Source of the DNA: Pleomorphomonas carboxyditropha
Lineage (GTDB): Bacteria > Pseudomonadota > Alphaproteobacteria > Rhizobiales > Pleomorphomonadaceae
Reading direction: 5' to 3'
Assembly (NCBI RefSeq): GCF_002770725.1
Contig: NZ_NQVN01000007.1
Location: 62,001-126,000, forward strand
DNA: 64,000 bases
The translations under genes and the position numbers were made by a program. The notes below the pieces were generated by a model, which worked only from the letters and a program-made list of their open reading frames with translations, was not told the DNA's origin and did no database searches. This document shows, in pieces, positions 1-64,000 of the stretch. Every line of letters begins with the position of its first letter. Position 1 is the first letter of the stretch.

Positions 1-122
1 TCCGGATGCGTCTGCCCGTCCAGGGCGGCTGCCTTCACGGTTTCGCCTTTCGCCACCAGTTCGGAAACGACCAGCTGACCGATAGTGCCGGTGGCGCCGA
101 GAACGAGGATGCTGTCTGCCAT
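1..122 (-). CDS. NAD(P)-binding (NmrA/SDR-like) protein, N-terminal fragment
   Basis: Only the first 40 or so codons lie in the window; the gene runs off the left edge. The protein begins MADSILVLGATGTIGQLV, a classic Rossmann nucleotide-binding start with a GATGTIG glycine motif at about residues 9-15 after a hydrophobic beta strand. This is typical of atypical SDR/NmrA-like proteins that bind NAD(P)H and act as reductases, epimerases or redox sensors. The substrate cannot be told from this fragment. It is on the same strand as the DUF523 gene 57 bases upstream, so the two could be co-transcribed. Confidence 0.75.
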   Translation of the reverse strand, partial: MADSILVLGATGTIGQLVVSELVAKGETVKAAALDGQTHP

Positions 123-179
123 GAGGGGCTCCGTCAGAAAGTCAGATCCGGCCGGACGGCCGGCGGAAGAAACAACGCC

Positions 180-689
180 TCACCCCGCATCGGGTTCCCG
201 CCGCCGACCGATCTCGACCGCCTCCGCCAGACGGTCGATCTCGCGATCGGCGAAAACGGAAAGACCATGCGCGGCAAGAAGCACCGCGGTAACGCCGGCA
301 CCGCCGATCCGCCGCCCGGAGAAGCTGCCGTCGTAGATATCGAGACTGCCGCAGGACGGGCTGCGATCGATGAGCAGCGCGTAAGCGCAACCGCCCCTCC
401 GGGCAAGATCGAGCGCCGCTTCGGCGCCGGCGACGAAGGCGGCGGTCACGTCTTCGCCGGTGGCGGTCATCACGCGCGCCCGTCCCGCCAGCACGTCGGC
501 GCCGGAACCGCCGACGATCTCCGCCGGCGGCCGCGGTACCGGCAGGCCGCCCAGGAGCTCGGGACAGAGCGGCACCAGCCGGCCTTCGGTCTGCCAGCGG
601 TCGACGCGCGGGTCGGCCAGCAGCTTGCCGGCGCCGTCGTAGCGAACCGGCCGGCCGATCAGGCAGGCGGAGATCAGGATGCGGTCCAT
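180..689 (-). CDS. DUF523 family protein
   Basis: A protein of 169 residues that starts MDRILISACLIGRPVRYDG, the recognisable opening of the DUF523 family, with the conserved SACL cysteine and the RYDG motif. A second conserved cysteine lies in a SPSCGS motif about two thirds of the way along. An in-frame ATG 18 bases upstream is possible, but the chosen ATG puts the family's usual N-terminus at the start. DUF523 proteins are small, soluble and cysteine-containing; their biochemical role is not firmly established and none is inferred here. A strong hairpin separates it from ftsK upstream, so it probably has its own promoter. Confidence 0.85.
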   Translation of the reverse strand: MDRILISACLIGRPVRYDGAGKLLADPRVDRWQTEGRLVPLCPELLGGLPVPRPPAEIVGGSGADVLAGRARVMTATGEDVTAAFVAGAEAALDLARRGGCAYALLIDRSPSCGSLDIYDGSFSGRRIGGAGVTAVLLAAHGLSVFADREIDRLAEAVEIGRRREPDAG

Positions 690-714
690 CGGCACCACCG
701 GCGGCATGCGAAAA

Positions 715-743
715 GGGCGTCTTCCTGAGTACGGAAGACGCCC
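715..743 (-). terminator. Intrinsic terminator of the ftsK operon
   Basis: A perfect 11-bp stem (715-725 pairing with 733-743) with a 7-base loop is flanked by four A on the left and CTTTT on the right. Read on the minus strand it follows the ftsK stop codon by under 30 bases and ends in TTTT. The flanking tracts would let it work in either direction. Confidence 0.8.
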
Positions 744-770
744 CTTTTGTCTCGTTCCGAGAGGCCGCCG

Positions 771-3614
771 TCAATCTTCGTCGGTGCGCATCAGGATTTC
801 GCGCTTGCCGGCGTGGTTGGGCGGGCCGACCAGCCCTTCCTTTTCCATCCGCTCGATGAGCGAGGCGGCGCGATTGTAGCCGATGCCGAGCCGACGCTGG
901 ATGTAGCTGGTGGTGGCGCGCTTGTCGCGCAGCACCAGCGCCACCGCCTGATCGTAGAGGTCGGCGTTTTCGTCGAGCGGCGCCCCCTCGCCACCGCCGC
1001 TTTCTTCCTCGTCGTCGGCGGTGATGTCGTCGAGGTAGTCGGGCGCGCCCTGCGTCTTGAGGTGGGCGACGATCGCCTCCACCTCGCCGTCGGAGACGAA
1101 CGGACCGTGGACGCGCTGGATGCGGCCGCCGCCCTGCATGTAGAGCATGTCGCCCTGGCCGAGCAGTTGTTCGGCGCCCTGCTCGCCAAGGATGGTGCGG
1201 CTGTCGATCTTCGACGTCACCTGGAAGGAGATGCGCGTCGGGAAGTTGGCCTTGATGGTGCCGGTGATGACGTCCACCGACGGCCGCTGCGTCGCCATGA
1301 TCACGTGGATGCCGGCGGCGCGGGCCATCTGGGCGAGCCGCTGCACCGCGCCCTCGATCTCCTTGCCGGCCACCATCATCAGATCGGCCATCTCATCGAT
1401 GATGACGACGATGAACGGCAGCGGCTTGAGCTCCATCTCCTCGGTCTCGAAGATCGGCTCGCCGGTCTCCTTGTCGAAGCCGGTCTGGACGGTGCGGTTG
1501 ATGCTCTCGCCGCGCTCGATCGCCTGCGCCACGCGGGCGTTGAAGCCCTCGATGTTGCGCACGCCGACCTTGGACATCTTCTTGTAGCGGTCCTCCATCT
1601 CGCGGACCGTCCACTTGAGCGCCACCACCGCCTTGCGCGGATCGGTGACCACCGGCGTCAAGAGATGCGGAATGCCGTCGTAGACCGACAGCTCCAGCAT
1701 CTTCGGGTCGATCATGATCAGCCGGCATTCCTCGGGCGTCATCCGATAGAGAAGGCTGAGGATCATGGTGTTGATCGATACCGACTTGCCCGAACCGGTG
1801 GTGCCGGCCACCAGCATGTGCGGCGTGCGGGCAAGGTCGATGATCACCGGCTCGCCGCCGATGGTCTTGCCGAGCGAAAGCGCCAGCCGGCCCTTGAACT
1901 TCTCGAAATCCTGGCTGGCGATCAGCTCGCGCAGATAGACCATCTCGCGCCGCTGGTTGGGCAGCTCGATGCCGATGGCGTTCTTGCCGGGGATGACGGC
2001 GACGCGGGCGGCGACGGCGCTCATCGAGCGGGCGATGTCGTCGGCGAGGCCGATGACGCGGGACGACTTGATGCCCGGCGCCGGCTCCAGTTCGTAGAGC
2101 GTCACCACCGGACCGGGGCGAACGTTGAAGATCTCGCCCTTGATGCCGAAATCCTCGAGCACGCCCTCGAGCAGGCCGGCATTCTGCTCGAGACTGTCGG
2201 GCGTGTACTGGACGCCGTTGCCGCCCTTGGGTTCGGCGAGCAGCTCGATGGCCGGAAACTCGAAGCGGCCTTCATCGAGCAGCGACAGCTGCGTGCCGCC
2301 CTTGGCCCGCTTGCCGGGCTGCATCGGCGGCGCCGGCGCCTTGACGCGGGCCGCCGGCTTCTCCGGCTGGGCGGCGGGCTTGCCGATGCGCGAGGCGGGG
2401 CCGCGCAGCGGCGCCGGGCGCGCCTCATAGGTGCGCGGCACCGGCGCCACGGCGACCGGCTGCGGCGGCGCGATCATCTCGGTCTCGTCATAGTCGGACA
2501 GACGGTCGTCCATGGCGAACGGCGGCGGATCGTCCTCCTCGTCATCCTCCGGAGCCGGCTCGGGCGCGGCGGCACGCGGCCGTTCCACCGGCGCGAAAGA
2601 CGGCTCCACCCGGCCGCCGCGCCGTTCGGCCACCGGCGGTTCGTAGTCGTCCTCGTCGTCGGCGGCAGGCTGTGCGACGGCGCGCGGGCGTGCGGCGAGC
2701 GTCGGCTCGGCGCGACGGGTCACCGGCGGCTCGTAATCGTCCTCCTCGTCGTCGTATTCCTCGCCGGGATAGGCGAAGGCCGGACGACGGAACAGGCGGC
2801 GGGACAGGCCGGCGCGCAGCGTCAGCCACCAGTGGCCGGCGACACCGATGAGCGCGCCAAGCCGGCCCTCGCGTCCTTCCTCGTCCTCGTCGTCGTCATC
2901 GTCGTCGACGACGACCGGCGCCTTGGTGCCGATGCGATGGCCGGGCACGCCCGAGGCATAGAGCATGGCGGCCAGCGCCAGGGGCCCGGTCACGATCAGC
3001 ACGACAAGGCGCAGCGTGTCCGTCAGCACGCCGTTGTTGAAGGCGGCCGGCAATTGCAGCACGAGGTCGCCGATGGCGCCGCCGAGGCCGGTCGGCAGCG
3101 GCCAGCCGGTGGTCGGCGGCAGCGCGCCCATGAAGGCGGCGCCGATCAGCGTGCCGATCAGCCAGCCGATCAGCCTGTTACGGGCCACGTGCGGGATGCG
3201 GCCGATAGTGAGCTGCCAGCCCCAGATCACCACCGGCGCCAGGAACAGCGCGGCGTTGAGGCCGATGAGCTGCATGATCAGGTCGGCGGTTACCGCGCCG
3301 ATCGACCCCATGACGTTGCGGGTCGGCCCGTCGGCGATATGGCTCCAGCTCGGATCGTCCACCGACCAGGTGGCGAGCGCCGCCGACAGCGCCGCGACGC
3401 CGGCGATCAGCAGCAGGCCGGAGGCGCCGGCGATATTGCGCAGCATCGCCTGCCTGAGACGATCCTCGCGACTCGGCGCCGCGCGCCGCATCCGCTGGTC
3501 GAGATCCTTGAGATTGGCGGCACGGCGGGCATTGGCCGGGCGCGGCTCATACGGCCCGTCGAGCCGGCCGCCGGTCTCGCGAAGGCGGGGACTGGTCCTC
3601 ATTTCTGCTCTCAT
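771..3614 (-). CDS. ftsK: DNA translocase FtsK
   Basis: A 947-residue septal DNA pump that coordinates chromosome dimer resolution with division. The N-terminal third holds several hydrophobic membrane segments (first at about residues 56-80), followed by an acidic, proline-rich linker with runs of Asp/Glu. The RecA-like motor has a Walker A motif GTTGSGKS near residue 605 and a Walker B-like [11 protein letters not shown] near 735. A winged-helix gamma domain ([22 protein letters not shown]), which in this family recognises KOPS sequences, lies at the C-terminus. The reading frame is open far upstream, but the ATG at 3614 overlaps the stop of the upstream aminotransferase by ATGA, which fixes the start. 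The linker is short compared with the E. coli protein, as is usual in alphaproteobacteria. Confidence 0.96.
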
Positions 3615-4807
3615 GACAGAACCTCCGAGAGACGGCTCAACGCCTCGCGACTTGTCTCGAGGCTTTCGACCATGGCGATCCGAATGAAATCGTCGCCCGG
3701 ATTGACGCCCTTGGCGTCGGTTGCCGACAGATAGCCGCCGGGCACCACCTTGACGCCCGTCTCCTTCCAGAGCCGGGCCGTCACGCCCTCGCCGCCGCCC
3801 CAGCGGCCGACGTCGAGCCACAGGAAGAAGCCGCCGGGCGGCACGAGGTCCGGGAAGCGATCGCCGAGAATCTCCCGGGCGACGGCATATTTCAGATCGT
3901 AGAGACGCCGGTTTTCGACGACATGCGCCTCGTCGGCGAGCGCGGCGACGGCCACCGCCTGGATCGGCATCGGCACCTGCGGCGCCGTGACGTTGCGCAG
4001 GGCCGCCCAGGCCTTCAGGAAGCCGGGATCGCCGATCGCGAAGCCGCAACGGGCGCCCGCCAGATTGGAGCGCTTGGATAGCGAATTGAAGGCGACGACG
4101 CCGGTGAAATCGCCGCCGATACCGAGCGCGGCGGAGAGCACGCCGTCCGGCGCCCAGCCCCGCCAGATTTCCGAGTAGCACTCGTCGGAGAACAGGAGAA
4201 AGCCGTAATGGCGGGCCAGCCGGACGAGATCCTCGAGCCTTGCAAGATCGGCCACCGCCCCTTGCGGGTTGGCCGGGCTGGCATGAAAGGCGGCGACGGT
4301 ACGGGCAAGGAGATCGGCCGGCAGCCTTTCGAAGCGCGGCAGGAAACCATCCTCGCGACCGGCGGCGACCAGCACCGGCTCGGCGCCGGCCGCCTCGGCA
4401 GCGGCGGCATAGACCGCATAAAAGGGGTTGGGCAGCAGAATGGCCGGACGCGGCCCCTTGGCGTCCCCGGCAAGCCGCACGGCGGTGAGCGTCGCGTGGA
4501 ACAGACCCTCGCGCGAACCGTTGAGCGGCAATACGCCGTCGTCGCGGTCGATCGCGCCATCGGCAAGCGCGAATCGCTTCTCCGCCCAGTCGGCGACGGC
4601 GGCGCGGAAGGCCGGCGTGCCCTTGATCGGCGGGTAGCGAACGAAATCGGCCAGCGCGGCGGCAAGCACCGGGCCGACGAAACCCGGCACCGGATGGCGC
4701 GGCTCGCCCACCGACACGTCGATCGGCGGGCGGCCCGGTTCGATGCCGGCGATCAGCCGGCCGAGACGCTGGAAAGGAGAAAGAGGAAGCGGCACGCGGG
4801 ACGACAT
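3611..4807 (-). CDS. Class I/II aminotransferase (succinyldiaminopimelate aminotransferase-like)
   Basis: A 398-residue fold-type I PLP-dependent aminotransferase. It shows the N-terminal motif VGEPRHPVP, a central NPFYAVY, and the PLP-lysine motif [15 protein letters not shown] with the lysine near residue 244. The NLAGARCGF context resembles DapC/LL-diaminopimelate-type enzymes of lysine and peptidoglycan precursor synthesis, but the substrate is inferred from similarity only. It heads a two-gene operon with ftsK, overlapping it by 4 bases. A GTG two codons upstream is an alternative start; the ATG at 4807 is preferred. Its tight coupling to ftsK would fit a role in cell-wall precursor supply during division, though this is speculation. 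Confidence 0.85.
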
Positions 4808-4899
4808 GAACACCAGAGCTCGGGCAACGGGTGATTCGGTCCGCCGCCCAGGAAGCGGCCGGACCTTCTCGTTCTGCCGTCCACTCTAGGCATCCATGG

Positions 4900-4914
4900 T
4901 TAAACGCGCTTTAA
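4900..4914. promoter_or_regulatory. CtrA-type motif TTAA-N7-TTAA
   Basis: A full match to the alphaproteobacterial CtrA consensus (TTAA, seven bases, TTAA), set in a longer palindrome GGTTAAA-5-TTTAACC. It lies about 95 bases upstream of the aminotransferase-ftsK operon and 20 bases past the glnK stop. Regulation of the division operon by CtrA is a reasonable inference. A weak terminator-like hairpin for glnK is the alternative, but no T-run follows. Confidence 0.5.
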
Positions 4915-4934
4915 CCCTGCCGCCAGTCCTTGCC

Positions 4935-6868
<1,934 letters not shown>

Positions 6869-6946
6869 CGAAATCCTCTTGGATCGGTTGTCGACTGTCC
6901 GCTCGGTGTTTGCCTTTCGCGGCAGCGACACGGGCGGCGTGCCTTC

Positions 6947-6966
6947 GGAAGCCCGGCCGGGCTTCC
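6947..6966. other. Intercistronic palindrome between glnK and amtB
   Basis: A perfect 20-base palindrome (two 10-base arms, no loop) lies just after the upstream P-II gene and 79 bases before amtB. It has no T-run, so it is more likely an mRNA processing or stability element than a terminator. Confidence 0.4.
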
Positions 6967-6974
6967 CGGATGGG

Positions 6975-7717
<743 letters not shown>

Positions 7718-8947
7718 ATGAGCGAGACAGTCGACAGAGTGGACGTGCTGGTCGCCGGCGGCGGTTACGTCGGCCTTTCCGCCGCGCTGGCGATCGCCGC
7801 CTCGGTTCCGGGCGCCCGCGTGGCGCTCGTCGATCCCCGCCCCTGGCGCGACGCATCGGGCGATCTGCGCGCCTTTGCCGTGGCGGCGGCCGGCCGCCGC
7901 ATGCTTGCCGCCCTCGGCGTCTGGGACAAGCTCGCCGACGAGGCCGAACCGGTACGCGAGATGATCGTCACCGATTCCCGCCTCGATGATCTGATCCGGC
8001 CGGTCTTCCTCACTTTCGAGCGGCAGGAGGAGGGCGATCCCCTCGCCCACATGCTGCTGAACGGCCCGCTGGTCGCCGCGCTCGGCGCCGCCGCCGAGGC
8101 GGCCGGCGTCCGCTTCCTGTCGCCCGACAGCGTCCTGGTCACCGAGCCGGTGCCGGGCGGCCGCCGCGTGACCCTGGCGTCCGGCAGGACGCTCGTCGCC
8201 TCGCTGGTGGTAGCCGCCGACGGTGCCCGCTCACGTCTGCGCACGGAGGCCGGCATCGGCGTCAATTCCTGGAGCTATGGCCAGTCGGGCATCGTCGCCA
8301 CCATCGAGCATGACCGGCCGCACGAGGGACGCGCCGAGGAACACTTCCTGCCGGCCGGCCCGTTTGCCGTGCTGCCGCTTAAGGGCGGCTACCGCTCGTC
8401 GCTGGTCTGGAGCGAGCGGACCGACATCGCCGATCGCCTCGTTGCCGGCGCCCCCTTCCTGTTCGACGCGGAACTTTTGCGCCGCATCGGCCACCGCCTC
8501 GGCGAGCTACGCGTCATTGGCCGGCGGCAAGCCTTCCCGCTCGGCCTGACGCTGGCCCGTCGCTTCACGGCCGAACGGCTGGCGCTGATCGGCGATGCGG
8601 CGCATGCCATCCATCCGATCGCCGGCCAGGGCCTCAACCTCGGCTTCAAGGATGCGGCGGCGCTGGCCGAAGTGGTGGCCATCGCCCTGCGCGCCGGCCG
8701 CGATCCGGGCACCGCCGACGTGCTCGACGAATACCAGCGCTGGCGCGGTTTCGACACGCTGCGCATGGCGGCGATGACCGACGGACTGAACCGGTTGTTC
8801 TCCAACGACTTCGTGCCGCTGCGGCTGGTCCGTGACTTCGGGCTCGGCCTGGTCGACCGGCTGCCGCCGGTCAAGCGCATCTTCGCCGATGCCGCCGCCG
8901 GCGCGCCGGGACCGTCGCCCCGCCTCGTCGCCGGCGAGCCGATCTGA
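7718..8947 (+). CDS. UbiH/UbiF/COQ6-family FAD-dependent hydroxylase
   Basis: A 409-residue flavoprotein monooxygenase of the family that hydroxylates the ubiquinone ring. The N-terminus has the FAD-binding DVLVAGGGYVGLSAALA motif, the middle shows the DGARSRLR motif, and the second FAD/ribityl motif GDAAHAIHPIAGQGLNLGFKD lies near residue 292. The start at 7718 is supported by a purine-rich ribosome-binding site immediately upstream; the longer open frame is discarded. Alphaproteobacteria often carry UbiL, a broad-specificity member of this family, and this could be it, but the ring position cannot be read from sequence. It ends 11 bases before a convergent L,D-transpeptidase gene. Confidence 0.85.
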   Translation: MSETVDRVDVLVAGGGYVGLSAALAIAASVPGARVALVDPRPWRDASGDLRAFAVAAAGRRMLAALGVWDKLADEAEPVREMIVTDSRLDDLIRPVFLTFERQEEGDPLAHMLLNGPLVAALGAAAEAAGVRFLSPDSVLVTEPVPGGRRVTLASGRTLVASLVVAADGARSRLRTEAGIGVNSWSYGQSGIVATIEHDRPHEGRAEEHFLPAGPFAVLPLKGGYRSSLVWSERTDIADRLVAGAPFLFDAELLRRIGHRLGELRVIGRRQAFPLGLTLARRFTAERLALIGDAAHAIHPIAGQGLNLGFKDAAALAEVVAIALRAGRDPGTADVLDEYQRWRGFDTLRMAAMTDGLNRLFSNDFVPLRLVRDFGLGLVDRLPPVKRIFADAAAGAPGPSPRLVAGEPI

Positions 8948-8958
8948 GAGGCAGCCCG

Positions 8959-9510
8959 TCAGCCGAAGACGATGGAGGTCCGCGTCGAAAGCCGCGGCAG
9001 GAGCTTCAGCATGTCGGCGCGGCTCAATGCCAGGCAACCGGCCGTCGGGCCGAAATCGGCGCGCGCGAGGTGAAAGAAGATGGCGCTGCCGCCGCCCCGG
9101 ATGCGCGGCCGAAGGTTGAAATCGAGCACCAGCACCACGTCATAGGCATGATCGTCGCGCCACATCGCCTCGTGGCTCTTCGGATACGGGCGGCGGACCG
9201 GCCGGTTGTAGTTGCGGTCGGTCGCGTCGTCGCACCAGCCGTCGTCCGGCCGGAGCGGCAGAAGCGGAACGCCGGAGCGCGGCCGCACCCTGAAGCGATC
9301 GGGCCGGTAGAAGCCGCCGACGATCCGCAATCGGCCGCGCGGGCTCGCGCCGTCGCCTTCCCGTTTCAGCGCCGTCAGCCCCGACCGGCCGATGGCCGCC
9401 GCCATGTCGACGCCGCCAGCGACAAGCCGGCCGAGCGTGGCATGCGGCGATCTCACGCGAACGTGAAGGCGCGTGAGCGCCGAGCCCTTCGGTTTCAACT
9501 TGCCGTGCAT
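8959..9510 (-). CDS. L,D-transpeptidase (YkuD domain) protein
   Basis: A 183-residue protein with a YkuD-type catalytic region near its C-terminus: IFFHLARADFGPTAGCLALS, with a histidine and a nucleophilic cysteine near residue 159. Such enzymes make or edit 3-3 cross-links in peptidoglycan or attach proteins to it. No signal peptide is evident from the chosen ATG at 9510, which is unusual for a periplasmic enzyme. An upstream start could add one, but the upstream extension reads as low-quality sequence. The family fits the COG3786-like small single-domain group. It is divergent from a response-regulator gene, and a direct repeat lies between them. Confidence 0.75.
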   Translation of the reverse strand: MHGKLKPKGSALTRLHVRVRSPHATLGRLVAGGVDMAAAIGRSGLTALKREGDGASPRGRLRIVGGFYRPDRFRVRPRSGVPLLPLRPDDGWCDDATDRNYNRPVRRPYPKSHEAMWRDDHAYDVVLVLDFNLRPRIRGGGSAIFFHLARADFGPTAGCLALSRADMLKLLPRLSTRTSIVFG

Positions 9511-9526
9511 ATTTTCCGCCTTGCTT

Positions 9527-9557
9527 GACAGACGGTCGCGAAGGACCGACAGACGGT
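9527..9557. promoter_or_regulatory. 10-base direct repeat with 21-base period, probable operator
   Basis: Two exact copies of GACAGACGGT at 9527-9536 and 9548-9557 are centred 21 bases apart, two DNA turns. The second copy abuts TATAAT (9557-9562), which could be the -10 element of the downstream response-regulator gene. Tandem half-sites on one DNA face are typical of OmpR/PhoB-family binding sites, so autoregulation by the adjacent regulator is plausible. Confidence 0.5.
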
Positions 9558-9685
9558 ATAATTTTGTGAAGTATCCGGTCCGCCGTGATAATCTGGCAGA
9601 GATCGGATGAATCGCCAAGCCGGCGCAATGCACCCTCAAGACGAGAGGCAGGCTACCGGCGGCGATCATCTTTGACGGGGATGAC

Positions 9686-10369
9686 ATGACCGCTCGAAAA
9701 ATTCTGATCGTCGACGACGACCCCGACCTCCGCGAGGCGCTGGTCGAACAGCTGTCGCTGTTCGACGAATTCGAGCCGCTCGAGGCGGAAACCGCCACCA
9801 AGGGCATGCAGGTTGCCCGCACGGGCCACGTCGACCTCGTCCTGATGGATGTCGGCCTGCCCGACATGGATGGCCGCGAAGCCGTGAAGATCCTCAGGAA
9901 GGGTGGCTTCGCCGCGCCGGTGATCATGCTGACCGGCCACGATACCGACAGCGACCAGATTCTCGGCCTCGAGGCCGGCGCCAACGACTACGTCGCCAAG
10001 CCGTTCAAGTTCGCCGTCCTCTTGGCCCGCGTGCGCGCCCAGTTGCGCCAGCACGAGCAGTCGGAAGAGGCGGTGTTCACCATCGGCCCCTATACCTTCC
10101 GCCCGTCGGCCAAGCTCCTGGTCGATTCCAAGGGCGGCAAGATTCGCCTCACCGAGAAGGAGACTTCGATCCTGAAGTTCCTCTATCGCGCCGGCGACAA
10201 GGTGATCACCCGCGACGTGTTGCTGCACGAGGTCTGGGGTTACAACGCCGGCATCACCACCCACACGCTCGAGACGCACATCTACCGGCTGCGCCAGAAG
10301 ATCGAGAAGGACCCGGCCAACGCCCAGCTCCTCATAACCGAGGGCGGCGGCTACAAGCTGGTGCCGTGA
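9686..10369 (+). CDS. OmpR/PhoB-family response regulator
   Basis: A 227-residue two-domain regulator. The receiver domain has the acidic DDD cluster at residues 10-12, phospho-acceptor Asp55 in VLMDVGLPDMDG, the LTGHD switch and the lysine in YVAKPFKF. The C-terminal winged helix contains LTEKETSILKFL and the recognition-helix region THTLETHIYRLRQKIEKD. It closely resembles a conserved alphaproteobacterial regulator that may correspond to CenR, an envelope-control regulator, but the name is not certain enough to use. No histidine kinase gene is adjacent, so it is an orphan here. It is divergent from an L,D-transpeptidase gene, which fits a cell-envelope role. Confidence 0.9.
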   Translation: MTARKILIVDDDPDLREALVEQLSLFDEFEPLEAETATKGMQVARTGHVDLVLMDVGLPDMDGREAVKILRKGGFAAPVIMLTGHDTDSDQILGLEAGANDYVAKPFKFAVLLARVRAQLRQHEQSEEAVFTIGPYTFRPSAKLLVDSKGGKIRLTEKETSILKFLYRAGDKVITRDVLLHEVWGYNAGITTHTLETHIYRLRQKIEKDPANAQLLITEGGGYKLVP

Positions 10370-10523
10370 TCCCACAGCCCTTCGGGGTGGAAAACCCGGC
10401 CTGCACCGGCGGGCCGGAGATTGGGCGGTTAACCTTCCGCGAGCGGCATGGTAGGGAATCTGCGTCACGCGCCGCGTGATCGGCAGGTTCCGCCACCGTT
10501 CGCCCCGCCCGCACCAGGCCATC

Positions 10524-10985
10524 ATGAGTCTCGAGTCCGATATCAAGCTGCTCGGCACGGTGTCCATGCTTTCCGACTTCACGGAGGACAAGCTGCGCCT
10601 GCTCGCTTTCTCGGCCGAGAACCGCGATTTTCGCGACGGGCAGCGCCTCTATTCGGCCGGCGATCGGGCCGATTGCGCCCACGTGGTGGCTTCGGGCGAG
10701 GTCGCGCTGTTTCCGCCGGGAAACGCCGAGGTGGCTTCGGAAGTGGTGGGGCGCGGCGCTCTTCTCGGCGGGCTCGCCCTGATCGTCGACGGCGACCGGA
10801 CGATGACCGCCGTGGCGCGCGGCCGGGTCGAGACCATCCTGATCCGCCGGCCGCTGTTCCGCCGCATGCTCGACGAGTTTCCGGAAATTGCCGCCGGCCT
10901 GCACCGCCGCCTGTCGGCCAACGTCCGCGACACGACCTCGCGGCTGATGACCGTGCGCGACCGCCTCGACCGGCTCGGAAGCTGA
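10524..10985 (+). CDS. Cyclic-nucleotide-binding-domain protein
   Basis: A 153-residue protein with a single cyclic-nucleotide-binding fold: MSLESDIKLLGTVSMLSDF, then a beta-roll with FRDGQRLYSAGDRADCAHVVASGEV and a GALLGGLALI stretch. It lacks the helix-turn-helix of CRP/FNR regulators, since the chain ends about 20 residues after the C helix. It may therefore be a stand-alone sensor or adaptor. The phosphate-binding-cassette arginine is not obvious, so ligand binding is uncertain. It follows the response-regulator gene on the same strand after a 154-base gap. The ATG at 10524 is chosen because the upstream extension is arginine/proline-rich and unlike a protein start. Confidence 0.75.
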   Translation: MSLESDIKLLGTVSMLSDFTEDKLRLLAFSAENRDFRDGQRLYSAGDRADCAHVVASGEVALFPPGNAEVASEVVGRGALLGGLALIVDGDRTMTAVARGRVETILIRRPLFRRMLDEFPEIAAGLHRRLSANVRDTTSRLMTVRDRLDRLGS

Positions 10986-10997
10986 TCCGCGCCCGAG

Positions 10998-11810
10998 TCA
11001 GACGTCGATGCTGACCATCACCGGCGCATGGTCGGACGGACGGTCCCAGTCGCGCGCATCCTTCAGGATCCGGAAATCGCTCACCCGCCCGGCCATGTCG
11101 GGATGGGCCCAGATATGGTCGAGCCGCCGGCCCTTGTCGGCCGCCCGCCAGTCCTTGGCACGGTAGCTCCACCAGGAATAGAGCTTTTCCTCGAGCGGCA
11201 CGAACCGTCGGGCGATATCGACGTAACCGACCGCCGAACGGACCGCCTCCAGCTTCTCGCATTCGATCGGCGTATGGCTGACGATCTTCATGAGCGCCTT
11301 GTGCGACCAGACGTCATGTTCGTGCGGCGCGACGTTGAGATCGCCCACCACCACGTCGGGCAGGCCGTCCCCGGCCGTCGGCAGGAAGCCCTTCATCTCG
11401 TCGAGGAAGCGCAGCTTGTGGTCGAACTTCGGATTGATGACGACGTCCGGCTCGTCGCCGCCGGCCGGCACGTAGAAGTTATGCACGCGGAAAGCGGAGT
11501 TGCCCTCGCCGATCACCGCCGAGATGTGGCGCGGATCGCCGACCTTTTCGCAGAACTCGCGAACGCGGACGTCGCCGAGCGGCAGGCGCGACACGATGCC
11601 GACGCCGTGATAGCCGCCGCGGCCGCCGTTCACCGCGATATGCTCGTAGCCGAGCTTGCGGAAATCGGCGGCCGGGAACTGGCCGTCCTGGCATTTGGTC
11701 TCCTGCAGGAACAGCACGTCGGGCGCCGCCTCGTTGAGCAGCCGCTCGACGATGAGCCGGCGCATGCGGACGGAGTTGATATTCCAGGTGGCGATCTTGA
11801 CCTGTCGCAT
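10998..11810 (-). CDS. xthA: Exodeoxyribonuclease III / AP endonuclease
   Basis: A 270-residue exonuclease III-family enzyme that cleaves at abasic sites during base excision repair and trims 3' ends. The fold's motifs are all present: KIATWNINSVR at the start, FLQETKCQD with the metal-binding glutamate near residue 37, the YHGVGI region, GDLNVAPHEHDVW with the catalytic aspartate and asparagine, and the C-terminal SDHAPVMVSID with the catalytic histidine. The length matches the family. It is convergent with the cNMP-binding gene, 12 bases away, and downstream of rplS behind a terminator. Confidence 0.95.
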   Translation of the reverse strand: MRQVKIATWNINSVRMRRLIVERLLNEAAPDVLFLQETKCQDGQFPAADFRKLGYEHIAVNGGRGGYHGVGIVSRLPLGDVRVREFCEKVGDPRHISAVIGEGNSAFRVHNFYVPAGGDEPDVVINPKFDHKLRFLDEMKGFLPTAGDGLPDVVVGDLNVAPHEHDVWSHKALMKIVSHTPIECEKLEAVRSAVGYVDIARRFVPLEEKLYSWWSYRAKDWRAADKGRRLDHIWAHPDMAGRVSDFRILKDARDWDRPSDHAPVMVSIDV

Positions 11811-11838
11811 GGGCTTTCGGGATCTCCGGACGTGAAAA

Positions 11839-11863
11839 GGCCCGCGAGCGAAGCACGCGGGCC
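11839..11863 (-). terminator. Terminator after rplS
   Basis: An 8-bp GC stem (11839-11846 with 11856-11863) with a 9-base loop, followed on the minus strand by TTTT. It lies 30 bases past the rplS stop and ends the ribosomal operon before xthA. Confidence 0.75.
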
Positions 11864-11892
11864 CGGAACGATCGGTCAGCCTTGGGCTGGGC

Positions 11893-12297
11893 TCACTTGT
11901 CGGCCTTGGCGGCGTCGTTGAGCTTGCGGGCGCGGGCGTTGGTCGCCTCGAAGATACGGGCCGCCTTGCCGCGCAGATCGCGCAGGTAGTAGAGCTTGGC
12001 CCGGCGCACCTTGCCGCGGCGCACCACTTCGAGCGAATCGATCATCGGCGAGTAGATCGGGAAGACGCGCTCGACGCCCTCGCCGTAGGAAATCTTGCGA
12101 ACGGTGAAGCTCTCGTTGAGGCCGCCACCCTTGCGGGCGATGCAGACGCCTTCGTAGGCCTGCACGCGGGTACGACTGCCTTCGGTGACCTTCACGTTGA
12201 CGCGAACGGTGTCGCCGGGAGAGAACTGGGGCAGCTCGCGCTGGGCCTTGACGACGGCCATCTGCTCGGCCTCGAGCTCCTGGATGATCTTGCTCAT
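11893..12297 (-). CDS. rplS: 50S ribosomal protein L19
   Basis: A 134-residue L19 protein located at the 30S-50S interface. It begins [13 protein letters not shown] and contains the family motifs [27 protein letters not shown] and [33 protein letters not shown]. The C-terminus carries a short lysine/alanine-rich tail, common in alphaproteobacteria. The ATG at 12297 is fixed by the family start. It is the last gene of the rpsP-rimM-trmD-rplS group, the usual order, though a 156-base gap separates it from trmD and may hold its own promoter. Confidence 0.97.
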
Positions 12298-12453
12298 CTT
12301 TGGATTCCTTCTTTTTCCTGAGCCGACCAGAGCGCCCGGCACATCGTCACATCGAACGAAGGGGCGATACGTCAATCAACTATGGGCGGGGTTCCTACAC
12401 GAGGCTGACAGGTTTGTCGACCACTTCCGCCCAGATTCTTTGCCGGAAAGCGC

Positions 12454-13164
12454 TCATTTCCGGCCTTCGGTGTCACGACGCGCAGCCCAGAGGTCCGGCC
12501 GCCGCTCGCGCGTCACCTTTTCGGCGTCGGCACGGCGCCAGGCATCCACTTTCGCGTGGTCGCCCGACAGCAGCACCGGCGGGATCGCCTCGTCCTCGAA
12601 CACCGGCGGACGGGTGTACTGGGCATGCTCGAGGAGGCCTTCCTCGAAGCTTTCGGTGAGGCCGGAGAGGTCGTTGCCCATCACGCCGGGCAGGAGGCGC
12701 ACCACCGCGTCGAGAAGCACGACGGCCGCCACCTCGCCGCCCGACAGCACGTAGTCGCCGATCGATATCTCCTCGAGTTGCCGGCGACCGATCAGCCGCT
12801 CGTCGACGCCCTCGAAGCGGCCGCAGACGATGACCACGCCGGGACCGGCGGCGAGCTCGCGCACGCGCGCCTGCCTGAGCGGCGCCCCGCGCGGCGTCAT
12901 CAGGAGGCGCGGCCGGGAATCATTTTCCGGCGATACCGCGTCGACGGCGCGCGCCAGCACGTCGGCCCGCATCACCATGCCGGGACCGCCGCCGGCCGGC
13001 GTGTCGTCGACGTTGCGGTGACGGCCTTCCGCGAAGTCGCGGATCTGCGTCGTCCTCAGCGACCAGCCGCCTTCGCCAAGCGCCCGGCCGGCCAGGCTGA
13101 CGCCCAGCGGACCGGGAAACATCTCCGGATAAAGCGTCAGCACGTCGGCGGCAAAGCCGGTCAC
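12454..13164 (-). CDS. trmD: tRNA (guanine-N1)-methyltransferase TrmD
   Basis: A 236-residue SPOUT-family enzyme that methylates G37 of tRNAs to prevent frameshifting. It shows the starting [17 protein letters not shown], the [17 protein letters not shown] motif, [13 protein letters not shown], and the trefoil-knot SAM-binding [21 protein letters not shown]. It uses a GTG start overlapping the rimM stop by GTGA. A perfect 8-bp inverted repeat spans its stop codon but has no T-run, so it is not called a terminator. Confidence 0.96.
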
Positions 13165-13706
13165 GGCGCATCCTCCCCCTCTGGCTTGCCGCCCTCTTCG
13201 AGCAGACCTTGCGGCGGCTCGATAGTGGCCTTGCCGACGGCAAAGTCGAGGACCGGCACGACGGCGCGGGTAAACGGCACATAGACCGAGGCGCCGCCGG
13301 GCCGCCGTACCTCGAGGAGATCGCCGGCGCCGAAGTCGGCCACCGCCACCACCGTGCCGACCGGCTCGCCGGCCGTCGTCTCGACGGCAAGGCCCAGGAG
13401 ATCGGCATGATAGAACTCGTCCTCGTCCGGCGGCGGCAGCGCCGAGCGGTCGACGTAGAGCTTCGTGCGGTTGAGCTTTTCGGCGGCGGTGCGGTCGGCC
13501 ACGCCCTCGAAGGCGACGACCAGCATGTCGTCCTTCAAGTGCCGCAACGACTTGACTTGGAAAAGGCCGCCTCGGCCGTCATGCAGCGGGCCGTAGTCGG
13601 CGATCGCCATGGGATCGGCGGTATGCGCCTTGACGCGCACCTCGCCGCGCACGCCGTGAGCGGCGCCGATCTCGGCGATCAGGATGGACTTCTGCGGCTC
13701 GGCCAC
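13161..13706 (-). CDS. rimM: 16S rRNA processing protein RimM
   Basis: A 181-residue ribosome maturation factor for the 30S head, acting with S19. The N-terminal RimM barrel contains [20 protein letters not shown], and the PRC-barrel half includes [12 protein letters not shown] and the closing region [28 protein letters not shown]. It starts with GTG (VAEPQKS), 74 bases after rpsP, and a terminator hairpin lies in that gap. It overlaps trmD by 4 bases, so the two are translationally coupled. Confidence 0.95.
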
Positions 13707-13728
13707 GGCAGGTCTCCGGCAACGAAAA

Positions 13729-13755
13729 GGACCGCCCCGCGGGGCGGGGCGGTCC
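13729..13755 (-). terminator. Terminator or attenuator after rpsP
   Basis: A perfect 11-bp, very GC-rich stem (13729-13739 with 13745-13755) with a 5-base loop, followed on the minus strand by TTTT. It sits between rpsP and rimM inside an otherwise conserved operon, so it probably lowers expression of rimM-trmD relative to rpsP. Confidence 0.7.
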
Positions 13756-13780
13756 CTTATGGGATGAACTCAGGCCGAAA

Positions 13781-14140
13781 TCACTCGGTCGGAGCCTCGA
13801 CGGCGGCGGCCTTCTCGGCCCGCTCGGTGGCGCGCTCCTTGGCCTTGTCGCCCGGCTCGGCCTTCTTCGGGTTGTTGCGGGCCGGACGGTTGGCGAGACC
13901 GGCCTTGTCGAGGAAGCGCAGCACGCGATCGGTCGGCTGGGCGCCCTGGTCGAGCCAGTACTTGGCGCGGTCGGCATCGAGCACGACGCGGTTCTCGGCG
14001 TCGTCGGCCAGCATCGGATCGAAGGTGCCGATCTTCTCGATGAAGCGGCCGTCGCGCGGCGAGCGGGCGTCGGCGATGACGATCGAGTAGTGCGGGCGCT
14101 TCTTGGCGCCGCCGCGGGCGAGACGGATCTTGAGGGACAT
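13781..14140 (-). CDS. rpsP: 30S ribosomal protein S16
   Basis: A 119-residue S16 protein. The first 80 residues carry the family signature [38 protein letters not shown]. They are followed by [24 protein letters not shown]. The C-terminal 35 residues form an alanine/glutamate/lysine-rich extension typical of alphaproteobacterial S16. It lies between the chorismate mutase gene and rimM, as in related genomes. Confidence 0.97.
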
Positions 14141-14188
14141 CGGGGTTACTCCAGCTTGGTTTGTCTTGAGGTTGGGGAGAGGCGCCGC

Positions 14189-14482
14189 CTACTGGCGAAG
14201 CGCCTCGTGATGCCTGATCACTTCCGTGATGATGAAGTTCAGGAATTTCTCGGCAAAATCGGGATCGAGCCGGGCGTCGGCGGCAAGCGCCCGGAGCCGC
14301 TCGATCTGCACCTTCTCCCGCGACGGATCGGCCGGCGGCAGACGATGCTCGGCCTTGAGCCGGCCGACCTTCTGCGTGCATTTGAAGCGCTCGGCCAGAA
14401 GGTGGACCAATGCGGCGTCGATGTTGTCGATCGAACCGCGCAGTTCCAGGAGCTCGGCCATCACCGGATCGAGCGTCGTCAT
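14189..14482 (-). CDS. Chorismate mutase (AroQ class)
   Basis: A 97-residue all-helical AroQ-type chorismate mutase, which converts chorismate to prephenate on the way to phenylalanine and tyrosine. The pattern ELRGSIDNIDAALVHLLAERFKCTQKVGRLKAEH carries the arginine, lysine and aspartate residues expected for the active site, and the C-terminal helix is FLNFIITEVIRHHEAL. The length suits a free-standing monofunctional enzyme. It overlaps ffh by 4 bases (ATGA) and precedes rpsP by 48 bases, a placement seen in other Rhizobiales. Confidence 0.9.
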   Translation of the reverse strand: MTTLDPVMAELLELRGSIDNIDAALVHLLAERFKCTQKVGRLKAEHRLPPADPSREKVQIERLRALAADARLDPDFAEKFLNFIITEVIRHHEALRQ

Positions 14483-16044
14483 TTCTTCGGCCCCTTCGGC
14501 AGGCCGGGAAGACCCGGCAATCCCGGCAGGCGCCCGCCGGGCAGGCCCGGCAGGCCGGAAAGACCGGGCGGCAGGGCACCCGGCAGGCCCGGCGGCAAAC
14601 CGCCCTTTCCGCCAAGGCCGCCGCCCATTCCCATGTCGCGGGCCATCTTCTCGAGCTGGGCGGGATCCATCTTCGACGGGTCGGGCAGGCCACCGCCGCC
14701 CATCATGGCGCCGAGCTTGCCGAGGCCGCCGAACAGGCCACCCTTCTGCTTGCCCATCGCCTTCATCATGTCGGCCATCTGCCGGTGCATCTTCAGCACC
14801 TTGTTGACGTCGGAGACGTCGGTGCCGGAACCGGCGGCGATACGCTTGCGGCGCTTGGCGTCGATCAGGGCGGGCTTGGCCCGTTCCTTCTTGTTCATCG
14901 ACTGGATGACGGCGAGCTGCCGCTTCAAGAGGCGATCGTCGAAGCCGGCGGCGGCGAGCTGGTTCTTCATCTTGCCCATGCCGGGCATCAGGCCGAGGAT
15001 GCCGCTCATGCCACCGAGCTTCTGCATCTGGCCCAGTTGGTCGGCGAGATCGTTCATGTCGAACTCGCCCTTGCCCAGCTTGGCGGCCATCCGGGCCGCC
15101 TTCTCGGCGTCGATGTTGGCGGCGGCCTTCTCGACCAGCGCCACGATGTCGCCCATGCCGAGGATGCGGTCGGCCACCCGTTGCGGGTGGAAGTCCTCGA
15201 GCGCGTCGGCCTTCTCGCCGACGCCCATCAGCTTGATCGGCTTGCCGGTGACGGCGCGCATGGACAGCGCCGCGCCGCCGCGGCCATCGCCGTCGACGCG
15301 CGTCAAGACGATGCCGGTGATGCCGATCTGGCCGTCGAAGGCGCGCGCCGTGTTGACGGCGTCCTGGCCGGTCAGCGCGTCGGCGACCAGCAGCACCTCG
15401 TGCGGTTGGGCGATGCGCTTGACGTCGGCCGCCTCGTTCATCAGCGCGTCGTCGACGGTGACGCGGCCGGCGGTGTCGAGCAGCACCACGTCGTAGCCGC
15501 CGAGCCGGGCGGCCGTCAGCGCCCGCGCCGCGATCTCCTGCGCCGACTGTCCGGCGACGATCGGCAGCGTGTCGATGCCGTTCTGCTCGCCGAGAACCTT
15601 CAATTGCTCCATGGCCGCCGGACGCCGGGTGTCCAGCGACGCCATCAGCACCTTCTTGCGCTGCCGCTCGGTGAGGCGCCGGGCGATCTTGGCCGTCGTG
15701 GTGGTCTTGCCCGAGCCCTGCAGGCCGACCATCAGGATGGCCACCGGCGCCGGCGCTTCGAGGTCGATCGGCTGGGCGTCCGAGCCGAGCGTTTCCACGA
15801 GCTGATCGTGGACGATCTTGACCACCATCTGGCCGGGGGTGACCGACTTCACCACCTCGACGCCGACGGCGCGGTTCTTCACCTTGTCGGTGAACGACTT
15901 GACGACGTCGAGCGCCACGTCGGCCTCGAGCAGCGCCCGCCGCACCTCGCGCATGGCTTCCGCGACGTCGGCCTCCGACAGCGCACCGCGGCGGGTGAGC
16001 TTGTCGAAAATGCCGGCAAGGCGATCGGAAAGGCTTTCAAACAT
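14479..16044 (-). CDS. ffh: Signal recognition particle protein Ffh
   Basis: A 521-residue SRP54 GTPase that binds 4.5S RNA and signal peptides for co-translational targeting to FtsY. The N domain begins MFESLSDRLAGIFDKLTRRG. The G domain has the P-loop GLQGSGKTTTTAK, DTAGR and TRVDGDGRGG. The methionine-rich M domain covers about residues 320-440, with MPGMGKMKNQL and MHRQMADMMKAMGKQKGG. The last 70 or so residues are an unusual tail of tandem glycine-leucine-proline units ending in GPKK, well beyond the roughly 450 residues of many Ffh proteins. The start is the family N-terminus. Confidence 0.97.
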   Translation of the reverse strand: MFESLSDRLAGIFDKLTRRGALSEADVAEAMREVRRALLEADVALDVVKSFTDKVKNRAVGVEVVKSVTPGQMVVKIVHDQLVETLGSDAQPIDLEAPAPVAILMVGLQGSGKTTTTAKIARRLTERQRKKVLMASLDTRRPAAMEQLKVLGEQNGIDTLPIVAGQSAQEIAARALTAARLGGYDVVLLDTAGRVTVDDALMNEAADVKRIAQPHEVLLVADALTGQDAVNTARAFDGQIGITGIVLTRVDGDGRGGAALSMRAVTGKPIKLMGVGEKADALEDFHPQRVADRILGMGDIVALVEKAAANIDAEKAARMAAKLGKGEFDMNDLADQLGQMQKLGGMSGILGLMPGMGKMKNQLAAAGFDDRLLKRQLAVIQSMNKKERAKPALIDAKRRKRIAAGSGTDVSDVNKVLKMHRQMADMMKAMGKQKGGLFGGLGKLGAMMGGGGLPDPSKMDPAQLEKMARDMGMGGGLGGKGGLPPGLPGALPPGLSGLPGLPGGRLPGLPGLPGLPKGPKK

Positions 16045-16405
16045 CGGCGGTCCCCGTCGAACGGTCGGTCGGACCGCTCATATGGTCCCGGCCGCCGCGA
16101 AACCCAAGCACCGCACGCATCCGCGGGCGCGACGCGCTGGCGGATGTTGACCTCCGGGATCGTGCCCCGGTCGGCGGCTCGGCTGTCGCAACAGGACGAG
16201 AATGGACCGCCATTAGCGGCAAGGCGGCACCGAGTCAAGGAAAACCGGGAAATCCTTCGAGGACTCCCGGGAAACGCAGCCACAGTCATCTGTTGCCGCG
16301 GCGAAATGCCGGCCGTGCCGGTCGCCGCCGGTCATGCGGCCAACCAACCACCTGTTCCCCGCAAGTCGTTTGATGTAAGACCGAGCCAACGCAAGAGGTT
16401 TGGTC
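16045..16405. other. Divergent intergenic region between ffh and dapF
   Basis: About 360 bases holding the promoters of both genes. It contains an imperfect hairpin at 16245-16270: CCGGGA paired with TCCCGG, an inner 4-bp stem, and a 3-base loop. Read on the minus strand it is followed by a TTTTCC run. A GCAAGAGG ribosome-binding site at the right end serves dapF. No protein-like frame is seen, and no 4.5S RNA core motif was recognised. Confidence 0.5.
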
Positions 16406-17260
16406 GTGTCCTCCAGCATCCCCTACGTCAAGATGAACGGCATCGGCAACGAGATCGTCGTGCTCGATCTGCGCAGCCGACCGGAGACGGTGACGGCCGA
16501 AGCCGCCCGCGCCATCGGCGCCCGCGAACCCTTCGACCAGTTGATGGTGCTCTACGCCCCGCGTCGGCCGGACACCCTCGCCTTCATGCGCATCTTCAAC
16601 ATCGATGGCTCGGAGAGCTTCGCCTGCGGCAACGGCACCCGTTGCGTCGGCACGCGCCTTTTCGACGCCGGCGCGCCGTCGCGCTTTTTTCTCGAGTCGC
16701 GCGCCGGCCTCCTGCGCGTCGAGAAGGCCGACGCTGGCCTCGTCACCGTCGACATGGGCGAGCCGCGCTTTGCCTGGAACGATATTCCGCTCGCCGAGCC
16801 CTTCGCCGACACCCGCGCCATCGAACTGCAGATCGGGCCGATCGACGCGCCGATCCTGCATTCGCCGTCGGTCGCCAATATCGGCAATCCGCACGCCATC
16901 TTCTGGGTCGACGACGTCGAGGCCTACGACCTCGCGGCCATCGGGCCGATGCTGGAAAACCACCCGATCTTTCCCGAGCGCGCCAACATCTCGCTGGCCC
17001 ACGTGACGGCACCCGACGCGCTGACGCTCAAGGTGTGGGAGCGTGGCGCCGGCCTGACGCGCGCCTGCGGCTCGGCCGCCTGCGCCGCCGCCGTCTCGGC
17101 CGCCCGCACCCGCCGCACCGGCCGCAAGGTGCGCGTGACGCTGCCGGGCGGCGACCTCGTCATCGACTGGACGGCGGAGAACCGCATCCTGATGACCGGC
17201 GCCACCGAATTCGAGCACGACGGCCTGTTGCCGGGGGCGATCTTCGCGCCGGCCGCCTAG
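16406..17260 (+). CDS. dapF: Diaminopimelate epimerase
   Basis: A 284-residue PLP-independent epimerase converting LL- to meso-diaminopimelate for lysine and peptidoglycan. Both catalytic cysteines are present: the first in FACGNGTRC near residue 75, the second in [13 protein letters not shown] near residue 220. The substrate-binding [15 protein letters not shown] is at the N-terminus. The GTG at 16406 has an AAGAGG ribosome-binding site 8 bases upstream; the TTG at 16400 is too close to it. The stop codon TAG is also the first three bases of a dispersed repeat of the TAGAGC type. Confidence 0.95.
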
Positions 17261-17347
17261 AGCAATTCCAGCAAAAGGGGACCGGTTTTGCGTCCGGAAT
17301 TGCGTGAAAACAAATAGATAGAGCGCTTCCGCGAAGCACGGAAGCGC
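17261..17347. repeat. Dispersed Rhizobiales-type palindromic repeat
   Basis: This stretch starts at the dapF stop. It folds into a hairpin with outer arms GCAATTCC (17262-17269) and GGAATTGC (17296-17303) and inner arms GCAAAA/TTTTGC. A second hairpin follows, with 9-bp arms GCGCTTCCG (17323-17331) and CGGAAGCGC (17339-17347). I recognise the first part as a common intergenic element of Rhizobiales genomes. It could also act as a transcript end or processing signal after dapF, though no T-run follows. Confidence 0.65.
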
Positions 17348-17365
17348 CCTGAGGGAGGAACCGCC

Positions 17366-18208
17366 GTGCGCATCGGCTTTCCCATGCAGACCGCGCTGGT
17401 CACCGCCGCCATCCGGGCGGCGCACCAGACGCACGACGACGGCCGCGTCTTCCGCGACCCCTTCGCCGAGGACATCCTCGGCCCGGAAGCAGCGCCGCTG
17501 ATGATGAGCTTGCCGGTCGTGCCCGGCTACCACGTGCTGCGCTTCCTGATGACCGCCCGCAGCCGCTATGCCGAGGACGCGCTGGCCGCGGCGGTGGAGC
17601 GTGGCTGCCGCCAGGTGGTGATCCTCGGCGCCGGCCTCGACACCTTCGGCCTCCGCAATCCCTACCGTCGGCTCGGGCTCCGCGTCTTCGAGGTCGACCG
17701 CCCCTCGGCCCAGGCCGACAAGCGGCGACGCCTGCTGCGCCTCGGGCCGCACCTGCCGGACGGTCTGACGCTGGTGCCGGCCGAGATCGGCAGCGACGAC
17801 CTTGCAGCGGCGCTCGCCGCCGCCGGCTGGCAGGCCGACGAGCCGACCTTCTTTCAGGTGCTAGGCGTCGCCGTCTACCTGCCGCCGACGACAACCTTCG
17901 ATCTTCTCCGCTTCATCGCCGGCCTGCCGCAGTCGCACGTCGTCCTCGACTACACGGTGCCGCCCCTCTCCCAGTCGCCGGAGGGCCGCGCCGTCACCGA
18001 GGCAACCATGGCGGAAACGGCAGCGGGCGGCGAGCCTTGGCTCGGCTTCTTCGAGCCGGCGGCGCTCGCCACCGAGCTCACGCGGCTCGGGCTCTCGGAC
18101 ATCGAGGACCTCGACCTGACGGCGCTGCGACGGCGCTATCTCCACGAGGGTGGCCCTGACGACGGCGAGTTTGGCCCGCACGTGCTCTGCGCCCGCCGGC
18201 CCGCCTGA
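17366..18208 (+). CDS. Class I SAM-dependent methyltransferase (LCM/TIGR00027-like)
   Basis: A 280-residue putative methyltransferase of the leucine-carboxyl-methyltransferase-like group. It opens MRIGFPMQTALVTAAIRAAH, typical of that group, and contains the SAM-binding VVILGAGLDTFGLRNP with an acidic VFEVDRP strand after it. Bacterial members often act on small molecules or polyketides, and the substrate here is unknown. The GTG at 17366 follows a good GGGAGGA ribosome-binding site; an ATG six codons on is possible. It stands alone between dapF and mtaB and shows no operon link. Confidence 0.8.
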   Translation: MRIGFPMQTALVTAAIRAAHQTHDDGRVFRDPFAEDILGPEAAPLMMSLPVVPGYHVLRFLMTARSRYAEDALAAAVERGCRQVVILGAGLDTFGLRNPYRRLGLRVFEVDRPSAQADKRRRLLRLGPHLPDGLTLVPAEIGSDDLAAALAAAGWQADEPTFFQVLGVAVYLPPTTTFDLLRFIAGLPQSHVVLDYTVPPLSQSPEGRAVTEATMAETAAGGEPWLGFFEPAALATELTRLGLSDIEDLDLTALRRRYLHEGGPDDGEFGPHVLCARRPA

Positions 18209-18289
18209 GCGGCATGCGGTTTCCGCTCTGGCAATTTCCGCGCCTTTCCGCCATATAGCCGGTCTGAACACCAGCATCGGAACGAAAGC

Positions 18290-19546
18290 ATGGCGATCGA
18301 GGTAATCACCTTCGGCTGCCGCCTCAACACGGCGGAATCGGAAGTGATGCGGCAGAAGGCGGTCGAGGCGGGCCTTTCCGAGGCCGTGCTGGTCAATACC
18401 TGCGCTGTCACCGGCGAGGCGGTGCGACAGGCCAGGCAGGCGATCCGCCGCGCCCGGCGCGCCAATCCCGGCGCCCGCATCGTCGTCACCGGCTGCGCCG
18501 CCCAGACCTCGCCCGAACTGTTCGCCGGCATGGAGGAGGTCGACCTGGTGGTCGGCAACGCCGACAAGCTCACCGAGGCCGCCTATCAATCGATCCCCGA
18601 TTTCGGCGTTTCGGCGGAAGAAAAGACCCGCGTCAACGACATCATGAGCGTGCGCGAGACGGCGTTGCACCTCGTCGACGGCTTCGAGGGCCGCACCCGC
18701 GCCTTCGTGCAGGTGCAGAACGGCTGCGACCACCGCTGCACCTTCTGCATCATCCCGTTCGGCCGCGGCAATTCCCGCTCGGTGCCGATGGGCGACGTGG
18801 TCGCCCAGGTGCGCCGCCTGGTCGAAAACGGCTATGCCGAAGTGGTGCTGACCGGCGTCGACCTCACCTCCTACGGCGACGATCTGCCCGGCCGCCCTCG
18901 CCTCGGCCGCCTCACCCGGTCCATCCTGAAGGAGGTGCCGGAGCTGTCGCGTCTCCGCATCTCCTCGATCGATTCGATTGAGGCCGATCCCGACCTGATG
19001 AAGGCCATCGCCGAGGAAGAGCGGCTGATGCCGCATATGCACCTGTCGCTCCAGCACGGCGACGACCTGATCCTCAAGCGCATGAAGCGGCGCCACCTTC
19101 GGGCCGATGCCGTCCGCTTCTGCGACGAGGCGCGCCGCCTCAGGCCCGACATGGTGTTCGGCGCCGACATCATCGCCGGCTTCCCGACCGAGACCGAGGC
19201 GATGTTCCGGAATTCGCTCGCCATCGTCGACGATTGCGGCCTCACCCATCTGCACGTCTTCCCCTACTCGCCGCGTCCCGGCACGCCAGCCGCCCGCATG
19301 CCGCAAGTGGAGCGTGCCCAGATCAAGATTCGCGCGTCAAGATTGCGAGAGAAGGGCGACGTCGCCTTCCGCGCGCATCTCGAGGCCGAGGCCGGCCGCC
19401 GCCACGCCGTGCTCGTCGAGAAGAACGGGCTCGGCCGCACCGAACAGTTCACGCTCACCGAGATCGATCGGGGCGCGCCGGGCGAGATCGTGCCGGCCGT
19501 CGTCACCGGCCGTACCGAGCGAACCCTCATTTCCAAGGCTGCCTGA
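18290..19546 (+). CDS. mtaB: tRNA t6A37 methylthiotransferase MtaB
   Basis: A 418-residue radical-SAM enzyme that converts t6A37 of tRNA to ms2t6A37. The UPF0004 domain supplies three cysteines (FGCRLN, NTCAVT, TGCAAQ). The radical-SAM cluster is CDHRCTFC near residue 145, followed by GVDLTSYGDD and the HLSLQHGDDLILKRMKR motif. A C-terminal TRAM-like region closes the protein. The FGCRLNTAESE opening is the MtaB rather than the MiaB form. It precedes ftsY by 17 bases and is probably co-transcribed with it. Confidence 0.94.
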   Translation: MAIEVITFGCRLNTAESEVMRQKAVEAGLSEAVLVNTCAVTGEAVRQARQAIRRARRANPGARIVVTGCAAQTSPELFAGMEEVDLVVGNADKLTEAAYQSIPDFGVSAEEKTRVNDIMSVRETALHLVDGFEGRTRAFVQVQNGCDHRCTFCIIPFGRGNSRSVPMGDVVAQVRRLVENGYAEVVLTGVDLTSYGDDLPGRPRLGRLTRSILKEVPELSRLRISSIDSIEADPDLMKAIAEEERLMPHMHLSLQHGDDLILKRMKRRHLRADAVRFCDEARRLRPDMVFGADIIAGFPTETEAMFRNSLAIVDDCGLTHLHVFPYSPRPGTPAARMPQVERAQIKIRASRLREKGDVAFRAHLEAEAGRRHAVLVEKNGLGRTEQFTLTEIDRGAPGEIVPAVVTGRTERTLISKAA

Positions 19547-19563
19547 GGCGAAGGACCAACGAC

Positions 19564-20628
19564 ATGTCGGACGACAAGAAGCCGGGCCTCATCGGTCGCT
19601 GGTTCGGCGGCGGGCGCGAAACGCCGCCGCAGACGACGGACGCACAAGACTCATTGCCGGCGGAACCCCTCCCCTTGCCCGAGCCCGTCCCTGCGCCCGA
19701 AAAGGCCCATGCCTCCTGGTTCCAGCGCCTGACGAGCGGCATGTCGCGCTCCTCGCAGGCGATCGGCGGCGGCATCGTCTCCATCTTCACCAAGCGCAAG
19801 CTCGACGCCGACACGCTGGAAGAGCTCGAGGACGTGCTGATTCAGGCCGACCTCGGCGTCGCCGTCGCGTCGGCCATCGCCGACCGCCTGTCGGCCGAAC
19901 GCTACGGCAAGGACATCACCGACGACGAGGTGAAAACCATCCTCGCCGCCGAAGTGGAGAAGGTCCTGGCGCCGGTCGCCGTGCCGTTCGCGCTGAAGGC
20001 CGACAAGGCGCCGCAGGTGGTGCTGGTGGTCGGCGTCAACGGGTCGGGCAAGACCACGACCATCGGCAAGCTCGCCTCCAAGTTCACCGCCGAAGGGCGA
20101 AAGGTGATGCTGGCGGCCGGCGATACCTTCCGCGCCGCCGCCATCGACCAGTTGAAAGTCTGGGCGGGGCGAACCAACGTGCCGATCGTCGCCCGTGGCG
20201 TCGGCGCCGATTCGGCCGGCCTCGCTTTCGACGCGCTGACCCGGGCAAAGGCCGAGGGTATCGACATCCTGATGATCGACACCGCCGGCCGCCTGCAGAA
20301 CAAGGCCGAGCTGATGGCCGAACTCGAAAAGGTCGTCCGCGTCCTGCGCAAGATCGACCCCACGGCGCCGCACGACGTGCTGCTGGTGCTCGATGCCACT
20401 ACCGGCCAGAACGCCGTCTCCCAGGTGGAAGCCTTCGGCCGCACGGCCGGCGTCACCGGCCTCGTCATGACCAAGCTCGACGGGACGGCGCGCGGCGGCA
20501 TCCTCGTCGCCATCGCCGAGAAATTCGGCCTGCCGGTGCACTTCATCGGCGTCGGCGAGGGCATCGACGATCTCGAGCCCTTCGCGGCCCGCGACTTCGC
20601 CCGCGCCATCGCCGGCTTCGGCGACTGA
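19564..20628 (+). CDS. ftsY: Signal recognition particle receptor FtsY
   Basis: A 354-residue SRP-receptor GTPase that docks ribosome-SRP complexes at the membrane. A short acidic and proline-rich A region precedes the N domain (TLEELEDVLIQADLGVAVAS). The G domain has GVNGSGKTTTIGKLA, DTFRAAAIDQL, DTAGRLQNKAELMAEL and TKLDGTARGG. The ATG at 19564 is chosen because the upstream extension overlaps mtaB out of frame. Its partner ffh is 3.5 kb away on the opposite strand. Confidence 0.96.
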   Translation: MSDDKKPGLIGRWFGGGRETPPQTTDAQDSLPAEPLPLPEPVPAPEKAHASWFQRLTSGMSRSSQAIGGGIVSIFTKRKLDADTLEELEDVLIQADLGVAVASAIADRLSAERYGKDITDDEVKTILAAEVEKVLAPVAVPFALKADKAPQVVLVVGVNGSGKTTTIGKLASKFTAEGRKVMLAAGDTFRAAAIDQLKVWAGRTNVPIVARGVGADSAGLAFDALTRAKAEGIDILMIDTAGRLQNKAELMAELEKVVRVLRKIDPTAPHDVLLVLDATTGQNAVSQVEAFGRTAGVTGLVMTKLDGTARGGILVAIAEKFGLPVHFIGVGEGIDDLEPFAARDFARAIAGFGD

Positions 20629-20759
20629 CCATACCCCTAAACGGCTAGCCCTTCCCCGCACCTCTCCGGATTGCCGGCCACCGGCGAAGTCGCTATGTGT
20701 GCAGTCTGGAATACGTCAAAGCCGCGACTGGCGCCCGCCGCCTACGCCCCGAGGCAAGC

Positions 20760-21491
20760 ATGTCCTTCGCCGATCTGGCCAATCCTAGCCGTTTTCTGGC
20801 TTTTGCCGGCCGCCTGATCCCCTGGCTCGCCGGTCTCACCCTCGTGCTGTTTGTCGCCGGACTTGCCCTCGTGGCCGGTTCGCCGGCCGATTATCTGCAG
20901 GGCGAGACCGTCCGCATCATGTATATCCACGTGCCGGCCGCCTGGCTCTCCATGCTGACCTACGCCATCATGGCGGTGTCGGCGCTCGGCACGCTGGTCT
21001 GGCGGCACCCGCTCGCCGACGTCGCCGCCCGGGCCGCGGCGCCGATCGGCGCCACCTTCACGGCGCTGGCCCTCGTCACCGGCTCGCTGTGGGGCCGGCC
21101 GATGTGGGGCAGCACCTATTGGGAATGGGATGCCCGCCTGACCTCGGTGCTGGTGCTGTTCATCATGTATCTCGGCCTCATCGCCCTCTGGCGCACCATC
21201 GAGGATCCGACGCGTGGCGCCCGCGCCGCCGCCATTCTGATCCTGGTCGGCACCGTCAATCTGCCGATCATCAAGTTCTCGGTCGACTGGTGGAATACGC
21301 TGCATCAGCCAGCCTCCGTGTTCCGCGTCGGCGGCCCGACCATCGACGCCACCATGCTGCTGCCGCTCGCCGCCATGGCGCTCGCCTTCACCGCCCTTCT
21401 TTTCACGCTGCATATGGCCGCCATGCGCAACGAGATCCTGCGCCGGCGCATCCGCGCCCTCGGCCTTACCGCCGCCGGAGCCGTCCGATGA
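20760..21491 (+). CDS. ccmC: Heme exporter protein CcmC
   Basis: A 243-residue integral membrane protein that helps load heme onto CcmE for cytochrome c maturation. Six hydrophobic segments are visible. The tryptophan-rich signature is intact in the stretch GSLWGRPMWGSTYWEWDARL, and HVPAAWLSM supplies a conserved periplasmic histidine. The ATG at 20760 gives the usual family N-terminus. It overlaps ccmD by ATGA and starts a ccmCDG operon 131 bases after ftsY; ccmA and ccmB are not in the window. Confidence 0.94.
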   Translation: MSFADLANPSRFLAFAGRLIPWLAGLTLVLFVAGLALVAGSPADYLQGETVRIMYIHVPAAWLSMLTYAIMAVSALGTLVWRHPLADVAARAAAPIGATFTALALVTGSLWGRPMWGSTYWEWDARLTSVLVLFIMYLGLIALWRTIEDPTRGARAAAILILVGTVNLPIIKFSVDWWNTLHQPASVFRVGGPTIDATMLLPLAAMALAFTALLFTLHMAAMRNEILRRRIRALGLTAAGAVR

Positions 21492-21700
21492 TCGCCGCCC
21501 TCGGTCCCTACGCCCATTTCATCCTGCTGAGCTACGCGGCGGCGGCGCTCGCCGCCTGCGGCCTGACGCTTTGGGTCATCCTCGATCACCGCCAGCTCAG
21601 GAACACGCTTGCCGCGCTCGAAGCGCGGGGGCTGACGCGCCGCTCGGCGCGCGCCGCCGCTCGCCTGGCATCCGAAACACCCCTGGAGACCCGGGCGTGA
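21488..21700 (+). CDS. ccmD: Heme exporter protein CcmD
   Basis: A 70-residue small membrane protein. It has one transmembrane helix (about residues 10-32, ILLSYAAAALAACGLTLWVIL) followed by a basic cytoplasmic tail starting DHRQL, the usual CcmD layout. CcmD helps release holo-CcmE from the CcmABC complex. It overlaps ccmC by ATGA and ccmG by GTGA, so all three are translationally coupled. Its short length is normal. Confidence 0.88.
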   Translation: MIAALGPYAHFILLSYAAAALAACGLTLWVILDHRQLRNTLAALEARGLTRRSARAAARLASETPLETRA

Positions 21701-22281
21701 GCAAGCCGTCGCGCCGTCGTGCGAGCCTGCTCGCGCTCATTCCGCTTGCTCTCTTCGTGGCGCTCGCCGTCCTGTTCTATGCACGGCTTGGCGCCGGCGA
21801 TCCATCGGAAGTGCCCTCGGCGCTGATCGGCAAGCCGGTGCCTGATTTCCATCTCGAAGGCGTCGCCGGCCTGATGCGGGACGGCGCGCCGGTTCCCGGC
21901 CTTTCGGCGGCCGATCTCGCGCAGGGCGTTTCCGTCGTCAACGTCTTTGCCAGTTGGTGCGGGCCCTGCCGCGCCGAGCATCCGCTGCTGGCCGACCTCG
22001 CCAAGGACCAGCGGATTCGCCTCTACGGCCTCAATTACAAGGATGGCGACGACCAGGCGCTGCGTTTCCTCAACGGCCTCGGCAATCCCTATGCCGCCAT
22101 CGGCGCCGACCGGAACGGCCGCGTCGGTATCGACTGGGGTGTCTACGGCGTGCCGGAGACCTTCGTGGTGGCGGGCGGCCGCATCGCCGCCAAGCTGGTC
22201 GGCCCTCTCACGCCGGAACGGATTTCCGGCGAATTGATGCCGGCGATCGACAAGGCCGTCGCCGCTCAGGCGGCGCTGTAA
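21697..22281 (+). CDS. ccmG: Cytochrome c biogenesis thioredoxin CcmG/DsbE
   Basis: A 194-residue membrane-anchored periplasmic thioredoxin that reduces apocytochrome c. It has an N-terminal anchor (LLALIPLALFVALAVLFYARL), the DsbE-type PVPDFHLEGV, the active site FASWCGPCRAEHP and the cis-proline loop YGVPETFVV. The GTG start overlaps the ccmD stop. Its 3' end overlaps the convergent yggS gene by 16 bases, an unusually tight tail-to-tail arrangement. Confidence 0.93.
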   Translation: MSKPSRRRASLLALIPLALFVALAVLFYARLGAGDPSEVPSALIGKPVPDFHLEGVAGLMRDGAPVPGLSAADLAQGVSVVNVFASWCGPCRAEHPLLADLAKDQRIRLYGLNYKDGDDQALRFLNGLGNPYAAIGADRNGRVGIDWGVYGVPETFVVAGGRIAAKLVGPLTPERISGELMPAIDKAVAAQAAL

Positions 22282-22940
22282 TCCCGATAGCCGAAGATGG
22301 CGCTGCCGACGCGCACGTGCGTCGCGCCCTGGCCGATCGCCGTTTCGTAATCCGACGACATGCCCATCGAACGGAAGGCGACCCCGGCCCGCCGTGCCAG
22401 TTCGTCGAGCAGCGCGAAATGCGGCGCCGGCGGATCGCCGACCGGCGGAATGCACATCAGCCCGGCGATGGAAAGCCCGTGCACCTCGCGGCAGCGCTTC
22501 ACGAAGTCCACCGTCTCGCGCGGGGCGACGCCGGCCTTCTGCGGCTCCTCGCCGGTATTGACCTGAACAAGCAGCTTCGGAAAACGGCCCTGAGCCTGCA
22601 TTTCCCTGGCAAGCGCGGCGGCGATCTTCTCCCGGTCGACGGTATGAATGACGTCGAACAGCGCCACCGCCTCGTGCGTCTTGTTCGATTGCAGCGGCCC
22701 GATCAGATGCAGCTCCAGGGCCGGGAAGTCCGCCTTCACCGCCGGGAACTTGGCCGCCGCCTCCTGCACGCGGTTCTCGCCGAAAACGAGCTGTCCGGCG
22801 GCGATGGCCGTGCGGACGTCGGCTTCGGGAAAGGTCTTGGAGACGGCGATCAGCGTCACGGAGCCGGCCGGCCGGCCGGCCTCCTCCTCGGCGCCCTCGA
22901 TCGCCGCCCGCACGCGTCCAAGCGCTTCGGAAATGCTCAT
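22266..22940 (-). CDS. YggS-family PLP homeostasis protein
   Basis: A 224-residue single-domain PLP-binding protein of the YggS/PROSC family, which buffers pyridoxal phosphate and has no known catalytic activity. It carries the PLP lysine in LIAVSKTFP, the FGENRVQEAAAKF motif, HLIGPLQSNKTHEAV and the C-terminal GMSSDYETAIGQGATHVRVGSAIFG. The ATG at 22940 has GGGGGAAAGC just upstream; an ATG four codons earlier is possible. It is opposite in direction to the ccm genes. Confidence 0.92.
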   Translation of the reverse strand: MSISEALGRVRAAIEGAEEEAGRPAGSVTLIAVSKTFPEADVRTAIAAGQLVFGENRVQEAAAKFPAVKADFPALELHLIGPLQSNKTHEAVALFDVIHTVDREKIAAALAREMQAQGRFPKLLVQVNTGEEPQKAGVAPRETVDFVKRCREVHGLSIAGLMCIPPVGDPPAPHFALLDELARRAGVAFRSMGMSSDYETAIGQGATHVRVGSAIFGYRDYSAA

Positions 22941-23139
22941 GCTTTCCCCCATGCTCCGTCGAGGTCGACCAGGCCGGCGCCGACCTGTCGTGCCTGTCTT
23001 TGGCGTCGCCGGCCGTCTTGTCAAGACGACGGAAGAAGCTCCACCTTGTTTCGCCATGTTCTGGTCTTTAAGTGAAGAAGATCGTTTGCCGAAACGTCCC
23101 GCACCGGCGCGGGAGGCGACAAGGGAAAAGGTGCTTGCG

Positions 23140-23811
23140 ATGTTTCAAACCCTGAGGATGGGTCGCCGCGCGTTTCTGAACGGCGTCGGCGCCGCCGGCC
23201 TGACGCTGGCGCTGGCCGCCGCGGCCATGCCCGTTGCGGTGACGAGTGCGGCCGCCAAGCCCAACCTTGCCAACCTCTCGCCCGAGCAACTCGCCACGGT
23301 GCAGGCGGTCAACCGCTATTTCAACTCGATCACCACCTTCGAAGGCAAATTCCTGCAGACGGCGCCCGACGGCGGCGAGACCACCGGCTATTTCGTCATC
23401 GACCGGCCCGGCAAGATGCGCTTCCGCTACTATCCGCCGGCCCAGCTCGACATCACCGTCGATGGCCGGACGGTGGCCGTCGACGACAAGGCGATGCAGT
23501 CGCAAACGCTCTACCTTCTGTCGGAGACGCCATTGCGTTTCCTGCTCGACAAAAACATCAACCTGCTCGAGGAAGCCGTCGTGCAGTCGGTCAGCGCCGA
23601 TTCCGACTTCATCGTCATTCGCCTGCAGGACCCCGGAACCTTCGTCACCAACCACCTGACGCTTTATTTCGACGCCCGCACCACCGAACTGAAGCAGTGG
23701 ACGGTGACCGACGATCAGGGATTGGATACGACGGTCGCCATCTACGAGACCAAGATCGGCAATGCCACCAATCCCGAGTGGTTCCAGATCAACTACTCGA
23801 AATACAAATGA
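23140..23811 (+). CDS. lolA: Outer-membrane lipoprotein carrier LolA family protein
   Basis: A 223-residue periplasmic LolA-type chaperone that carries lipoproteins to the outer membrane. The mature part has the half-barrel elements YFNSITTFEGKFLQ, GYFVIDRPGKMRFRYYPP, LRFLLDKNINL and the C-terminal GLDTTVAIYETKIG. The leader includes MGRRAFLNG followed by a long alanine-rich hydrophobic stretch and an AAAKP end, so it looks like a twin-arginine (Tat) signal, which is unusual for LolA. GTG at 23131 is an alternative start with a better-placed ribosome-binding site. It precedes yciB by 23 bases. Confidence 0.88.
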   Translation: MFQTLRMGRRAFLNGVGAAGLTLALAAAAMPVAVTSAAAKPNLANLSPEQLATVQAVNRYFNSITTFEGKFLQTAPDGGETTGYFVIDRPGKMRFRYYPPAQLDITVDGRTVAVDDKAMQSQTLYLLSETPLRFLLDKNINLLEEAVVQSVSADSDFIVIRLQDPGTFVTNHLTLYFDARTTELKQWTVTDDQGLDTTVAIYETKIGNATNPEWFQINYSKYK

Positions 23812-23834
23812 TGGCTGTCCGCCAGGAGTGATCG

Positions 23835-24431
23835 ATGACCGACGTGCCCGCCGCAGGCCGCAAGGCCGAGAACCCCTGGCTCAAGCTCGGGCTGGAACTC
23901 GGACCGCTTCTCGTCTTCTTCTTCGCCAACGGCCGCTTCGGCATCTTCATCGCCACCGGCGCGTTCATGGCGGCGATGGCGGTGGCGCTGGTAGCGTCCT
24001 GGATGATCAACCGGCGTCTCGCCATCATGCCGCTGGTCACCGGCATCGTCGTCGCCATCTTCGGCACGCTGACGCTGGTGCTGCATGACGACACCTTCAT
24101 CAAGATGAAGCCCACCATCGTCAACAGCCTGTTCGGCGGCGTGCTCCTGGGCGGCCTCTTGTTCGGCAAGACGCTGCTCGGCTACGTTTTCGACGGCGCC
24201 TTCCATCTCGACGAAGCCGGTTGGCGCAAGCTGACCATCCGCTGGGGCCTGTTCTTCTTCCTGCTCGCCGTCCTCAACGAGGCGATCTGGCGCACCCAGA
24301 CGACCGAATTCTGGGTCGCCTTCAAGGTCTGGGGCATCATGCCGCTGACGCTGCTGTTTTCGATCGCCCAACTGCCGCTTCTGTCGCGCCACGCCGTCGA
24401 ACAGCCGGTCCTGCCGAAGGATGCCGCATGA
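23835..24431 (+). CDS. yciB: Inner-membrane protein YciB / septation protein A
   Basis: A 198-residue membrane protein with five or six hydrophobic helices. Family motifs [15 protein letters not shown] near residue 18, [26 protein letters not shown] and [20 protein letters not shown] are present. YciB proteins affect cell envelope and septation in enterobacteria; the molecular role is unclear. In many alphaproteobacteria it lies close to ftsY and the ccm genes, as here. It overlaps the next gene by ATGA. Confidence 0.93.
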
Positions 24432-24826
24432 ATCGGACGATCGCCGGCGTGGCGCTGCTGGTCGCCGACTATGACGAGGCGATCGCATTCTATGTCGGCA
24501 AGCTCGGCTTTTCGCTGCTCGACGATACGCCGCTCGGCGATGGCAAGCGCTGGGTGCGGGTCGGTCCGGCCGGCGGCGCCACCGCCCTGTTGCTCGCCCG
24601 CGCCGATGATCCGGACCAGGCGGCGCATATCGGCGACCAGACGGGTGGCCGCGTCTTCCTCTTCCTCGAAACCGACGACTTCGCCCGCGATCACGCGCTG
24701 TTTTCGCAGCGGGACGTCCGCTTCCTCGAAAAGCCGCGCTTCGAGGCCTACGGCACCGTCGCCGTGTTCGAGGATCTCTACGGCAACCGCTGGGATCTCA
24801 TCGAGCCCAAGCGAGCCGGCCCATAA
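24428..24826 (+). CDS. VOC (glyoxalase-fold) family protein
   Basis: A 132-residue protein with the vicinal-oxygen-chelate fold. The first beta-alpha-beta module is [29 protein letters not shown] and the second is [17 protein letters not shown]. The final glutamate matches a usual metal ligand; the first-module ligand position after AGVAL is not a clear histidine. Members include glyoxalases, dioxygenases and resistance proteins, and no specific reaction can be assigned. It is coupled to yciB by an ATGA overlap. Confidence 0.85.
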
Positions 24827-24885
24827 CTCCCTCCCCGTTGTGACCACGCGGATCCGAAGGGCTGGATCAATTCCGGCCTTTGGGT

Positions 24886-24982
24886 CTAGATCGTCGTGCG
24901 TCCCGACGGACGCACGACGATCTAGTTCTTTGTTGTCGCATCGGATTTTCCGAAAACCGAATTCCACTTTTCGGTCCGATGC
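24886..24982. repeat. Dispersed palindromic repeat with two long hairpins
   Basis: Two hairpins sit in the gap after the VOC gene. The first has a perfect 18-bp stem (24886-24903 with 24908-24925) and a 4-base loop. The second has outer arms GCATCGGA (24938-24945) and TCCGATGC (24975-24982) and inner arms CCGAAAA/TTTTCGG. The second hairpin's sequence is one I recognise from many Rhizobiales intergenic regions. The element fills about half of the 200-base gap before the lyase gene. Confidence 0.75.
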
Positions 24983-25026
24983 TCTAGTGTCGCCCGATCC
25001 GTTTCCACGATAAGGACTTTTTCTTC

Positions 25027-26175
25027 ATGGCCGGCCACGACTTCGACACCGTCATCGACCGACGGCAGGTACCCACCTCCAAATGGGACCGCTATCCGGA
25101 GGATGTGCTGCCGATGTGGGTGGCCGACATGGACTTCCCGGTGGCCGAGCCCATCGCCGCCGCCTTGCGCGATCGCCTCGACCACCCGGTGTTCGGCTAT
25201 GGCGGCCCCGGCCCGGCGACGCTACGCGACCTGATCGCCGCCGACATGCAGGATCTCTACGGCTGGTCCATATCGCCGGCCGACGTGGTGTTCCTGCCCG
25301 GCGTGGTGCCCGGCTTCAATCAGGCGCTCAAGGCCTTCACCCGGCCCGGCGACCGCCTGGTCGTGGAGACGCCGGTCTATCCGCCGATCCTCGCCGCTGC
25401 CGGCCACTGGGAACTGACCCGCGTCGACGTACAAGTGCGGCCGGTCCCGGAAGGCTCGGCCGTCGATCTCGACCGGCTGACCGGCGCGCTGGTCGAGGCA
25501 AAAGCCTTCCTGCTGTGCAATCCGCACAATCCCACCGGCCGGACGCGGACGCGCGCCGAACTCGAGGCGATCGCCAAGGCCTGCCTGGCGTCGGGCGCAG
25601 TGATCATTTCGGACGAGATTCATTGCGACATCGTCTACGGCGGCAAGACGCACGTGCCGATCGCCGCGCTGTCGCCGGAGATCGCCCGCCGCACCATCAC
25701 GCTGATGGCCGCCAGCAAGACCTACAACATCGCCGGCCTGAAGACGGCCTATGCCATCATTCCCGACGCCGACCTGCGCCGCCGCTTCGTCGCCGCCAAT
25801 CTCGGCATGAGCGAGGGAGCCAACGTGCTCGGCCTCGTCGCCACCGAGGCAGCGCTCAGGCATGGCCGACCGTGGAAAGAGGCGCTTCTCTCCTATCTCG
25901 AAGCCAATCGGGACCATCTGGTCGGCCGCCTCAGCCAGGAAATTCCGGAAATCCGCATCAATGCGCCGGAGGCGACCTACCTCGCCTGGCTCGATTGCTC
26001 GGCTCTCGAGCTTGGCGATGCCTACCGCTTCTTCCTCGACAAGGGGAAGGTCGCCTTCAATCCCGGCCCCAGCTTCGGTGGAGACGTCCAGCACGTCCGC
26101 CTCAATTTCGGCTGTCCACGCACCCTGCTCGACGAGGGTATCGATCGCATGGTGAAGGCGCTATCGCAACGCTAA
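25027..26175 (+). CDS. PatB/MalY-family PLP-dependent lyase (cystathionine beta-lyase-like)
   Basis: A 382-residue fold-type I PLP enzyme. It shows the PatB-type opening (DFDTVIDRRQVPTSKW, VLPMWVADMDFPVAEPI), NPHNPTGRT, ISDEIHCDIVYGG with the PLP-binding aspartate, and the PLP lysine in MAASKTYNIAGLK near residue 230. C-S lyases of this group cleave cystathionine or cysteine conjugates to pyruvate, ammonia and a thiol. Whether this one serves methionine synthesis is not shown by its neighbours. It is followed by a hairpin terminator. Confidence 0.9.
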   Translation: MAGHDFDTVIDRRQVPTSKWDRYPEDVLPMWVADMDFPVAEPIAAALRDRLDHPVFGYGGPGPATLRDLIAADMQDLYGWSISPADVVFLPGVVPGFNQALKAFTRPGDRLVVETPVYPPILAAAGHWELTRVDVQVRPVPEGSAVDLDRLTGALVEAKAFLLCNPHNPTGRTRTRAELEAIAKACLASGAVIISDEIHCDIVYGGKTHVPIAALSPEIARRTITLMAASKTYNIAGLKTAYAIIPDADLRRRFVAANLGMSEGANVLGLVATEAALRHGRPWKEALLSYLEANRDHLVGRLSQEIPEIRINAPEATYLAWLDCSALELGDAYRFFLDKGKVAFNPGPSFGGDVQHVRLNFGCPRTLLDEGIDRMVKALSQR

Positions 26176-26184
26176 CGGTCTATG

Positions 26185-26205
26185 ACGGCTCACCGAAGCC
26201 GTTTT
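26185..26205 (+). terminator. Short terminator after the PatB-type lyase gene
   Basis: A 6-bp stem ACGGCT/AGCCGT (26185-26190 with 26197-26202) with a 6-base loop is followed by TTT, ten bases past the stop codon. The stem is short, and an AT-rich stretch follows further on. Confidence 0.5.
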
Positions 26206-26291
26206 CAAGAGAACGATCGCTATCTATTTGATTTACAAATTAAATTTTCGGTTCTTTATAAAGACGAAGCTGAAAACGGCTCCGAAATGAC

Positions 26292-26321
26292 AACGCCCCG
26301 GTAAAGATTTGCCGGGGCGTT
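26292..26321. terminator. Terminator between the lyase gene and parB
   Basis: A perfect 10-bp stem (26292-26301 with 26312-26321) with a 10-base loop. It lies 41 bases past the parB stop on the minus strand and also downstream of the lyase gene on the plus strand. A short TTTCGTTT tail follows on the plus strand. Confidence 0.65.
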
Positions 26322-26362
26322 TCGTTTGCGACTCTTTCGGCGGCGAATCGAATCCGGCGGCC

Positions 26363-27247
26363 TCAGGATTCCAGCCGGCGGACGATGTCGTCGAGCTGGT
26401 CGAGCGTGCCATAGCGGAGCCGCACCTCGCCGGAACCGTTGGGTTTGTGGCGGATCTCGACGGCAAATCCCAGCGCGTCGGACAGACGTTTCTCAAGCGC
26501 GCGGGTATCCGCGTCCTTGTCGGGCTTTGCCAGCTTGGCCCGGCCATGCGGCTCGGAAATGGTCGCCTGCGCCAGCGTCTCGGCCGACCGCACCGTCAAC
26601 CCTTCCTCGACGATGCGCTTGGCCAGCGCCGCCGGGTCGGGCGCGGCGATCAGCGCGCGTGCGTGGCCGGCGGTCAGCGCCCCGTCGTTGAGATATTGCT
26701 TCACCGGTTCCGGCAGCTTCAGGAGGCGCAGCGTATTGGCGACATGGCTGCGGCTCTTGCCGATCACCGCGGCGAGATCGTTCTGCGTATACTCGAATTC
26801 CTGGATGAGCTGGTCGTAGCCCATCGCCTCCTCCAGCGGGTTGAGATCCTGGCGCTGGACGTTTTCGATGATGGCGATCTCCATCGCCTCGCGGTCGGTG
26901 ACGTCCTGGATGATGACGGGAATCTCGTGCTGGCCCGCCTTCTGCGCCGCGCGCCAGCGCCGCTCGCCGGCGATCAGCTCGTAGCCATTGCCGCCGTTCG
27001 GCGCCGGCCGCACCACCACCGGCTGGATCATGCCGTGCTGGCGGATCGAGCCGGCAAGCTCTTCCAGATCCTCTTCCTTGAACAGCCGGCGCGGGTTCTT
27101 GGGATTGGCCTTGATGAGGTCGATCGCCACCTTGCGGATGCCCCGCACCCGCTCCACCACCTCGAACTCGGAGCTGGCGTCGCCGATCAGCGCCGCCAGT
27201 CCCCGGCCGAGCCGCCGCCGCCCGCTCTCATCGCTGACGCTGCTCAT
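26363..27247 (-). CDS. parB: Chromosome partitioning protein ParB
   Basis: A 294-residue centromere-binding CTPase that loads at parS and slides along DNA. It starts with LGRGLAALIGD, has the CTP-binding GERRWRAAQKAGQ and the IAIIENVQRQDLNPLEEAMGYDQL region, and then the helix-turn-helix VIGKSRSHVANTLRLLKLP. The C-terminal dimerisation domain ends IRHKPNGSGEVRLRYGTLDQLDDIVRRL. It lies downstream of parA on the same strand. Two parS-like sequences occur within 6 kb. Confidence 0.96.
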   Translation of the reverse strand: MSSVSDESGRRRLGRGLAALIGDASSEFEVVERVRGIRKVAIDLIKANPKNPRRLFKEEDLEELAGSIRQHGMIQPVVVRPAPNGGNGYELIAGERRWRAAQKAGQHEIPVIIQDVTDREAMEIAIIENVQRQDLNPLEEAMGYDQLIQEFEYTQNDLAAVIGKSRSHVANTLRLLKLPEPVKQYLNDGALTAGHARALIAAPDPAALAKRIVEEGLTVRSAETLAQATISEPHGRAKLAKPDKDADTRALEKRLSDALGFAVEIRHKPNGSGEVRLRYGTLDQLDDIVRRLES

Positions 27248-27348
27248 GACTTTCCCTTCACCTTCATCGAACCTCCGGCTCCGGGCCTCCGGAAAGAGGT
27301 TTTGAGTTTATGTCGTGCCCATCGCCCTGCTGCGCAGCACAGATCGGT

Positions 27349-28179
27349 TCACGCCGCCACCGCGCGGAAACGCCGCTCGCGCTGGATGATCTCGGAAGCG
27401 AGCTTCAGATAGGCCTGGCTGCCGGTACACTTGAGATCGTAAAGCAGCGCCGGCTTGCCGTAGGATGGCGCTTCGGAAACGCGGACATTGCGCGGAATGA
27501 TCGTCTCGTAAACGGCGTCGCCCATGTTGCTGCGAACATCCTGCACGACCTGGGCGCTGAGGTTGTTGCGGCCGTCATACATGGTGAGCACGATGCCGTG
27601 GATGCCGAGCTCGGGATTGAGGCTGCGCTTGACCTGCTCGACGGTGGACAGAAGCTGCGACAGACCCTCGAGGGCGAAGAACTCGCATTGCAGCGGCACC
27701 AGGATGGAATGCGACGCCGACAGCGCGTTGATGGTCAGGAGATTGAGCGACGGCGGGCAGTCGATCAGCACGTAGGTGAAGCGCTCGCGCCTCGCCATAT
27801 TCTCCACCGCCTCGACATGCCGGGCGATTGCCTTTCTGAGCCGATAGGCGCGGTCGCCCGACCCGGCGATCTCCAGCTCCACGCCGAGATTGTCCAGCGT
27901 CGACGGCGCCACGGTGAGGCGCGGCACCGCCGTCGGCACCAAGGCCTCGCGAAGCTCGGCCTCGCCGATCAGAACGTCATAGGTCGACACCTTGCGCGAC
28001 TTGCGATCGATGCCGAGGCCGGTCGAGGCATTGCCCTGCGGGTCGAGATCGACGATCAGCACCTCTTCGCCGATGGCGGCCAGCGCCGTGCCGAGGTTGA
28101 TGGCCGTCGTGGTCTTGCCCACGCCGCCCTTCTGGTTGGCCAGCGACAAAACGCGGGGACTTTGCGGAAGGCGGTTCAT
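27349..28179 (-). CDS. parA: Chromosome partitioning ATPase ParA
   Basis: A 276-residue deviant-Walker ATPase that positions the ParB-parS complex. The P-loop is ANQKGGVGKTTTAINLG, followed by LIVDLDPQGNASTGLG and VLIDCPPSLNLLTINAL. The chain is the short chromosomal type without an N-terminal DNA-binding extension. The ATG at 28179 overlaps the rsmG stop by ATGA, and the longer open frame upstream is rejected. The gap to parB is 101 bases. Confidence 0.96.
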   Translation of the reverse strand: MNRLPQSPRVLSLANQKGGVGKTTTAINLGTALAAIGEEVLIVDLDPQGNASTGLGIDRKSRKVSTYDVLIGEAELREALVPTAVPRLTVAPSTLDNLGVELEIAGSGDRAYRLRKAIARHVEAVENMARRERFTYVLIDCPPSLNLLTINALSASHSILVPLQCEFFALEGLSQLLSTVEQVKRSLNPELGIHGIVLTMYDGRNNLSAQVVQDVRSNMGDAVYETIIPRNVRVSEAPSYGKPALLYDLKCTGSQAYLKLASEIIQRERRFRAVAA

Positions 28180-28886
28180 CGGCGGGCATCCTGCTCTGGA
28201 AGGCCGGCGGTCGGCAGCCGGCGGACGTGATCGACGAGGACAATGCGGCTGTCGGGCTCGATCCGGCTCTGCCGTTCTATCAGATCGAAGCCCCATGAAA
28301 GAGCGGCTTGCCGGCGCTCCGCAGCAAAATCCTGTCCCTTGTGGAAAACACCCGTCGCCCCGGCCGTCAGCCAGGGTTCGGCATAGGCGAGAAGCCGGTC
28401 GAGCGACGCCAGCGCACGGGCCGATACGGCATCGAATCGATCGCCGGTTTCTTTAAATCGTTCCGGTATCGACTCGATACGCTCCGAGACGACCCTGGCA
28501 GGCAGTTTGAGCTCGCGGGCGACGCTTTGCAGAAAGGCCGCCTTGCGGCCATTGGATTCCACCAAAGTTACGGAACCGCCCTCGGCATCCGCCAACAGAA
28601 TGGCGGTCACGAGGCCCGGAAAACCGGCGCCCGACCCGAGGTCGAGCCAACGTTTCGCCGCCGGAAGCGCTGCAAAAGCCTGCGCGCCGTCGGCAACATG
28701 CCGGCGCCAGATGTCGGGCAGCGTCGACGGCGCCACCAGATTCTTGACCGGCTGCCATTTCCGCACCAGCTCGACATAGGCGACGAACCGTGCCTCCATC
28801 GCCGCATCGAGGGGCAGAATGGCGCGGACGGCATCGAGACCGTCGGCATCGCTCGCCACGAACGCGTTGGCGGTCTTGCCGGCCAT
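28176..28886 (-). CDS. rsmG: 16S rRNA m7G527 methyltransferase RsmG
   Basis: A 236-residue methyltransferase that modifies G527 of 16S rRNA. It shows the conserved AYVELVRKWQPVKNLVAPST, RHVADGAQ, the SAM site WLDLGSGAGFPGLV near residue 90, and VESNGRKAAFL. The stop overlaps the parA start by 4 bases, and its ATG overlaps the mnmG stop by one base. This gives the conserved mnmG-rsmG-parA order. Confidence 0.95.
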   Translation of the reverse strand: MAGKTANAFVASDADGLDAVRAILPLDAAMEARFVAYVELVRKWQPVKNLVAPSTLPDIWRRHVADGAQAFAALPAAKRWLDLGSGAGFPGLVTAILLADAEGGSVTLVESNGRKAAFLQSVARELKLPARVVSERIESIPERFKETGDRFDAVSARALASLDRLLAYAEPWLTAGATGVFHKGQDFAAERRQAALSWGFDLIERQSRIEPDSRIVLVDHVRRLPTAGLPEQDARR

Positions 28887-30769
28887 CAGGCGACCTCCGC
28901 TTTCGGCCGCGCCGCCAGCTTGCGCAGATGGGCGAGAAGCAAGGTCAGGCTGGCCGGCGTCACGCCGTCGACGCGGCCGGCCTGGCCGAGCGTCGCCGGG
29001 CGCACGGCCTCGAGCTTCTGCCGCACTTCGTTGGAAAGGCCTGTCACCGCCCCATAATCGAGATCGGCCGGCAGCGCACGCGCCTCGTCGCGCCGGAAGG
29101 CGGCAATGTCGGCGTCTTGCCGGTCGAGATAGACGGCGTAGAGCGCTTCGGTTTCGAGCGCCGCCGTCGTTACGCCATCGAAGCGGCCGAGCTCCGGCCA
29201 GATGGCCGCGAGGCGGGCCAGCGACATCTCCGGATAGGACAGCAGTTCGTAGGCGGTGCGCCGCACGCCATCCTGATTGAGCGCCAGACCATGACCTTCC
29301 GCCTCGCGCGGGCTGAGAGACAGCGAGCGGGCCAAGTGACGCGCCGTCTCCAGCGCCGCCATTTTGGCCGAGAAGGCCGCAGCGCGCGTCGAGCCGACGA
29401 TACCGAGCGCCAGGCCGCGGCCGGTCAGGCGCTGGTCGGCGTTGTCGGCCCTCAGCGACAGCCGGTATTCGGCGCGCGAAGTGAACATCCGATAGGGCTC
29501 GCTCACCCCCTTGGTGACCAAATCGTCGATCATCACGCCGAGATAGGCCTCGGCGCGGTCAAAGGTCATCCCCTCGGCGCCGCCGGCCCGCCGAGCCGCG
29601 TTGAGGCCGGCAACCAGGCCCTGCGCCGCCGCCTCTTCATAGCCGGTGGTGCCGTTGATCTGGCCGGCCAGGAACAGGCCCGTCAGCTTCTTGGCCTCCA
29701 GCGTCGGCTGCAGTTCGCGCGGATCGACATGGTCGTATTCGATGGCATAGCCATACTGGACGATGCGCGCGCGCTCGAGACCGGGGATGGAGGCAATGAT
29801 GGCGTCCTGCACATCCTCCGGCAGCGAGGTCGATATGCCGTTCGGATAGACGAGATCGCTGTCCAGTCCCTCCGGCTCCAGGAAAATCTGATGTCCGTCG
29901 CGGTCGCCGAAGCGGACGATCTTGTCCTCGATCGATGGGCAGTAGCGCGGACCGCGACTGCCGATCTGGCCGGAATACATCGGCGAGCGATGGACGTTAT
30001 CGCGGATCACCCGGTGCGTGGCCTCGCCCGTACGGGTAATATGGCAGGCGACCTGCGGCCGGGTGATAGCCGTCGTCAACATCGAAAAGGGCTCGGGTTG
30101 ATCGTCGCCCGGCTGCGCTTCGAGGGCCGCGTAATCGATGGAATGACGATCGAGGCGGGGCGGCGTGCCGGTCTTGAGCCGGCCGAGGCGCAAACCGAGC
30201 CGGGCCAGCGTGCGCGACAGCCCCAGCGCCGGCTTCTCGCCAATGCGGCCGGCCGGCGTCGTTTTGGGTCCGAGATGAATGAGACCGGAGAGGAAGGTTC
30301 CGGTGGTCAGCACGACGGCGCCGCAGGTCAACCGACGGCCGTCGGCCATGATCACCGCCGCGACACGACCGCCCGAGACGTCGACATCATCCGCCTCTCC
30401 TTCGATCACCGTCAGGTTGGCGGTCGAGGAGATCTCGGCCTGCATGGCCGCCTTGTAGAGCTTGCGGTCGGCTTGGGCGCGCGGTCCCCGCACGGCCGGC
30501 CCCTTGCGCCGGTTGAGCAGGCGGAACTGGATGCCGGCCGCGTCGGCGACGCGCCCCATCAACCCGTCGAGGGCGTCGACCTCCCGCACCAGATGGCCCT
30601 TGCCGAGGCCGCCGATGGCCGGATTGCAGGACATGGCGCCGACGGTCGAAAAATCATGGGTAACCAATGCCGTTCTGGCGCCGGCTCGCGAAGCGGCATG
30701 CGCCGCCTCGGCGCCCGCGTGGCCACCGCCGATAACAATCACGTCGAAGCGTTCCAGATCGCTCACCAT
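28886..30769 (-). CDS. mnmG: tRNA uridine-5-carboxymethylaminomethyl modification enzyme MnmG
   Basis: A 627-residue FAD protein that works with MnmE to modify the wobble uridine of tRNAs. It starts [23 protein letters not shown], with the FAD dinucleotide motif, and continues [22 protein letters not shown], the [11 protein letters not shown] loop and the [18 protein letters not shown] motif. The C-terminal helical domain for MnmE/tRNA contact is complete. A TTG six codons upstream is open but less likely than the ATG at 30769, which a GGGAG motif precedes. The mnmE gene lies just upstream. Confidence 0.96.
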
Positions 30770-31014
30770 CGCTCCCGGTGTTGGCAAAAATAACAGTTTC
30801 TATAGGCGGCCGCGGCACCGATCGTTCGTGAGGCGCCGACGATTTCCACGCCGCTTCCCGCGTCACGACGTCCGTCTGAAGGGCTCACGATGGCTTAATA
30901 GGCCAAATCGACAGGTAAGGTCAAAGCCGAAAGCGCCGTTTTCTGCCCTTTCCAGCCGCCTGCCGTCCAAAGATGCCGCTTTTTCGGAGTCGGTTCGGAA
31001 GCGAATCCGAATAG

Positions 31015-31035
31015 TTTTCCACAAGCTGTGGAGTG
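31015..31035. promoter_or_regulatory. Inverted pair of DnaA-box-like sequences
   Basis: TTTTCCACA (31015-31023), one mismatch from the TTATCCACA consensus, is followed after three bases by its partial mirror TGTGGAGTG (31027-31035). The pair abuts the parS site. Confidence 0.4.
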
Positions 31036-31049
31036 TTTCACGTGAAACA
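31034..31049. promoter_or_regulatory. parS: parS site, exact consensus
   Basis: The 16 bases TGTTTCACGTGAAACA match the bacterial parS consensus exactly and extend into an 18-base palindrome (31033-31050). ParB should nucleate here. It is 4.9 kb from the predicted oriC and 3.8 kb from parB. Confidence 0.93.
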
Positions 31050-31139
31050 CCGTTAATTTTTTGGGAATTCCATTAAGGCGGTTGTTCCAACCTCAAGCGG
31101 CCCAATCCGCAATTGCGAATCGTTTCGGACAGGAATCGA

Positions 31140-32438
31140 TTATTTGCCGATGCAGAACGTCGAAAATATCGAACCAAGCACCTCTTCCACGTCGATCCGG
31201 CCGGTCAGTCTTCCGAGGGCCTCACCGGCCTGACGAAGACGATCGGCCATGATTTCCTTCGGCAGGCCCGGAGACTCGGCGTCTCTCAGGGTGGCGACCG
31301 CCTGATCCAGGCATTGCCGCTGCCGCGCCCGGCTGACCAGCGGCGCCTCGCCGCCGAGTCGACTGGCGGCTTCCTGAGCCAAACGCTGGAGCAGTCGATC
31401 GATCGATGCCCGATCATGGACGGATACTCCCAGCCCTTCCCTGCCGGGAGAATGAAGATCGATCTTCGCATGGATGCTCAAGATCCTCACGCCGAGTCCA
31501 ACCACGTCCTCGGGCGCTCCATCACCTTCCTCGTCGAGCCACAGGATGAGATCGGCCGCCGCCGCCCGCACCCTGCCACGCCGCATGCCCTCGGCCTCGA
31601 TGACGTCGCCGCCGTCCCGGAGGCCGGCGGTATCGACCAAGGTCACCGCATAGCCGCCGAGATCGAGATGGACTTCCAGGAGATCACGCGTGGTACCGGG
31701 AATATCCGTCACAATGGCCACGTCGCGTTCGGCCAACACGTTGACGAGGCTGGACTTGCCGGCATTGGGCGGCCCGAGCACCACTACCTCGAAGCCATCG
31801 CGGATACGCTCGCCCCGTTGGCCGGCCGTCAGCTCGCGCTCCATCTCATCCCGCAAGGCGGCGATGCCAATGCCAACTCCGCCAGAAACATCATCCGGCA
31901 CATCCTCCTCGTCGGAAAAATCGAGATCGGCCTCGACATACGCCCGCAGGTCGATGAGACGCCGACGCCAGTCCTCGGCCCGCGCCCGGAAGGCACCGCC
32001 GGCCAGACGCAAGGCAAGGCGCCGCTGGGCTTCGGTCTCGGCGGCGATCAGATCGGCGAGACCTTCGGCTTCCGTAAGATCGAGTTGGCCATTGTCGAAG
32101 GCACGGCGGGTAAACTCGCCGGCTTCGGCCAACCTCAACCCGGGCAGACTGCCGAGAAAGGCAAGGAATGCCGCCACGACCGCCCGGCCGCCGTGCAGAT
32201 GAAATTCCGCAACGTCTTCGCCAGTGAAACTGCCTGGCGCCGGGAAGAACAACGCCAATCCCCGGTCGATGGCCTCGCCATTTGTGTCACGGATTGTCTT
32301 CAGCGCCGCTCGGCGGGGTTCCGGCGGCCTGCCGATCGTTGTTTCGATCACGAATCGAACGGCGGGGCCGGAAACGCGCACCACCGCGAGGCCGCTTGGC
32401 AGCGATCCGGATGACAGGGCGAAGATCGTATCGGTCAC
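31140..32438 (-). CDS. mnmE: tRNA modification GTPase MnmE
   Basis: A 432-residue GTPase partner of MnmG in wobble-uridine modification. The N-terminal formyl-THF-binding domain contains MTDTIFALSSGSLPSGLAVVRVSG and FTGEDVAEFHLHGG. The G domain has GPPNAGKSSLVN and the DIPGTTRD switch region. The chain ends in FCIGK, which holds the conserved C-terminal cysteine motif CxGK. It uses a GTG start. It precedes mnmG, with parS between the two genes. Confidence 0.96.
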   Translation of the reverse strand: MTDTIFALSSGSLPSGLAVVRVSGPAVRFVIETTIGRPPEPRRAALKTIRDTNGEAIDRGLALFFPAPGSFTGEDVAEFHLHGGRAVVAAFLAFLGSLPGLRLAEAGEFTRRAFDNGQLDLTEAEGLADLIAAETEAQRRLALRLAGGAFRARAEDWRRRLIDLRAYVEADLDFSDEEDVPDDVSGGVGIGIAALRDEMERELTAGQRGERIRDGFEVVVLGPPNAGKSSLVNVLAERDVAIVTDIPGTTRDLLEVHLDLGGYAVTLVDTAGLRDGGDVIEAEGMRRGRVRAAAADLILWLDEEGDGAPEDVVGLGVRILSIHAKIDLHSPGREGLGVSVHDRASIDRLLQRLAQEAASRLGGEAPLVSRARQRQCLDQAVATLRDAESPGLPKEIMADRLRQAGEALGRLTGRIDVEEVLGSIFSTFCIGK

Positions 32439-32541
32439 GACTCAATCCTTCCGCCTGGATTCATCATTTGGTTAAGCAAGGCAGGCTGATGGAATTGTCT
32501 TGGCAGGTAGCGGCCATCACTCAAGAAATTGTTTTGAAATG

Positions 32542-32566
32542 GCAAAGGGCCCATCGGGCCCTTTGC
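32542..32566 (-). terminator. Terminator after rho
   Basis: A perfect 11-bp stem (32542-32552 with 32556-32566) closing on a 3-base loop, 73 bases past the rho stop on the minus strand. The downstream tract is only moderately T-rich. Confidence 0.6.
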
Positions 32567-32610
32567 ATGTCGCTCAAAATCAAAACGGCGGCGAATCGAT
32601 ACCCATCCGA

Positions 32611-32626
32611 TGATTCACGTGAAACA
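32611..32626. promoter_or_regulatory. parS: parS-like site with one mismatch
   Basis: TGATTCACGTGAAACA differs from the parS consensus only at the third base. It lies between mnmE and rho, 1.6 kb from the exact site. ParB usually tolerates one mismatch with weaker binding. Confidence 0.8.
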
Positions 32627-32638
32627 GCCGACACTTCG

Positions 32639-33904
32639 TCAGGTATTCATCGAATCGAAGAAGTCACCGTTGGTTCGGGTCTGCCGAAGCTTGTCCAGCA
32701 GGAACTCGGTCGCATCCGTCGTGCCCATCGGGTTGAGGATGCGGCGCAGCACGAAGGTCTTCTTCAGCTTGTCCGGCGCCACCAGCAGATCTTCCTTGCG
32801 GGTACCGGAGCGCTGGATGTCGATCGCCGGGAACACGCGCTTGTCGGAGATCTTGCGGTCAAGGATGATTTCCGAGTTGCCGGTGCCCTTGAACTCTTCG
32901 AAGATCACTTCGTCCATGCGGCTGCCGGTGTCGATCAGCGCCGTGGCGATGATGGTCAGCGAGCCGCCCTGCTCGATGTTGCGGGCCGCGCCGAAGAAGC
33001 GCTTGGGCCGCTGCAACGCGTTGGCGTCGACACCGCCGGTCAGCACCTTGCCGGAAGACGGCACCACCGTGTTGTAGGCGCGGCCGAGGCGGGTGATCGA
33101 ATCGAGCAGAATGACCACGTCGCGGCCATGCTCGACGAGGCGCTTGGCCTTCTCGATGACCATTTCCGCCACCTGCACATGGCGCGTCGCCGGCTCGTCG
33201 AAGGTGGAGGAAACCACTTCGCCGCGCACCGAGCGCTGCATGTCGGTCACTTCTTCCGGACGCTCGTCGATCAGCAGGACGATCAGGTAGCATTCCGGAT
33301 GATTGGTGGTGATCGAATGGGCGATATTCTGCAGCAGCACGGTCTTGCCGGTGCGCGGCGGCGCCACGATCAGCGCGCGCTGGCCCTTGCCGAGCGGCGC
33401 CACGATGTCGATGACGCGGGCCGAGAAGTCCTTCGACGGCACCCCCTCCACTTCCATGCGGAAGCGTTCGTCGGGATAGAGCGGCGTCAGGTTGTCGAAG
33501 TGCACCTTGTGGCGCGCCTTCTCGGGATCCTCGAAGTTGACGGTATTGACCTTGAGCAGCGCGAAATAGCGCTCGCCTTCCTTGGGGCTGCGAATCTGCC
33601 CCTCGACGGTGTCGCCGGTCCTGAGCGAAAAGCGGCGGATCTGGGCCGGCGAAATGTAGATGTCGTCGGGACCCGGCAGGTAGTTGGCGTCCGGCGAACG
33701 CAGGAAGCCAAAACCGTCCTGCAGCACTTCGACGACGCCCTCGCCGATAATGTCGACTTCCTGTTCGGCAAGCTGCTTCAGAATGGCGAACAGCAGCTCC
33801 TGCTTGCGCATGGTCGAGGCATTCTCCACCTCGACTTCTTCCGCGACGGCCAGAAGTTCGGTGGGGGTCTTCTTCTTGAGATCCTGGAGTTTCATCTCCG
33901 ACAT
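32639..33904 (-). CDS. rho: Transcription termination factor Rho
   Basis: A 421-residue hexameric RNA helicase that ends transcription at rut sites. The N-terminal domain ([20 protein letters not shown]) precedes the RNA-binding cold-shock-like fold ([22 protein letters not shown]). The ATPase has Walker [26 protein letters not shown] and the Q/R-loop regions. The frame is open two codons upstream to a TTG; the ATG at 33904 is preferred, and ATG at 33895 is also possible. A 244-base gap to hemJ should hold its promoter. Confidence 0.96.
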
Positions 33905-34148
33905 GGACAAGGCATCTCTTGGCTGGAAAAAAGGAATCGAGGTCGAAAACGGATAGCTCCCCTGCCGGGGACATACATCGACGATCTTTTCCGAAAAACG
34001 CGAACTGGCAGCGACGGCGGGGAGCCGCCGCGGGGAAACTTTCCGAACCTGCCGTCCGGAAGATGCCTGCCCGCGAAGCGAGGGACAGGTTTCGCTATAC
34101 CCTGTTCTGCTTGATGCGGCAAGACGAGAGGCTACCCTTGCCTTGCTC

Positions 34149-34586
34149 TCAGAACGGCTTCAGCACCACCAGCACCAGGACGGCGAACAGGATGAGGGTC
34201 GGCAGTTCGTTCATCATCCGGAAGAAGCGCGCGGCATGATGATTGGCATCCCGCTCGAAAGCCTTCCGCCAAGTGTCGAGCTGGTAGTGATAGACCGTGA
34301 GGCCAAGCACCAGAAGGAGTTTCAGCCAAAGCCAGGACGACGTGGAAAACCAGCCGCCCTTCACTCCCAGCCACAGACCGAAGCCCCAGGTGCCGTACAT
34401 GGCCGGCCGCATGATGCCTTTGAACAGCCGGCGTTCCATCACCTTGAAGGTTTCCGACTGCACCGAACCGATCTCCGAATCGGCGTGATAAACGAAAAGG
34501 CGCGGCAGATAGAAGATGCCGGCCATCCAGGCGATCACCGAGAACAGATGGCCGATCTTGATCCAATCATAGCCAAGGCCCATCAT
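34149..34586 (-). CDS. hemJ: Protoporphyrinogen oxidase HemJ
   Basis: A 145-residue inner-membrane enzyme with four transmembrane helices that oxidises protoporphyrinogen IX in bacteria lacking HemG or HemY. The motifs [26 protein letters not shown] near the start (two conserved histidines) and [27 protein letters not shown] are clear. The ATG overlaps the hemE stop by ATGA, so hemE-hemJ form a heme operon beside the origin. Confidence 0.93.
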
Positions 34587-35626
34587 CGTTCCCCAGCGCC
34601 GCGCACCCGCGCCAGCATGCGCGCCACGTTGTCGATCGAGCCATCCGGCGTAATGCCGTGACCGAGGTTGAAGATCAGCCTTCCCCCGCCCAACCGGTCG
34701 AGGATTCGATCGACGGCCGCGTCGAGCATCTCACCGCCGGCGACGAGATGCAGCGGATCGAGGTTACCCTGCACGGCGACCAGCGGCTGCACGGCGTCCC
34801 GCACGAAATCGAGCGAGGCCTGCCAATCGACGCCGACGGCATCGACGCCGGTTTCGCGCACGAAAGCCGGGAGATGACCGCCAGCCCCTTTCGGAAAGCC
34901 GATCACCCGGGCACCGGGCACCCGCGCACGGAGGCCCTCGACGATCCGTCTGGTCGGCTCGATCACCAAACGCCGGAAGCCGGCATCGTCCAGCCCGCCG
35001 GCCCAGGTATCGAAGATCTGGACCGCATCGGCGCCTGCCCGCAACTGAGCGGCAAGATATTCGATCGAAGCCTTCACAAGAATATCGACCAGCCGGTCGA
35101 CGCCACTTGGATCGACGAGGGCCGCTCGCCGCGCCGGCATCTGATCGGGCGTGCCACGGCCGGCAATCATGTAGGTAAGAAGCGTCCAGGGCGCGCCGCA
35201 GAAGCCGAGCAGCGCCGTCTCCTCGGCAAGCTCGGCACGGATGCGTGATACCGTCTCGATGACCGGCTCAAGCCGCGAGAGCAGGCGATCCGGTTCAAGG
35301 ACAGGACGAGCGGGATCGACCGGCTCGAGCCTCGGGCCCTCGCCTTCGACGAACCAGACCTTCTGGCCGAGGGCCTGCGGCACCACCAGGATATCGGAGA
35401 ACAGGATCGCCGCGTCGAAACCGAAGCGGCGGATCGGCTGCAACGTCACTTCCGTGGCGAGAGCCGGCGCGTAGCAGAGATCGAGGAAGGAACCGGCCTG
35501 GACTCTCGTCGCCCGATATTCGGGAAGGTAGCGTCCGGCCTGACGCATCATCCAGACCGGCGGCGGCCACAGCCGTTCACCGTCGAGCACCCTGACAAGG
35601 CGACGTTTCCGAGCCGCCTTGTCCAT
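34583..35626 (-). CDS. hemE: Uroporphyrinogen decarboxylase
   Basis: A 347-residue enzyme that decarboxylates uroporphyrinogen III to coproporphyrinogen III. It contains the invariant [17 protein letters not shown] with the substrate-binding arginine, [17 protein letters not shown]-like sequence, and [13 protein letters not shown]. The frame is open 39 codons further upstream, but that stretch is lysine/serine-rich and unlike the family. The ATG at 35626 gives the usual N-terminus and leaves the AT-rich segment outside the gene. hemE next to the origin is the Caulobacter and Rhizobiales arrangement. Confidence 0.95.
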
Positions 35627-35838
35627 CTTCGTCGTGGTCGCGCCGTCCGCCGTTTCCAAGTCAAGAATCCTATTTGAAGAGATTTTCTTTTTCTTATTGC
35701 CGAGGGATAGCAGGGATTGTCTCCCCTCCACAATCGGAACCATGTGAGACCTCCCCGCATGCCCGAGAGGACACCGTTCGGACCGCTGCCCTGTGGCTTT
35801 TGTGGAAAACTTTAACCGATGGCGGAACGCCGCAATTC

Positions 35839-35853
35839 TTAACGAATGGTTAA
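35839..35853. promoter_or_regulatory. CtrA-type motif TTAA-N7-TTAA in oriC, first
   Basis: TTAA at 35839-35842 and at 35850-35853, with exactly seven bases between. A half-site TTAA lies at 35812-35815. CtrA bound at such sites in Caulobacter blocks DnaA. Confidence 0.65.
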
Positions 35854-35873
35854 TGGGGATGACCGCCGAAGAG

Positions 35874-35888
35874 TTAATGAACCGTTAA
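35874..35888. promoter_or_regulatory. CtrA-type motif TTAA-N7-TTAA in oriC, second
   Basis: TTAA at 35874-35877 and at 35885-35888, with seven bases between. It is 35 bases from the first motif. The close spacing of two full sites makes chance unlikely in DNA this GC-rich. Confidence 0.65.
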
Positions 35889-36164
35889 GCGCCAGCTTCG
35901 CTTTTGCACAGCACCCACAGACGCCGCCGCGACCATGCCCATTCGCCTGCCCTGTTGATGGTCTGATGGCTTACCCACAGGGGTCGGTCCGGCGCCCGCG
36001 TCGCCGCTCTCTTTCTCCACGTTCGTCCAAGCGGCGCGTGCTCCTCTGTGGATTGTCGCTCGGCGAAAGCAGCCAAGTCATTGATCGAAATTGGCGAAAA
36101 AGAACTCGCCAAGCACGGCGCCATCTGAGATGCTGGCTCGCCGTTCTCTCGGAGCACGCCGGCC

Positions 36165-37022
36165 ATGAAGCGGGGCCAGACCTATTTCCATATCCATCTC
36201 GTCTCCGATTCCACCGGCGAGACGTTGCTCGCCGTTGGCCGGGCGGCCACCGCTCAATATGAATCGATGGTGGCGATCGAGCATATCTACCCGCTGGTCC
36301 GCTCGGTGCGGCATATCGAGCGTGTCATCGCCGATATCGAGGCGGCGCCCGGCATCGTGCTCTATACCCTGGTGCAGCAGGATCTCGCCATCCGGCTCGA
36401 GGAGGCCTGCCAGGCGGCGGCCATTCCCTGCATCGACGTCTTGCGGCCGGTGTTCGACGTGTTCCGCTCCTTTTTCAAGGTGCAGGCCATCGGCAAGGCC
36501 GGTGCCCAGCACGCCATGGACGCCGACTATTTCAAGCGCATCGACGCGCTGAACTTCACGCTGGCCCACGACGACGGTGCCCTACCCGACGACATCGAGG
36601 AAACCGACGTCATCCTGATCGGCATCAGCCGCACCTCGAAGACGCCGACCTCGATCTATCTCGCCAATCGCGGCATCCGCACCGCCAATGTGCCGCTGGT
36701 GCCCGGCATCCCGATTGCCGACAAGGTCGTCGCCGCCCGACGGCCCCTGGTCGTCTGTCTGATCGCCACCGCCGAGCGCATCATGCATGTCCGCCAGAAT
36801 CGCCTGTTGGCGTTGGCCGATCAGAACCAGAATTCGACCTATGTCGACAAGGCATCGATCGCTCAGGAGATTCTCTATTCCAAGCGCCTCTGTACCGAGC
36901 ACGGCTGGCCGATGATCGACGTCACCCGCCGGTCGATCGAGGAAACCGCTGCCGCCATTCTCGCCCTTTGGGATCAGCATCGTTACGGCAAGATGCTCGA
37001 TCCCTTTTCCGACGCCGGTTGA
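36165..37022 (+). CDS. ppsR: Pyruvate,phosphate dikinase regulatory protein (DUF299)
   Basis: A 285-residue bifunctional kinase/pyrophosphorylase that switches PEP synthase or pyruvate phosphate dikinase on and off. It opens FHIHLVSDSTGETLLAVGRAA, and the P-loop-like GISRTSKTPTSIYLANRG lies near residue 150, with the conserved SIEETAAAIL near the end. The target enzyme gene is not in the window, so PpsR or PdrP naming is interchangeable. It is the first gene to the right of the predicted oriC, as in Caulobacter, and maf follows 3 bases later. Confidence 0.92.
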   Translation: MKRGQTYFHIHLVSDSTGETLLAVGRAATAQYESMVAIEHIYPLVRSVRHIERVIADIEAAPGIVLYTLVQQDLAIRLEEACQAAAIPCIDVLRPVFDVFRSFFKVQAIGKAGAQHAMDADYFKRIDALNFTLAHDDGALPDDIEETDVILIGISRTSKTPTSIYLANRGIRTANVPLVPGIPIADKVVAARRPLVVCLIATAERIMHVRQNRLLALADQNQNSTYVDKASIAQEILYSKRLCTEHGWPMIDVTRRSIEETAAAILALWDQHRYGKMLDPFSDAG

Positions 37023-37025
37023 AAG

Positions 37026-37613
37026 ATGAGCCTTGTCCTCGCCTCGGCGAGCGCCGCCCGCGCCGCCCTCCTGACCGGTGCCGGTCTCATATTCAAGCGG
37101 ATCCCGGCCGATATCGACGAGCGTCTCATCGAGGAGGATCTCGTCGGCCTTGCCGCCGCCGACGTGGCGCAGGCCCTTGCCGACGTCAAGGCGGTCGAGG
37201 TCTCGTTGCGCCGGCCGGGCGACCTCGTCATCGGCGCCGATCAGACGCTGTCGCTCGGCGACGAGCGTTTCCACAAGCCACGCGACCGCGAGGAGGCCGG
37301 CCGGCAGCTCGCCCGCCTGTCCGGCCGCACCCATGAGCTCCATTCCGCCCTGTCGTTGGCCCGAAACGGCGAAGTCCTCCATCGCGCCGTCGACAATGCG
37401 AAGTTGACGATGCGGCCGTTGTCGGCGCGCTTCATCAGCCACTACCTCGCCGTGGTCGGCGAAGCGGCCCTGGGCTCGGTCGGCGCCTACCAGCTCGAAG
37501 GTTACGGCGTGCAGCTCTTTTCGGCCGTCGAAGGCAACCATTTCACCATTCTTGGCCTGCCTTTGTTGCCGCTGCTCGAATTCCTGCGGGAGGAAAGGGT
37601 GGTTGAACAATGA
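37026..37613 (+). CDS. maf: Maf-family nucleotide pyrophosphatase
   Basis: A 195-residue Maf/HAM1-fold enzyme that hydrolyses non-canonical nucleoside triphosphates and has been linked to septum formation. It has the opening LVLASASAARAALLTGAG, IGADQTLSLGDERFHKPRDREEA with the catalytic aspartate, and SVGAYQLEGYGVQLF. The first motif reads SASAAR rather than the common SASPRR, so the subclass is less clear. It overlaps aroE by ATGA. Confidence 0.93.
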   Translation: MSLVLASASAARAALLTGAGLIFKRIPADIDERLIEEDLVGLAAADVAQALADVKAVEVSLRRPGDLVIGADQTLSLGDERFHKPRDREEAGRQLARLSGRTHELHSALSLARNGEVLHRAVDNAKLTMRPLSARFISHYLAVVGEAALGSVGAYQLEGYGVQLFSAVEGNHFTILGLPLLPLLEFLREERVVEQ

Positions 37614-38428
37614 TCCGCGCCGCCGTCATCGGTTGGCCGGTGAGCCAGTCGCGCTCGCCGCTGATTCACGGTCACTGGCTGAAGGAGTTTGCCATCGACG
37701 GCGACTATGGCCGGGCGGCGATCGATCCCGAACGCATCGATGGTTTTTTCGCCCGCTTCGCCGATAGCGGTCTTGCCGGCGGCAACGTCACCATTCCCTA
37801 CAAGGAAGTTGCTGCCCGTGCCGCCGCTCATCGCGAGCCGATCGTGGAACGGATCGGCGCCGCCAATACGCTCTGGATCGAGGATGATGCGCTGTGCGCC
37901 GATAACACCGACGGCACCGGCTTCCTCGCCAATCTCGACCAGCAGGCCCCCGGCTGGGACAAGGCATCCGGCGAGGCGCTGGTGCTCGGCGCCGGCGGCG
38001 CCGCCGCCGCGGTGGTAGACGCCCTTGTCGAACGCGGCTTTATGGTGCGGCTCGTCAATCGCACGCTGTCGCGGGCCGAATCATTGGCCGGACGCTATCC
38101 TGGCCGGGCGTCCGCCGATGTCCTTTCGGCGGCGAATCGATACGCGGCAACGGCCGATTTTATCGTCAACACCACCTCGCTCGGCATGAAGGGCGACGGC
38201 GCCGTCGATCTCGATATGACCGTTGTGCCAGACGGCGCGGTGGTCAGCGACATCGTCTACGTGCCGCTCGTCACGCCGTTCCTTAATGCCGCCGCCGCGC
38301 GCGGTCTTCGAACCGTCGACGGTCTCGGCATGCTGCTTCACCAGGCGGTGCCCGGATTTGCCCGCTGGTTCGGCCGCCGGCCGGTCGTGACGCCCGAGCT
38401 GCGCGCGCTGATCGAGGCCGACCTGTGA
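37610..38428 (+). CDS. aroE: Shikimate dehydrogenase
   Basis: A 272-residue NADP-dependent enzyme reducing 3-dehydroshikimate to shikimate. Motifs are [16 protein letters not shown] at the start, [14 protein letters not shown] with the catalytic lysine near residue 66, [11 protein letters not shown] with the catalytic aspartate, and the NADP-binding [14 protein letters not shown]. It overlaps both maf (ATGA) and coaE (GTGA), so the whole ppsR-maf-aroE-coaE run is one operon. Confidence 0.95.
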
Positions 38429-39006
38429 TCGTCATCGGCCTCACCGGCTCGATCGGCATGGGCAAGACCACCACCGCCGATCTGTTCCGGCAGGCGGGTC
38501 TGCCGGTGTTCGACGCCGACGCGACCGTGCATGCTCTTTATGACGGCCCGCTCGCCGCCGACATCGAGGCGGCTTTTCCGGGAACGACGCGGGAAGACCG
38601 GGTGGATCGCGCCAAACTCGCCAACCGGCTTTCGGCCGATTCTGAGGCTTTCGGCCGATTGGAAGCCATCGTCCACCCGGCGGTGCGGCGGGCCGAGGCC
38701 GATTTTCTGCAAAAAGCTCGCGCCGCCGGCGCACCGGCCGTTGTGCTCGACATTCCTCTCCTGTTGGAAACCGGCCGCGACGGCGACGTCGACAAGGTGG
38801 TGGTGGTGTCGGCGCCGGCCGACGTGCAGCGGTCGCGGGTGCTCGCCCGTCCGGGCATGACGGCGGAAAAGTTCGAGGCGCTGCTTGCCCGGCAGATGCC
38901 CGACGCGGACAAAAGGGCGCGTGCCGACTTCGTCGTGCCCTCCGGCGACGGTCTGGCGGCGGCCGAGGCGGCGGTCGCCGCATTTTTGCGTCAACTGCTT
39001 TCTTGA
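38425..39006 (+). CDS. coaE: Dephospho-CoA kinase
   Basis: A 193-residue P-loop kinase for the last step of coenzyme A synthesis. The P-loop [17 protein letters not shown] is at the start, followed by [15 protein letters not shown], the LPLLLETG-type motif (here [14 protein letters not shown]) and [17 protein letters not shown]. It uses a GTG start overlapping aroE. Its stop precedes dnaQ by 67 bases. coaBC, an earlier step, is 3 kb away. Confidence 0.94.
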
Positions 39007-39073
39007 CCGATTGCCGGGGACAAGCCGACCGGATTTCCTTGAAATCCTCGTCGCCGGCGGGCAGGATTCGGCC

Positions 39074-39793
39074 ATGCGCGAAATCGTCTTCGATACCGAA
39101 ACCACTGGCCTCGATCCCAAGACCGGAGACCGCCTCGTCGAGATCGGCTGCGTCGAAGTGGTCAACCGCTTCCCGACCGGCCGCAATTTCCACGTCTATA
39201 TCAATCCCGGACGGTCGGTGCCCAAGGAAGCCTTCGACGTCCACGGATTGTCCGACGAGTTCCTGGCCGACAAACCGCGCTTCGACGATATAGCAGACGC
39301 CTTCGTCGCCTTCGTCGGCGATGCCCATCTGGTTGCCCACAACGCCAGCTTCGACATGGGCTTCATCAATTTCGAACTGAAGGCGTCGGGCCGCACCACT
39401 TTCGGCGCCGAGCGCGTCATCGATACGCTGATGATGGCGCGCCGCAAGCATCCCGGCTCGCCGGCCAGCCTCGATGCGCTCTGTAACCGGTACGGCATCG
39501 ATCGGTCGAAGCGCGTCAAGCATGGCGCTTTGCTCGACGCCGAACTTCTGGCCGAGGTTTATCTGGAGCTGACGGGCGGGCGGCAGGCTGGTCTCGACCT
39601 CAGCGTATCGGTCCAGGCGACGTCGGCGGGAGAGACGGGCGGCCGCGTCGCCCTGCGGCCGCGCCCCGTGCCGCTGCCGCCGCGTATCACGGCCGCCGAG
39701 GTGGAGGCGCACGCCGCCTTCATCGCCAAGATCGGCGAAAAAGCGTTGTGGAACATCTATGTCGACGACGGCGAGCGGGCGGAAACCGGCTGA
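39074..39793 (+). CDS. dnaQ: DNA polymerase III epsilon subunit (proofreading exonuclease)
   Basis: A 239-residue DEDDh exonuclease that proofreads for the replicative polymerase. Exo I is VFDTETTGLD at residue 5, Exo II is HLVAHNASFDMGFINFEL, and Exo III has HGALLDAELLAEVYLEL with the histidine and aspartate of DEDDh. The C-terminal 60 residues form the linker and polymerase-binding part. The ATG at 39074 sets the usual start; upstream extension overlaps coaE out of frame. In many Rhizobiales secB follows dnaQ, but here a NUDIX gene does. Confidence 0.95.
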   Translation: MREIVFDTETTGLDPKTGDRLVEIGCVEVVNRFPTGRNFHVYINPGRSVPKEAFDVHGLSDEFLADKPRFDDIADAFVAFVGDAHLVAHNASFDMGFINFELKASGRTTFGAERVIDTLMMARRKHPGSPASLDALCNRYGIDRSKRVKHGALLDAELLAEVYLELTGGRQAGLDLSVSVQATSAGETGGRVALRPRPVPLPPRITAAEVEAHAAFIAKIGEKALWNIYVDDGERAETG

Positions 39794-39913
39794 ATTTCGC
39801 GCGTAGAATCCGGGATTCTGCCAGGTGGCCCAATCGGGGTGTTCTTAGCCGGCAAATTATGTCATAGAGCGCTCGGCGCTCGTCCCCTCTGCTCAGACAT
39901 CGGGAGGCGCTTG

Positions 39914-40480
39914 GTGATCAAGTCTCCGAAGGGACCGGCAGTGGCCAAGGCGACGCTCGAGAAATTCCGGCAGGTTGCCGCCCTGCCCTATCGTCTGACG
40001 GCGCATGGCTACGAGGTGGTGATGATCACTACCCGCGACAGTGGCCGCTGGATATTGCCCAAGGGCTGGCCGATCAAGGGTCTCAAGCGGCACGAGAGCG
40101 CGGAAACCGAGGCGATGGAGGAAGCGGGCCTGATCGGCAGCGCCGAACCGAAGCCCGTCGGCCGCTTCACCTACGTCAAGCAATTCCCCAAGCGCCAGGA
40201 AAAGGTGCTGGTCGACGTCTTTCCGCTGGCCGTGGAAAAGCAGCTCGACGACTGGCAGGAGAAGGGGCAGCGCGAAGTGCGCTTCTTCAATCCGGTCGAC
40301 GCCGCCGCGCTGGTGTCGGACGCCGGCGTCGGCGACATTATCCTCGCCTTCTTCGTCGACCTCGCCAAAAGGAAAGCGGCCGGCACCTTAAAGGCACCGG
40401 CCGCCGAGAATGCGTCCGCGACGTCCGGCGAGCCGGATATCGATCAGGCGAGCCCCTCGAACAACGCCGTCGACAAATAG
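39914..40480 (+). CDS. NUDIX hydrolase
   Basis: A 188-residue NUDIX protein. The NUDIX box reads [20 protein letters not shown] followed by AGLIG, so the REUXEEXGU core is present with threonine replacing arginine at its first position. The glutamates for metal binding are kept. The [11 protein letters not shown] lead-in resembles DIPP-type enzymes that act on diadenosine or inositol polyphosphates, but substrate is unknown. The GTG start follows GGGAGG by 6 bases. The gene's last 37 bases overlap the convergent cysK gene, and the C-terminal tail coded there is low-complexity. Confidence 0.85.
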
Positions 40481-41409
40481 CGCTCGGCAAAGGACGGCAC
40501 GATCACCACGATGGTCTTGCCGGCGTTCTCCAGCCGCTGGCCGAGCTTGATCGCCGCCGCCAGCGCCGCTCCCGAAGAGATGCCCACCGGCACGCCTTCG
40601 AGCTTTGCCGCCTGGCGGGCGGTTGCCAGCGCCTCTTCCGACGGCACCGGCAGGATTTCATCATAGACCTTGGTGTCGAGAACGGCGGGCACGAAACCGG
40701 CGCCGATGCCCTGGATCTTGTGCGGTCCGGGATTGCCGCCCGACAGCACCGGGCTCTCGGTCGGCTCGACGGCAACCACCTTCACGTCGGGCTTGCGCTC
40801 CTTCAGCACGCGGCCGACACCGGTAATCGTGCCGCCGGTACCAATGCCGGCGACGAAAATGTCGACCTTGCCTTCGGTATCGTTCCAGATCTCCTCGGCC
40901 GTGCTGACGCGGTGCACTTCGGGGTTGGCCGGATTTTCGAACTGCTGCGGGATGACGGCACCGGGAATGGTGGCAGCCAACTCGCTGGCCTTGGCGATGG
41001 CGCCCTTCATGCCCTTGGCCGCCTCGGTCAGCTCGAGCTCGGCGCCGAGCAGCTTCAGCATCTTGCGCCGCTCGATGGACATCGATTCCGGCATCACCAG
41101 AATGAGCCGGTAGCCCTTGGCGGCGGCGACGAAGGCGAGCGCGATGCCGGTATTGCCCGAGGTCGGCTCGATCAGGGTGGATTCGCCGGGCTTGATCTTC
41201 CCTTGCGCTTCCAATGCCTCGATCATCGCCACGCCGATGCGGTCCTTGACCGAGGCGATCGGATTGAAGAACTCCAGCTTGCCGAGAATGGTCGCCTTGA
41301 CGCCGTTCTCCTTGGCGAGCTTGTCGAAGCGGACAAGCGGCGTGTCGCCGATGGTATCGGTGATGGACGCGTAGATCTTGCCGCGACCGCGGCGGGAAAG
41401 ATCGCTCAT
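40444..41409 (-). CDS. cysK: Cysteine synthase A
   Basis: A 321-residue fold-type II PLP enzyme making cysteine from O-acetylserine and sulfide. It has [15 protein letters not shown] at the start, the PLP lysine in [29 protein letters not shown], and [16 protein letters not shown]. The ATG at 41409 gives the family N-terminus and the upstream open frame is ignored. It is convergent with the NUDIX gene, sharing 37 bases. An AT-rich upstream region (41520-41540) probably holds the promoter. Confidence 0.94.
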
Positions 41410-41560
41410 GGGAAGTCCTCGTTGGTGCGGGGTCCTGTGGAATTGGCGCCATTCTATCGGTTGCCGCAGAACGCCACCAGTCAACCGAGGTCGCAACGGG
41501 CGATCGGATTGGAAAATGATCCCATAAAAAAGCTATATAAGAGAACGAATTGCTCTCCTT

Positions 41561-42007
41561 TCAGGAGCGCCCCGTCGATCCGAAGCCGCCGGCTCCCCGG
41601 ATGGTGGCGTCGAGCGCCTCCGTTTCGACGAGCCGGGCACGGCTGACCGGCGCGATCACCATCTGCGCGATGCGCTCGCCCCGACCGACGGTGAACGGCG
41701 TATCGGAAAGGTTGACCAGGATCACCTTCACCTCGCCGCGATAGTCGGCGTCGATGGTCCCCGGCGAATTGAGGACGGTGACGCCATGTTTGGCGGCAAG
41801 CCCCGAGCGCGGCCGCACCTGCGCCTCATAGCCGGGTGGCAGCGCCATGGCGAGACCGGTCGGCACCAGCGCGCGGCCGAGCGGCGGCAACGTCAGCGGC
41901 TCTTCGACCGCCGCGACGAGATCGAGGCCGGCGGCGTCCTCGCTCTGGTAGGCCGGCAGCGGCAAGTCGTGGGCATGCGGCAGGCGCAGAAGGGCGACGT
42001 CGATCAT
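41561..42007 (-). CDS. dut: dUTP diphosphatase
   Basis: A 148-residue trimeric dUTPase that keeps uracil out of DNA and provides dUMP. The five motifs are visible: [51 protein letters not shown] and the C-terminal [10 protein letters not shown] that closes over the active site. It follows coaBC by 46 bases on the same strand, the usual coaBC-dut pairing. Confidence 0.95.
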
Positions 42008-42053
42008 CGGGAAACCTCGAAAAGCTGGTTCGTTGCGGGTTCGAATCGAAAAA

Positions 42054-43259
42054 TCAGCCGAGTCGCTCGGCGATCAGGGCGATCAGCCGTTCGGCGACCT
42101 CGTCCTTGGCAAGCGTCGGCCAAACGTCGATGCCGGCGGCCGAGAGGACGCGCACGCTGTTGCGATCGCCGCCGAACACGCCGCCCTGCAGCGAGACGTC
42201 GTTGGCGACGATATAGTCGGCACCTTTGGCGGCAAGCTTACGGGCGGCGTTCGCCTCGACGTTTGCCGTTTCGGCGGCGAATCCAACCACCACCTGCGGC
42301 CGCCGTCCGTCGTGGCCGAGCGTTGCCAGGATGTCGGGGTTTTCGACGAAGGCGAGCGGCGGCGGATCGCCGGCCGCCTTCTTGATCTTCTCGCGCGCCA
42401 CCTCGGCCGGCCGCCAGTCGGAAACGGCGGCGGCCATCACCGCGACGTCGGCCGGCAGGGCGGCGAACACCGCCGCGTGCATCTCCTGCGCCGTTTCGAC
42501 GCGGACCACGTCGACGCCTTTCGGGTCGGGGATCGAAACCGGGCCGGACACGAGCGTCACGCGCGCGCCGGCGCGGGCGGCGGCGGCGGCCACGGCGTGT
42601 CCCTGCTTGCCGGAGGAGCGGTTGGTGATGAAACGCACCGGGTCGATCGGCTCGATGGTCGGGCCGGAGGTGACGAGCACGTGGCGGCCGGCAAGCGGCT
42701 TTGGCTGCGTTGCCGCGGCGAAGAAGGCCTCCACGCCGGCAACGATGTCCATCGGCTCGGAAAGACGGCCGACGCCGGCTTCGCCCCGCTCGGCCATCCG
42801 CCCCTCGGCCGGCCCGATGAAGCGGACGCCGTCGGCGGCAAGCTGCGCGGCGTTGCGTTGCGTTGCCGGATGCGCCCACATGCGCTGGTTCATGGCCGGG
42901 CAGGCGATGATCGGCGCGGCGGCGGCCAAGAGGCTCGCCGTGGCGAGCTCGTCGGCAATGCCGTTCGCCATGCGGGCGATAAGATTGGCGGTGGCGGGCG
43001 CCACCAAGATCAGGTCGGTGTCGCGGGAGAGAACGATATGGCCGATATCCTGCTCTTCGGTGGGATCGAACAGGTCGCTGAACACCTTCTCGCCGGAAAG
43101 CCCCCCCACCGTCATCGGCGTCACGAATTCCCTGCCCGCCCGCGTCAGGATCACTCGCACCTCGGCGCCGCGCTCCTTCAGGCGCCGGATGACCTCGAGC
43201 ACCTTGTAGGCGGCGATGCCGCCGCCGATGACGATCAGAATGCGCTTGCCCGCGAGCAT
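42054..43259 (-). CDS. coaBC: Bifunctional phosphopantothenoylcysteine decarboxylase/phosphopantothenate-cysteine ligase
   Basis: A 401-residue fusion. CoaC, the N-terminal flavoprotein decarboxylase, has [21 protein letters not shown], the [17 protein letters not shown] segment and PAMNQRMW. CoaB starts near residue 190 with [27 protein letters not shown], the nucleotide-binding domain, and ends near [14 protein letters not shown]. Together they convert phosphopantothenate to phosphopantetheine. The ATG at 43259 is the family start; the open frame upstream is rejected. Confidence 0.95.
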
Positions 43260-43371
43260 GTCAGGCCCTCTCTTGCATAACCGGAGGGAACCTAGACCAT
43301 CGCGGCGCAGAAGGTCCAGCGGAGCTTGGGGCCGGAAGGGCAACGGCGGCTGGGCGGCAAAAATAAAACGC

Positions 43372-44067
43372 TCAGCCGGCCGCGAATTTTTCGTCGAAGG
43401 AATAGCCGGAGCCGCGCACCGTGCGGATCGGGTCACGGACGCGGCCACGGTTGATCGATTTCCGGAGACGGCCGACGTGGACGTCGACGGTGCGCTCGTC
43501 GACGTAGACGTCGTGACCCCAGACGCCGTTGAGCAGCTGTTCACGCGAGAACACCCGCCCCGGTGACTGCATCAGGAATTCCAGCAGGCGGAATTCCGTC
43601 GGTCCGAGATGGATTTCGCGTGCCGAGCGGCGGACACGCCGCGTCTCCCGGTCGAGCTCGATATCGCCGGCGGTCAGAAGGCTGGACACCGCTTCCGGCT
43701 TGGCGCGCCTCAGCATCGCCTTGACGCGGGCGATCAGCTCGGGAACCGAGAAGGGCTTCACCACATAGTCGTCGGCGCCGGTGGCGAGACCGCGCACCCG
43801 CTCCGATTCCTCGCCCCGCGCCGTCAGCATGATCACCGGCAGCCGCTCGGTCTCCGGCCGCGCCCTGAGGCGGCGGCACAATTCGATACCCGAGAGGCCC
43901 GGCAGCATCCAGTCGAGCAGCAGCAGATCGGGAGTGATCTCCTTGAGGCGGATGTCGGCTTCGTCGCCACGAAAAGCCTGCTCCACCTCGAAGCCTTCGG
44001 CTTCGAGATTGTAGCGCAGCATCAGCGATACCGCCTCTTCGTCCTCGACGATCATCACCTTGGCCAT
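43372..44067 (-). CDS. phoB: Phosphate regulon response regulator PhoB
   Basis: A 231-residue OmpR-family activator of phosphate-starvation genes. The receiver has MIVEDEEAVSLMLRYN, the phospho-aspartate in LLLLDWMLPGLSGIELC near residue 55, and VVKPFSVPEL. The winged helix includes LGPTEFRLLEFLMQSPGRVFSREQLL and ERTVDVHVGRLRKSI. It is the last gene of phoR-pstSCAB-phoU-phoB, 23 bases after phoU. Its binding motif occurs upstream of pstS. Confidence 0.95.
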   Translation of the reverse strand: MAKVMIVEDEEAVSLMLRYNLEAEGFEVEQAFRGDEADIRLKEITPDLLLLDWMLPGLSGIELCRRLRARPETERLPVIMLTARGEESERVRGLATGADDYVVKPFSVPELIARVKAMLRRAKPEAVSSLLTAGDIELDRETRRVRRSAREIHLGPTEFRLLEFLMQSPGRVFSREQLLNGVWGHDVYVDERTVDVHVGRLRKSINRGRVRDPIRTVRGSGYSFDEKFAAG

Positions 44068-44090
44068 GGTCGTTTTCCGCTCCCGGTAGC

Positions 44091-44798
44091 TCAGGATCCG
44101 GCGACGGTGCTGTCGATCGAGGCGTCGGCCTTCGGCCGCTCGTCCTCGTAGGACCGGCCCGTCACCACATAATGCACCGATTCCGCAATGTTGGTCGCGT
44201 GATCGCCGATCCGCTCGATGTTCTTGGCGCAGAACAGCAGGTGAATGCAGAACGTCAGGTTGCGCGGGTCCTCCATCATGTAGGTGAGGAGCTCGCGGAA
44301 CAGCGACGTATAGAGCGCATCGATCTCGTCATCGCGCAAGCGGACGGCATTGGCGGCCTGGTCGTCCTGGCTGGCATAGGCGTCGAGCACCTTCTTGAGC
44401 TGCTGCAGGGCGATCTCGCAGAGATGCTCGACGCCGGTGATGAGCTGCTTGTGCGGGAAGACGCCATTGATGGCGACAACGCGCTTGGCGATATTCTTGG
44501 CGAGATCGCCGACGCGCTCGATATCGTTGGCGATGCGCATGGCGCCGACGATTTCCCTGAGGTCGCTGGCCATCGGCTGGCGCCGGGCGATCACCAGGAT
44601 CGCCTTGTCCTCGATTTCGCGCTGCAGCCGGTCGAGCTCCTTGTCGCCGGTGATCACCCGCTGGGCGAGGCCGGTGTCGAGGCGGGTCAGCGCTTCCACC
44701 GCATCGCCGACCGCGCGCTCGGCGAGGCCGCCGATCTCGGTAACCATGCGGGCGATCGCCTTGAGGTCGTCGTCATAAGCGGAAACAGTATGTTCCAT
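44091..44798 (-). CDS. phoU: Phosphate signalling protein PhoU
   Basis: A 235-residue all-helical protein with two PhoU repeats that relays the state of the Pst transporter to PhoR. The repeats show the metal-contacting acidic motifs, such as TGDKELDRLQREIEDKAILV with LREIVGAMRIANDIERVGDLAKNIA, and later LRDDEIDALYTSLFREL with ERIGDHATNIAESV. It sits between pstB and phoB, 22 bases after pstB. Confidence 0.95.
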   Translation of the reverse strand: MEHTVSAYDDDLKAIARMVTEIGGLAERAVGDAVEALTRLDTGLAQRVITGDKELDRLQREIEDKAILVIARRQPMASDLREIVGAMRIANDIERVGDLAKNIAKRVVAINGVFPHKQLITGVEHLCEIALQQLKKVLDAYASQDDQAANAVRLRDDEIDALYTSLFRELLTYMMEDPRNLTFCIHLLFCAKNIERIGDHATNIAESVHYVVTGRSYEDERPKADASIDSTVAGS

Positions 44799-44820
44799 GG
44801 AAGTCTCCTGCCATTTCCGG

Positions 44821-45639
44821 TCAGCCGAAGCGGCCCGTGATGTAGTCCTGCGTCCGCTGTTCGAGCGGATTGGTGAAGACGTGGTCGGTGGGGCCCTCTT
44901 CGATCAGATGCCCGAGATGGAAAAAGGCGGTGCGTTGCGACACGCGCGCCGCCTGCTGCATCGAGTGCGTCACGATGACGATCGTGAAATTGGCCCGGAG
45001 CTCGTCGATCAGTTCCTCCACCTTGGCGGTGGCGATCGGGTCGAGCGCCGAACAGGGCTCGTCCATCAGGATCACCTCCGGCGACACGGCGATGGCGCGG
45101 GCAATGCAGAGTCTCTGCTGCTGACCGCCGGAAAGGCCGGTTCCCGGCTCGTTGAGGCGATCCTTCACTTCGTTGAAAAGCGAAGCCTTCTGCAGCGAGG
45201 TGACGACGATCTCCTCGAGATCGGCCTTCGAGCGGGCGAGCCCATGGATGCGCGGCCCGTAGGCGACGTTGTCGAAGATCGACTTCGGGAACGGATTGGG
45301 CTTCTGGAACACCATGCCGACGCGCGCCCTGAGCTCGACCACGTCGAGGTCCGGATCGTAGATGTTCTGATCGTCGAGCTTGATGGTGCCCTCGACGCGC
45401 GCACCGGCGATGGTGTCGTTCATGCGGTTGATGCAGCGCAGGAAGGTCGACTTGCCGCAGCCCGACGGGCCGATGAAGGCGGTGACCGCCTTCTCGGGAA
45501 TGTCGATGGAAACCCCGTGCAGAGCCTCCTTCTGACCGTAGGTCACCTTGACGGCCACCGTGTGGATCTTGACCGGCCGGCTGGCCGCATCGGGGGTGCG
45601 GATGGTTTCGAAAGGCGTCACGGCCTGGACTGCGGACAT
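44821..45639 (-). CDS. pstB: Phosphate ABC transporter ATPase PstB
   Basis: A 272-residue ATPase of the high-affinity phosphate importer. It shows Walker [14 protein letters not shown], a Q-loop in [14 protein letters not shown], the signature [14 protein letters not shown], and Walker [20 protein letters not shown]. The [15 protein letters not shown] start is typical of PstB. It follows pstA by 22 bases in the pst operon. Confidence 0.96.
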
Positions 45640-45661
45640 GGCGAAACTCCGGGAAGACGGG

Positions 45662-46999
45662 TTACCAGCGGCGCTCGAAGGCGCGGCGGAGAATAATGGC
45701 GAGGCTGTTCATGGCGAGCAGGAAGGCGAGCAACACGATGATCGCCGCCGAGGTGCGCTCGGTGAAGGCGCGCTCGGGCTCGGTGGCCCACATGTAGATC
45801 TGGGTGGGCAGTGCCGTCGCCGGGTCGAGCGGCGTCGTCGGATATTCGACGATGAAGGCCTTCATGCCGATCATCAAGAGAGGCGCCGTTTCGCCGAGGG
45901 CGTGGGCCAGGCCGATGATGGTCCCCGTGAGCACGCCCGGCATGGCGAGCGGCAGCACATGATGAAAGACGGTCTGCATCTTCGAGGCGCCGACTCCGAG
46001 GCCGGCCTCGCGGATCGACGGCGGCACCGCTTTCAGCGCGGCGCGCGTGGCGATGATGATGGTCGGCAGTGTGGTCAGCGTCAGCACCAGGCCGCCGACC
46101 AGGCTCGCCGAGCGCGGCAGGTGGGCGAAATTGATGAATACCGCGAGGCCGAGCAGACCGTAGACGATCGACGGCACGGCGGCCAGGTTGTTGATGTTGA
46201 CCTCGATCAGATCGGTCCAGCGATTCTTGGGCGCGAATTCCTCGAGATAGATCGATCCGGCGACGCCAAGCGGCAGCGAAAGCACCAGCACCACCAGCAT
46301 CATGTAGAGCGAACCGACGAGTGCGACGCCGACGCCGGCCATCTCCGGACGTGTGGAGGCGCCGTTGGTGAACAGGCCGGTGTTGAAGGCGAGATGCAGA
46401 GCCCCGTCTTTCTCCAGCTTGTCGATAAGCGCGATGTGCTTGTCCTTGATGAGACGCTGGCTTTCCGGAATATCGGCCCGGATCGTGCCCTTGACGAAGG
46501 AGTCGACATCGCCGGTGGCGTAGAAATCGACGCTTCTCTTCGTGCCGATCAGCGAAGGATCCTTGGCGATCATCGACCTCAACATCGGCGCCGACCCCTT
46601 GGAAAGCAGGTCGAGACCGTCGTAGAGGCCGTCCTCATCATCGGGGTCGAGCTCCAGGGTCTTCTGGAGCGACGCCGCGATCAGATCGTCGAAGCGAAAG
46701 GCGTTGCCGGACAGGACAGCGGCCGGCGAACGATCGCCGTCCGGCGCGATGATGCTCGCGTCGAAGTCGACCATCATCGCGATGCGCGTCTGCTGGAAGG
46801 CGGTATAGCCCTTGCCGACGATCGAGCCGAACAGCGCGAGAAGAAAGCAGAGGGCGATGGTAACCGCCGCAAGGCCATAGGCACGGAAGCGCCGTTCGGC
46901 GGCATAGCGGCGACGAAGACCGATATCGATCCTGGAGATGGCCCGGACTTCCGGACCGCCGAGCCGTGAAACGGGAAGGCGGGAGGCGGCTTCGGTCAT
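45662..46999 (-). CDS. pstA: Phosphate ABC transporter permease PstA
   Basis: A 445-residue inner-membrane permease, long for PstA. After a first membrane segment ([18 protein letters not shown]) there is a roughly 170-residue soluble insert, an extended form often seen in alphaproteobacteria. Then come the permease helices with [17 protein letters not shown] and the EAA-type loop [29 protein letters not shown]-like sequence. The ATG overlaps the pstC stop by ATGA. Confidence 0.94.
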
Positions 47000-48453
47000 T
47001 CGTACTGCTCCCGATACTTGCGGACGATGGTCAGCGCCAGCACGTTGAGGCCGAGCGTGATGACGAAAAGCGTGATGCCCAGCGCGAAGGCGACCAGCGT
47101 CTGCGGGCTGGTGAATTCGAGATCGCCGGTCAGCTGATTGACGATCTTCACGGTAATGGTGGTCATTTCTTCGAAGGGATTGAGTGAGGCGCGGGCGGCG
47201 ACGCCGGCGGCCAGCACGACGATCATCGTCTCGCCGATGGCGCGCGACACGGCAAGCAGCACCGCGCCGACCACGCCCGGCAGCGCCGCCGGCAGGATCA
47301 CTTGACGCATCGTCTCCGAACGCGTCGCCCCGAGCGCCAGCGAGCCGTCGCGGAGCGAGCGAGGCACGGCGGTGATGATGTCGTCGGAAAGCGAGGAAAC
47401 ATAGGGAATGATCATGATGCCCATCACCAGGCCGGCGGTGAGCACATTGTTGCCGGAGGTGCCGAGGCCGAGCGGCAAGGCGATAAAGTCGCGAATGAGC
47501 GGCCCTACGGTCGTCAGGGCGAAGAAGCCGTAGACGATGGTCGGAACGCCGGCCAGGATTTCGATCAGCGGCTTGGCGATCGAACGCACCTTCGAGGTCG
47601 CGTATTCAGCCATGTAGACGGCCGAAAACAGACCGATCGGCACGGCCACCAGCATGGCGAAGAAGGAAATGTAGATCGTGCCCCAGAAAAGCGGCAGGAA
47701 GCCGAACTGGCCGCTCTCGGTCGAACCAGCGGCCGCGAAACGCGGATCCCAGACGGTGCCGAAGTAGAAATTGATCGGCGATACCACCGAGAAGAATTGC
47801 AGGGCCTGGAACAGCAGGCTGAGGACGATGCCGACGGTGGTGAGGATGGCCACCGAGGAGGCCCCAATCAGGATCGCCAGAATGGTGCTCTCGACGAGAT
47901 TGCGGGCCCTGAGCCTCGGCTTGACCCGCACGAAGGCGAAAATCAGTCCGAAGGCGAGGGCAGCGACAACGGCTATGTCGACGGCGGTATTGAGACCGTC
48001 CGAAACGACATTCAGCGCGCTGGCGGCTATCAGCTGGTAAGGCTTCACGTCTTCGCCGAGCGGCAATCCGTGGCGCGCGAACACCGAACGTGCCGCCACG
48101 ACGCCGATTCGAATGTCCTCGAGTTCTTCGTGGGTCGCGAGCTTCAGTCCCGTTGCGACCTGCCGCACGCCGGAAATCTCCAGCGACAGCTGTGTGGGAT
48201 TGGCCAGCACCTGCTCGGGAAGATTGACGCGTACGGTGTGCTCGACAAGGAACGGCCGGGCGACCGACAGCACGACGAGGATGAGAAGCGCCGGAATTGC
48301 CGTCCAGATCAGCACATAGGCGCCATAGTAGCCGGGTCGGGCGGCGAGCGCGTCGCGCCCCTTGCCGGAGAGGACGACTGACTTCCAGTGCCCCAGTACG
48401 AAGCCGAAGAACGAAAGTCCCGCGATCAGCGCGAGCAGCCAGAGCGGACCCAT
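46996..48453 (-). CDS. pstC: Phosphate ABC transporter permease PstC
   Basis: A 485-residue permease. It has an N-terminal extension with two or three extra hydrophobic segments (LWLLALIAGLSFFGFVLG near residue 5) and a soluble part before the usual six-helix permease. The permease half holds AVPIGLFSAVYMAEYA and the EAA loop SLALGATRSETMRQVILPAALPGVVG. The ATG at 48453 is preferred over the open frame 14 codons upstream. It follows pstS after a stem-loop. Confidence 0.94.
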   Translation of the reverse strand: MGPLWLLALIAGLSFFGFVLGHWKSVVLSGKGRDALAARPGYYGAYVLIWTAIPALLILVVLSVARPFLVEHTVRVNLPEQVLANPTQLSLEISGVRQVATGLKLATHEELEDIRIGVVAARSVFARHGLPLGEDVKPYQLIAASALNVVSDGLNTAVDIAVVAALAFGLIFAFVRVKPRLRARNLVESTILAILIGASSVAILTTVGIVLSLLFQALQFFSVVSPINFYFGTVWDPRFAAAGSTESGQFGFLPLFWGTIYISFFAMLVAVPIGLFSAVYMAEYATSKVRSIAKPLIEILAGVPTIVYGFFALTTVGPLIRDFIALPLGLGTSGNNVLTAGLVMGIMIIPYVSSLSDDIITAVPRSLRDGSLALGATRSETMRQVILPAALPGVVGAVLLAVSRAIGETMIVVLAAGVAARASLNPFEEMTTITVKIVNQLTGDLEFTSPQTLVAFALGITLFVITLGLNVLALTIVRKYREQYE

Positions 48454-48497
48454 GCGGCCTCCCCGAGGTTTCGTCCGCCCATCGTGGCGGTGCAAGA

Positions 48498-48527
48498 AGG
48501 AAGGGCCCCCGGTAAGAGGCCCTTCCT
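48498..48527 (-). terminator. Stem-loop between pstS and pstC
   Basis: A 10-bp stem (48498-48507 with 48518-48527) with a 10-base loop, 20 bases past the pstS stop. The following tract has few T, so it is probably a partial terminator or 3' stabiliser that raises pstS mRNA over the permease genes. Confidence 0.6.
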
Positions 48528-48547
48528 CTAATAGTTGTTGCGATCGA

Positions 48548-49582
48548 TCAGAGGGTCTTGCCGGCCTGGAAGTCGGCGAGCACCTGCTCGCGCTCGCTCT
48601 TCGGCGCCGGGACGAGGCCCTTGGCGACGGACGGCGAACGCGGGCCGATCATCTGGTCGGCCAGGAAGAACTCGACATAGTCCTTGAGGCCCGGGACGAC
48701 GCCGAGATGCGCCTTCTTCACGTAGAAGAACAGCGGACGCGACACCGGATATTCGCCCTTGGCGATGGTTTCCACCGACGGCGAGATGCCGCTCATGGTG
48801 GCAACCTTCAGCTTGTCCTTGTTGTTCTCGTAGAAGGCGAGGCCGAACACGCCGATACCGGTCTTGTTCGAGTCGATGCGGGCGAGCGTCTCGTTGTACT
48901 CGCCGTCGATGTCGACGGCCTTGCCGTCCTTGCGCACCTTGGCGCAGGCCTTCTCGGCGTCGGCCTTGGCGAGACCCGAGGCGATGAAGGCGTCGTAGGC
49001 CTTGGTGGCCTTGCAGCCGGCGAGGAGAACGTTGAGCTCGAACACTTCGCGCGTGCCGTGCTTTTCACCGGGGATATAGGCGGCGATGTCCCAGTCCGGG
49101 AAGCCGGCCTTGACGTCCGACCACTTGGCGTTGGGATTGTCGACCAGCTGGCCGTCCTTCAGCACCTGGGCGCCGATGGCGTTGAACCAGTCGGCCGGCT
49201 CGTAGGCGAAGTCCGGGCCCTTGATGTCGGAGGCGAAGACGATGCCGTCGTAGCCGATGCGGATTTCCTGCACCTCGGTCACGCCGGCCGCCTTGCAGGC
49301 GTCGAGCTCTTCGGCCTTGATCGGCCGGGAAGCGTCGGCGATGTCGATGGTGTCGTCGCCGACGCCCTTGCAGAATTCCTTGAGGCCGGCACCGGTGCCG
49401 CCGCCTTCGACGATCGGCGCCTTGAAGTTCGGATTGGCCTCGGCGAAGGCCTCGGCGACGATGGTCGCATAAGGCAGGACGGTGGACGAGCCGGCGATGT
49501 GGATCTGCTCGGCGGCGAGGGCGGCCGTGCCGGTGGCGGAAAGGCCGAGCACGATGGCGCTGGCAGCGGTGGAGAATTTCAC
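48548..49582 (-). CDS. pstS: Phosphate-binding protein PstS
   Basis: A 344-residue periplasmic phosphate receptor. It has a cleavable signal peptide (MKFSTAASAIVLGLSATGTAALAAE) and then IHIAGSSTVLPYATIVAEAF, the phosphate-contacting start of the mature protein, with further ligand loops in DASRPIKAEEL and GTREVFEL. It uses a GTG start with a good AGGAG site. Two or three PhoB half-sites precede it, so it should be the most strongly phosphate-regulated gene here. Confidence 0.95.
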   Translation of the reverse strand: MKFSTAASAIVLGLSATGTAALAAEQIHIAGSSTVLPYATIVAEAFAEANPNFKAPIVEGGGTGAGLKEFCKGVGDDTIDIADASRPIKAEELDACKAAGVTEVQEIRIGYDGIVFASDIKGPDFAYEPADWFNAIGAQVLKDGQLVDNPNAKWSDVKAGFPDWDIAAYIPGEKHGTREVFELNVLLAGCKATKAYDAFIASGLAKADAEKACAKVRKDGKAVDIDGEYNETLARIDSNKTGIGVFGLAFYENNKDKLKVATMSGISPSVETIAKGEYPVSRPLFFYVKKAHLGVVPGLKDYVEFFLADQMIGPRSPSVAKGLVPAPKSEREQVLADFQAGKTL

Positions 49583-49689
49583 GGGAGCACTCCTAATGGT
49601 TTAGGATCGTGAGGGTCGGAGCCCCTAGCCCATTGGCCGTCTCGTACCCGTCACAGCCGCGGACCCTAGCGGCCTGGCACTACCCTTCT

Positions 49690-49718
49690 ATGACGATTGG
49701 GCTACAATATTGTGACAA
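49690..49718 (-). promoter_or_regulatory. PhoB-box-like tandem half-sites upstream of pstS
   Basis: On the minus strand three heptamers TTGTCAC, TTGTAGC and TCGTCAT follow one another with exactly 4-base spacers, an 11-base period as in the CTGTCAT-N4-CTGTCAT Pho box. The outer copies match best and the middle one poorly. They lie 108-136 bases upstream of the pstS start in the gap after phoR. Confidence 0.55.
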
Positions 49719-49745
49719 TATAATATGCTGAAAACAAATGGGAAA

Positions 49746-51134
49746 TCAAATTTCCAGCCGCTCGGCGACAGCGGGCTCCGCTTCTTTCGTCATCTCGGCA
49801 TCCGCGAGGTCGGGCCGGCGGGGCAGCCAGATGTTGACGGTCGTGCCCGTACCCACTTCCGAGCGGATGACAAGGCGCCCCTGGTGGCGATTGACGATAT
49901 GCTTGACGATGGCGAGGCCGAGGCCGGTACCGCGCTGCTCGCGGCTTCGCGCCGCGTCCACCCGGTAGAAGCGTTCGGTCAGGCGCGGCAGATGCTCGGC
50001 CGCGATGCCGGGGCCGTCGTCGGCGACGCTGGCACGGAAGCCGGGGCGGCCATCGTCACCGGTTTCCTCTGCGAGCGTCAGTGTGATGCGGCCGCCGTCG
50101 CGGCCGTATTTGACGGCGTTCTCGACGAGGTTGGTCAGCACCTGCGTCAGTTCGTCGCGGTCGCCGGCAACAGGGGCGGCGGTCAGGTCGCCTTCCATGA
50201 TGACCGTCGCGTCGCGCGTGGCCGCGACGGGGGTCAGCATGTCGGCGACCGATGGCAATATCTCGGCGAGATCGACGGCGCCGGTCGGGCGAACGTGCGC
50301 TTTCATCTCGAGCCGCGACAGCGACATCAGGTCGTCGATCAGCCGGCCCATGCGCCGGGCCTGTTCCAGCATGATGGCCAGGAAGCGCTCGCGATTGGCT
50401 TCGTCGCGCCGGGCCGGACCGAGCAGCGTCTCGATGAAGCCGGTGAGCGAGGCGAGCGGTGTCCGGAGTTCATGGCTGGCGTTGGCGATGAAGTCGCTGC
50501 GCATGCGGTCGAGCCGAACGGCTTCGCTCTCGTCCCGGAAGCGCAGCAACACGAAATCCGGCCGTTGGCGCGGCTCGGGGCGCGGCAGGCGCAGCGGCGC
50601 GCAACGGACGACGAAATGCCGCTCGCTGGCACCTCGCTCGACGAAGCGCACCGGCAGCAGGTTTTCGCCGCGGCCGGCGCGCTGGACCGCATCGAGGATT
50701 TCCGGCACGCGCAGCCGGAAGGCCAGCGGGTCGCCGATACGGGCCGTGCCGAATTCGGCGGCGGCGGCGGCGTTCTGGTAGCGCAGCGTGCCCTCGGCAT
50801 CGGTGAGAAAGGCCGGCTCCTCCATGCCGTCGAGCACCAGCTTCATGCCGGTGTCCGGCCAGCGGCGGGCCGGCAGCCGGTCGGCCGGCTTCGGCGCCAC
50901 TGCCCTTCCGGCCGGCAGAACGGTGAGAGCGGCCGCCCCGGTGGCGAGAAACCCGGCCAAGGCCACGGCCGGCGGAAGGTCGGCGGCGAACAGCATGACC
51001 ACCCAGAAGACGACCGCTGCGACGAGCACCGTCTGCAAGCGCCCTTCGGCGAGGGCCTCGCCAAGCGGCCCGCGTGCCTCCCGCAACGCGTCGTTGTTCT
51101 CCGGCCTATCCGGCATGGGGCTCATGGCGTTCAT
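49746..51134 (-). CDS. phoR: Phosphate regulon sensor kinase PhoR
   Basis: A 462-residue membrane histidine kinase. Two adjacent hydrophobic segments (about residues 36-75) anchor it with almost no periplasmic loop. A PAS-like domain (KLVLDGMEEPAFLTDAEGTLRYQNAAA) follows. The HisKA box is SDFIANASHELRTPLASLTGF with the phosphorylated histidine near residue 240. The ATPase has NLVENAVKYGRDGG, VADDGPGIA and GTGLGLAIVKHI. It heads the pho/pst group and is divergent from ppk2. Confidence 0.94.
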   Translation of the reverse strand: MNAMSPMPDRPENNDALREARGPLGEALAEGRLQTVLVAAVVFWVVMLFAADLPPAVALAGFLATGAAALTVLPAGRAVAPKPADRLPARRWPDTGMKLVLDGMEEPAFLTDAEGTLRYQNAAAAAEFGTARIGDPLAFRLRVPEILDAVQRAGRGENLLPVRFVERGASERHFVVRCAPLRLPRPEPRQRPDFVLLRFRDESEAVRLDRMRSDFIANASHELRTPLASLTGFIETLLGPARRDEANRERFLAIMLEQARRMGRLIDDLMSLSRLEMKAHVRPTGAVDLAEILPSVADMLTPVAATRDATVIMEGDLTAAPVAGDRDELTQVLTNLVENAVKYGRDGGRITLTLAEETGDDGRPGFRASVADDGPGIAAEHLPRLTERFYRVDAARSREQRGTGLGLAIVKHIVNRHQGRLVIRSEVGTGTTVNIWLPRRPDLADAEMTKEAEPAVAERLEI

Positions 51135-51159
51135 TTGTCCTTAAGCGAAAACGCGGAGT

Positions 51160-51188
51160 CTGTCATATTGATAAACGTCTTTTGTGAC
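51160..51188. promoter_or_regulatory. Possible PhoB half-sites between phoR and ppk2
   Basis: CTGTCAT (51160-51166) is an exact Pho-box half-site on the plus strand, followed 15 bases later by TTGTGAC (51182-51188), which is one 22-base double period away. The intervening 11-base register is not matched. Both phoR and ppk2 could be controlled from here. Confidence 0.35.
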
Positions 51189-51251
51189 GCTTGTAGCGCG
51201 GGTCGCTGTGCCCGCGACGATTGCGGATGCGTCGAGTCTGGGGGAAAGCCG

Positions 51252-52238
51252 ATGGGAAAGAAAGACAAATCGACGAACGACATGACGCGTCGCTTCGTAT
51301 CGAGCGTCGAGCTGATCGCCGCCCGCGAGGGCGCCGCCGTGCTGGCGACGCAGGCGCCCGACGCGCCGCCGATCACGCTCGGCAAGACGACCTTCGACCT
51401 CGACAATCCCTATCTGCCCGAGGAAATCGAGATGGAGGCCCTTGCCTCCGGCGGTTATCCCTACAAGGAGAGCCTGAAGGAGAAGGCCTATCTCGAAGAA
51501 CTGCGCGTATTGCAGATCGAGCTGGTCAAGCTGCAGAAGTGGGCCAACGACACCGGCCAGCGCATCGTCCTGCTGCTGGAAGGGCGCGACGCCGCCGGCA
51601 AGGGCGGCACCATCTCAACCTTCCTCGAATACATGAACCCGCGCTCGGCCCGTCACGTGGCGCTGGCCAAGCCGTCCGACGTCGAGCGGGGCCAGTGGTA
51701 TTTTCAGCGTTACGTCAAGGAATTGCCGACCCGCGGCGAAATCGTCTTCTTCGACCGCTCCTGGTACAACCGCGCCGTTGTCGAGCCGGTGATGGGCTTC
51801 TGCACGGCCGAGGAGGCGAAGCTCTTCCTCGAGGAAGTGCCGCATTTCGAGCGCCTGCTGATCCACGACGGTATCGTGCTGATCAAGATCTGGCTCGACA
51901 TCGGCCGCGAGATGCAACTGAAGCGTTTCCACGACCGCCGTCACGATCCCCTGCGCATCTGGAAGCTGTCGCCGGTCGACCTCAAGGCGCTCGGCATGTG
52001 GGACCAGTATACCGCCGCCCGCGACCAAATGCTGAAGGCCAGCCATTCCGACCTCAGCCCCTGGATCGTCGTTCGCTCCAACGACAAGAAGCGGGCCCGT
52101 CTCAACGCCATCCGCTACCTGCTGTCGAAGCTCGACTACGACCGCAAGAACCTGGCCGCCATCGGCGAGATCGACGACAAGATCCTCGGCAAGGGGCCGA
52201 AGTTCCTGAAGATCAAGAACGGCAAGAACAAGGACTGA
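51252..52238 (+). CDS. ppk2: Polyphosphate kinase 2
   Basis: A 328-residue class I PPK2 enzyme. The Walker A-type motif is LLEGRDAAGKGGTISTF near residue 120, and the lid and catalytic region is FDRSWYNRAVVEPVMGF near residue 175. These enzymes transfer phosphate between polyphosphate and GDP or ADP. The ATG at 51252 follows a GGGGAAAGCC ribosome-binding site; the much longer open frame runs through phoR on the other strand and is rejected. Its position divergent from phoR suggests it belongs to the phosphate regulon. Confidence 0.93.
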   Translation: MGKKDKSTNDMTRRFVSSVELIAAREGAAVLATQAPDAPPITLGKTTFDLDNPYLPEEIEMEALASGGYPYKESLKEKAYLEELRVLQIELVKLQKWANDTGQRIVLLLEGRDAAGKGGTISTFLEYMNPRSARHVALAKPSDVERGQWYFQRYVKELPTRGEIVFFDRSWYNRAVVEPVMGFCTAEEAKLFLEEVPHFERLLIHDGIVLIKIWLDIGREMQLKRFHDRRHDPLRIWKLSPVDLKALGMWDQYTAARDQMLKASHSDLSPWIVVRSNDKKRARLNAIRYLLSKLDYDRKNLAAIGEIDDKILGKGPKFLKIKNGKNKD

Positions 52239-52242
52239 AGCT

Positions 52243-52278
52243 AATGCCGGGGGTCGCCGAAAGCGGCCCCTTGGCATT
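52243..52278. terminator. Bidirectional hairpin between ppk2 and the GS-family gene
   Basis: Outer arms AATGCC (52243-52248) and GGCATT (52273-52278) enclose an inner GC-rich stem. It lies 4 bases after the ppk2 stop and 12 bases beyond the convergent gene's stop, so it probably ends both. Confidence 0.6.
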
Positions 52279-52290
52279 CTGGAGCTCGGC

Positions 52291-53664
52291 TCAGGCCAGC
52301 CTCAGATACCAGTGAATGTCGCGGTCGCTGACCTCGGCGAAGAAACGGTCGCACTCCGCTTCCTTGATGGTGAGGTAAATGTCGGTGAAGCGCGCGCCGA
52401 GCCGCCGTTTCAGGAAGTCGGAAGCGCGCGCCCGCCTCAGCGCCTCCGGCCAGAAGCGCGGCAGCGACGCCTCTACTTGGGCATAGCCGTTGCCGACGAT
52501 CGGCTCCGACGGTTCGCGCCTTTCCTCGATGCCCTCCAGCATGCCGGCGATGACCGCGGCGAGCGCCAGGTAGGGATTGGCATCGGCGCCGGCGACGCGC
52601 TGTTCGAGGTGGCGCGTTGCCGGCGGACCGCCGGTGACGCGGATCGGCACCGAGCGGTTGTCGGTTCCCCAGGCCGGGCCGAGCGGCGCGTAGGAATTGG
52701 GCTTGAAGCGGCGGTAGCTGTTGGCGTTGGGCGCGAAGATCGCCATGCTCTCGGCCATGGTGGCTTCGAGGCCGGCGATGGCGTGGCGGAGAAGCGCATT
52801 GCCCTCGGGCTCGCGGCTCGCGAAGAGATTGTTGCCGGCCTCGTCGCACAGGCTGACATGGAAATGGGCGCCGGAGCCGGCGAACGCCGCATAGGGCTTG
52901 GCCATGAAGGTGGCGACGAAGCCGTGCCGCTCGGCCACGCCCTTGACGAGGCGCTTCCACAGGATGGCGTCGTCGGCCGCCCGCAGCGCGTCGTCGCGGT
53001 GTTCCAGCACGATCTCGAACTGGCCAGGAGAATATTCCGAGATCAGCGTGCGGGCCGGCAGGCCTGCCGCTTCGGCGGCGGCATAGACCGCCTCCAGGAA
53101 GCTGGAAAAGTCGCCAAGATCCTGCACGAGATAGGCCTGGAGGTCGGTCGGACGGAAGCCGTTCGGCGCCGTCGGCGGCGTCACCCTGCCCTCGGCCGCC
53201 GCCCGGCCGTCGATGAGGTAGAATTCCAGCTCGACGGCGGCGGCCGGCCGGAACCCGAGGGCCTGCGCCGCGTCGACCACGCGGGCGAGCGCGTGGCGAG
53301 GATCGCTGGCCGAGCCCGATCCGTCGCCCTCGAAGGAGGTGAGGAGGAACTGGGCGGTCGGCACCTGCCGCCAGGATGAGCGAACGAGCGTGCCCGCGAC
53401 CGGCCGGCATAGGCGGTCGGCATCGCCCATTTCCCACAGCAGGCCCGTTTCCTCGACGTCGGCCCCCTTGATGTCGAGCGACAGCACCGAACAGGGCAGC
53501 GGCCGCCCCGTGCGGTAGGCGCCGAGCAGTTCGGAGCGGCGCAGCAGCTTGCCGCGCTGCACGCCCGAGCAATCGGTCAGGAAGCACTCGAACTGGACGA
53601 CGTCGGGATTGGCGGCCAGGAAGGCCTCGGCCTCCGCGACATCGGCGATCTTGACGGCGGACAT
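52291..53664 (-). CDS. Glutamine synthetase family protein (gamma-glutamylputrescine synthetase-like)
   Basis: A 457-residue ligase of the glutamine synthetase fold. It shows VQFECFLTDCSGVQRGKLL, the metal-binding AAVELEFYLID, the SEYSPGQFEIVLEH motif, GSGAHFHVSLCDEAGNN, NSYRRFKPNSYAPLGPAWGTDNRSVPIRV and ADANPYLALAAVIAGMLEGI. Features such as the C-terminal region fit the PuuA-like branch that glutamylates polyamines or amines rather than GlnA. No polyamine genes are beside it, so the amine is uncertain. The start is the second of three in-frame ATGs. Confidence 0.88.
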   Translation of the reverse strand: MSAVKIADVAEAEAFLAANPDVVQFECFLTDCSGVQRGKLLRRSELLGAYRTGRPLPCSVLSLDIKGADVEETGLLWEMGDADRLCRPVAGTLVRSSWRQVPTAQFLLTSFEGDGSGSASDPRHALARVVDAAQALGFRPAAAVELEFYLIDGRAAAEGRVTPPTAPNGFRPTDLQAYLVQDLGDFSSFLEAVYAAAEAAGLPARTLISEYSPGQFEIVLEHRDDALRAADDAILWKRLVKGVAERHGFVATFMAKPYAAFAGSGAHFHVSLCDEAGNNLFASREPEGNALLRHAIAGLEATMAESMAIFAPNANSYRRFKPNSYAPLGPAWGTDNRSVPIRVTGGPPATRHLEQRVAGADANPYLALAAVIAGMLEGIEERREPSEPIVGNGYAQVEASLPRFWPEALRRARASDFLKRRLGARFTDIYLTIKEAECDRFFAEVSDRDIHWYLRLA

Positions 53665-53833
53665 GGATAACGGTCCCGGCATGTCGGCGCCCGGCGCGAA
53701 CCGCGGGCGACGGAATGAAATCCCCGCCGTCATGGCATTTCCCGCCGCCCGTTGTCCAGCATGGCGAGGTTGGGGCTTGGCCTGACTGCCCTCGCTCGGC
53801 TAGAACGGAGGCCACCCTTGCCACCGGGTCGCC

Positions 53834-55003
53834 ATGCGTTTCCGTTTCGCCCTTCTCTTTCCGCTGCTTTTGCTCGCCGCCTGCGCCGGCTCCCGCCCCG
53901 ACGGCGGCGCGCTCGAAGTGACGACAGTGGCGGCGCCGGGCGCGACCGAGCACGAACTCCTGGTGGCGGCGACGCGCGAACGGGCGAAGACCGGGCCGGC
54001 GATGTTCAATGGCGAACGGTCGACCGGACTCGACTTTGCCGACCTGTCGATCTCGGTGCCGCCAAACCACACCACCGGCGATATCGAATGGCCGTCGCCG
54101 CTGCCCGGCGATCCCACGAAACAGTTCGTGGCCCGTTCGCTCGCCTATGTCGATGGCGCCGACGCCTTCAGGGCGCGCCTGAGAGCCAGGGTCGCCGCCC
54201 TGCCCAAGGGACGGCGCGCGGTGGCGGTGATCGTCCACGGCTTCAACAATGATTTCGACGAGGCGGTGTTCCGCGCCACCCAGATCGTCCACGACACCGG
54301 CTTCGACGGCGTGACGGTGCTGTTCACCTGGGCGTCGCGCGGCTCGGTGTTCGACTACGTCTACGACCGCGACAGCGCCACCATCGCCCGCGATGGCCTG
54401 GAAGATCTGCTGCGCATCGCTTCCGAGAGCGGGGTCGAGGACCTCTTCGTCTTCGCCCATTCCATGGGGAACTGGGCGACCATCGAGGCGCTACGCCAGG
54501 CCAAGATCGCCGGCCATGGCGATTTCAACGGCAAGCTTCGCACGGTGGTGCTGGCGGCGCCCGACATCGACGTCGACGTGTTCAAGGCGGAGATGCGGGT
54601 GATCGGCCGGCCGAAATATCCCTTCGTGCTGTTCTCGTCGTCGGACGACCAGGCGCTTTGGCTGTCCGGCCTGATCGCCGGCGAAAAGCCGCGCCTCGGC
54701 GCCTACACGGAAGACAAGGAAGCCATCGCCGACCTTGGTGTGATCGTCATCGACATCTCCGCCACCGCGGCCACCGATTCGCTCGCCCACAACAAGTTCG
54801 CCGTCGTCCTGCCCGACTTCGTCAGCCGGCTTGGCGAACGCCTCAGGCGCGGCGACCAGCTGGCAACGGGGCGCGGCAGCCTCTCGGAAACGACGCGTGG
54901 CCTGGGCGATTCGCTCGGCAGTCTCGTCGGCAACACGGCCGGCGCCGTGATAACGCTGCCGGCCTATCTCCTGACGCTGCCGATCCGGGCGGTCGGCGGC
55001 TGA
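53834..55003 (+). CDS. DUF900 alpha/beta-hydrolase lipoprotein
   Basis: A 389-residue envelope protein. It has a lipoprotein signal with lipobox LLAAC (cysteine at residue 17). The alpha/beta-hydrolase fold of the DUF900 type follows, with VIVHGFNNDFDEAVFRATQI (oxyanion side), the nucleophile elbow FVFAHSMGNWATIEAL near residue 220, and ISATAATDSLAHNKF near residue 320 with a candidate catalytic histidine. The function is probably esterase or lipase-like, with no known substrate. It stands alone, convergent with the XRE gene. Confidence 0.85.
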   Translation: MRFRFALLFPLLLLAACAGSRPDGGALEVTTVAAPGATEHELLVAATRERAKTGPAMFNGERSTGLDFADLSISVPPNHTTGDIEWPSPLPGDPTKQFVARSLAYVDGADAFRARLRARVAALPKGRRAVAVIVHGFNNDFDEAVFRATQIVHDTGFDGVTVLFTWASRGSVFDYVYDRDSATIARDGLEDLLRIASESGVEDLFVFAHSMGNWATIEALRQAKIAGHGDFNGKLRTVVLAAPDIDVDVFKAEMRVIGRPKYPFVLFSSSDDQALWLSGLIAGEKPRLGAYTEDKEAIADLGVIVIDISATAATDSLAHNKFAVVLPDFVSRLGERLRRGDQLATGRGSLSETTRGLGDSLGSLVGNTAGAVITLPAYLLTLPIRAVGG

Positions 55004-55014
55004 TATCCAACCGA

Positions 55015-55368
55015 TCAGCGTTTTCCAACGAGGTCGATCAGCCGGTCGAGCGTCCCCTCGTCGAGGCTGCCGATCCGTTCGGCAAGGCGGTTGGCGAGCT
55101 CGGTCGCCTTGGGAGACAGGCCCTCGGTATCGATGACGACGCGCGGATGCGACAGATCGGCCAGCCGCTCGAGTTCCTCGGCTTCGTCCCAGATGATGTT
55201 GAGATGGCCGATGATCCGTTGCAGAAGATCCCAGGTCGGCCGGCCGCGCCGGCCGTGCTCGAGCGCCGACAGATAGGCCGGCGAGACGCCGATCGCCGCC
55301 GCCATCGACTTCAGGGTCATGCCGCGCGCCTCGCGGATTTCGCGCAGGCGGGCGCCGAACGGCGTCAT
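55015..55368 (-). CDS. XRE-family helix-turn-helix protein
   Basis: A 117-residue DNA-binding protein. The helix-turn-helix is FGARLREIREARGMTLKSMAAAIGVSPAYLSALEHGRRGRPTWDLLQRI at the N-terminus, the lambda-repressor type. The remaining 55 residues have no known domain and include LSPKATELANRLAERIG. It is the third gene of a run with mltA and smr on the same strand, a grouping also seen in other Rhizobiales, but its targets are unknown. Confidence 0.88.
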   Translation of the reverse strand: MTPFGARLREIREARGMTLKSMAAAIGVSPAYLSALEHGRRGRPTWDLLQRIIGHLNIIWDEAEELERLADLSHPRVVIDTEGLSPKATELANRLAERIGSLDEGTLDRLIDLVGKR

Positions 55369-55413
55369 CCTTTTCCTTTCCGGCCCGACGGATCGCGACT
55401 TTCGCTCTCGGGG

Positions 55414-55974
55414 CTACTTCCTCTTGCGGATGCGCACATAGAGCGCGCCGCCGCCGCCATGCACCGGCCCGGCGTCCTCGTAGCCGAGCACGACCCGCCG
55501 GAATTCCGGCAGGCTCAACCAGAGTGGCACGACGCGCTTCAGCACGCCACGCTCGTGATCGTGCAGGCTCTGGAAATCCCCGCCGGGCCGCCCCTTGCCG
55601 GTGATGACCAGCACCACTTTCCAGCCCATGCTCTGCGCATGGGAGAGAAAGCCCGAAAGCCGGGCATGGGCTTCGTCCTGCCGGTAGCCATGCAGGTCGA
55701 GCCGGCCGTCGATGGCGGTGCGGCCGCGATTGACGGCCTGCCGCTCCCGCTTGCCGAAGGGATGCAGCTTCGGCAGGGCCGGCTTGGCGGTTGGCTGAGG
55801 CGGGGCGGCCGGCGGCAGGTGGACGAGCGGCCGCTGCGTCTCGGGCTCGGCGGCGGCGATCGCCGGTGGCGGCGCAACGATCTTTTCGGGCCGCAGCGGC
55901 GTCACGGTCTTCCGCACCGCCCGCCAGAGTTCTTCCTCCTCGGGAGCGAGCGGCCGGCCTTTGCGGCGGGACAT
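55414..55974 (-). CDS. Smr/MutS2-C domain protein
   Basis: A 186-residue protein whose C-terminal half is an Smr domain: IDGRLDLHGYRQDEAHARLSGFL, then VVLVITGKGRPGG and GGGGALYVRIRKRK. Smr domains are nucleases or nucleic-acid-binding modules related to the MutS2 C-terminus. The N-terminal half is arginine/proline-rich and probably disordered. It overlaps nothing but lies 3 bases after mltA, so it should be co-transcribed with it. Confidence 0.9.
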   Translation of the reverse strand: MSRRKGRPLAPEEEELWRAVRKTVTPLRPEKIVAPPPAIAAAEPETQRPLVHLPPAAPPQPTAKPALPKLHPFGKRERQAVNRGRTAIDGRLDLHGYRQDEAHARLSGFLSHAQSMGWKVVLVITGKGRPGGDFQSLHDHERGVLKRVVPLWLSLPEFRRVVLGYEDAGPVHGGGGALYVRIRKRK

Positions 55975-55977
55975 CGG

Positions 55978-57093
55978 TCAGCCCTCCCGCGGCACGAGCA
56001 GGGTGAAGCGAGCCGGATCGCGCACCCGCGCCGCCAGCGCGAAGGCGTCGTCACCCGAGCCGAAGAAGATGTCGCCGCGCGCCGGCCCGACGATCGCCGA
56101 GCCGGTGTCCTGCGCCACCATCAGGCGCCGGAACGGCCCGGCGGCAAGATCGGCCTCGACGAATACCGGCGCATGGAAGGTGATGAGCGAGCGATCGACG
56201 GCCAGCGACCGGCCCGGCGTCAGCGGCACGCCGGCCGCGGCGATCGGCCCCAGGGCGGGATCGGTCACCGGCGCCTCGCGAAAAAAGATGTAGGAGCGGT
56301 TGCGGGCGAGCGCCGCCCGCCGCTCCTGCGGCGCGAGATCGTCGAGCCAGGCGCGCAGCGCGTCGGCGGTGGCTTCGGCCGGACTGCGCACGACGCCGCG
56401 TTCGAGCATCAGGCGCGCCACGGAAAAATAGGGATGGCCGCTTTTGGCCGCGAAGGTGACCCGCATGAGGTCACCGTTCGGCAGGCGGAGCCGCGCCGCG
56501 CCCTGAACGTGGATGAAAAAGGCCTCGACGGCGCTTTTCACGAAGGCGATCGGCCGCACGCGCCCGTCGAGCGCCCCCGCCATGATCGCCCCCCTTTCGG
56601 GACAGGCGGCAAGGCGCCCCCGTCCATCGTCGAGGGCCCAGGTCAGCGCCGGATCGAGAGCGCACCGGTCGTCATGGACGCCGACTTCGCGCAAACCGTC
56701 GGGCGGCGCGAGCAGGGGAACCGGGAATGCGAGCGAGGGGGCAAGCCGCGCCTCCACCTCCGGCTCGAAGAAGCCGGTGACGAAGCCGTCGCCGGCAATC
56801 GGCTCGATTCGGAACGGTCGGAAATGCGCCTCGAAGAAGGCGCGCGCGGCGGCGGAATCCACGGTGTCGCCGAGGGCGGCCGCCAGTTGGCCCTTCTGGG
56901 CCAGCGCTGCGCCGTCCGGTCCGAGGATTTTGCAAGTCGGGGTCTTGTCGATGAGGCGGGCTGCCGAGCGCCGGAAGGCCGCGAAGGCGGCGGCGTGGTC
57001 GTCGTCGATCCATCCGGGAAGGTCGGTGAAGGCGACCGCCACGAGATGGGCGGCGGGAAGCGCGTCGGCCAAGATGCTGTCAGCCCCCGGCAT
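55978..57093 (-). CDS. mltA: Membrane-bound lytic murein transglycosylase A
   Basis: A 371-residue MltA-type enzyme. It has the barrel core AGDGFVTGFFEPEVEA-like sequence and RLRLPNGDLMRVTFAAKSGHPYFSVARLML. The 3D domain contains RSLAVDRSLITFHAPVFVEADL and AQDTGSAIVGPARGDIFFG with its aspartates. It cleaves peptidoglycan between MurNAc and GlcNAc. No clear signal peptide is seen at the chosen start, so an unusual export route or missed upstream start is possible. Its first 14 bases overlap the end of the tim44-like gene. Confidence 0.9.
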   Translation of the reverse strand: MPGADSILADALPAAHLVAVAFTDLPGWIDDDHAAAFAAFRRSAARLIDKTPTCKILGPDGAALAQKGQLAAALGDTVDSAAARAFFEAHFRPFRIEPIAGDGFVTGFFEPEVEARLAPSLAFPVPLLAPPDGLREVGVHDDRCALDPALTWALDDGRGRLAACPERGAIMAGALDGRVRPIAFVKSAVEAFFIHVQGAARLRLPNGDLMRVTFAAKSGHPYFSVARLMLERGVVRSPAEATADALRAWLDDLAPQERRAALARNRSYIFFREAPVTDPALGPIAAAGVPLTPGRSLAVDRSLITFHAPVFVEADLAAGPFRRLMVAQDTGSAIVGPARGDIFFGSGDDAFALAARVRDPARFTLLVPREG

Positions 57094-57781
57094 CGGTGGC
57101 GACGAGCTTCCAGTTCGGATCCGACGACCTAATCTCGCGGGCGAACGTCCAGACGTCGGTCACCTCGGCCACCCGTTGTGAATCGCCTTCGACCACCGAA
57201 CCGTCGCGGCCGTGGGTAACCGAGATGAGCTGCGAGGAAAAGCGCACCGTCACCTGCGCCACGCCGTTCTCGATCCCGGCGTCGGCCACCTCCGCCTTGT
57301 CGATGCCGACGAAGGTGAAGTCTATTTTCTCGCCGCGTCCCTCGCGTTCGGCGATCACGCCGGAAAATCCGTCGAAGACTTCGCGCGACAGCAGCGGCTT
57401 CAGCGCCGCCCGGTCGCCGGCGGCAAAGACGGAGACGATCATCTCGTAGGCCGCGCTGGCGCCCGCCATGAACCCGTCGAGGTCGAAGTTGCGATCGGCC
57501 GAGGCGATCGCCTTGAGGCCGGTATTGGCGCTGCCGGCGGGGATCGCCTCGTCGATGCGGGCGAACACGGCTTCGCGCGGATCGGACCGGCCCTCGCGCG
57601 GCAGCGTCACCACATTGTCGCCCGCCGGCGGCGGTTCGATTTCCGCCTTGCGACCGGCGAACGGGTCGAAAGGCGGCTTCTCGTTGCCGGTGCGCGTGCC
57701 GAGCACGCTCCTGAGGCGCCAGAAAATGACGACGGCGATCACGAGGAAGATGAGGCTGGTGAGATCGAGGAAGGCGTTCAT
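57080..57781 (-). CDS. Tim44-domain protein (TimA-like)
   Basis: A 233-residue protein with one N-terminal membrane helix (DLTSLIFLVIAVVIFWRLRSVLG) and a C-terminal Tim44-like domain: FMAGASAAYEMIVSVFAAGDRAALKPLLSREVF, then VAQVTVRFSSQLISV and VTDVWTFAREIRSSDPNWKLVATD. In mitochondria Tim44 tethers import motors; the bacterial forms are membrane-anchored adaptors of uncertain function. It lies directly upstream of mltA and is divergent from fxsA, the standard Rhizobiales layout. Confidence 0.9.
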   Translation of the reverse strand: MNAFLDLTSLIFLVIAVVIFWRLRSVLGTRTGNEKPPFDPFAGRKAEIEPPPAGDNVVTLPREGRSDPREAVFARIDEAIPAGSANTGLKAIASADRNFDLDGFMAGASAAYEMIVSVFAAGDRAALKPLLSREVFDGFSGVIAEREGRGEKIDFTFVGIDKAEVADAGIENGVAQVTVRFSSQLISVTHGRDGSVVEGDSQRVAEVTDVWTFAREIRSSDPNWKLVATDAGG

Positions 57782-58025
57782 CCGAGCATCGTTTCCCTCA
57801 GTTGGCGCCGGAAGGGCGCAGCATCGCATTTTGTGTCGTCTGCCTATGTAGGCGACGGCGGCGGCGAGGGAAAGACGGACATGCGGTGAATCTGGAGCGA
57901 TTTCGACGACACGGCCGCCATTTGCCGCCGTCGTCGCTGCGACCATATGGGAGCGACAGCGACCCTTGCGCCCGACCGGACGGCCGGCCATCATGCCAGA
58001 ACACGCCGACCGAACCGGAACCGTC

Positions 58026-58532
58026 ATGCATCTTTCGCCTTACCTGCCCGTTCTTCTCATCGCCTGGCCGATCGCCGAGATCGCGACGCTCATCTGGGTG
58101 GGCGGCCACCTCGGCGTCATCAACACCGTCGGCCTGGTGCTGCTCGCCGCCTTCGGTGGCCTGGCGCTGTTCCGCTATGTCGGTTTCGGCCTGCTGCGCC
58201 GCGTGCAGGCCGAACTTTCCGGCGGGCGGATGCCGACCGGCACGCTGCTCGAAGGCTTTGTCGTGCTCGTCGCCGGCATGTTGCTGATCCTGCCGGGCTT
58301 CCTGTCCGACGTGCTGGCCTTCCTGCTGCTGTTCGCCCCGGTTCGGCGGCTGATCATTGCGGCGATCGCCTCGCGTCTCACGGTGTCGACGGTTTCCTCG
58401 GGCCGCCGCCCCGCCGACGACGGTGTCGTCGATCTCGATGAAGACGAATGGGAAAGGCGCAACGACAGTGATTCGCCCTGGTCGGACCGCCCGCCGATCC
58501 CTCCGCCCGACCGTGACGGCGATCGGTCTTGA
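58026..58532 (+). CDS. FxsA-family membrane protein
   Basis: A 168-residue inner-membrane protein. FxsA features are LPVLLIAWPIAEIATLIWVGG, a second helix TVGLVLLAAFGGLALFRYVGF and a third GMLLILPGFLSDVLAFLLLF. A low-complexity acidic C-terminal tail of Asp, Glu, Pro and Arg follows. FxsA modulates exclusion of phage T7 by F plasmids in E. coli when overproduced; the native role is unclear. The ATG at 58026 is chosen; in-frame ATGs further upstream give a polar extension. secB is 132 bases downstream. Confidence 0.87.
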   Translation: MHLSPYLPVLLIAWPIAEIATLIWVGGHLGVINTVGLVLLAAFGGLALFRYVGFGLLRRVQAELSGGRMPTGTLLEGFVVLVAGMLLILPGFLSDVLAFLLLFAPVRRLIIAAIASRLTVSTVSSGRRPADDGVVDLDEDEWERRNDSDSPWSDRPPIPPPDRDGDRS

Positions 58533-58664
58533 TCTCACCCGTCAAGCCTGATAGCGCTCGGACCCGCGGAAAAATCGGGAAACGGCCCTCTGCTGCCGGT
58601 TCCACCTAACACGAGGGTCACCCTTGCGGGCGTTGTCGCCCCGGCTGGCCGGAGGAGTGCGAAA

Positions 58665-59150
58665 ATGAGTTCGGTTCAGCCCGAAAACGGCGCCGCTGAA
58701 GCCCAGCCGTCGATGAGCGTCGTCGCCCAGTATGTCAAGGATCTGTCCTTCGAGAACCCGAAGGCGCCGGACAGCTTGCGGGCCCGCGAGACCGCGCCGC
58801 AGATTTCCATCGGCGTCAACGTCAACTCCCGCCAGCGCAGCCAGAGCGACTACGAGATCGATCTGCATCTCGAAGCCAAGGCGGCGATCGGCGAGGAAGT
58901 GGTCTTCAACGTAGAGCTGTCCTATGGCGGCCTCATCACCGTGCAGAACGTCCCGGCCCAGCACCTGCACCCTTACGTCAATATCGAGGGGCCGCGTCTG
59001 TTGTTCCCCTTCGCGCGCCAGATCATCGCCGATGCCGTCATCCGCGGCGGTTTCCCGCCGCTGCTGATCGACCCGATCGATTTCGTCGCCCTCTATCAGC
59101 AATATCTCGCTCGCCTGCAGCAGATGCAGCAGCAGGGCGCCGCCAACTGA
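58665..59150 (+). CDS. secB: Protein-export chaperone SecB
   Basis: A 161-residue export chaperone that holds precursors unfolded and hands them to SecA. It has PSMSVVAQYVKDLSFENPKAP, INVNVNSR-like and YEIDLHLEAKAAI strands, the YGGLITVQNVPAQHLHPYVNIEGPRLLFPFARQII motif and FPPLLIDPIDFVALYQQYL. The last part is glutamine-rich. In related genomes it follows dnaQ closely; here it is 19 kb away. It has its own terminator. Confidence 0.96.
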   Translation: MSSVQPENGAAEAQPSMSVVAQYVKDLSFENPKAPDSLRARETAPQISIGVNVNSRQRSQSDYEIDLHLEAKAAIGEEVVFNVELSYGGLITVQNVPAQHLHPYVNIEGPRLLFPFARQIIADAVIRGGFPPLLIDPIDFVALYQQYLARLQQMQQQGAAN

Positions 59151-59174
59151 GGCGAATGCTCCGAACCCGTCGCG

Positions 59175-59206
59175 AACGGCGCGTCTCCGGAAAGGGGCGC
59201 GCCGTT
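59175..59206 (+). terminator. Terminator after secB
   Basis: A 9-bp stem AACGGCGCG/CGCGCCGTT (59175-59183 with 59198-59206) with a 14-base loop, followed by TGTCTTT, starts 24 bases after the secB stop. Confidence 0.7.
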
Positions 59207-59240
59207 TGTCTTTAGGCGGAGGCCGCTCCTTGACCGCCGC

Positions 59241-60011
59241 TCAGGCCCCGAGATCGGAAAGATAGGTATTCTCGGCGCGGGAGCCGGCATAGGCCTCCGG
59301 CTCGATGCGGGCGAAAAGCAGCGCCTCGTCCCGGTCGCCGGGCGCGGCGAGAATGGCGCCGTCCGGCGCTGCGATGCGGGAAAGGCCCGCGTAGGCGAAT
59401 TCGCCGCCGCCGCCGCAATTGTCGACATAGGCGACGAAAAGCTGATTCTCGAAGGCGCGCACGGCGATCATGTGGGCGGCGATGAACTCGCCCGATCCGC
59501 CGACCGGCAGGGCCGTCGGCACCAGCACCGCATCGGCGCCGGCCCGGGCGAGACGGCGGACATTCTCGGGAAATTCCACGTCGTAGCAGATCAGCAGACC
59601 GAGGCTCAGCCCGTCCTGGCGGACGATTGTCGTCGAGGGCGGCGCGGCGCGGAACCAGCGTCTTTCGTAAAGGCCATAGAGATGGCTCTTGCGATAGACC
59701 GCCCGGCTCTCGCCGCAGACCCAGAGCGCGCTGTTGTAGAGCGCGTCCCCGTGGCGCTCGGCAAAGCCGGCGACGATACCGATGGCATGCCGGCGGGCGA
59801 TCGCCGCGACCCTGCCGGCGAGCGGACCGTCGGCCGGCTCCGCCAGAAGCGGCAGGTCGGGGCCGGCGCCGTAGCCGACGAGGCCGAGTTCCGGCGTCAC
59901 CAGAAGGCGGGCACCGCCGGCCGCCGCCTCGGCCGCCCCCCGCTCCAGCCGGTCGAGATTGGCGGCGACGTCGGACGGGCGGGATTGCATCTGCAAGGCG
60001 GCGAGCAGCAT
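59241..60011 (-). CDS. Carbon-nitrogen hydrolase (nitrilase superfamily)
   Basis: A 256-residue nitrilase-fold amidase. The Glu-Lys-Cys triad is visible: glutamate in LLVTPELGLVGYG, lysine in AVYRKSHLYG and the cysteine in GLLICYDVEFPENVR near residue 150. Members hydrolyse amides such as deaminated glutathione, carbamoyl compounds or omega-amides, and no substrate can be chosen here. The ATG at 60011 has GGAG six bases upstream; a GTG four codons earlier is possible. It is divergent from the FAD oxidoreductase gene. Confidence 0.9.
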   Translation of the reverse strand: MLLAALQMQSRPSDVAANLDRLERGAAEAAAGGARLLVTPELGLVGYGAGPDLPLLAEPADGPLAGRVAAIARRHAIGIVAGFAERHGDALYNSALWVCGESRAVYRKSHLYGLYERRWFRAAPPSTTIVRQDGLSLGLLICYDVEFPENVRRLARAGADAVLVPTALPVGGSGEFIAAHMIAVRAFENQLFVAYVDNCGGGGEFAYAGLSRIAAPDGAILAAPGDRDEALLFARIEPEAYAGSRAENTYLSDLGA

Positions 60012-60214
60012 CGGCGGCTCCACGGGATGGGGGTGAGTTCAAGAGGCATACAGGCCGGGCGTGCCCCGCTCAAGCCGTTGCCGCCCGTATGAGAAAAATG
60101 CTCTTCATATAAGCGGACTTCGGAAGCTGCCGGACTGGATCGGCCCGAATTTTGGCTTAAAACAAGGGTGCTGCTGCCGGTCATTTCGGCAGCCTTCCGG
60201 GGAGTTTTGCAAAA

Positions 60215-61543
60215 ATGGGTCCGCAGGTCGATCCCGTTCCGTCCGATATCGTGGTGCCGAAGGAGGCCGACGTCGTCATCGTCGGCGGCGGAATCATCGG
60301 CACCAGCTCGGCGCTCTATCTGGCCGAGCGGGGCCTCAAGGTCGTGCTTCTCGAAAAGGGCCATGTCGGCGGCGAGCAATCGAGCCGCAACTGGGGCTGG
60401 GTGAGGCAGGCCGATCGCGATCCGCGCGAGTTCGATCTCATTCGCGAGGCGATGCGGCTGTGGCGGGAGATGGGCGCCCATGGCGTCGGCGATACCGGCT
60501 TCCGCGAGACCGGCATCTTCTTCGCTGCTCGCCGGGGGCGCGAGGTCGACGGCTACCGCGCCTGGGTCAAGGCGGCGGCCGAGCACGGCATCGCGTCCGA
60601 GGTGATCGAGGGCGAGGCGGTGCGCGCCGTCATGAAGGACGATCTGTCGCCGCCGCCGGCCGGCCTCTGGTGCCCGAGCGACGGCTGCGCCGAGCCGCAG
60701 AAGGCGGCGCCGGCCATTGCCCTTGCCGCCCGGGCCAAGGGCGCCGTCATCCTCACCGACTGCGCGGTGCGCGGCCTCGAGGTGGCCCTCGGCGAGATCG
60801 TGTCGGTGGTCACCGAGCGCGGCAGCATCAAGACCAAGCGGGTGGTGCTCGCCGCCGGCGCCTGGTCGCGCCGCTTCCTGAAGGATCTCGGCGTCACGCT
60901 GCCGCAGCTCAAGATGCGCTCGACGGTGTCGCGGACCAGCCCGGTGGCCGGCGGTCCCGATGCCGGCATCTGGGACGACGTGATCGGCATTCGCAAGCGC
61001 GCCGACGGCGGGCTCACCGTGGCCAACGGCGTCGCCAACGTGGCGGCGCTCACCCCCGACCATCTGCGCTTCGCCCTCGACTTCCTGCCGGCGCTCATGG
61101 CCGACTGGCAGCACGTGTCGCTGTCCTTCGGTTCGCGCTTCTTCCGGGAGATCGACGACTGGCCGACGAGGCCGCTCGACAAGACGTCGCCCTACGAGAA
61201 GACGCGCGTTCTCGATCCGCAGCCGGATGTCCGCTTCCTGCGCCGGACCATGACCGAATTGAAGCGCCGCTTCCCGTCGTTCCAGGATACGCGCATCGTC
61301 CAGGCCTGGGCCGGCTTCATCGACGTGACGCCGGACGTGGTGCCGGTGATCTCGGAGGTGGATGGCCTTTCCGGTCTCGTCGTCGCCACCGGTTTTTCCG
61401 GTCATGGCTTCGGCATCGGGCCGGGCGCCGGCTGGCTGGTCGCCGATCTCGTTACCGGAACGACGCCGTTCGTCGACCCGACGCATTTCCGCCTGTCGCG
61501 CTTCTCCGACGGATCGAAGCCGAAACCGGCATCGAGACTCTAG
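60215..61543 (+). CDS. FAD-dependent oxidoreductase (DadA-like, DAO family)
   Basis: A 442-residue flavoprotein. The FAD-binding motif is ADVVIVGGGIIGTSSALYLAERG at about residue 20, with the acidic VVLLEKGHVGGEQSSRNWGWVRQ following. A central substrate domain and a C-terminal GLVVATGFSGHGFGIGPGAGWLVADL, with the second FAD contact, complete the fold. It resembles D-amino acid dehydrogenases and amine oxidases; the substrate is open. A 3-base gap separates it from convergent hemW. The start has only a weak ribosome-binding site. Confidence 0.86.
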   Translation: MGPQVDPVPSDIVVPKEADVVIVGGGIIGTSSALYLAERGLKVVLLEKGHVGGEQSSRNWGWVRQADRDPREFDLIREAMRLWREMGAHGVGDTGFRETGIFFAARRGREVDGYRAWVKAAAEHGIASEVIEGEAVRAVMKDDLSPPPAGLWCPSDGCAEPQKAAPAIALAARAKGAVILTDCAVRGLEVALGEIVSVVTERGSIKTKRVVLAAGAWSRRFLKDLGVTLPQLKMRSTVSRTSPVAGGPDAGIWDDVIGIRKRADGGLTVANGVANVAALTPDHLRFALDFLPALMADWQHVSLSFGSRFFREIDDWPTRPLDKTSPYEKTRVLDPQPDVRFLRRTMTELKRRFPSFQDTRIVQAWAGFIDVTPDVVPVISEVDGLSGLVVATGFSGHGFGIGPGAGWLVADLVTGTTPFVDPTHFRLSRFSDGSKPKPASRL

Positions 61544-61546
61544 ACT

Positions 61547-62749
61547 TCAGGCGGCGAGGTCGGCGACCACGGCATCGAGCACGAAGGCACCGGCCGGCGT
61601 GGTGCGGATGCGGCCATCGGGCAGCACCTCCACCATGCCGTGGGTGACCAGGTCGGAGATCCGTGCCGCGTCGAAGCGCCGGCCGGACAGCCGCTGATAG
61701 CGGGACGCGTCGATGCCTTCGACAAGGCGAAGGCCCATCAGCAGCATCTCGTCGCCGGCCATCTCGCCGAAGATTTCCTCGGTCTCGATCACGCCGTTGC
61801 CGGTCTCGGCGACACGCCGCATCCAGGCTTCCGGGTTGCGCTCGGCAATGGTGGCGAGGCGGCCGCGGTCGTCGCCGTGGACGATGCGGCCGTGGGCGCC
61901 GGGGCCGAGACCGATATATTCGCCGTAACGCCAGTAGAGGAGATTGTGCCGGCTTTCGCCGCCCGGTGTGGCGTGGTTGGAAATCTCGTAAGCCGGCAGG
62001 CCGGCCGCGCCGGTGATCGTCTGCGTCAGCTCGTAGAGATCGGCGGCGGCGTCGGCATCGGGCACCACCAGCTTGCCGGCGGCATATAGTTTCTCGAAGG
62101 CGGTGTCCGGCTCGATGGTCAGCTGGTAGAGCGACAGGTGGTCGGCGGCAAAGCCGATGGCGCGCCTGAGCTCGGCTTCCCAGGCGTCGAGGCTCTGGTC
62201 GGGACGGGCGTAGATGAGGTCGAAGGAAAGGCGCGGAAACGTCTCACGCGCCAATTCGAGCGCGCGGAGCGCCTCGTCGACGTTATGCAGCCGGCCGAGG
62301 AATTTGAGGTCCGCGTTGTTCAACGCCTGCACGCCGAGCGACAGGCGATTGACGCCGGCTGCCCGATAACCGCGGAAGCGCTCGGCTTCGACCGACGACG
62401 GATTGGCCTCCAGCGTGATCTCGGCATCGGCCGACATCTGCCAGTGATGGCCGATCAGTTCGAGGAGACGGCCGACGCTCTCCGGCTTCATCAGCGACGG
62501 CGTGCCGCCGCCCAGGAACACCGACGTCACCGTGCGGCCGGGGGTCAGGCGGGCATGGGCGGCGATCTCCCGCTCCATGGCGGCGAGATAACCGGCCTCG
62601 TCGATGCCCTTCGGCCGGACGTGGCTGTTGAAGTCGCAATAGGGACACTTGCGGGCGCAGAACGGCCAATGGACGTAGACGCCGAAACCGATGTCCGGCG
62701 TGCCCACGTCCGTCGCTGCCACGCCCGACAGGAGATCCCGTTCGCTCAT
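61547..62749 (-). CDS. hemW: Radical SAM heme chaperone HemW
   Basis: A 400-residue radical-SAM family protein. The cluster cysteines are in VHWPFCARKCPYCDFNSH, followed by SVFLGGGTPSLM and GVNRLSLGVQALN. The HemN C-terminal region (RHNLLYWRYGEYIGLGPGAHGRI) is present. HemW inserts heme into respiratory enzymes; it lacks the fourth-residue pattern of true oxygen-independent coproporphyrinogen oxidase (HemN), which has CxxxCxxCxC. Here the motif is CxxxCxxC followed by D. It is translated 4 bases after rdgB. Confidence 0.94.
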   Translation of the reverse strand: MSERDLLSGVAATDVGTPDIGFGVYVHWPFCARKCPYCDFNSHVRPKGIDEAGYLAAMEREIAAHARLTPGRTVTSVFLGGGTPSLMKPESVGRLLELIGHHWQMSADAEITLEANPSSVEAERFRGYRAAGVNRLSLGVQALNNADLKFLGRLHNVDEALRALELARETFPRLSFDLIYARPDQSLDAWEAELRRAIGFAADHLSLYQLTIEPDTAFEKLYAAGKLVVPDADAAADLYELTQTITGAAGLPAYEISNHATPGGESRHNLLYWRYGEYIGLGPGAHGRIVHGDDRGRLATIAERNPEAWMRRVAETGNGVIETEEIFGEMAGDEMLLMGLRLVEGIDASRYQRLSGRRFDAARISDLVTHGMVEVLPDGRIRTTPAGAFVLDAVVADLAA

Positions 62750-62753
62750 CGGC

Positions 62754-63419
62754 TCACCCGCGCGGTCCGAAGCCTATGGGGAAGGCGCCCTCGACCAGCA
62801 GCTTCAACGACCGCGACCGGTGCGACAGCGGCCCCGGCACGCCCCAGATCGAGCCGTGCTTTTCCGCCTCGGTCATCTCGCCGAACGTCCTGGTCTCGCC
62901 GTCCGGCATGAAAACAGGATCGTAGCCGTGGCCGAAATCGCCCGAGCGCGGCGGCCACACCAGCGTGCCGTCGCGCTTGCCGAGATATTCCTGGGTATGC
63001 CCGTCCGGCCAGGCGAGGCAGAGCAGCGACACGAAGGTCGCCCGCCGCTTGTCCGGCGTCGCGGCGCCGACCTTGTAGAGCTCCTCCTCGACGAGTCGCA
63101 TGGCCATCGACCAGTCGCGGTTCGGCCCGGCCCAGTCGGCGGTATAGACGCCCGGACGACCGTCCAGGGCTTCGACGCAGAGGCCGGAATCGTCGGCGAG
63201 CGCTACCTCGCCGGCGGCGCGGGCGGCGGCCAGCGCCTTGATGCGGGCATTGTCGACAAAGCTCTCGCCGTCCTCGACCGGCACCGGCAGGCCGAGGTCG
63301 CCGGCCGAGACCAGCTCGATGGGAAGACCGCCCAGCAGGAAATAGAATTCCCGGAGCTTGCCGTTGTTGTGGGTGGCGACAATCAGGCGCTTGCCGTCGA
63401 TGCGGCGCTGTTCGGTCAT
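62754..63419 (-). CDS. rdgB: XTP/dITP diphosphatase
   Basis: A 221-residue HAM1-family house-cleaning enzyme. It has IVATHNNGKLREF at the start, NARIKALAAARAAGEVALADDSGLCVEALDG and YTADWAGPNRDW, then GTLVWPPRSGDFGHGYDPVFMPDG and the final LSHRSRSLKLL. It clears non-canonical purine triphosphates, preventing mutation. It lies between rph and hemW on the same strand, 13 bases after rph. Confidence 0.95.
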   Translation of the reverse strand: MTEQRRIDGKRLIVATHNNGKLREFYFLLGGLPIELVSAGDLGLPVPVEDGESFVDNARIKALAAARAAGEVALADDSGLCVEALDGRPGVYTADWAGPNRDWSMAMRLVEEELYKVGAATPDKRRATFVSLLCLAWPDGHTQEYLGKRDGTLVWPPRSGDFGHGYDPVFMPDGETRTFGEMTEAEKHGSIWGVPGPLSHRSRSLKLLVEGAFPIGFGPRG

Positions 63420-63432
63420 ATCCTCAGTCCTC

Positions 63433-64000
63433 TCAGGAGGCGATGGCCGCTTTCTGCAGCTCGATCAGCTTGGCGATGCCGCCCTTGGCCAGCCTCAGCA
63501 ACTGCTGCAGCTCGTCTTCGGAGAACGGGGCGCCTTCGGCGGTGCCCTGGATCTCGACGAGGCCGCCGGAGCCGGTGATCACGAAGTTGGCGTCGGTCTC
63601 GGCCGAGGAATCCTCGATATAGTCGAGGTCGAGCACCGGCACGCCGTCGGAGATGCCGCAGGAGATGGCGGCGACGTGGTCGCGCAGCACCTTGGCCTGA
63701 GCCGGCACCAGATTGCGCCGGCGCATCCACTCGATGGCGTCGTAGAGCGCCACGAAGGCGCCGGTGATCGAGGCGGTGCGGGTGCCGCCGTCGGCCTGGA
63801 TGACGTCGCAGTCGATGACGATCTGCCGCTCGCCGAGGGCGATCAGGTCGACGACGGCGCGCAGGGATCGGCCGATCAGCCGCTGGATCTCCTGGGTGCG
63901 GCCCGATTGCTTGCCGGCCGCCGCCTCGCGCTTCATGCGCTCGCCGGTGGCGCGCGGCAGCATGCCGTATTCGGCGGTCACCCAGCCCTTGCCGCCGCCC
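63433..64000 (-). CDS. rph: Ribonuclease PH, C-terminal part
   Basis: The C-terminal 189 residues of a 3'-5' phosphorolytic exoribonuclease that trims tRNA 3' ends. The fragment includes [43 protein letters not shown], the [24 protein letters not shown] active-site stretch and the [22 protein letters not shown] phosphate-binding region. The gene runs off the right edge; only about 50 N-terminal residues are missing. The GTG at 63981 is internal, not the start. It is the first visible gene of the rph-rdgB-hemW operon. Confidence 0.95.

Follow-up and report, generated by a model that had tools for sequence, protein, structure and literature searches.

A conserved pair of predicted CtrA operators in a very probable replication origin of the Rhizobiales

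How far direct control of the replication origin by CtrA extends beyond Caulobacter is the question raised by a short gap between hemE and ppsR in the window, the 64-kb stretch of DNA analysed here, which comes from a genome of 80 contigs (5.88 Mb) and covers positions 62,001-126,000 of a contig of 207 kb. The CtrA consensus is given as TTAA-N7-TTAA (PMC1914354, PMC4285127). CtrA sites were predicted in the origins of several Rickettsiales in a 2007 study (PMC1914354), and the cited section of a 2015 review states that CtrA sites in origins had not been seen beyond Caulobacter and possibly Rickettsia (PMC4468827). A literature search, made mostly among freely accessible papers, returned no report of CtrA sites in the origins of the order to which the window belongs (Rhizobiales). 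Excerpts of three further papers form part of the literature basis (PMC4414408, PMC5928217, PMC11514494).

The gap occupies positions 35627-36164 (538 bp), and is bordered by hemE on the minus strand (34583-35626; TIGR01464, 377 bits) and by ppsR, encoding a kinase/pyrophosphorylase, on the plus strand (36165-37022; PF03618, 291 bits). The open reading frames and the family matches to both genes agree on these borders, which had been placed correctly in a preliminary description of the DNA. Judged from their translations, the minus-strand neighbours are presumably mnmG, mnmE, rho and a gene for a small membrane protein, followed by hemE, while the plus-strand genes past ppsR are taken to be maf, aroE, coaE and dnaQ. 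PpsR comparison revealed Pleomorphomonas loci as the nearest named ones (95-100% identity), and ppsR was found to adjoin hemE in 113 of the 140 loci fetched from the order. A longer reading of hemE, from 35743, was judged unlikely. The start triplet at 35741-35743 is missing in six of 11 relatives, and two of them (L018 and L023) carry single-base gaps inside the additional stretch, indicating that it is noncoding. Elsewhere in the window, an Rfam match to the ffh sRNA (RF01793, 54 bits) was located on the minus strand at 16114-16161.

The gap is very probably the chromosome replication origin. The preliminary description had predicted an oriC here, and this reading gained support by comparison, from synteny, from the enrichment of a single motif spacing and from conservation (see below). 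Within the window, cumulative GC skew has its minimum near 38-40 kb. Over the whole contig, it reaches its lowest value at 183.5 kb (-1336), with a local low near 100 kb (-1206), and neither the skew nor the bias of GGGNAGGG gives a single decisive position on the contig. The 9-mer GGGCAGGGC was chosen as a likely strand-biased word for other genomes. In a closed relative (G041), where 50 of 106 places were listed, all 38 occurrences as far as 1,516,229 are on the minus strand, and 10 of the 12 that follow are on the plus strand; hemE is found at 1,490,722-1,491,735, and the strand-bias switch falls 24-52 kb from the gap. In G054, a member of the window's own family, hemE is at 5.06 Mb out of 5.33 Mb, and the forward copies listed (100 of 144) are confined to the first 2.09 Mb. 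In G097, hemE is at 3.11 Mb, and the 100 minus-strand copies listed span 0.20-2.58 Mb. Both of these patterns are compatible with an origin near hemE but not decisive, and the switch itself was seen in G041 alone.

Elements expected from an origin were examined within the gap, where an AT-rich stretch and several DnaA-box-like sites had been reported beforehand and are indeed present. The AT-rich stretch (35658-35698; 75% AT over 40 bp) is mostly invariant in congeners and is likely to act as the unwinding element. The exact DnaA box, TTATCCACA, does not occur in the gap. Two 9-mers lie within one mismatch of it (shuffle P = 0.011), namely TGTGGAAAA at 35801-35809 on the minus strand, which is mostly invariant in 10 aligned sequences, and TTACCCACA at 35971-35979 on the plus strand, in which the CCCACA part is mostly invariant in the same sequences. 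Five YCCACA cores were counted in the gap compared to 0.32 expected, a number reached in 0 of 1000 shuffles; they include TCCACA in a conserved block at 35727-35732 and CCCACA at 35914-35919, both on the plus strand, and TGTGGA at 36047-36052, the minus-strand form. The element ATAGCAGGGAT (35707-35717, plus strand) is identical in the window and in 11 of 11 relatives, while TAGCAGGGAT is limited to two of 113 gaps of the order; ATAGCAGGGAT is a putative clade-specific origin element. TGTTGAT, at 35953-35959 on the plus strand, is present in 38 of the 113 gaps and in 17 of 39 families, and is perhaps a weak DnaA box. The shorter TGTTGA is located 50-145 bp past 19 of 32 central CtrA sites (10 families), compared with 32% of the central positions of the same gaps, and this placement hints at a shared origin architecture. 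Searches of the gap for the IHF consensus (WATCAANNNNTTR, WATCANNNNNWTR, WATCANNNNTTR) and for the Caulobacter G-box TGATCCACA, the latter with up to one mismatch, gave no match, and the gap was therefore not filed as a Cori type in the narrow sense.

The gap also carries a pair of exact TTAA-N7-TTAA motifs, predicted to be full CtrA sites: site 1, TTAACGAATGGTTAA, at 35839-35853, and site 2, TTAATGAACCGTTAA, at 35874-35888, both on the plus strand. Their starts are 35 bp apart, and a lone TTAA half-site precedes them at 35812-35815 (plus strand), with its TTAA kept in seven of 11 relatives; the preliminary description of two such motifs 35 bases apart with a half-site was borne out. Among 20,000 shuffles of the gap, at least one motif was obtained in 0.13% (0.0013), and at least two in none. 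The whole window holds three exact copies, compared to the 0.02 expected from shuffling, and the third was found at 4900-4914. Across the 5.88-Mb genome, 27 copies were counted versus 22 of the reversed control pattern, so the motif is hardly enriched genome-wide, and it is the presence of two within a single 538-bp gap that stands out against this count. The genome-wide number, being barely above the control, is what speaks for a mere coincidence in an AT-richer gap; given the absence of pairs from the shuffles, the conservation in relatives, the order-wide enrichment and the spacing controls, such a coincidence is extremely improbable.

Conservation was assessed in 11 relatives (loci L016-L026), of which seven match site 1 exactly and nine match site 2, six match both and 10 match at least one. 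These 10 include Oryzibacter (L024), which retains site 1; the eleventh relative (L025) has CTAA-N7-TTAA at both positions. A gap alignment among relatives, suggested as a check in the preliminary description, was built from the window and nine congeners, leaving out L024 and L025. Of its TTAA columns, 15 of 16 are invariant in the 10 sequences (7/8 in site 1 and 8/8 in site 2), compared to 9/14 spacer columns and 255/535 columns of the gap overall. The conservation of site 1 weighs less on its own, because the surrounding block is conserved as a whole. Four further genomes of the window's family were sampled (G009, G141, G054 and G086, the locus of the last having no adjacent ppsR); none of them shows a full site, and the window's pair may thus have been either gained locally or retained locally.

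The distribution of the motif was then surveyed across the order. HemE was identified in 147 of 150 genomes, the window's own included, and the upstream 2 kb was fetched for 140 of the 146 others (the remainder being G043, G077, G087, G094, G116 and G139). A few of the fetched loci are truncated where their contig stops (L160 to 205 bases). One locus (L133) was dropped since its ppsR match starts at residue 101, and the final set with the window comprised 113 gaps from 39 families; those of the surveyed genomes start at the first matched hemE residue and thus possibly include up to about 20 hemE codons. Full motifs numbered 52, in 45 of the 113 gaps (window included), compared with a shuffle mean of 2.0 and a maximum of 7 over 200 rounds, while each of the other spacings from 0 to 25 gave 0 to 12 motifs. 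The prominence of spacing 7 persisted in the 89 gaps with at least 45% GC (35, versus at most seven for any other spacing), and by family (19 of 39, versus at most seven). With the window and family f4 left out, 48 motifs were found in 48.5 kb of gap, versus none in the remaining 166 kb of the same loci, which is largely coding. The f4 gaps have 18-25% GC and are counted within the 45; their motifs may reflect chance in extremely AT-rich sequence. Full motifs were also found in 10 of the 28 loci lacking a usable adjacent ppsR (27 plus L133), which were scanned whole and are outside the 45. In four loci of family f47 (L162-L165), hemE has no ppsR beside it and is preceded, some 100-250 bp upstream, by two or three full motifs.

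The motif is thus widespread across the order yet patchy, and 68 of the 113 gaps have no full copy. In the preliminary description, direct CtrA control was proposed and was hinted to be peculiar to this lineage. The proposal of direct control is supported by comparison, through synteny, the spacing-7 enrichment, the conservation and a CtrA orthologue, whereas the lineage peculiarity was not upheld, with full motifs in 44 of the 112 other gaps of the order and none in the four family genomes. Degenerate remnants in the site-less gaps were considered and rejected, as no clear excess over neighbouring spacings was seen. With up to one mismatch allowed in the 89 gaps, spacing 7 occurs in 53, spacing 6 in 24 and spacing 8 in 19, and gaps with one-mismatch spacing-7 sites only number 18, about as many as for spacings 6 and 8. 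In other orders of the class, hemE was found in 71 genomes, of which 40 loci were fetched and 34 were usable. Only three of these 34 gaps contain a motif (three motifs, with no more than one at any other spacing from 0 to 20), and the six non-usable loci have none, so that, as far as this sample goes, the enrichment belongs largely to the order.

Within the order, the sites are clustered by clade and yet have often changed. On a quick PpsR tree, in which gain and loss are not distinguishable, site presence requires 19 changes, compared with 35.5 for shuffled labels (0 of 500 as low), and well supported branches force at least seven changes; one supported group of 19 rows has no sites throughout. 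An absent CtrA was rejected as the cause of the site-less gaps, since CtrA was found in 148 of the 150 genomes (E up to 1e-60, identity at least 79%, a few matches being partial), G008 and G107 being the two without a match. The operators vary, therefore, while the protein stays.

The genome of the window encodes one clear CtrA, with 84% identity to Caulobacter CtrA, followed by long matches of only 24-37%; it was named by an NCBIfam profile at 425 bits, and ChpT is encoded as well. Besides the pair, 25 exact sites exist in the genome, and 15 of these were inspected. CtrA-type targets were found at two, to which family searches were limited: one site is in the divergent flgB-flgC/fliO gap (L011, contig C11), where FliO is a weak match, and the other is between ftsE and a zinc-ribbon gene (L002, contig C1). 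Several of the remaining 13 are inside likely genes or far from any. Upstream of the genome's own ctrA (L229), there is no exact TTAA-N7-TTAA and one copy at one mismatch; this region also has six GANTC. A different regulator with TTAA half-sites could in principle bind the motif, as motif identity alone names no protein, and in Caulobacter SciP and MucR also act at CtrA promoters. Such a regulator is very unlikely here, given that only spacing 7 stands out, matching the CtrA consensus, and that two other exact sites are at flagellar and ftsE genes, ftsE being among the CtrA targets reported for Brucella abortus in the cited portion of that study (PMC2877005).

The position of the sites bears on what they may control. 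In the window, hemE is about 210-260 bp away from the two sites, and ppsR 275-325 bp. Across the order outside f4, the central third of the gap holds 32 of 50 sites (family mean 0.62 versus 0.33), although lone TTAA is likewise biased to the gap centre (67 of 164). Peripheral sites occur in f25, most of f37, f46 and part of f42, and look independent. It was considered whether the pair might serve as CtrA operators of a promoter, for hemE, ppsR or a CcnA-like small RNA, which would affect replication at most through transcription. The sites that are near a gene in some families, as in f25 (with the site centre 19 bp inside the gap on its hemE side) and f37 (about 108 bp from ppsR), fit this explanation. 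The distances in the window and the lean of sites to the gap centre argue against it, as do the lack of any Rfam match in the gap at the gathering score and of a sigma-70-like promoter in 35600-36200, in a scan that is blind to other promoter types. On balance, promoter operators are an improbable account of the pair, with some room left for them.

The reading that we regard as likely takes the gap to be oriC, with phosphorylated CtrA on the two operators hindering the DnaA complex and the origin firing once CtrA is gone. DnaA would bind the clustered degenerate boxes and melt the AT-rich stretch on the hemE side. Both TTAA-N7-TTAA motifs lie centrally in the putative origin, flanked by the DnaA-like box at 35801 on one side and those at 35914-35979 on the other; phosphorylated CtrA would bind them and hinder assembly of the DnaA complex until degradation or dephosphorylation of CtrA allows the origin to fire. 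A tight association between CtrA sites and DnaA cores was rejected, because the order-wide distance of CtrA sites to the cores (median 55 bp) is no shorter than that of random gap positions (48 bp). CtrA may impede the complex or unwinding instead of overlapping the DnaA sites. CtrA binding, competition with DnaA and cell-cycle timing at the gap would most likely follow the Caulobacter way, for which the simplest model is steric exclusion of DnaA by CtrA (PMC4468827).

Compared with known systems, the predicted operator pair in this very probable oriC appears to be a new instance of the known Caulobacter-type wiring. The gap shares with the Caulobacter crescentus Cori (hemE - COG1806) the flanking genes, an AT-rich stretch, DnaA sites and TTAA-N7-TTAA, as described in the cited parts of four papers (PMC8959179, PMC1914354, PMC4285127, PMC4468827). 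It differs in having two full sites versus five CtrA sites in Cori, and in carrying neither the G-box nor an IHF consensus overlapping a CtrA site; moreover, CtrA binding and repression were demonstrated for Cori and are predicted for the present gap. Rickettsia and Wolbachia also have a predicted origin flanked by hemE with CtrA and DnaA motifs, although these are distant AT-rich genomes, the CtrA motif was allowed a mismatch, and IHF motifs were predicted (PMC1914354). For Hyphomonas neptunium, placed in the Caulobacterales (PMC8116508), a CtrA ChIP-seq signal was measured next to the origin (PMC7200025). At the level of motifs, the order survey disagrees with the statement of the 2015 review quoted above.

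Sinorhizobium meliloti belongs to a related order. Its CtrA couples replication and division, and its origin, unlike the gap, is described in the cited passages as having neither a CtrA motif nor CtrA binding (PMC4433202); Brucella abortus CtrA is similarly reported, in the part cited, not to bind its own origin (PMC2877005). Both reports agree with the earlier contrast, by which CtrA in some Rhizobiales stays off the origin. It is possible, and is put forward tentatively, that Sinorhizobium is the exception, its operators having been lost while CtrA remained almost unchanged. The operator pair and the motifs in 45 of 113 gaps point to species suited to a comparison of direct with indirect control at a nearly constant CtrA, and they bear on the question of whether direct CtrA control is ancestral or evolved several times. 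In Caulobacter itself, weakening the CtrA affinity at all five origin sites had a mild effect on replication in laboratory growth, and led to high sensitivity to antibiotic pulses, according to the cited section (PMC4468827).
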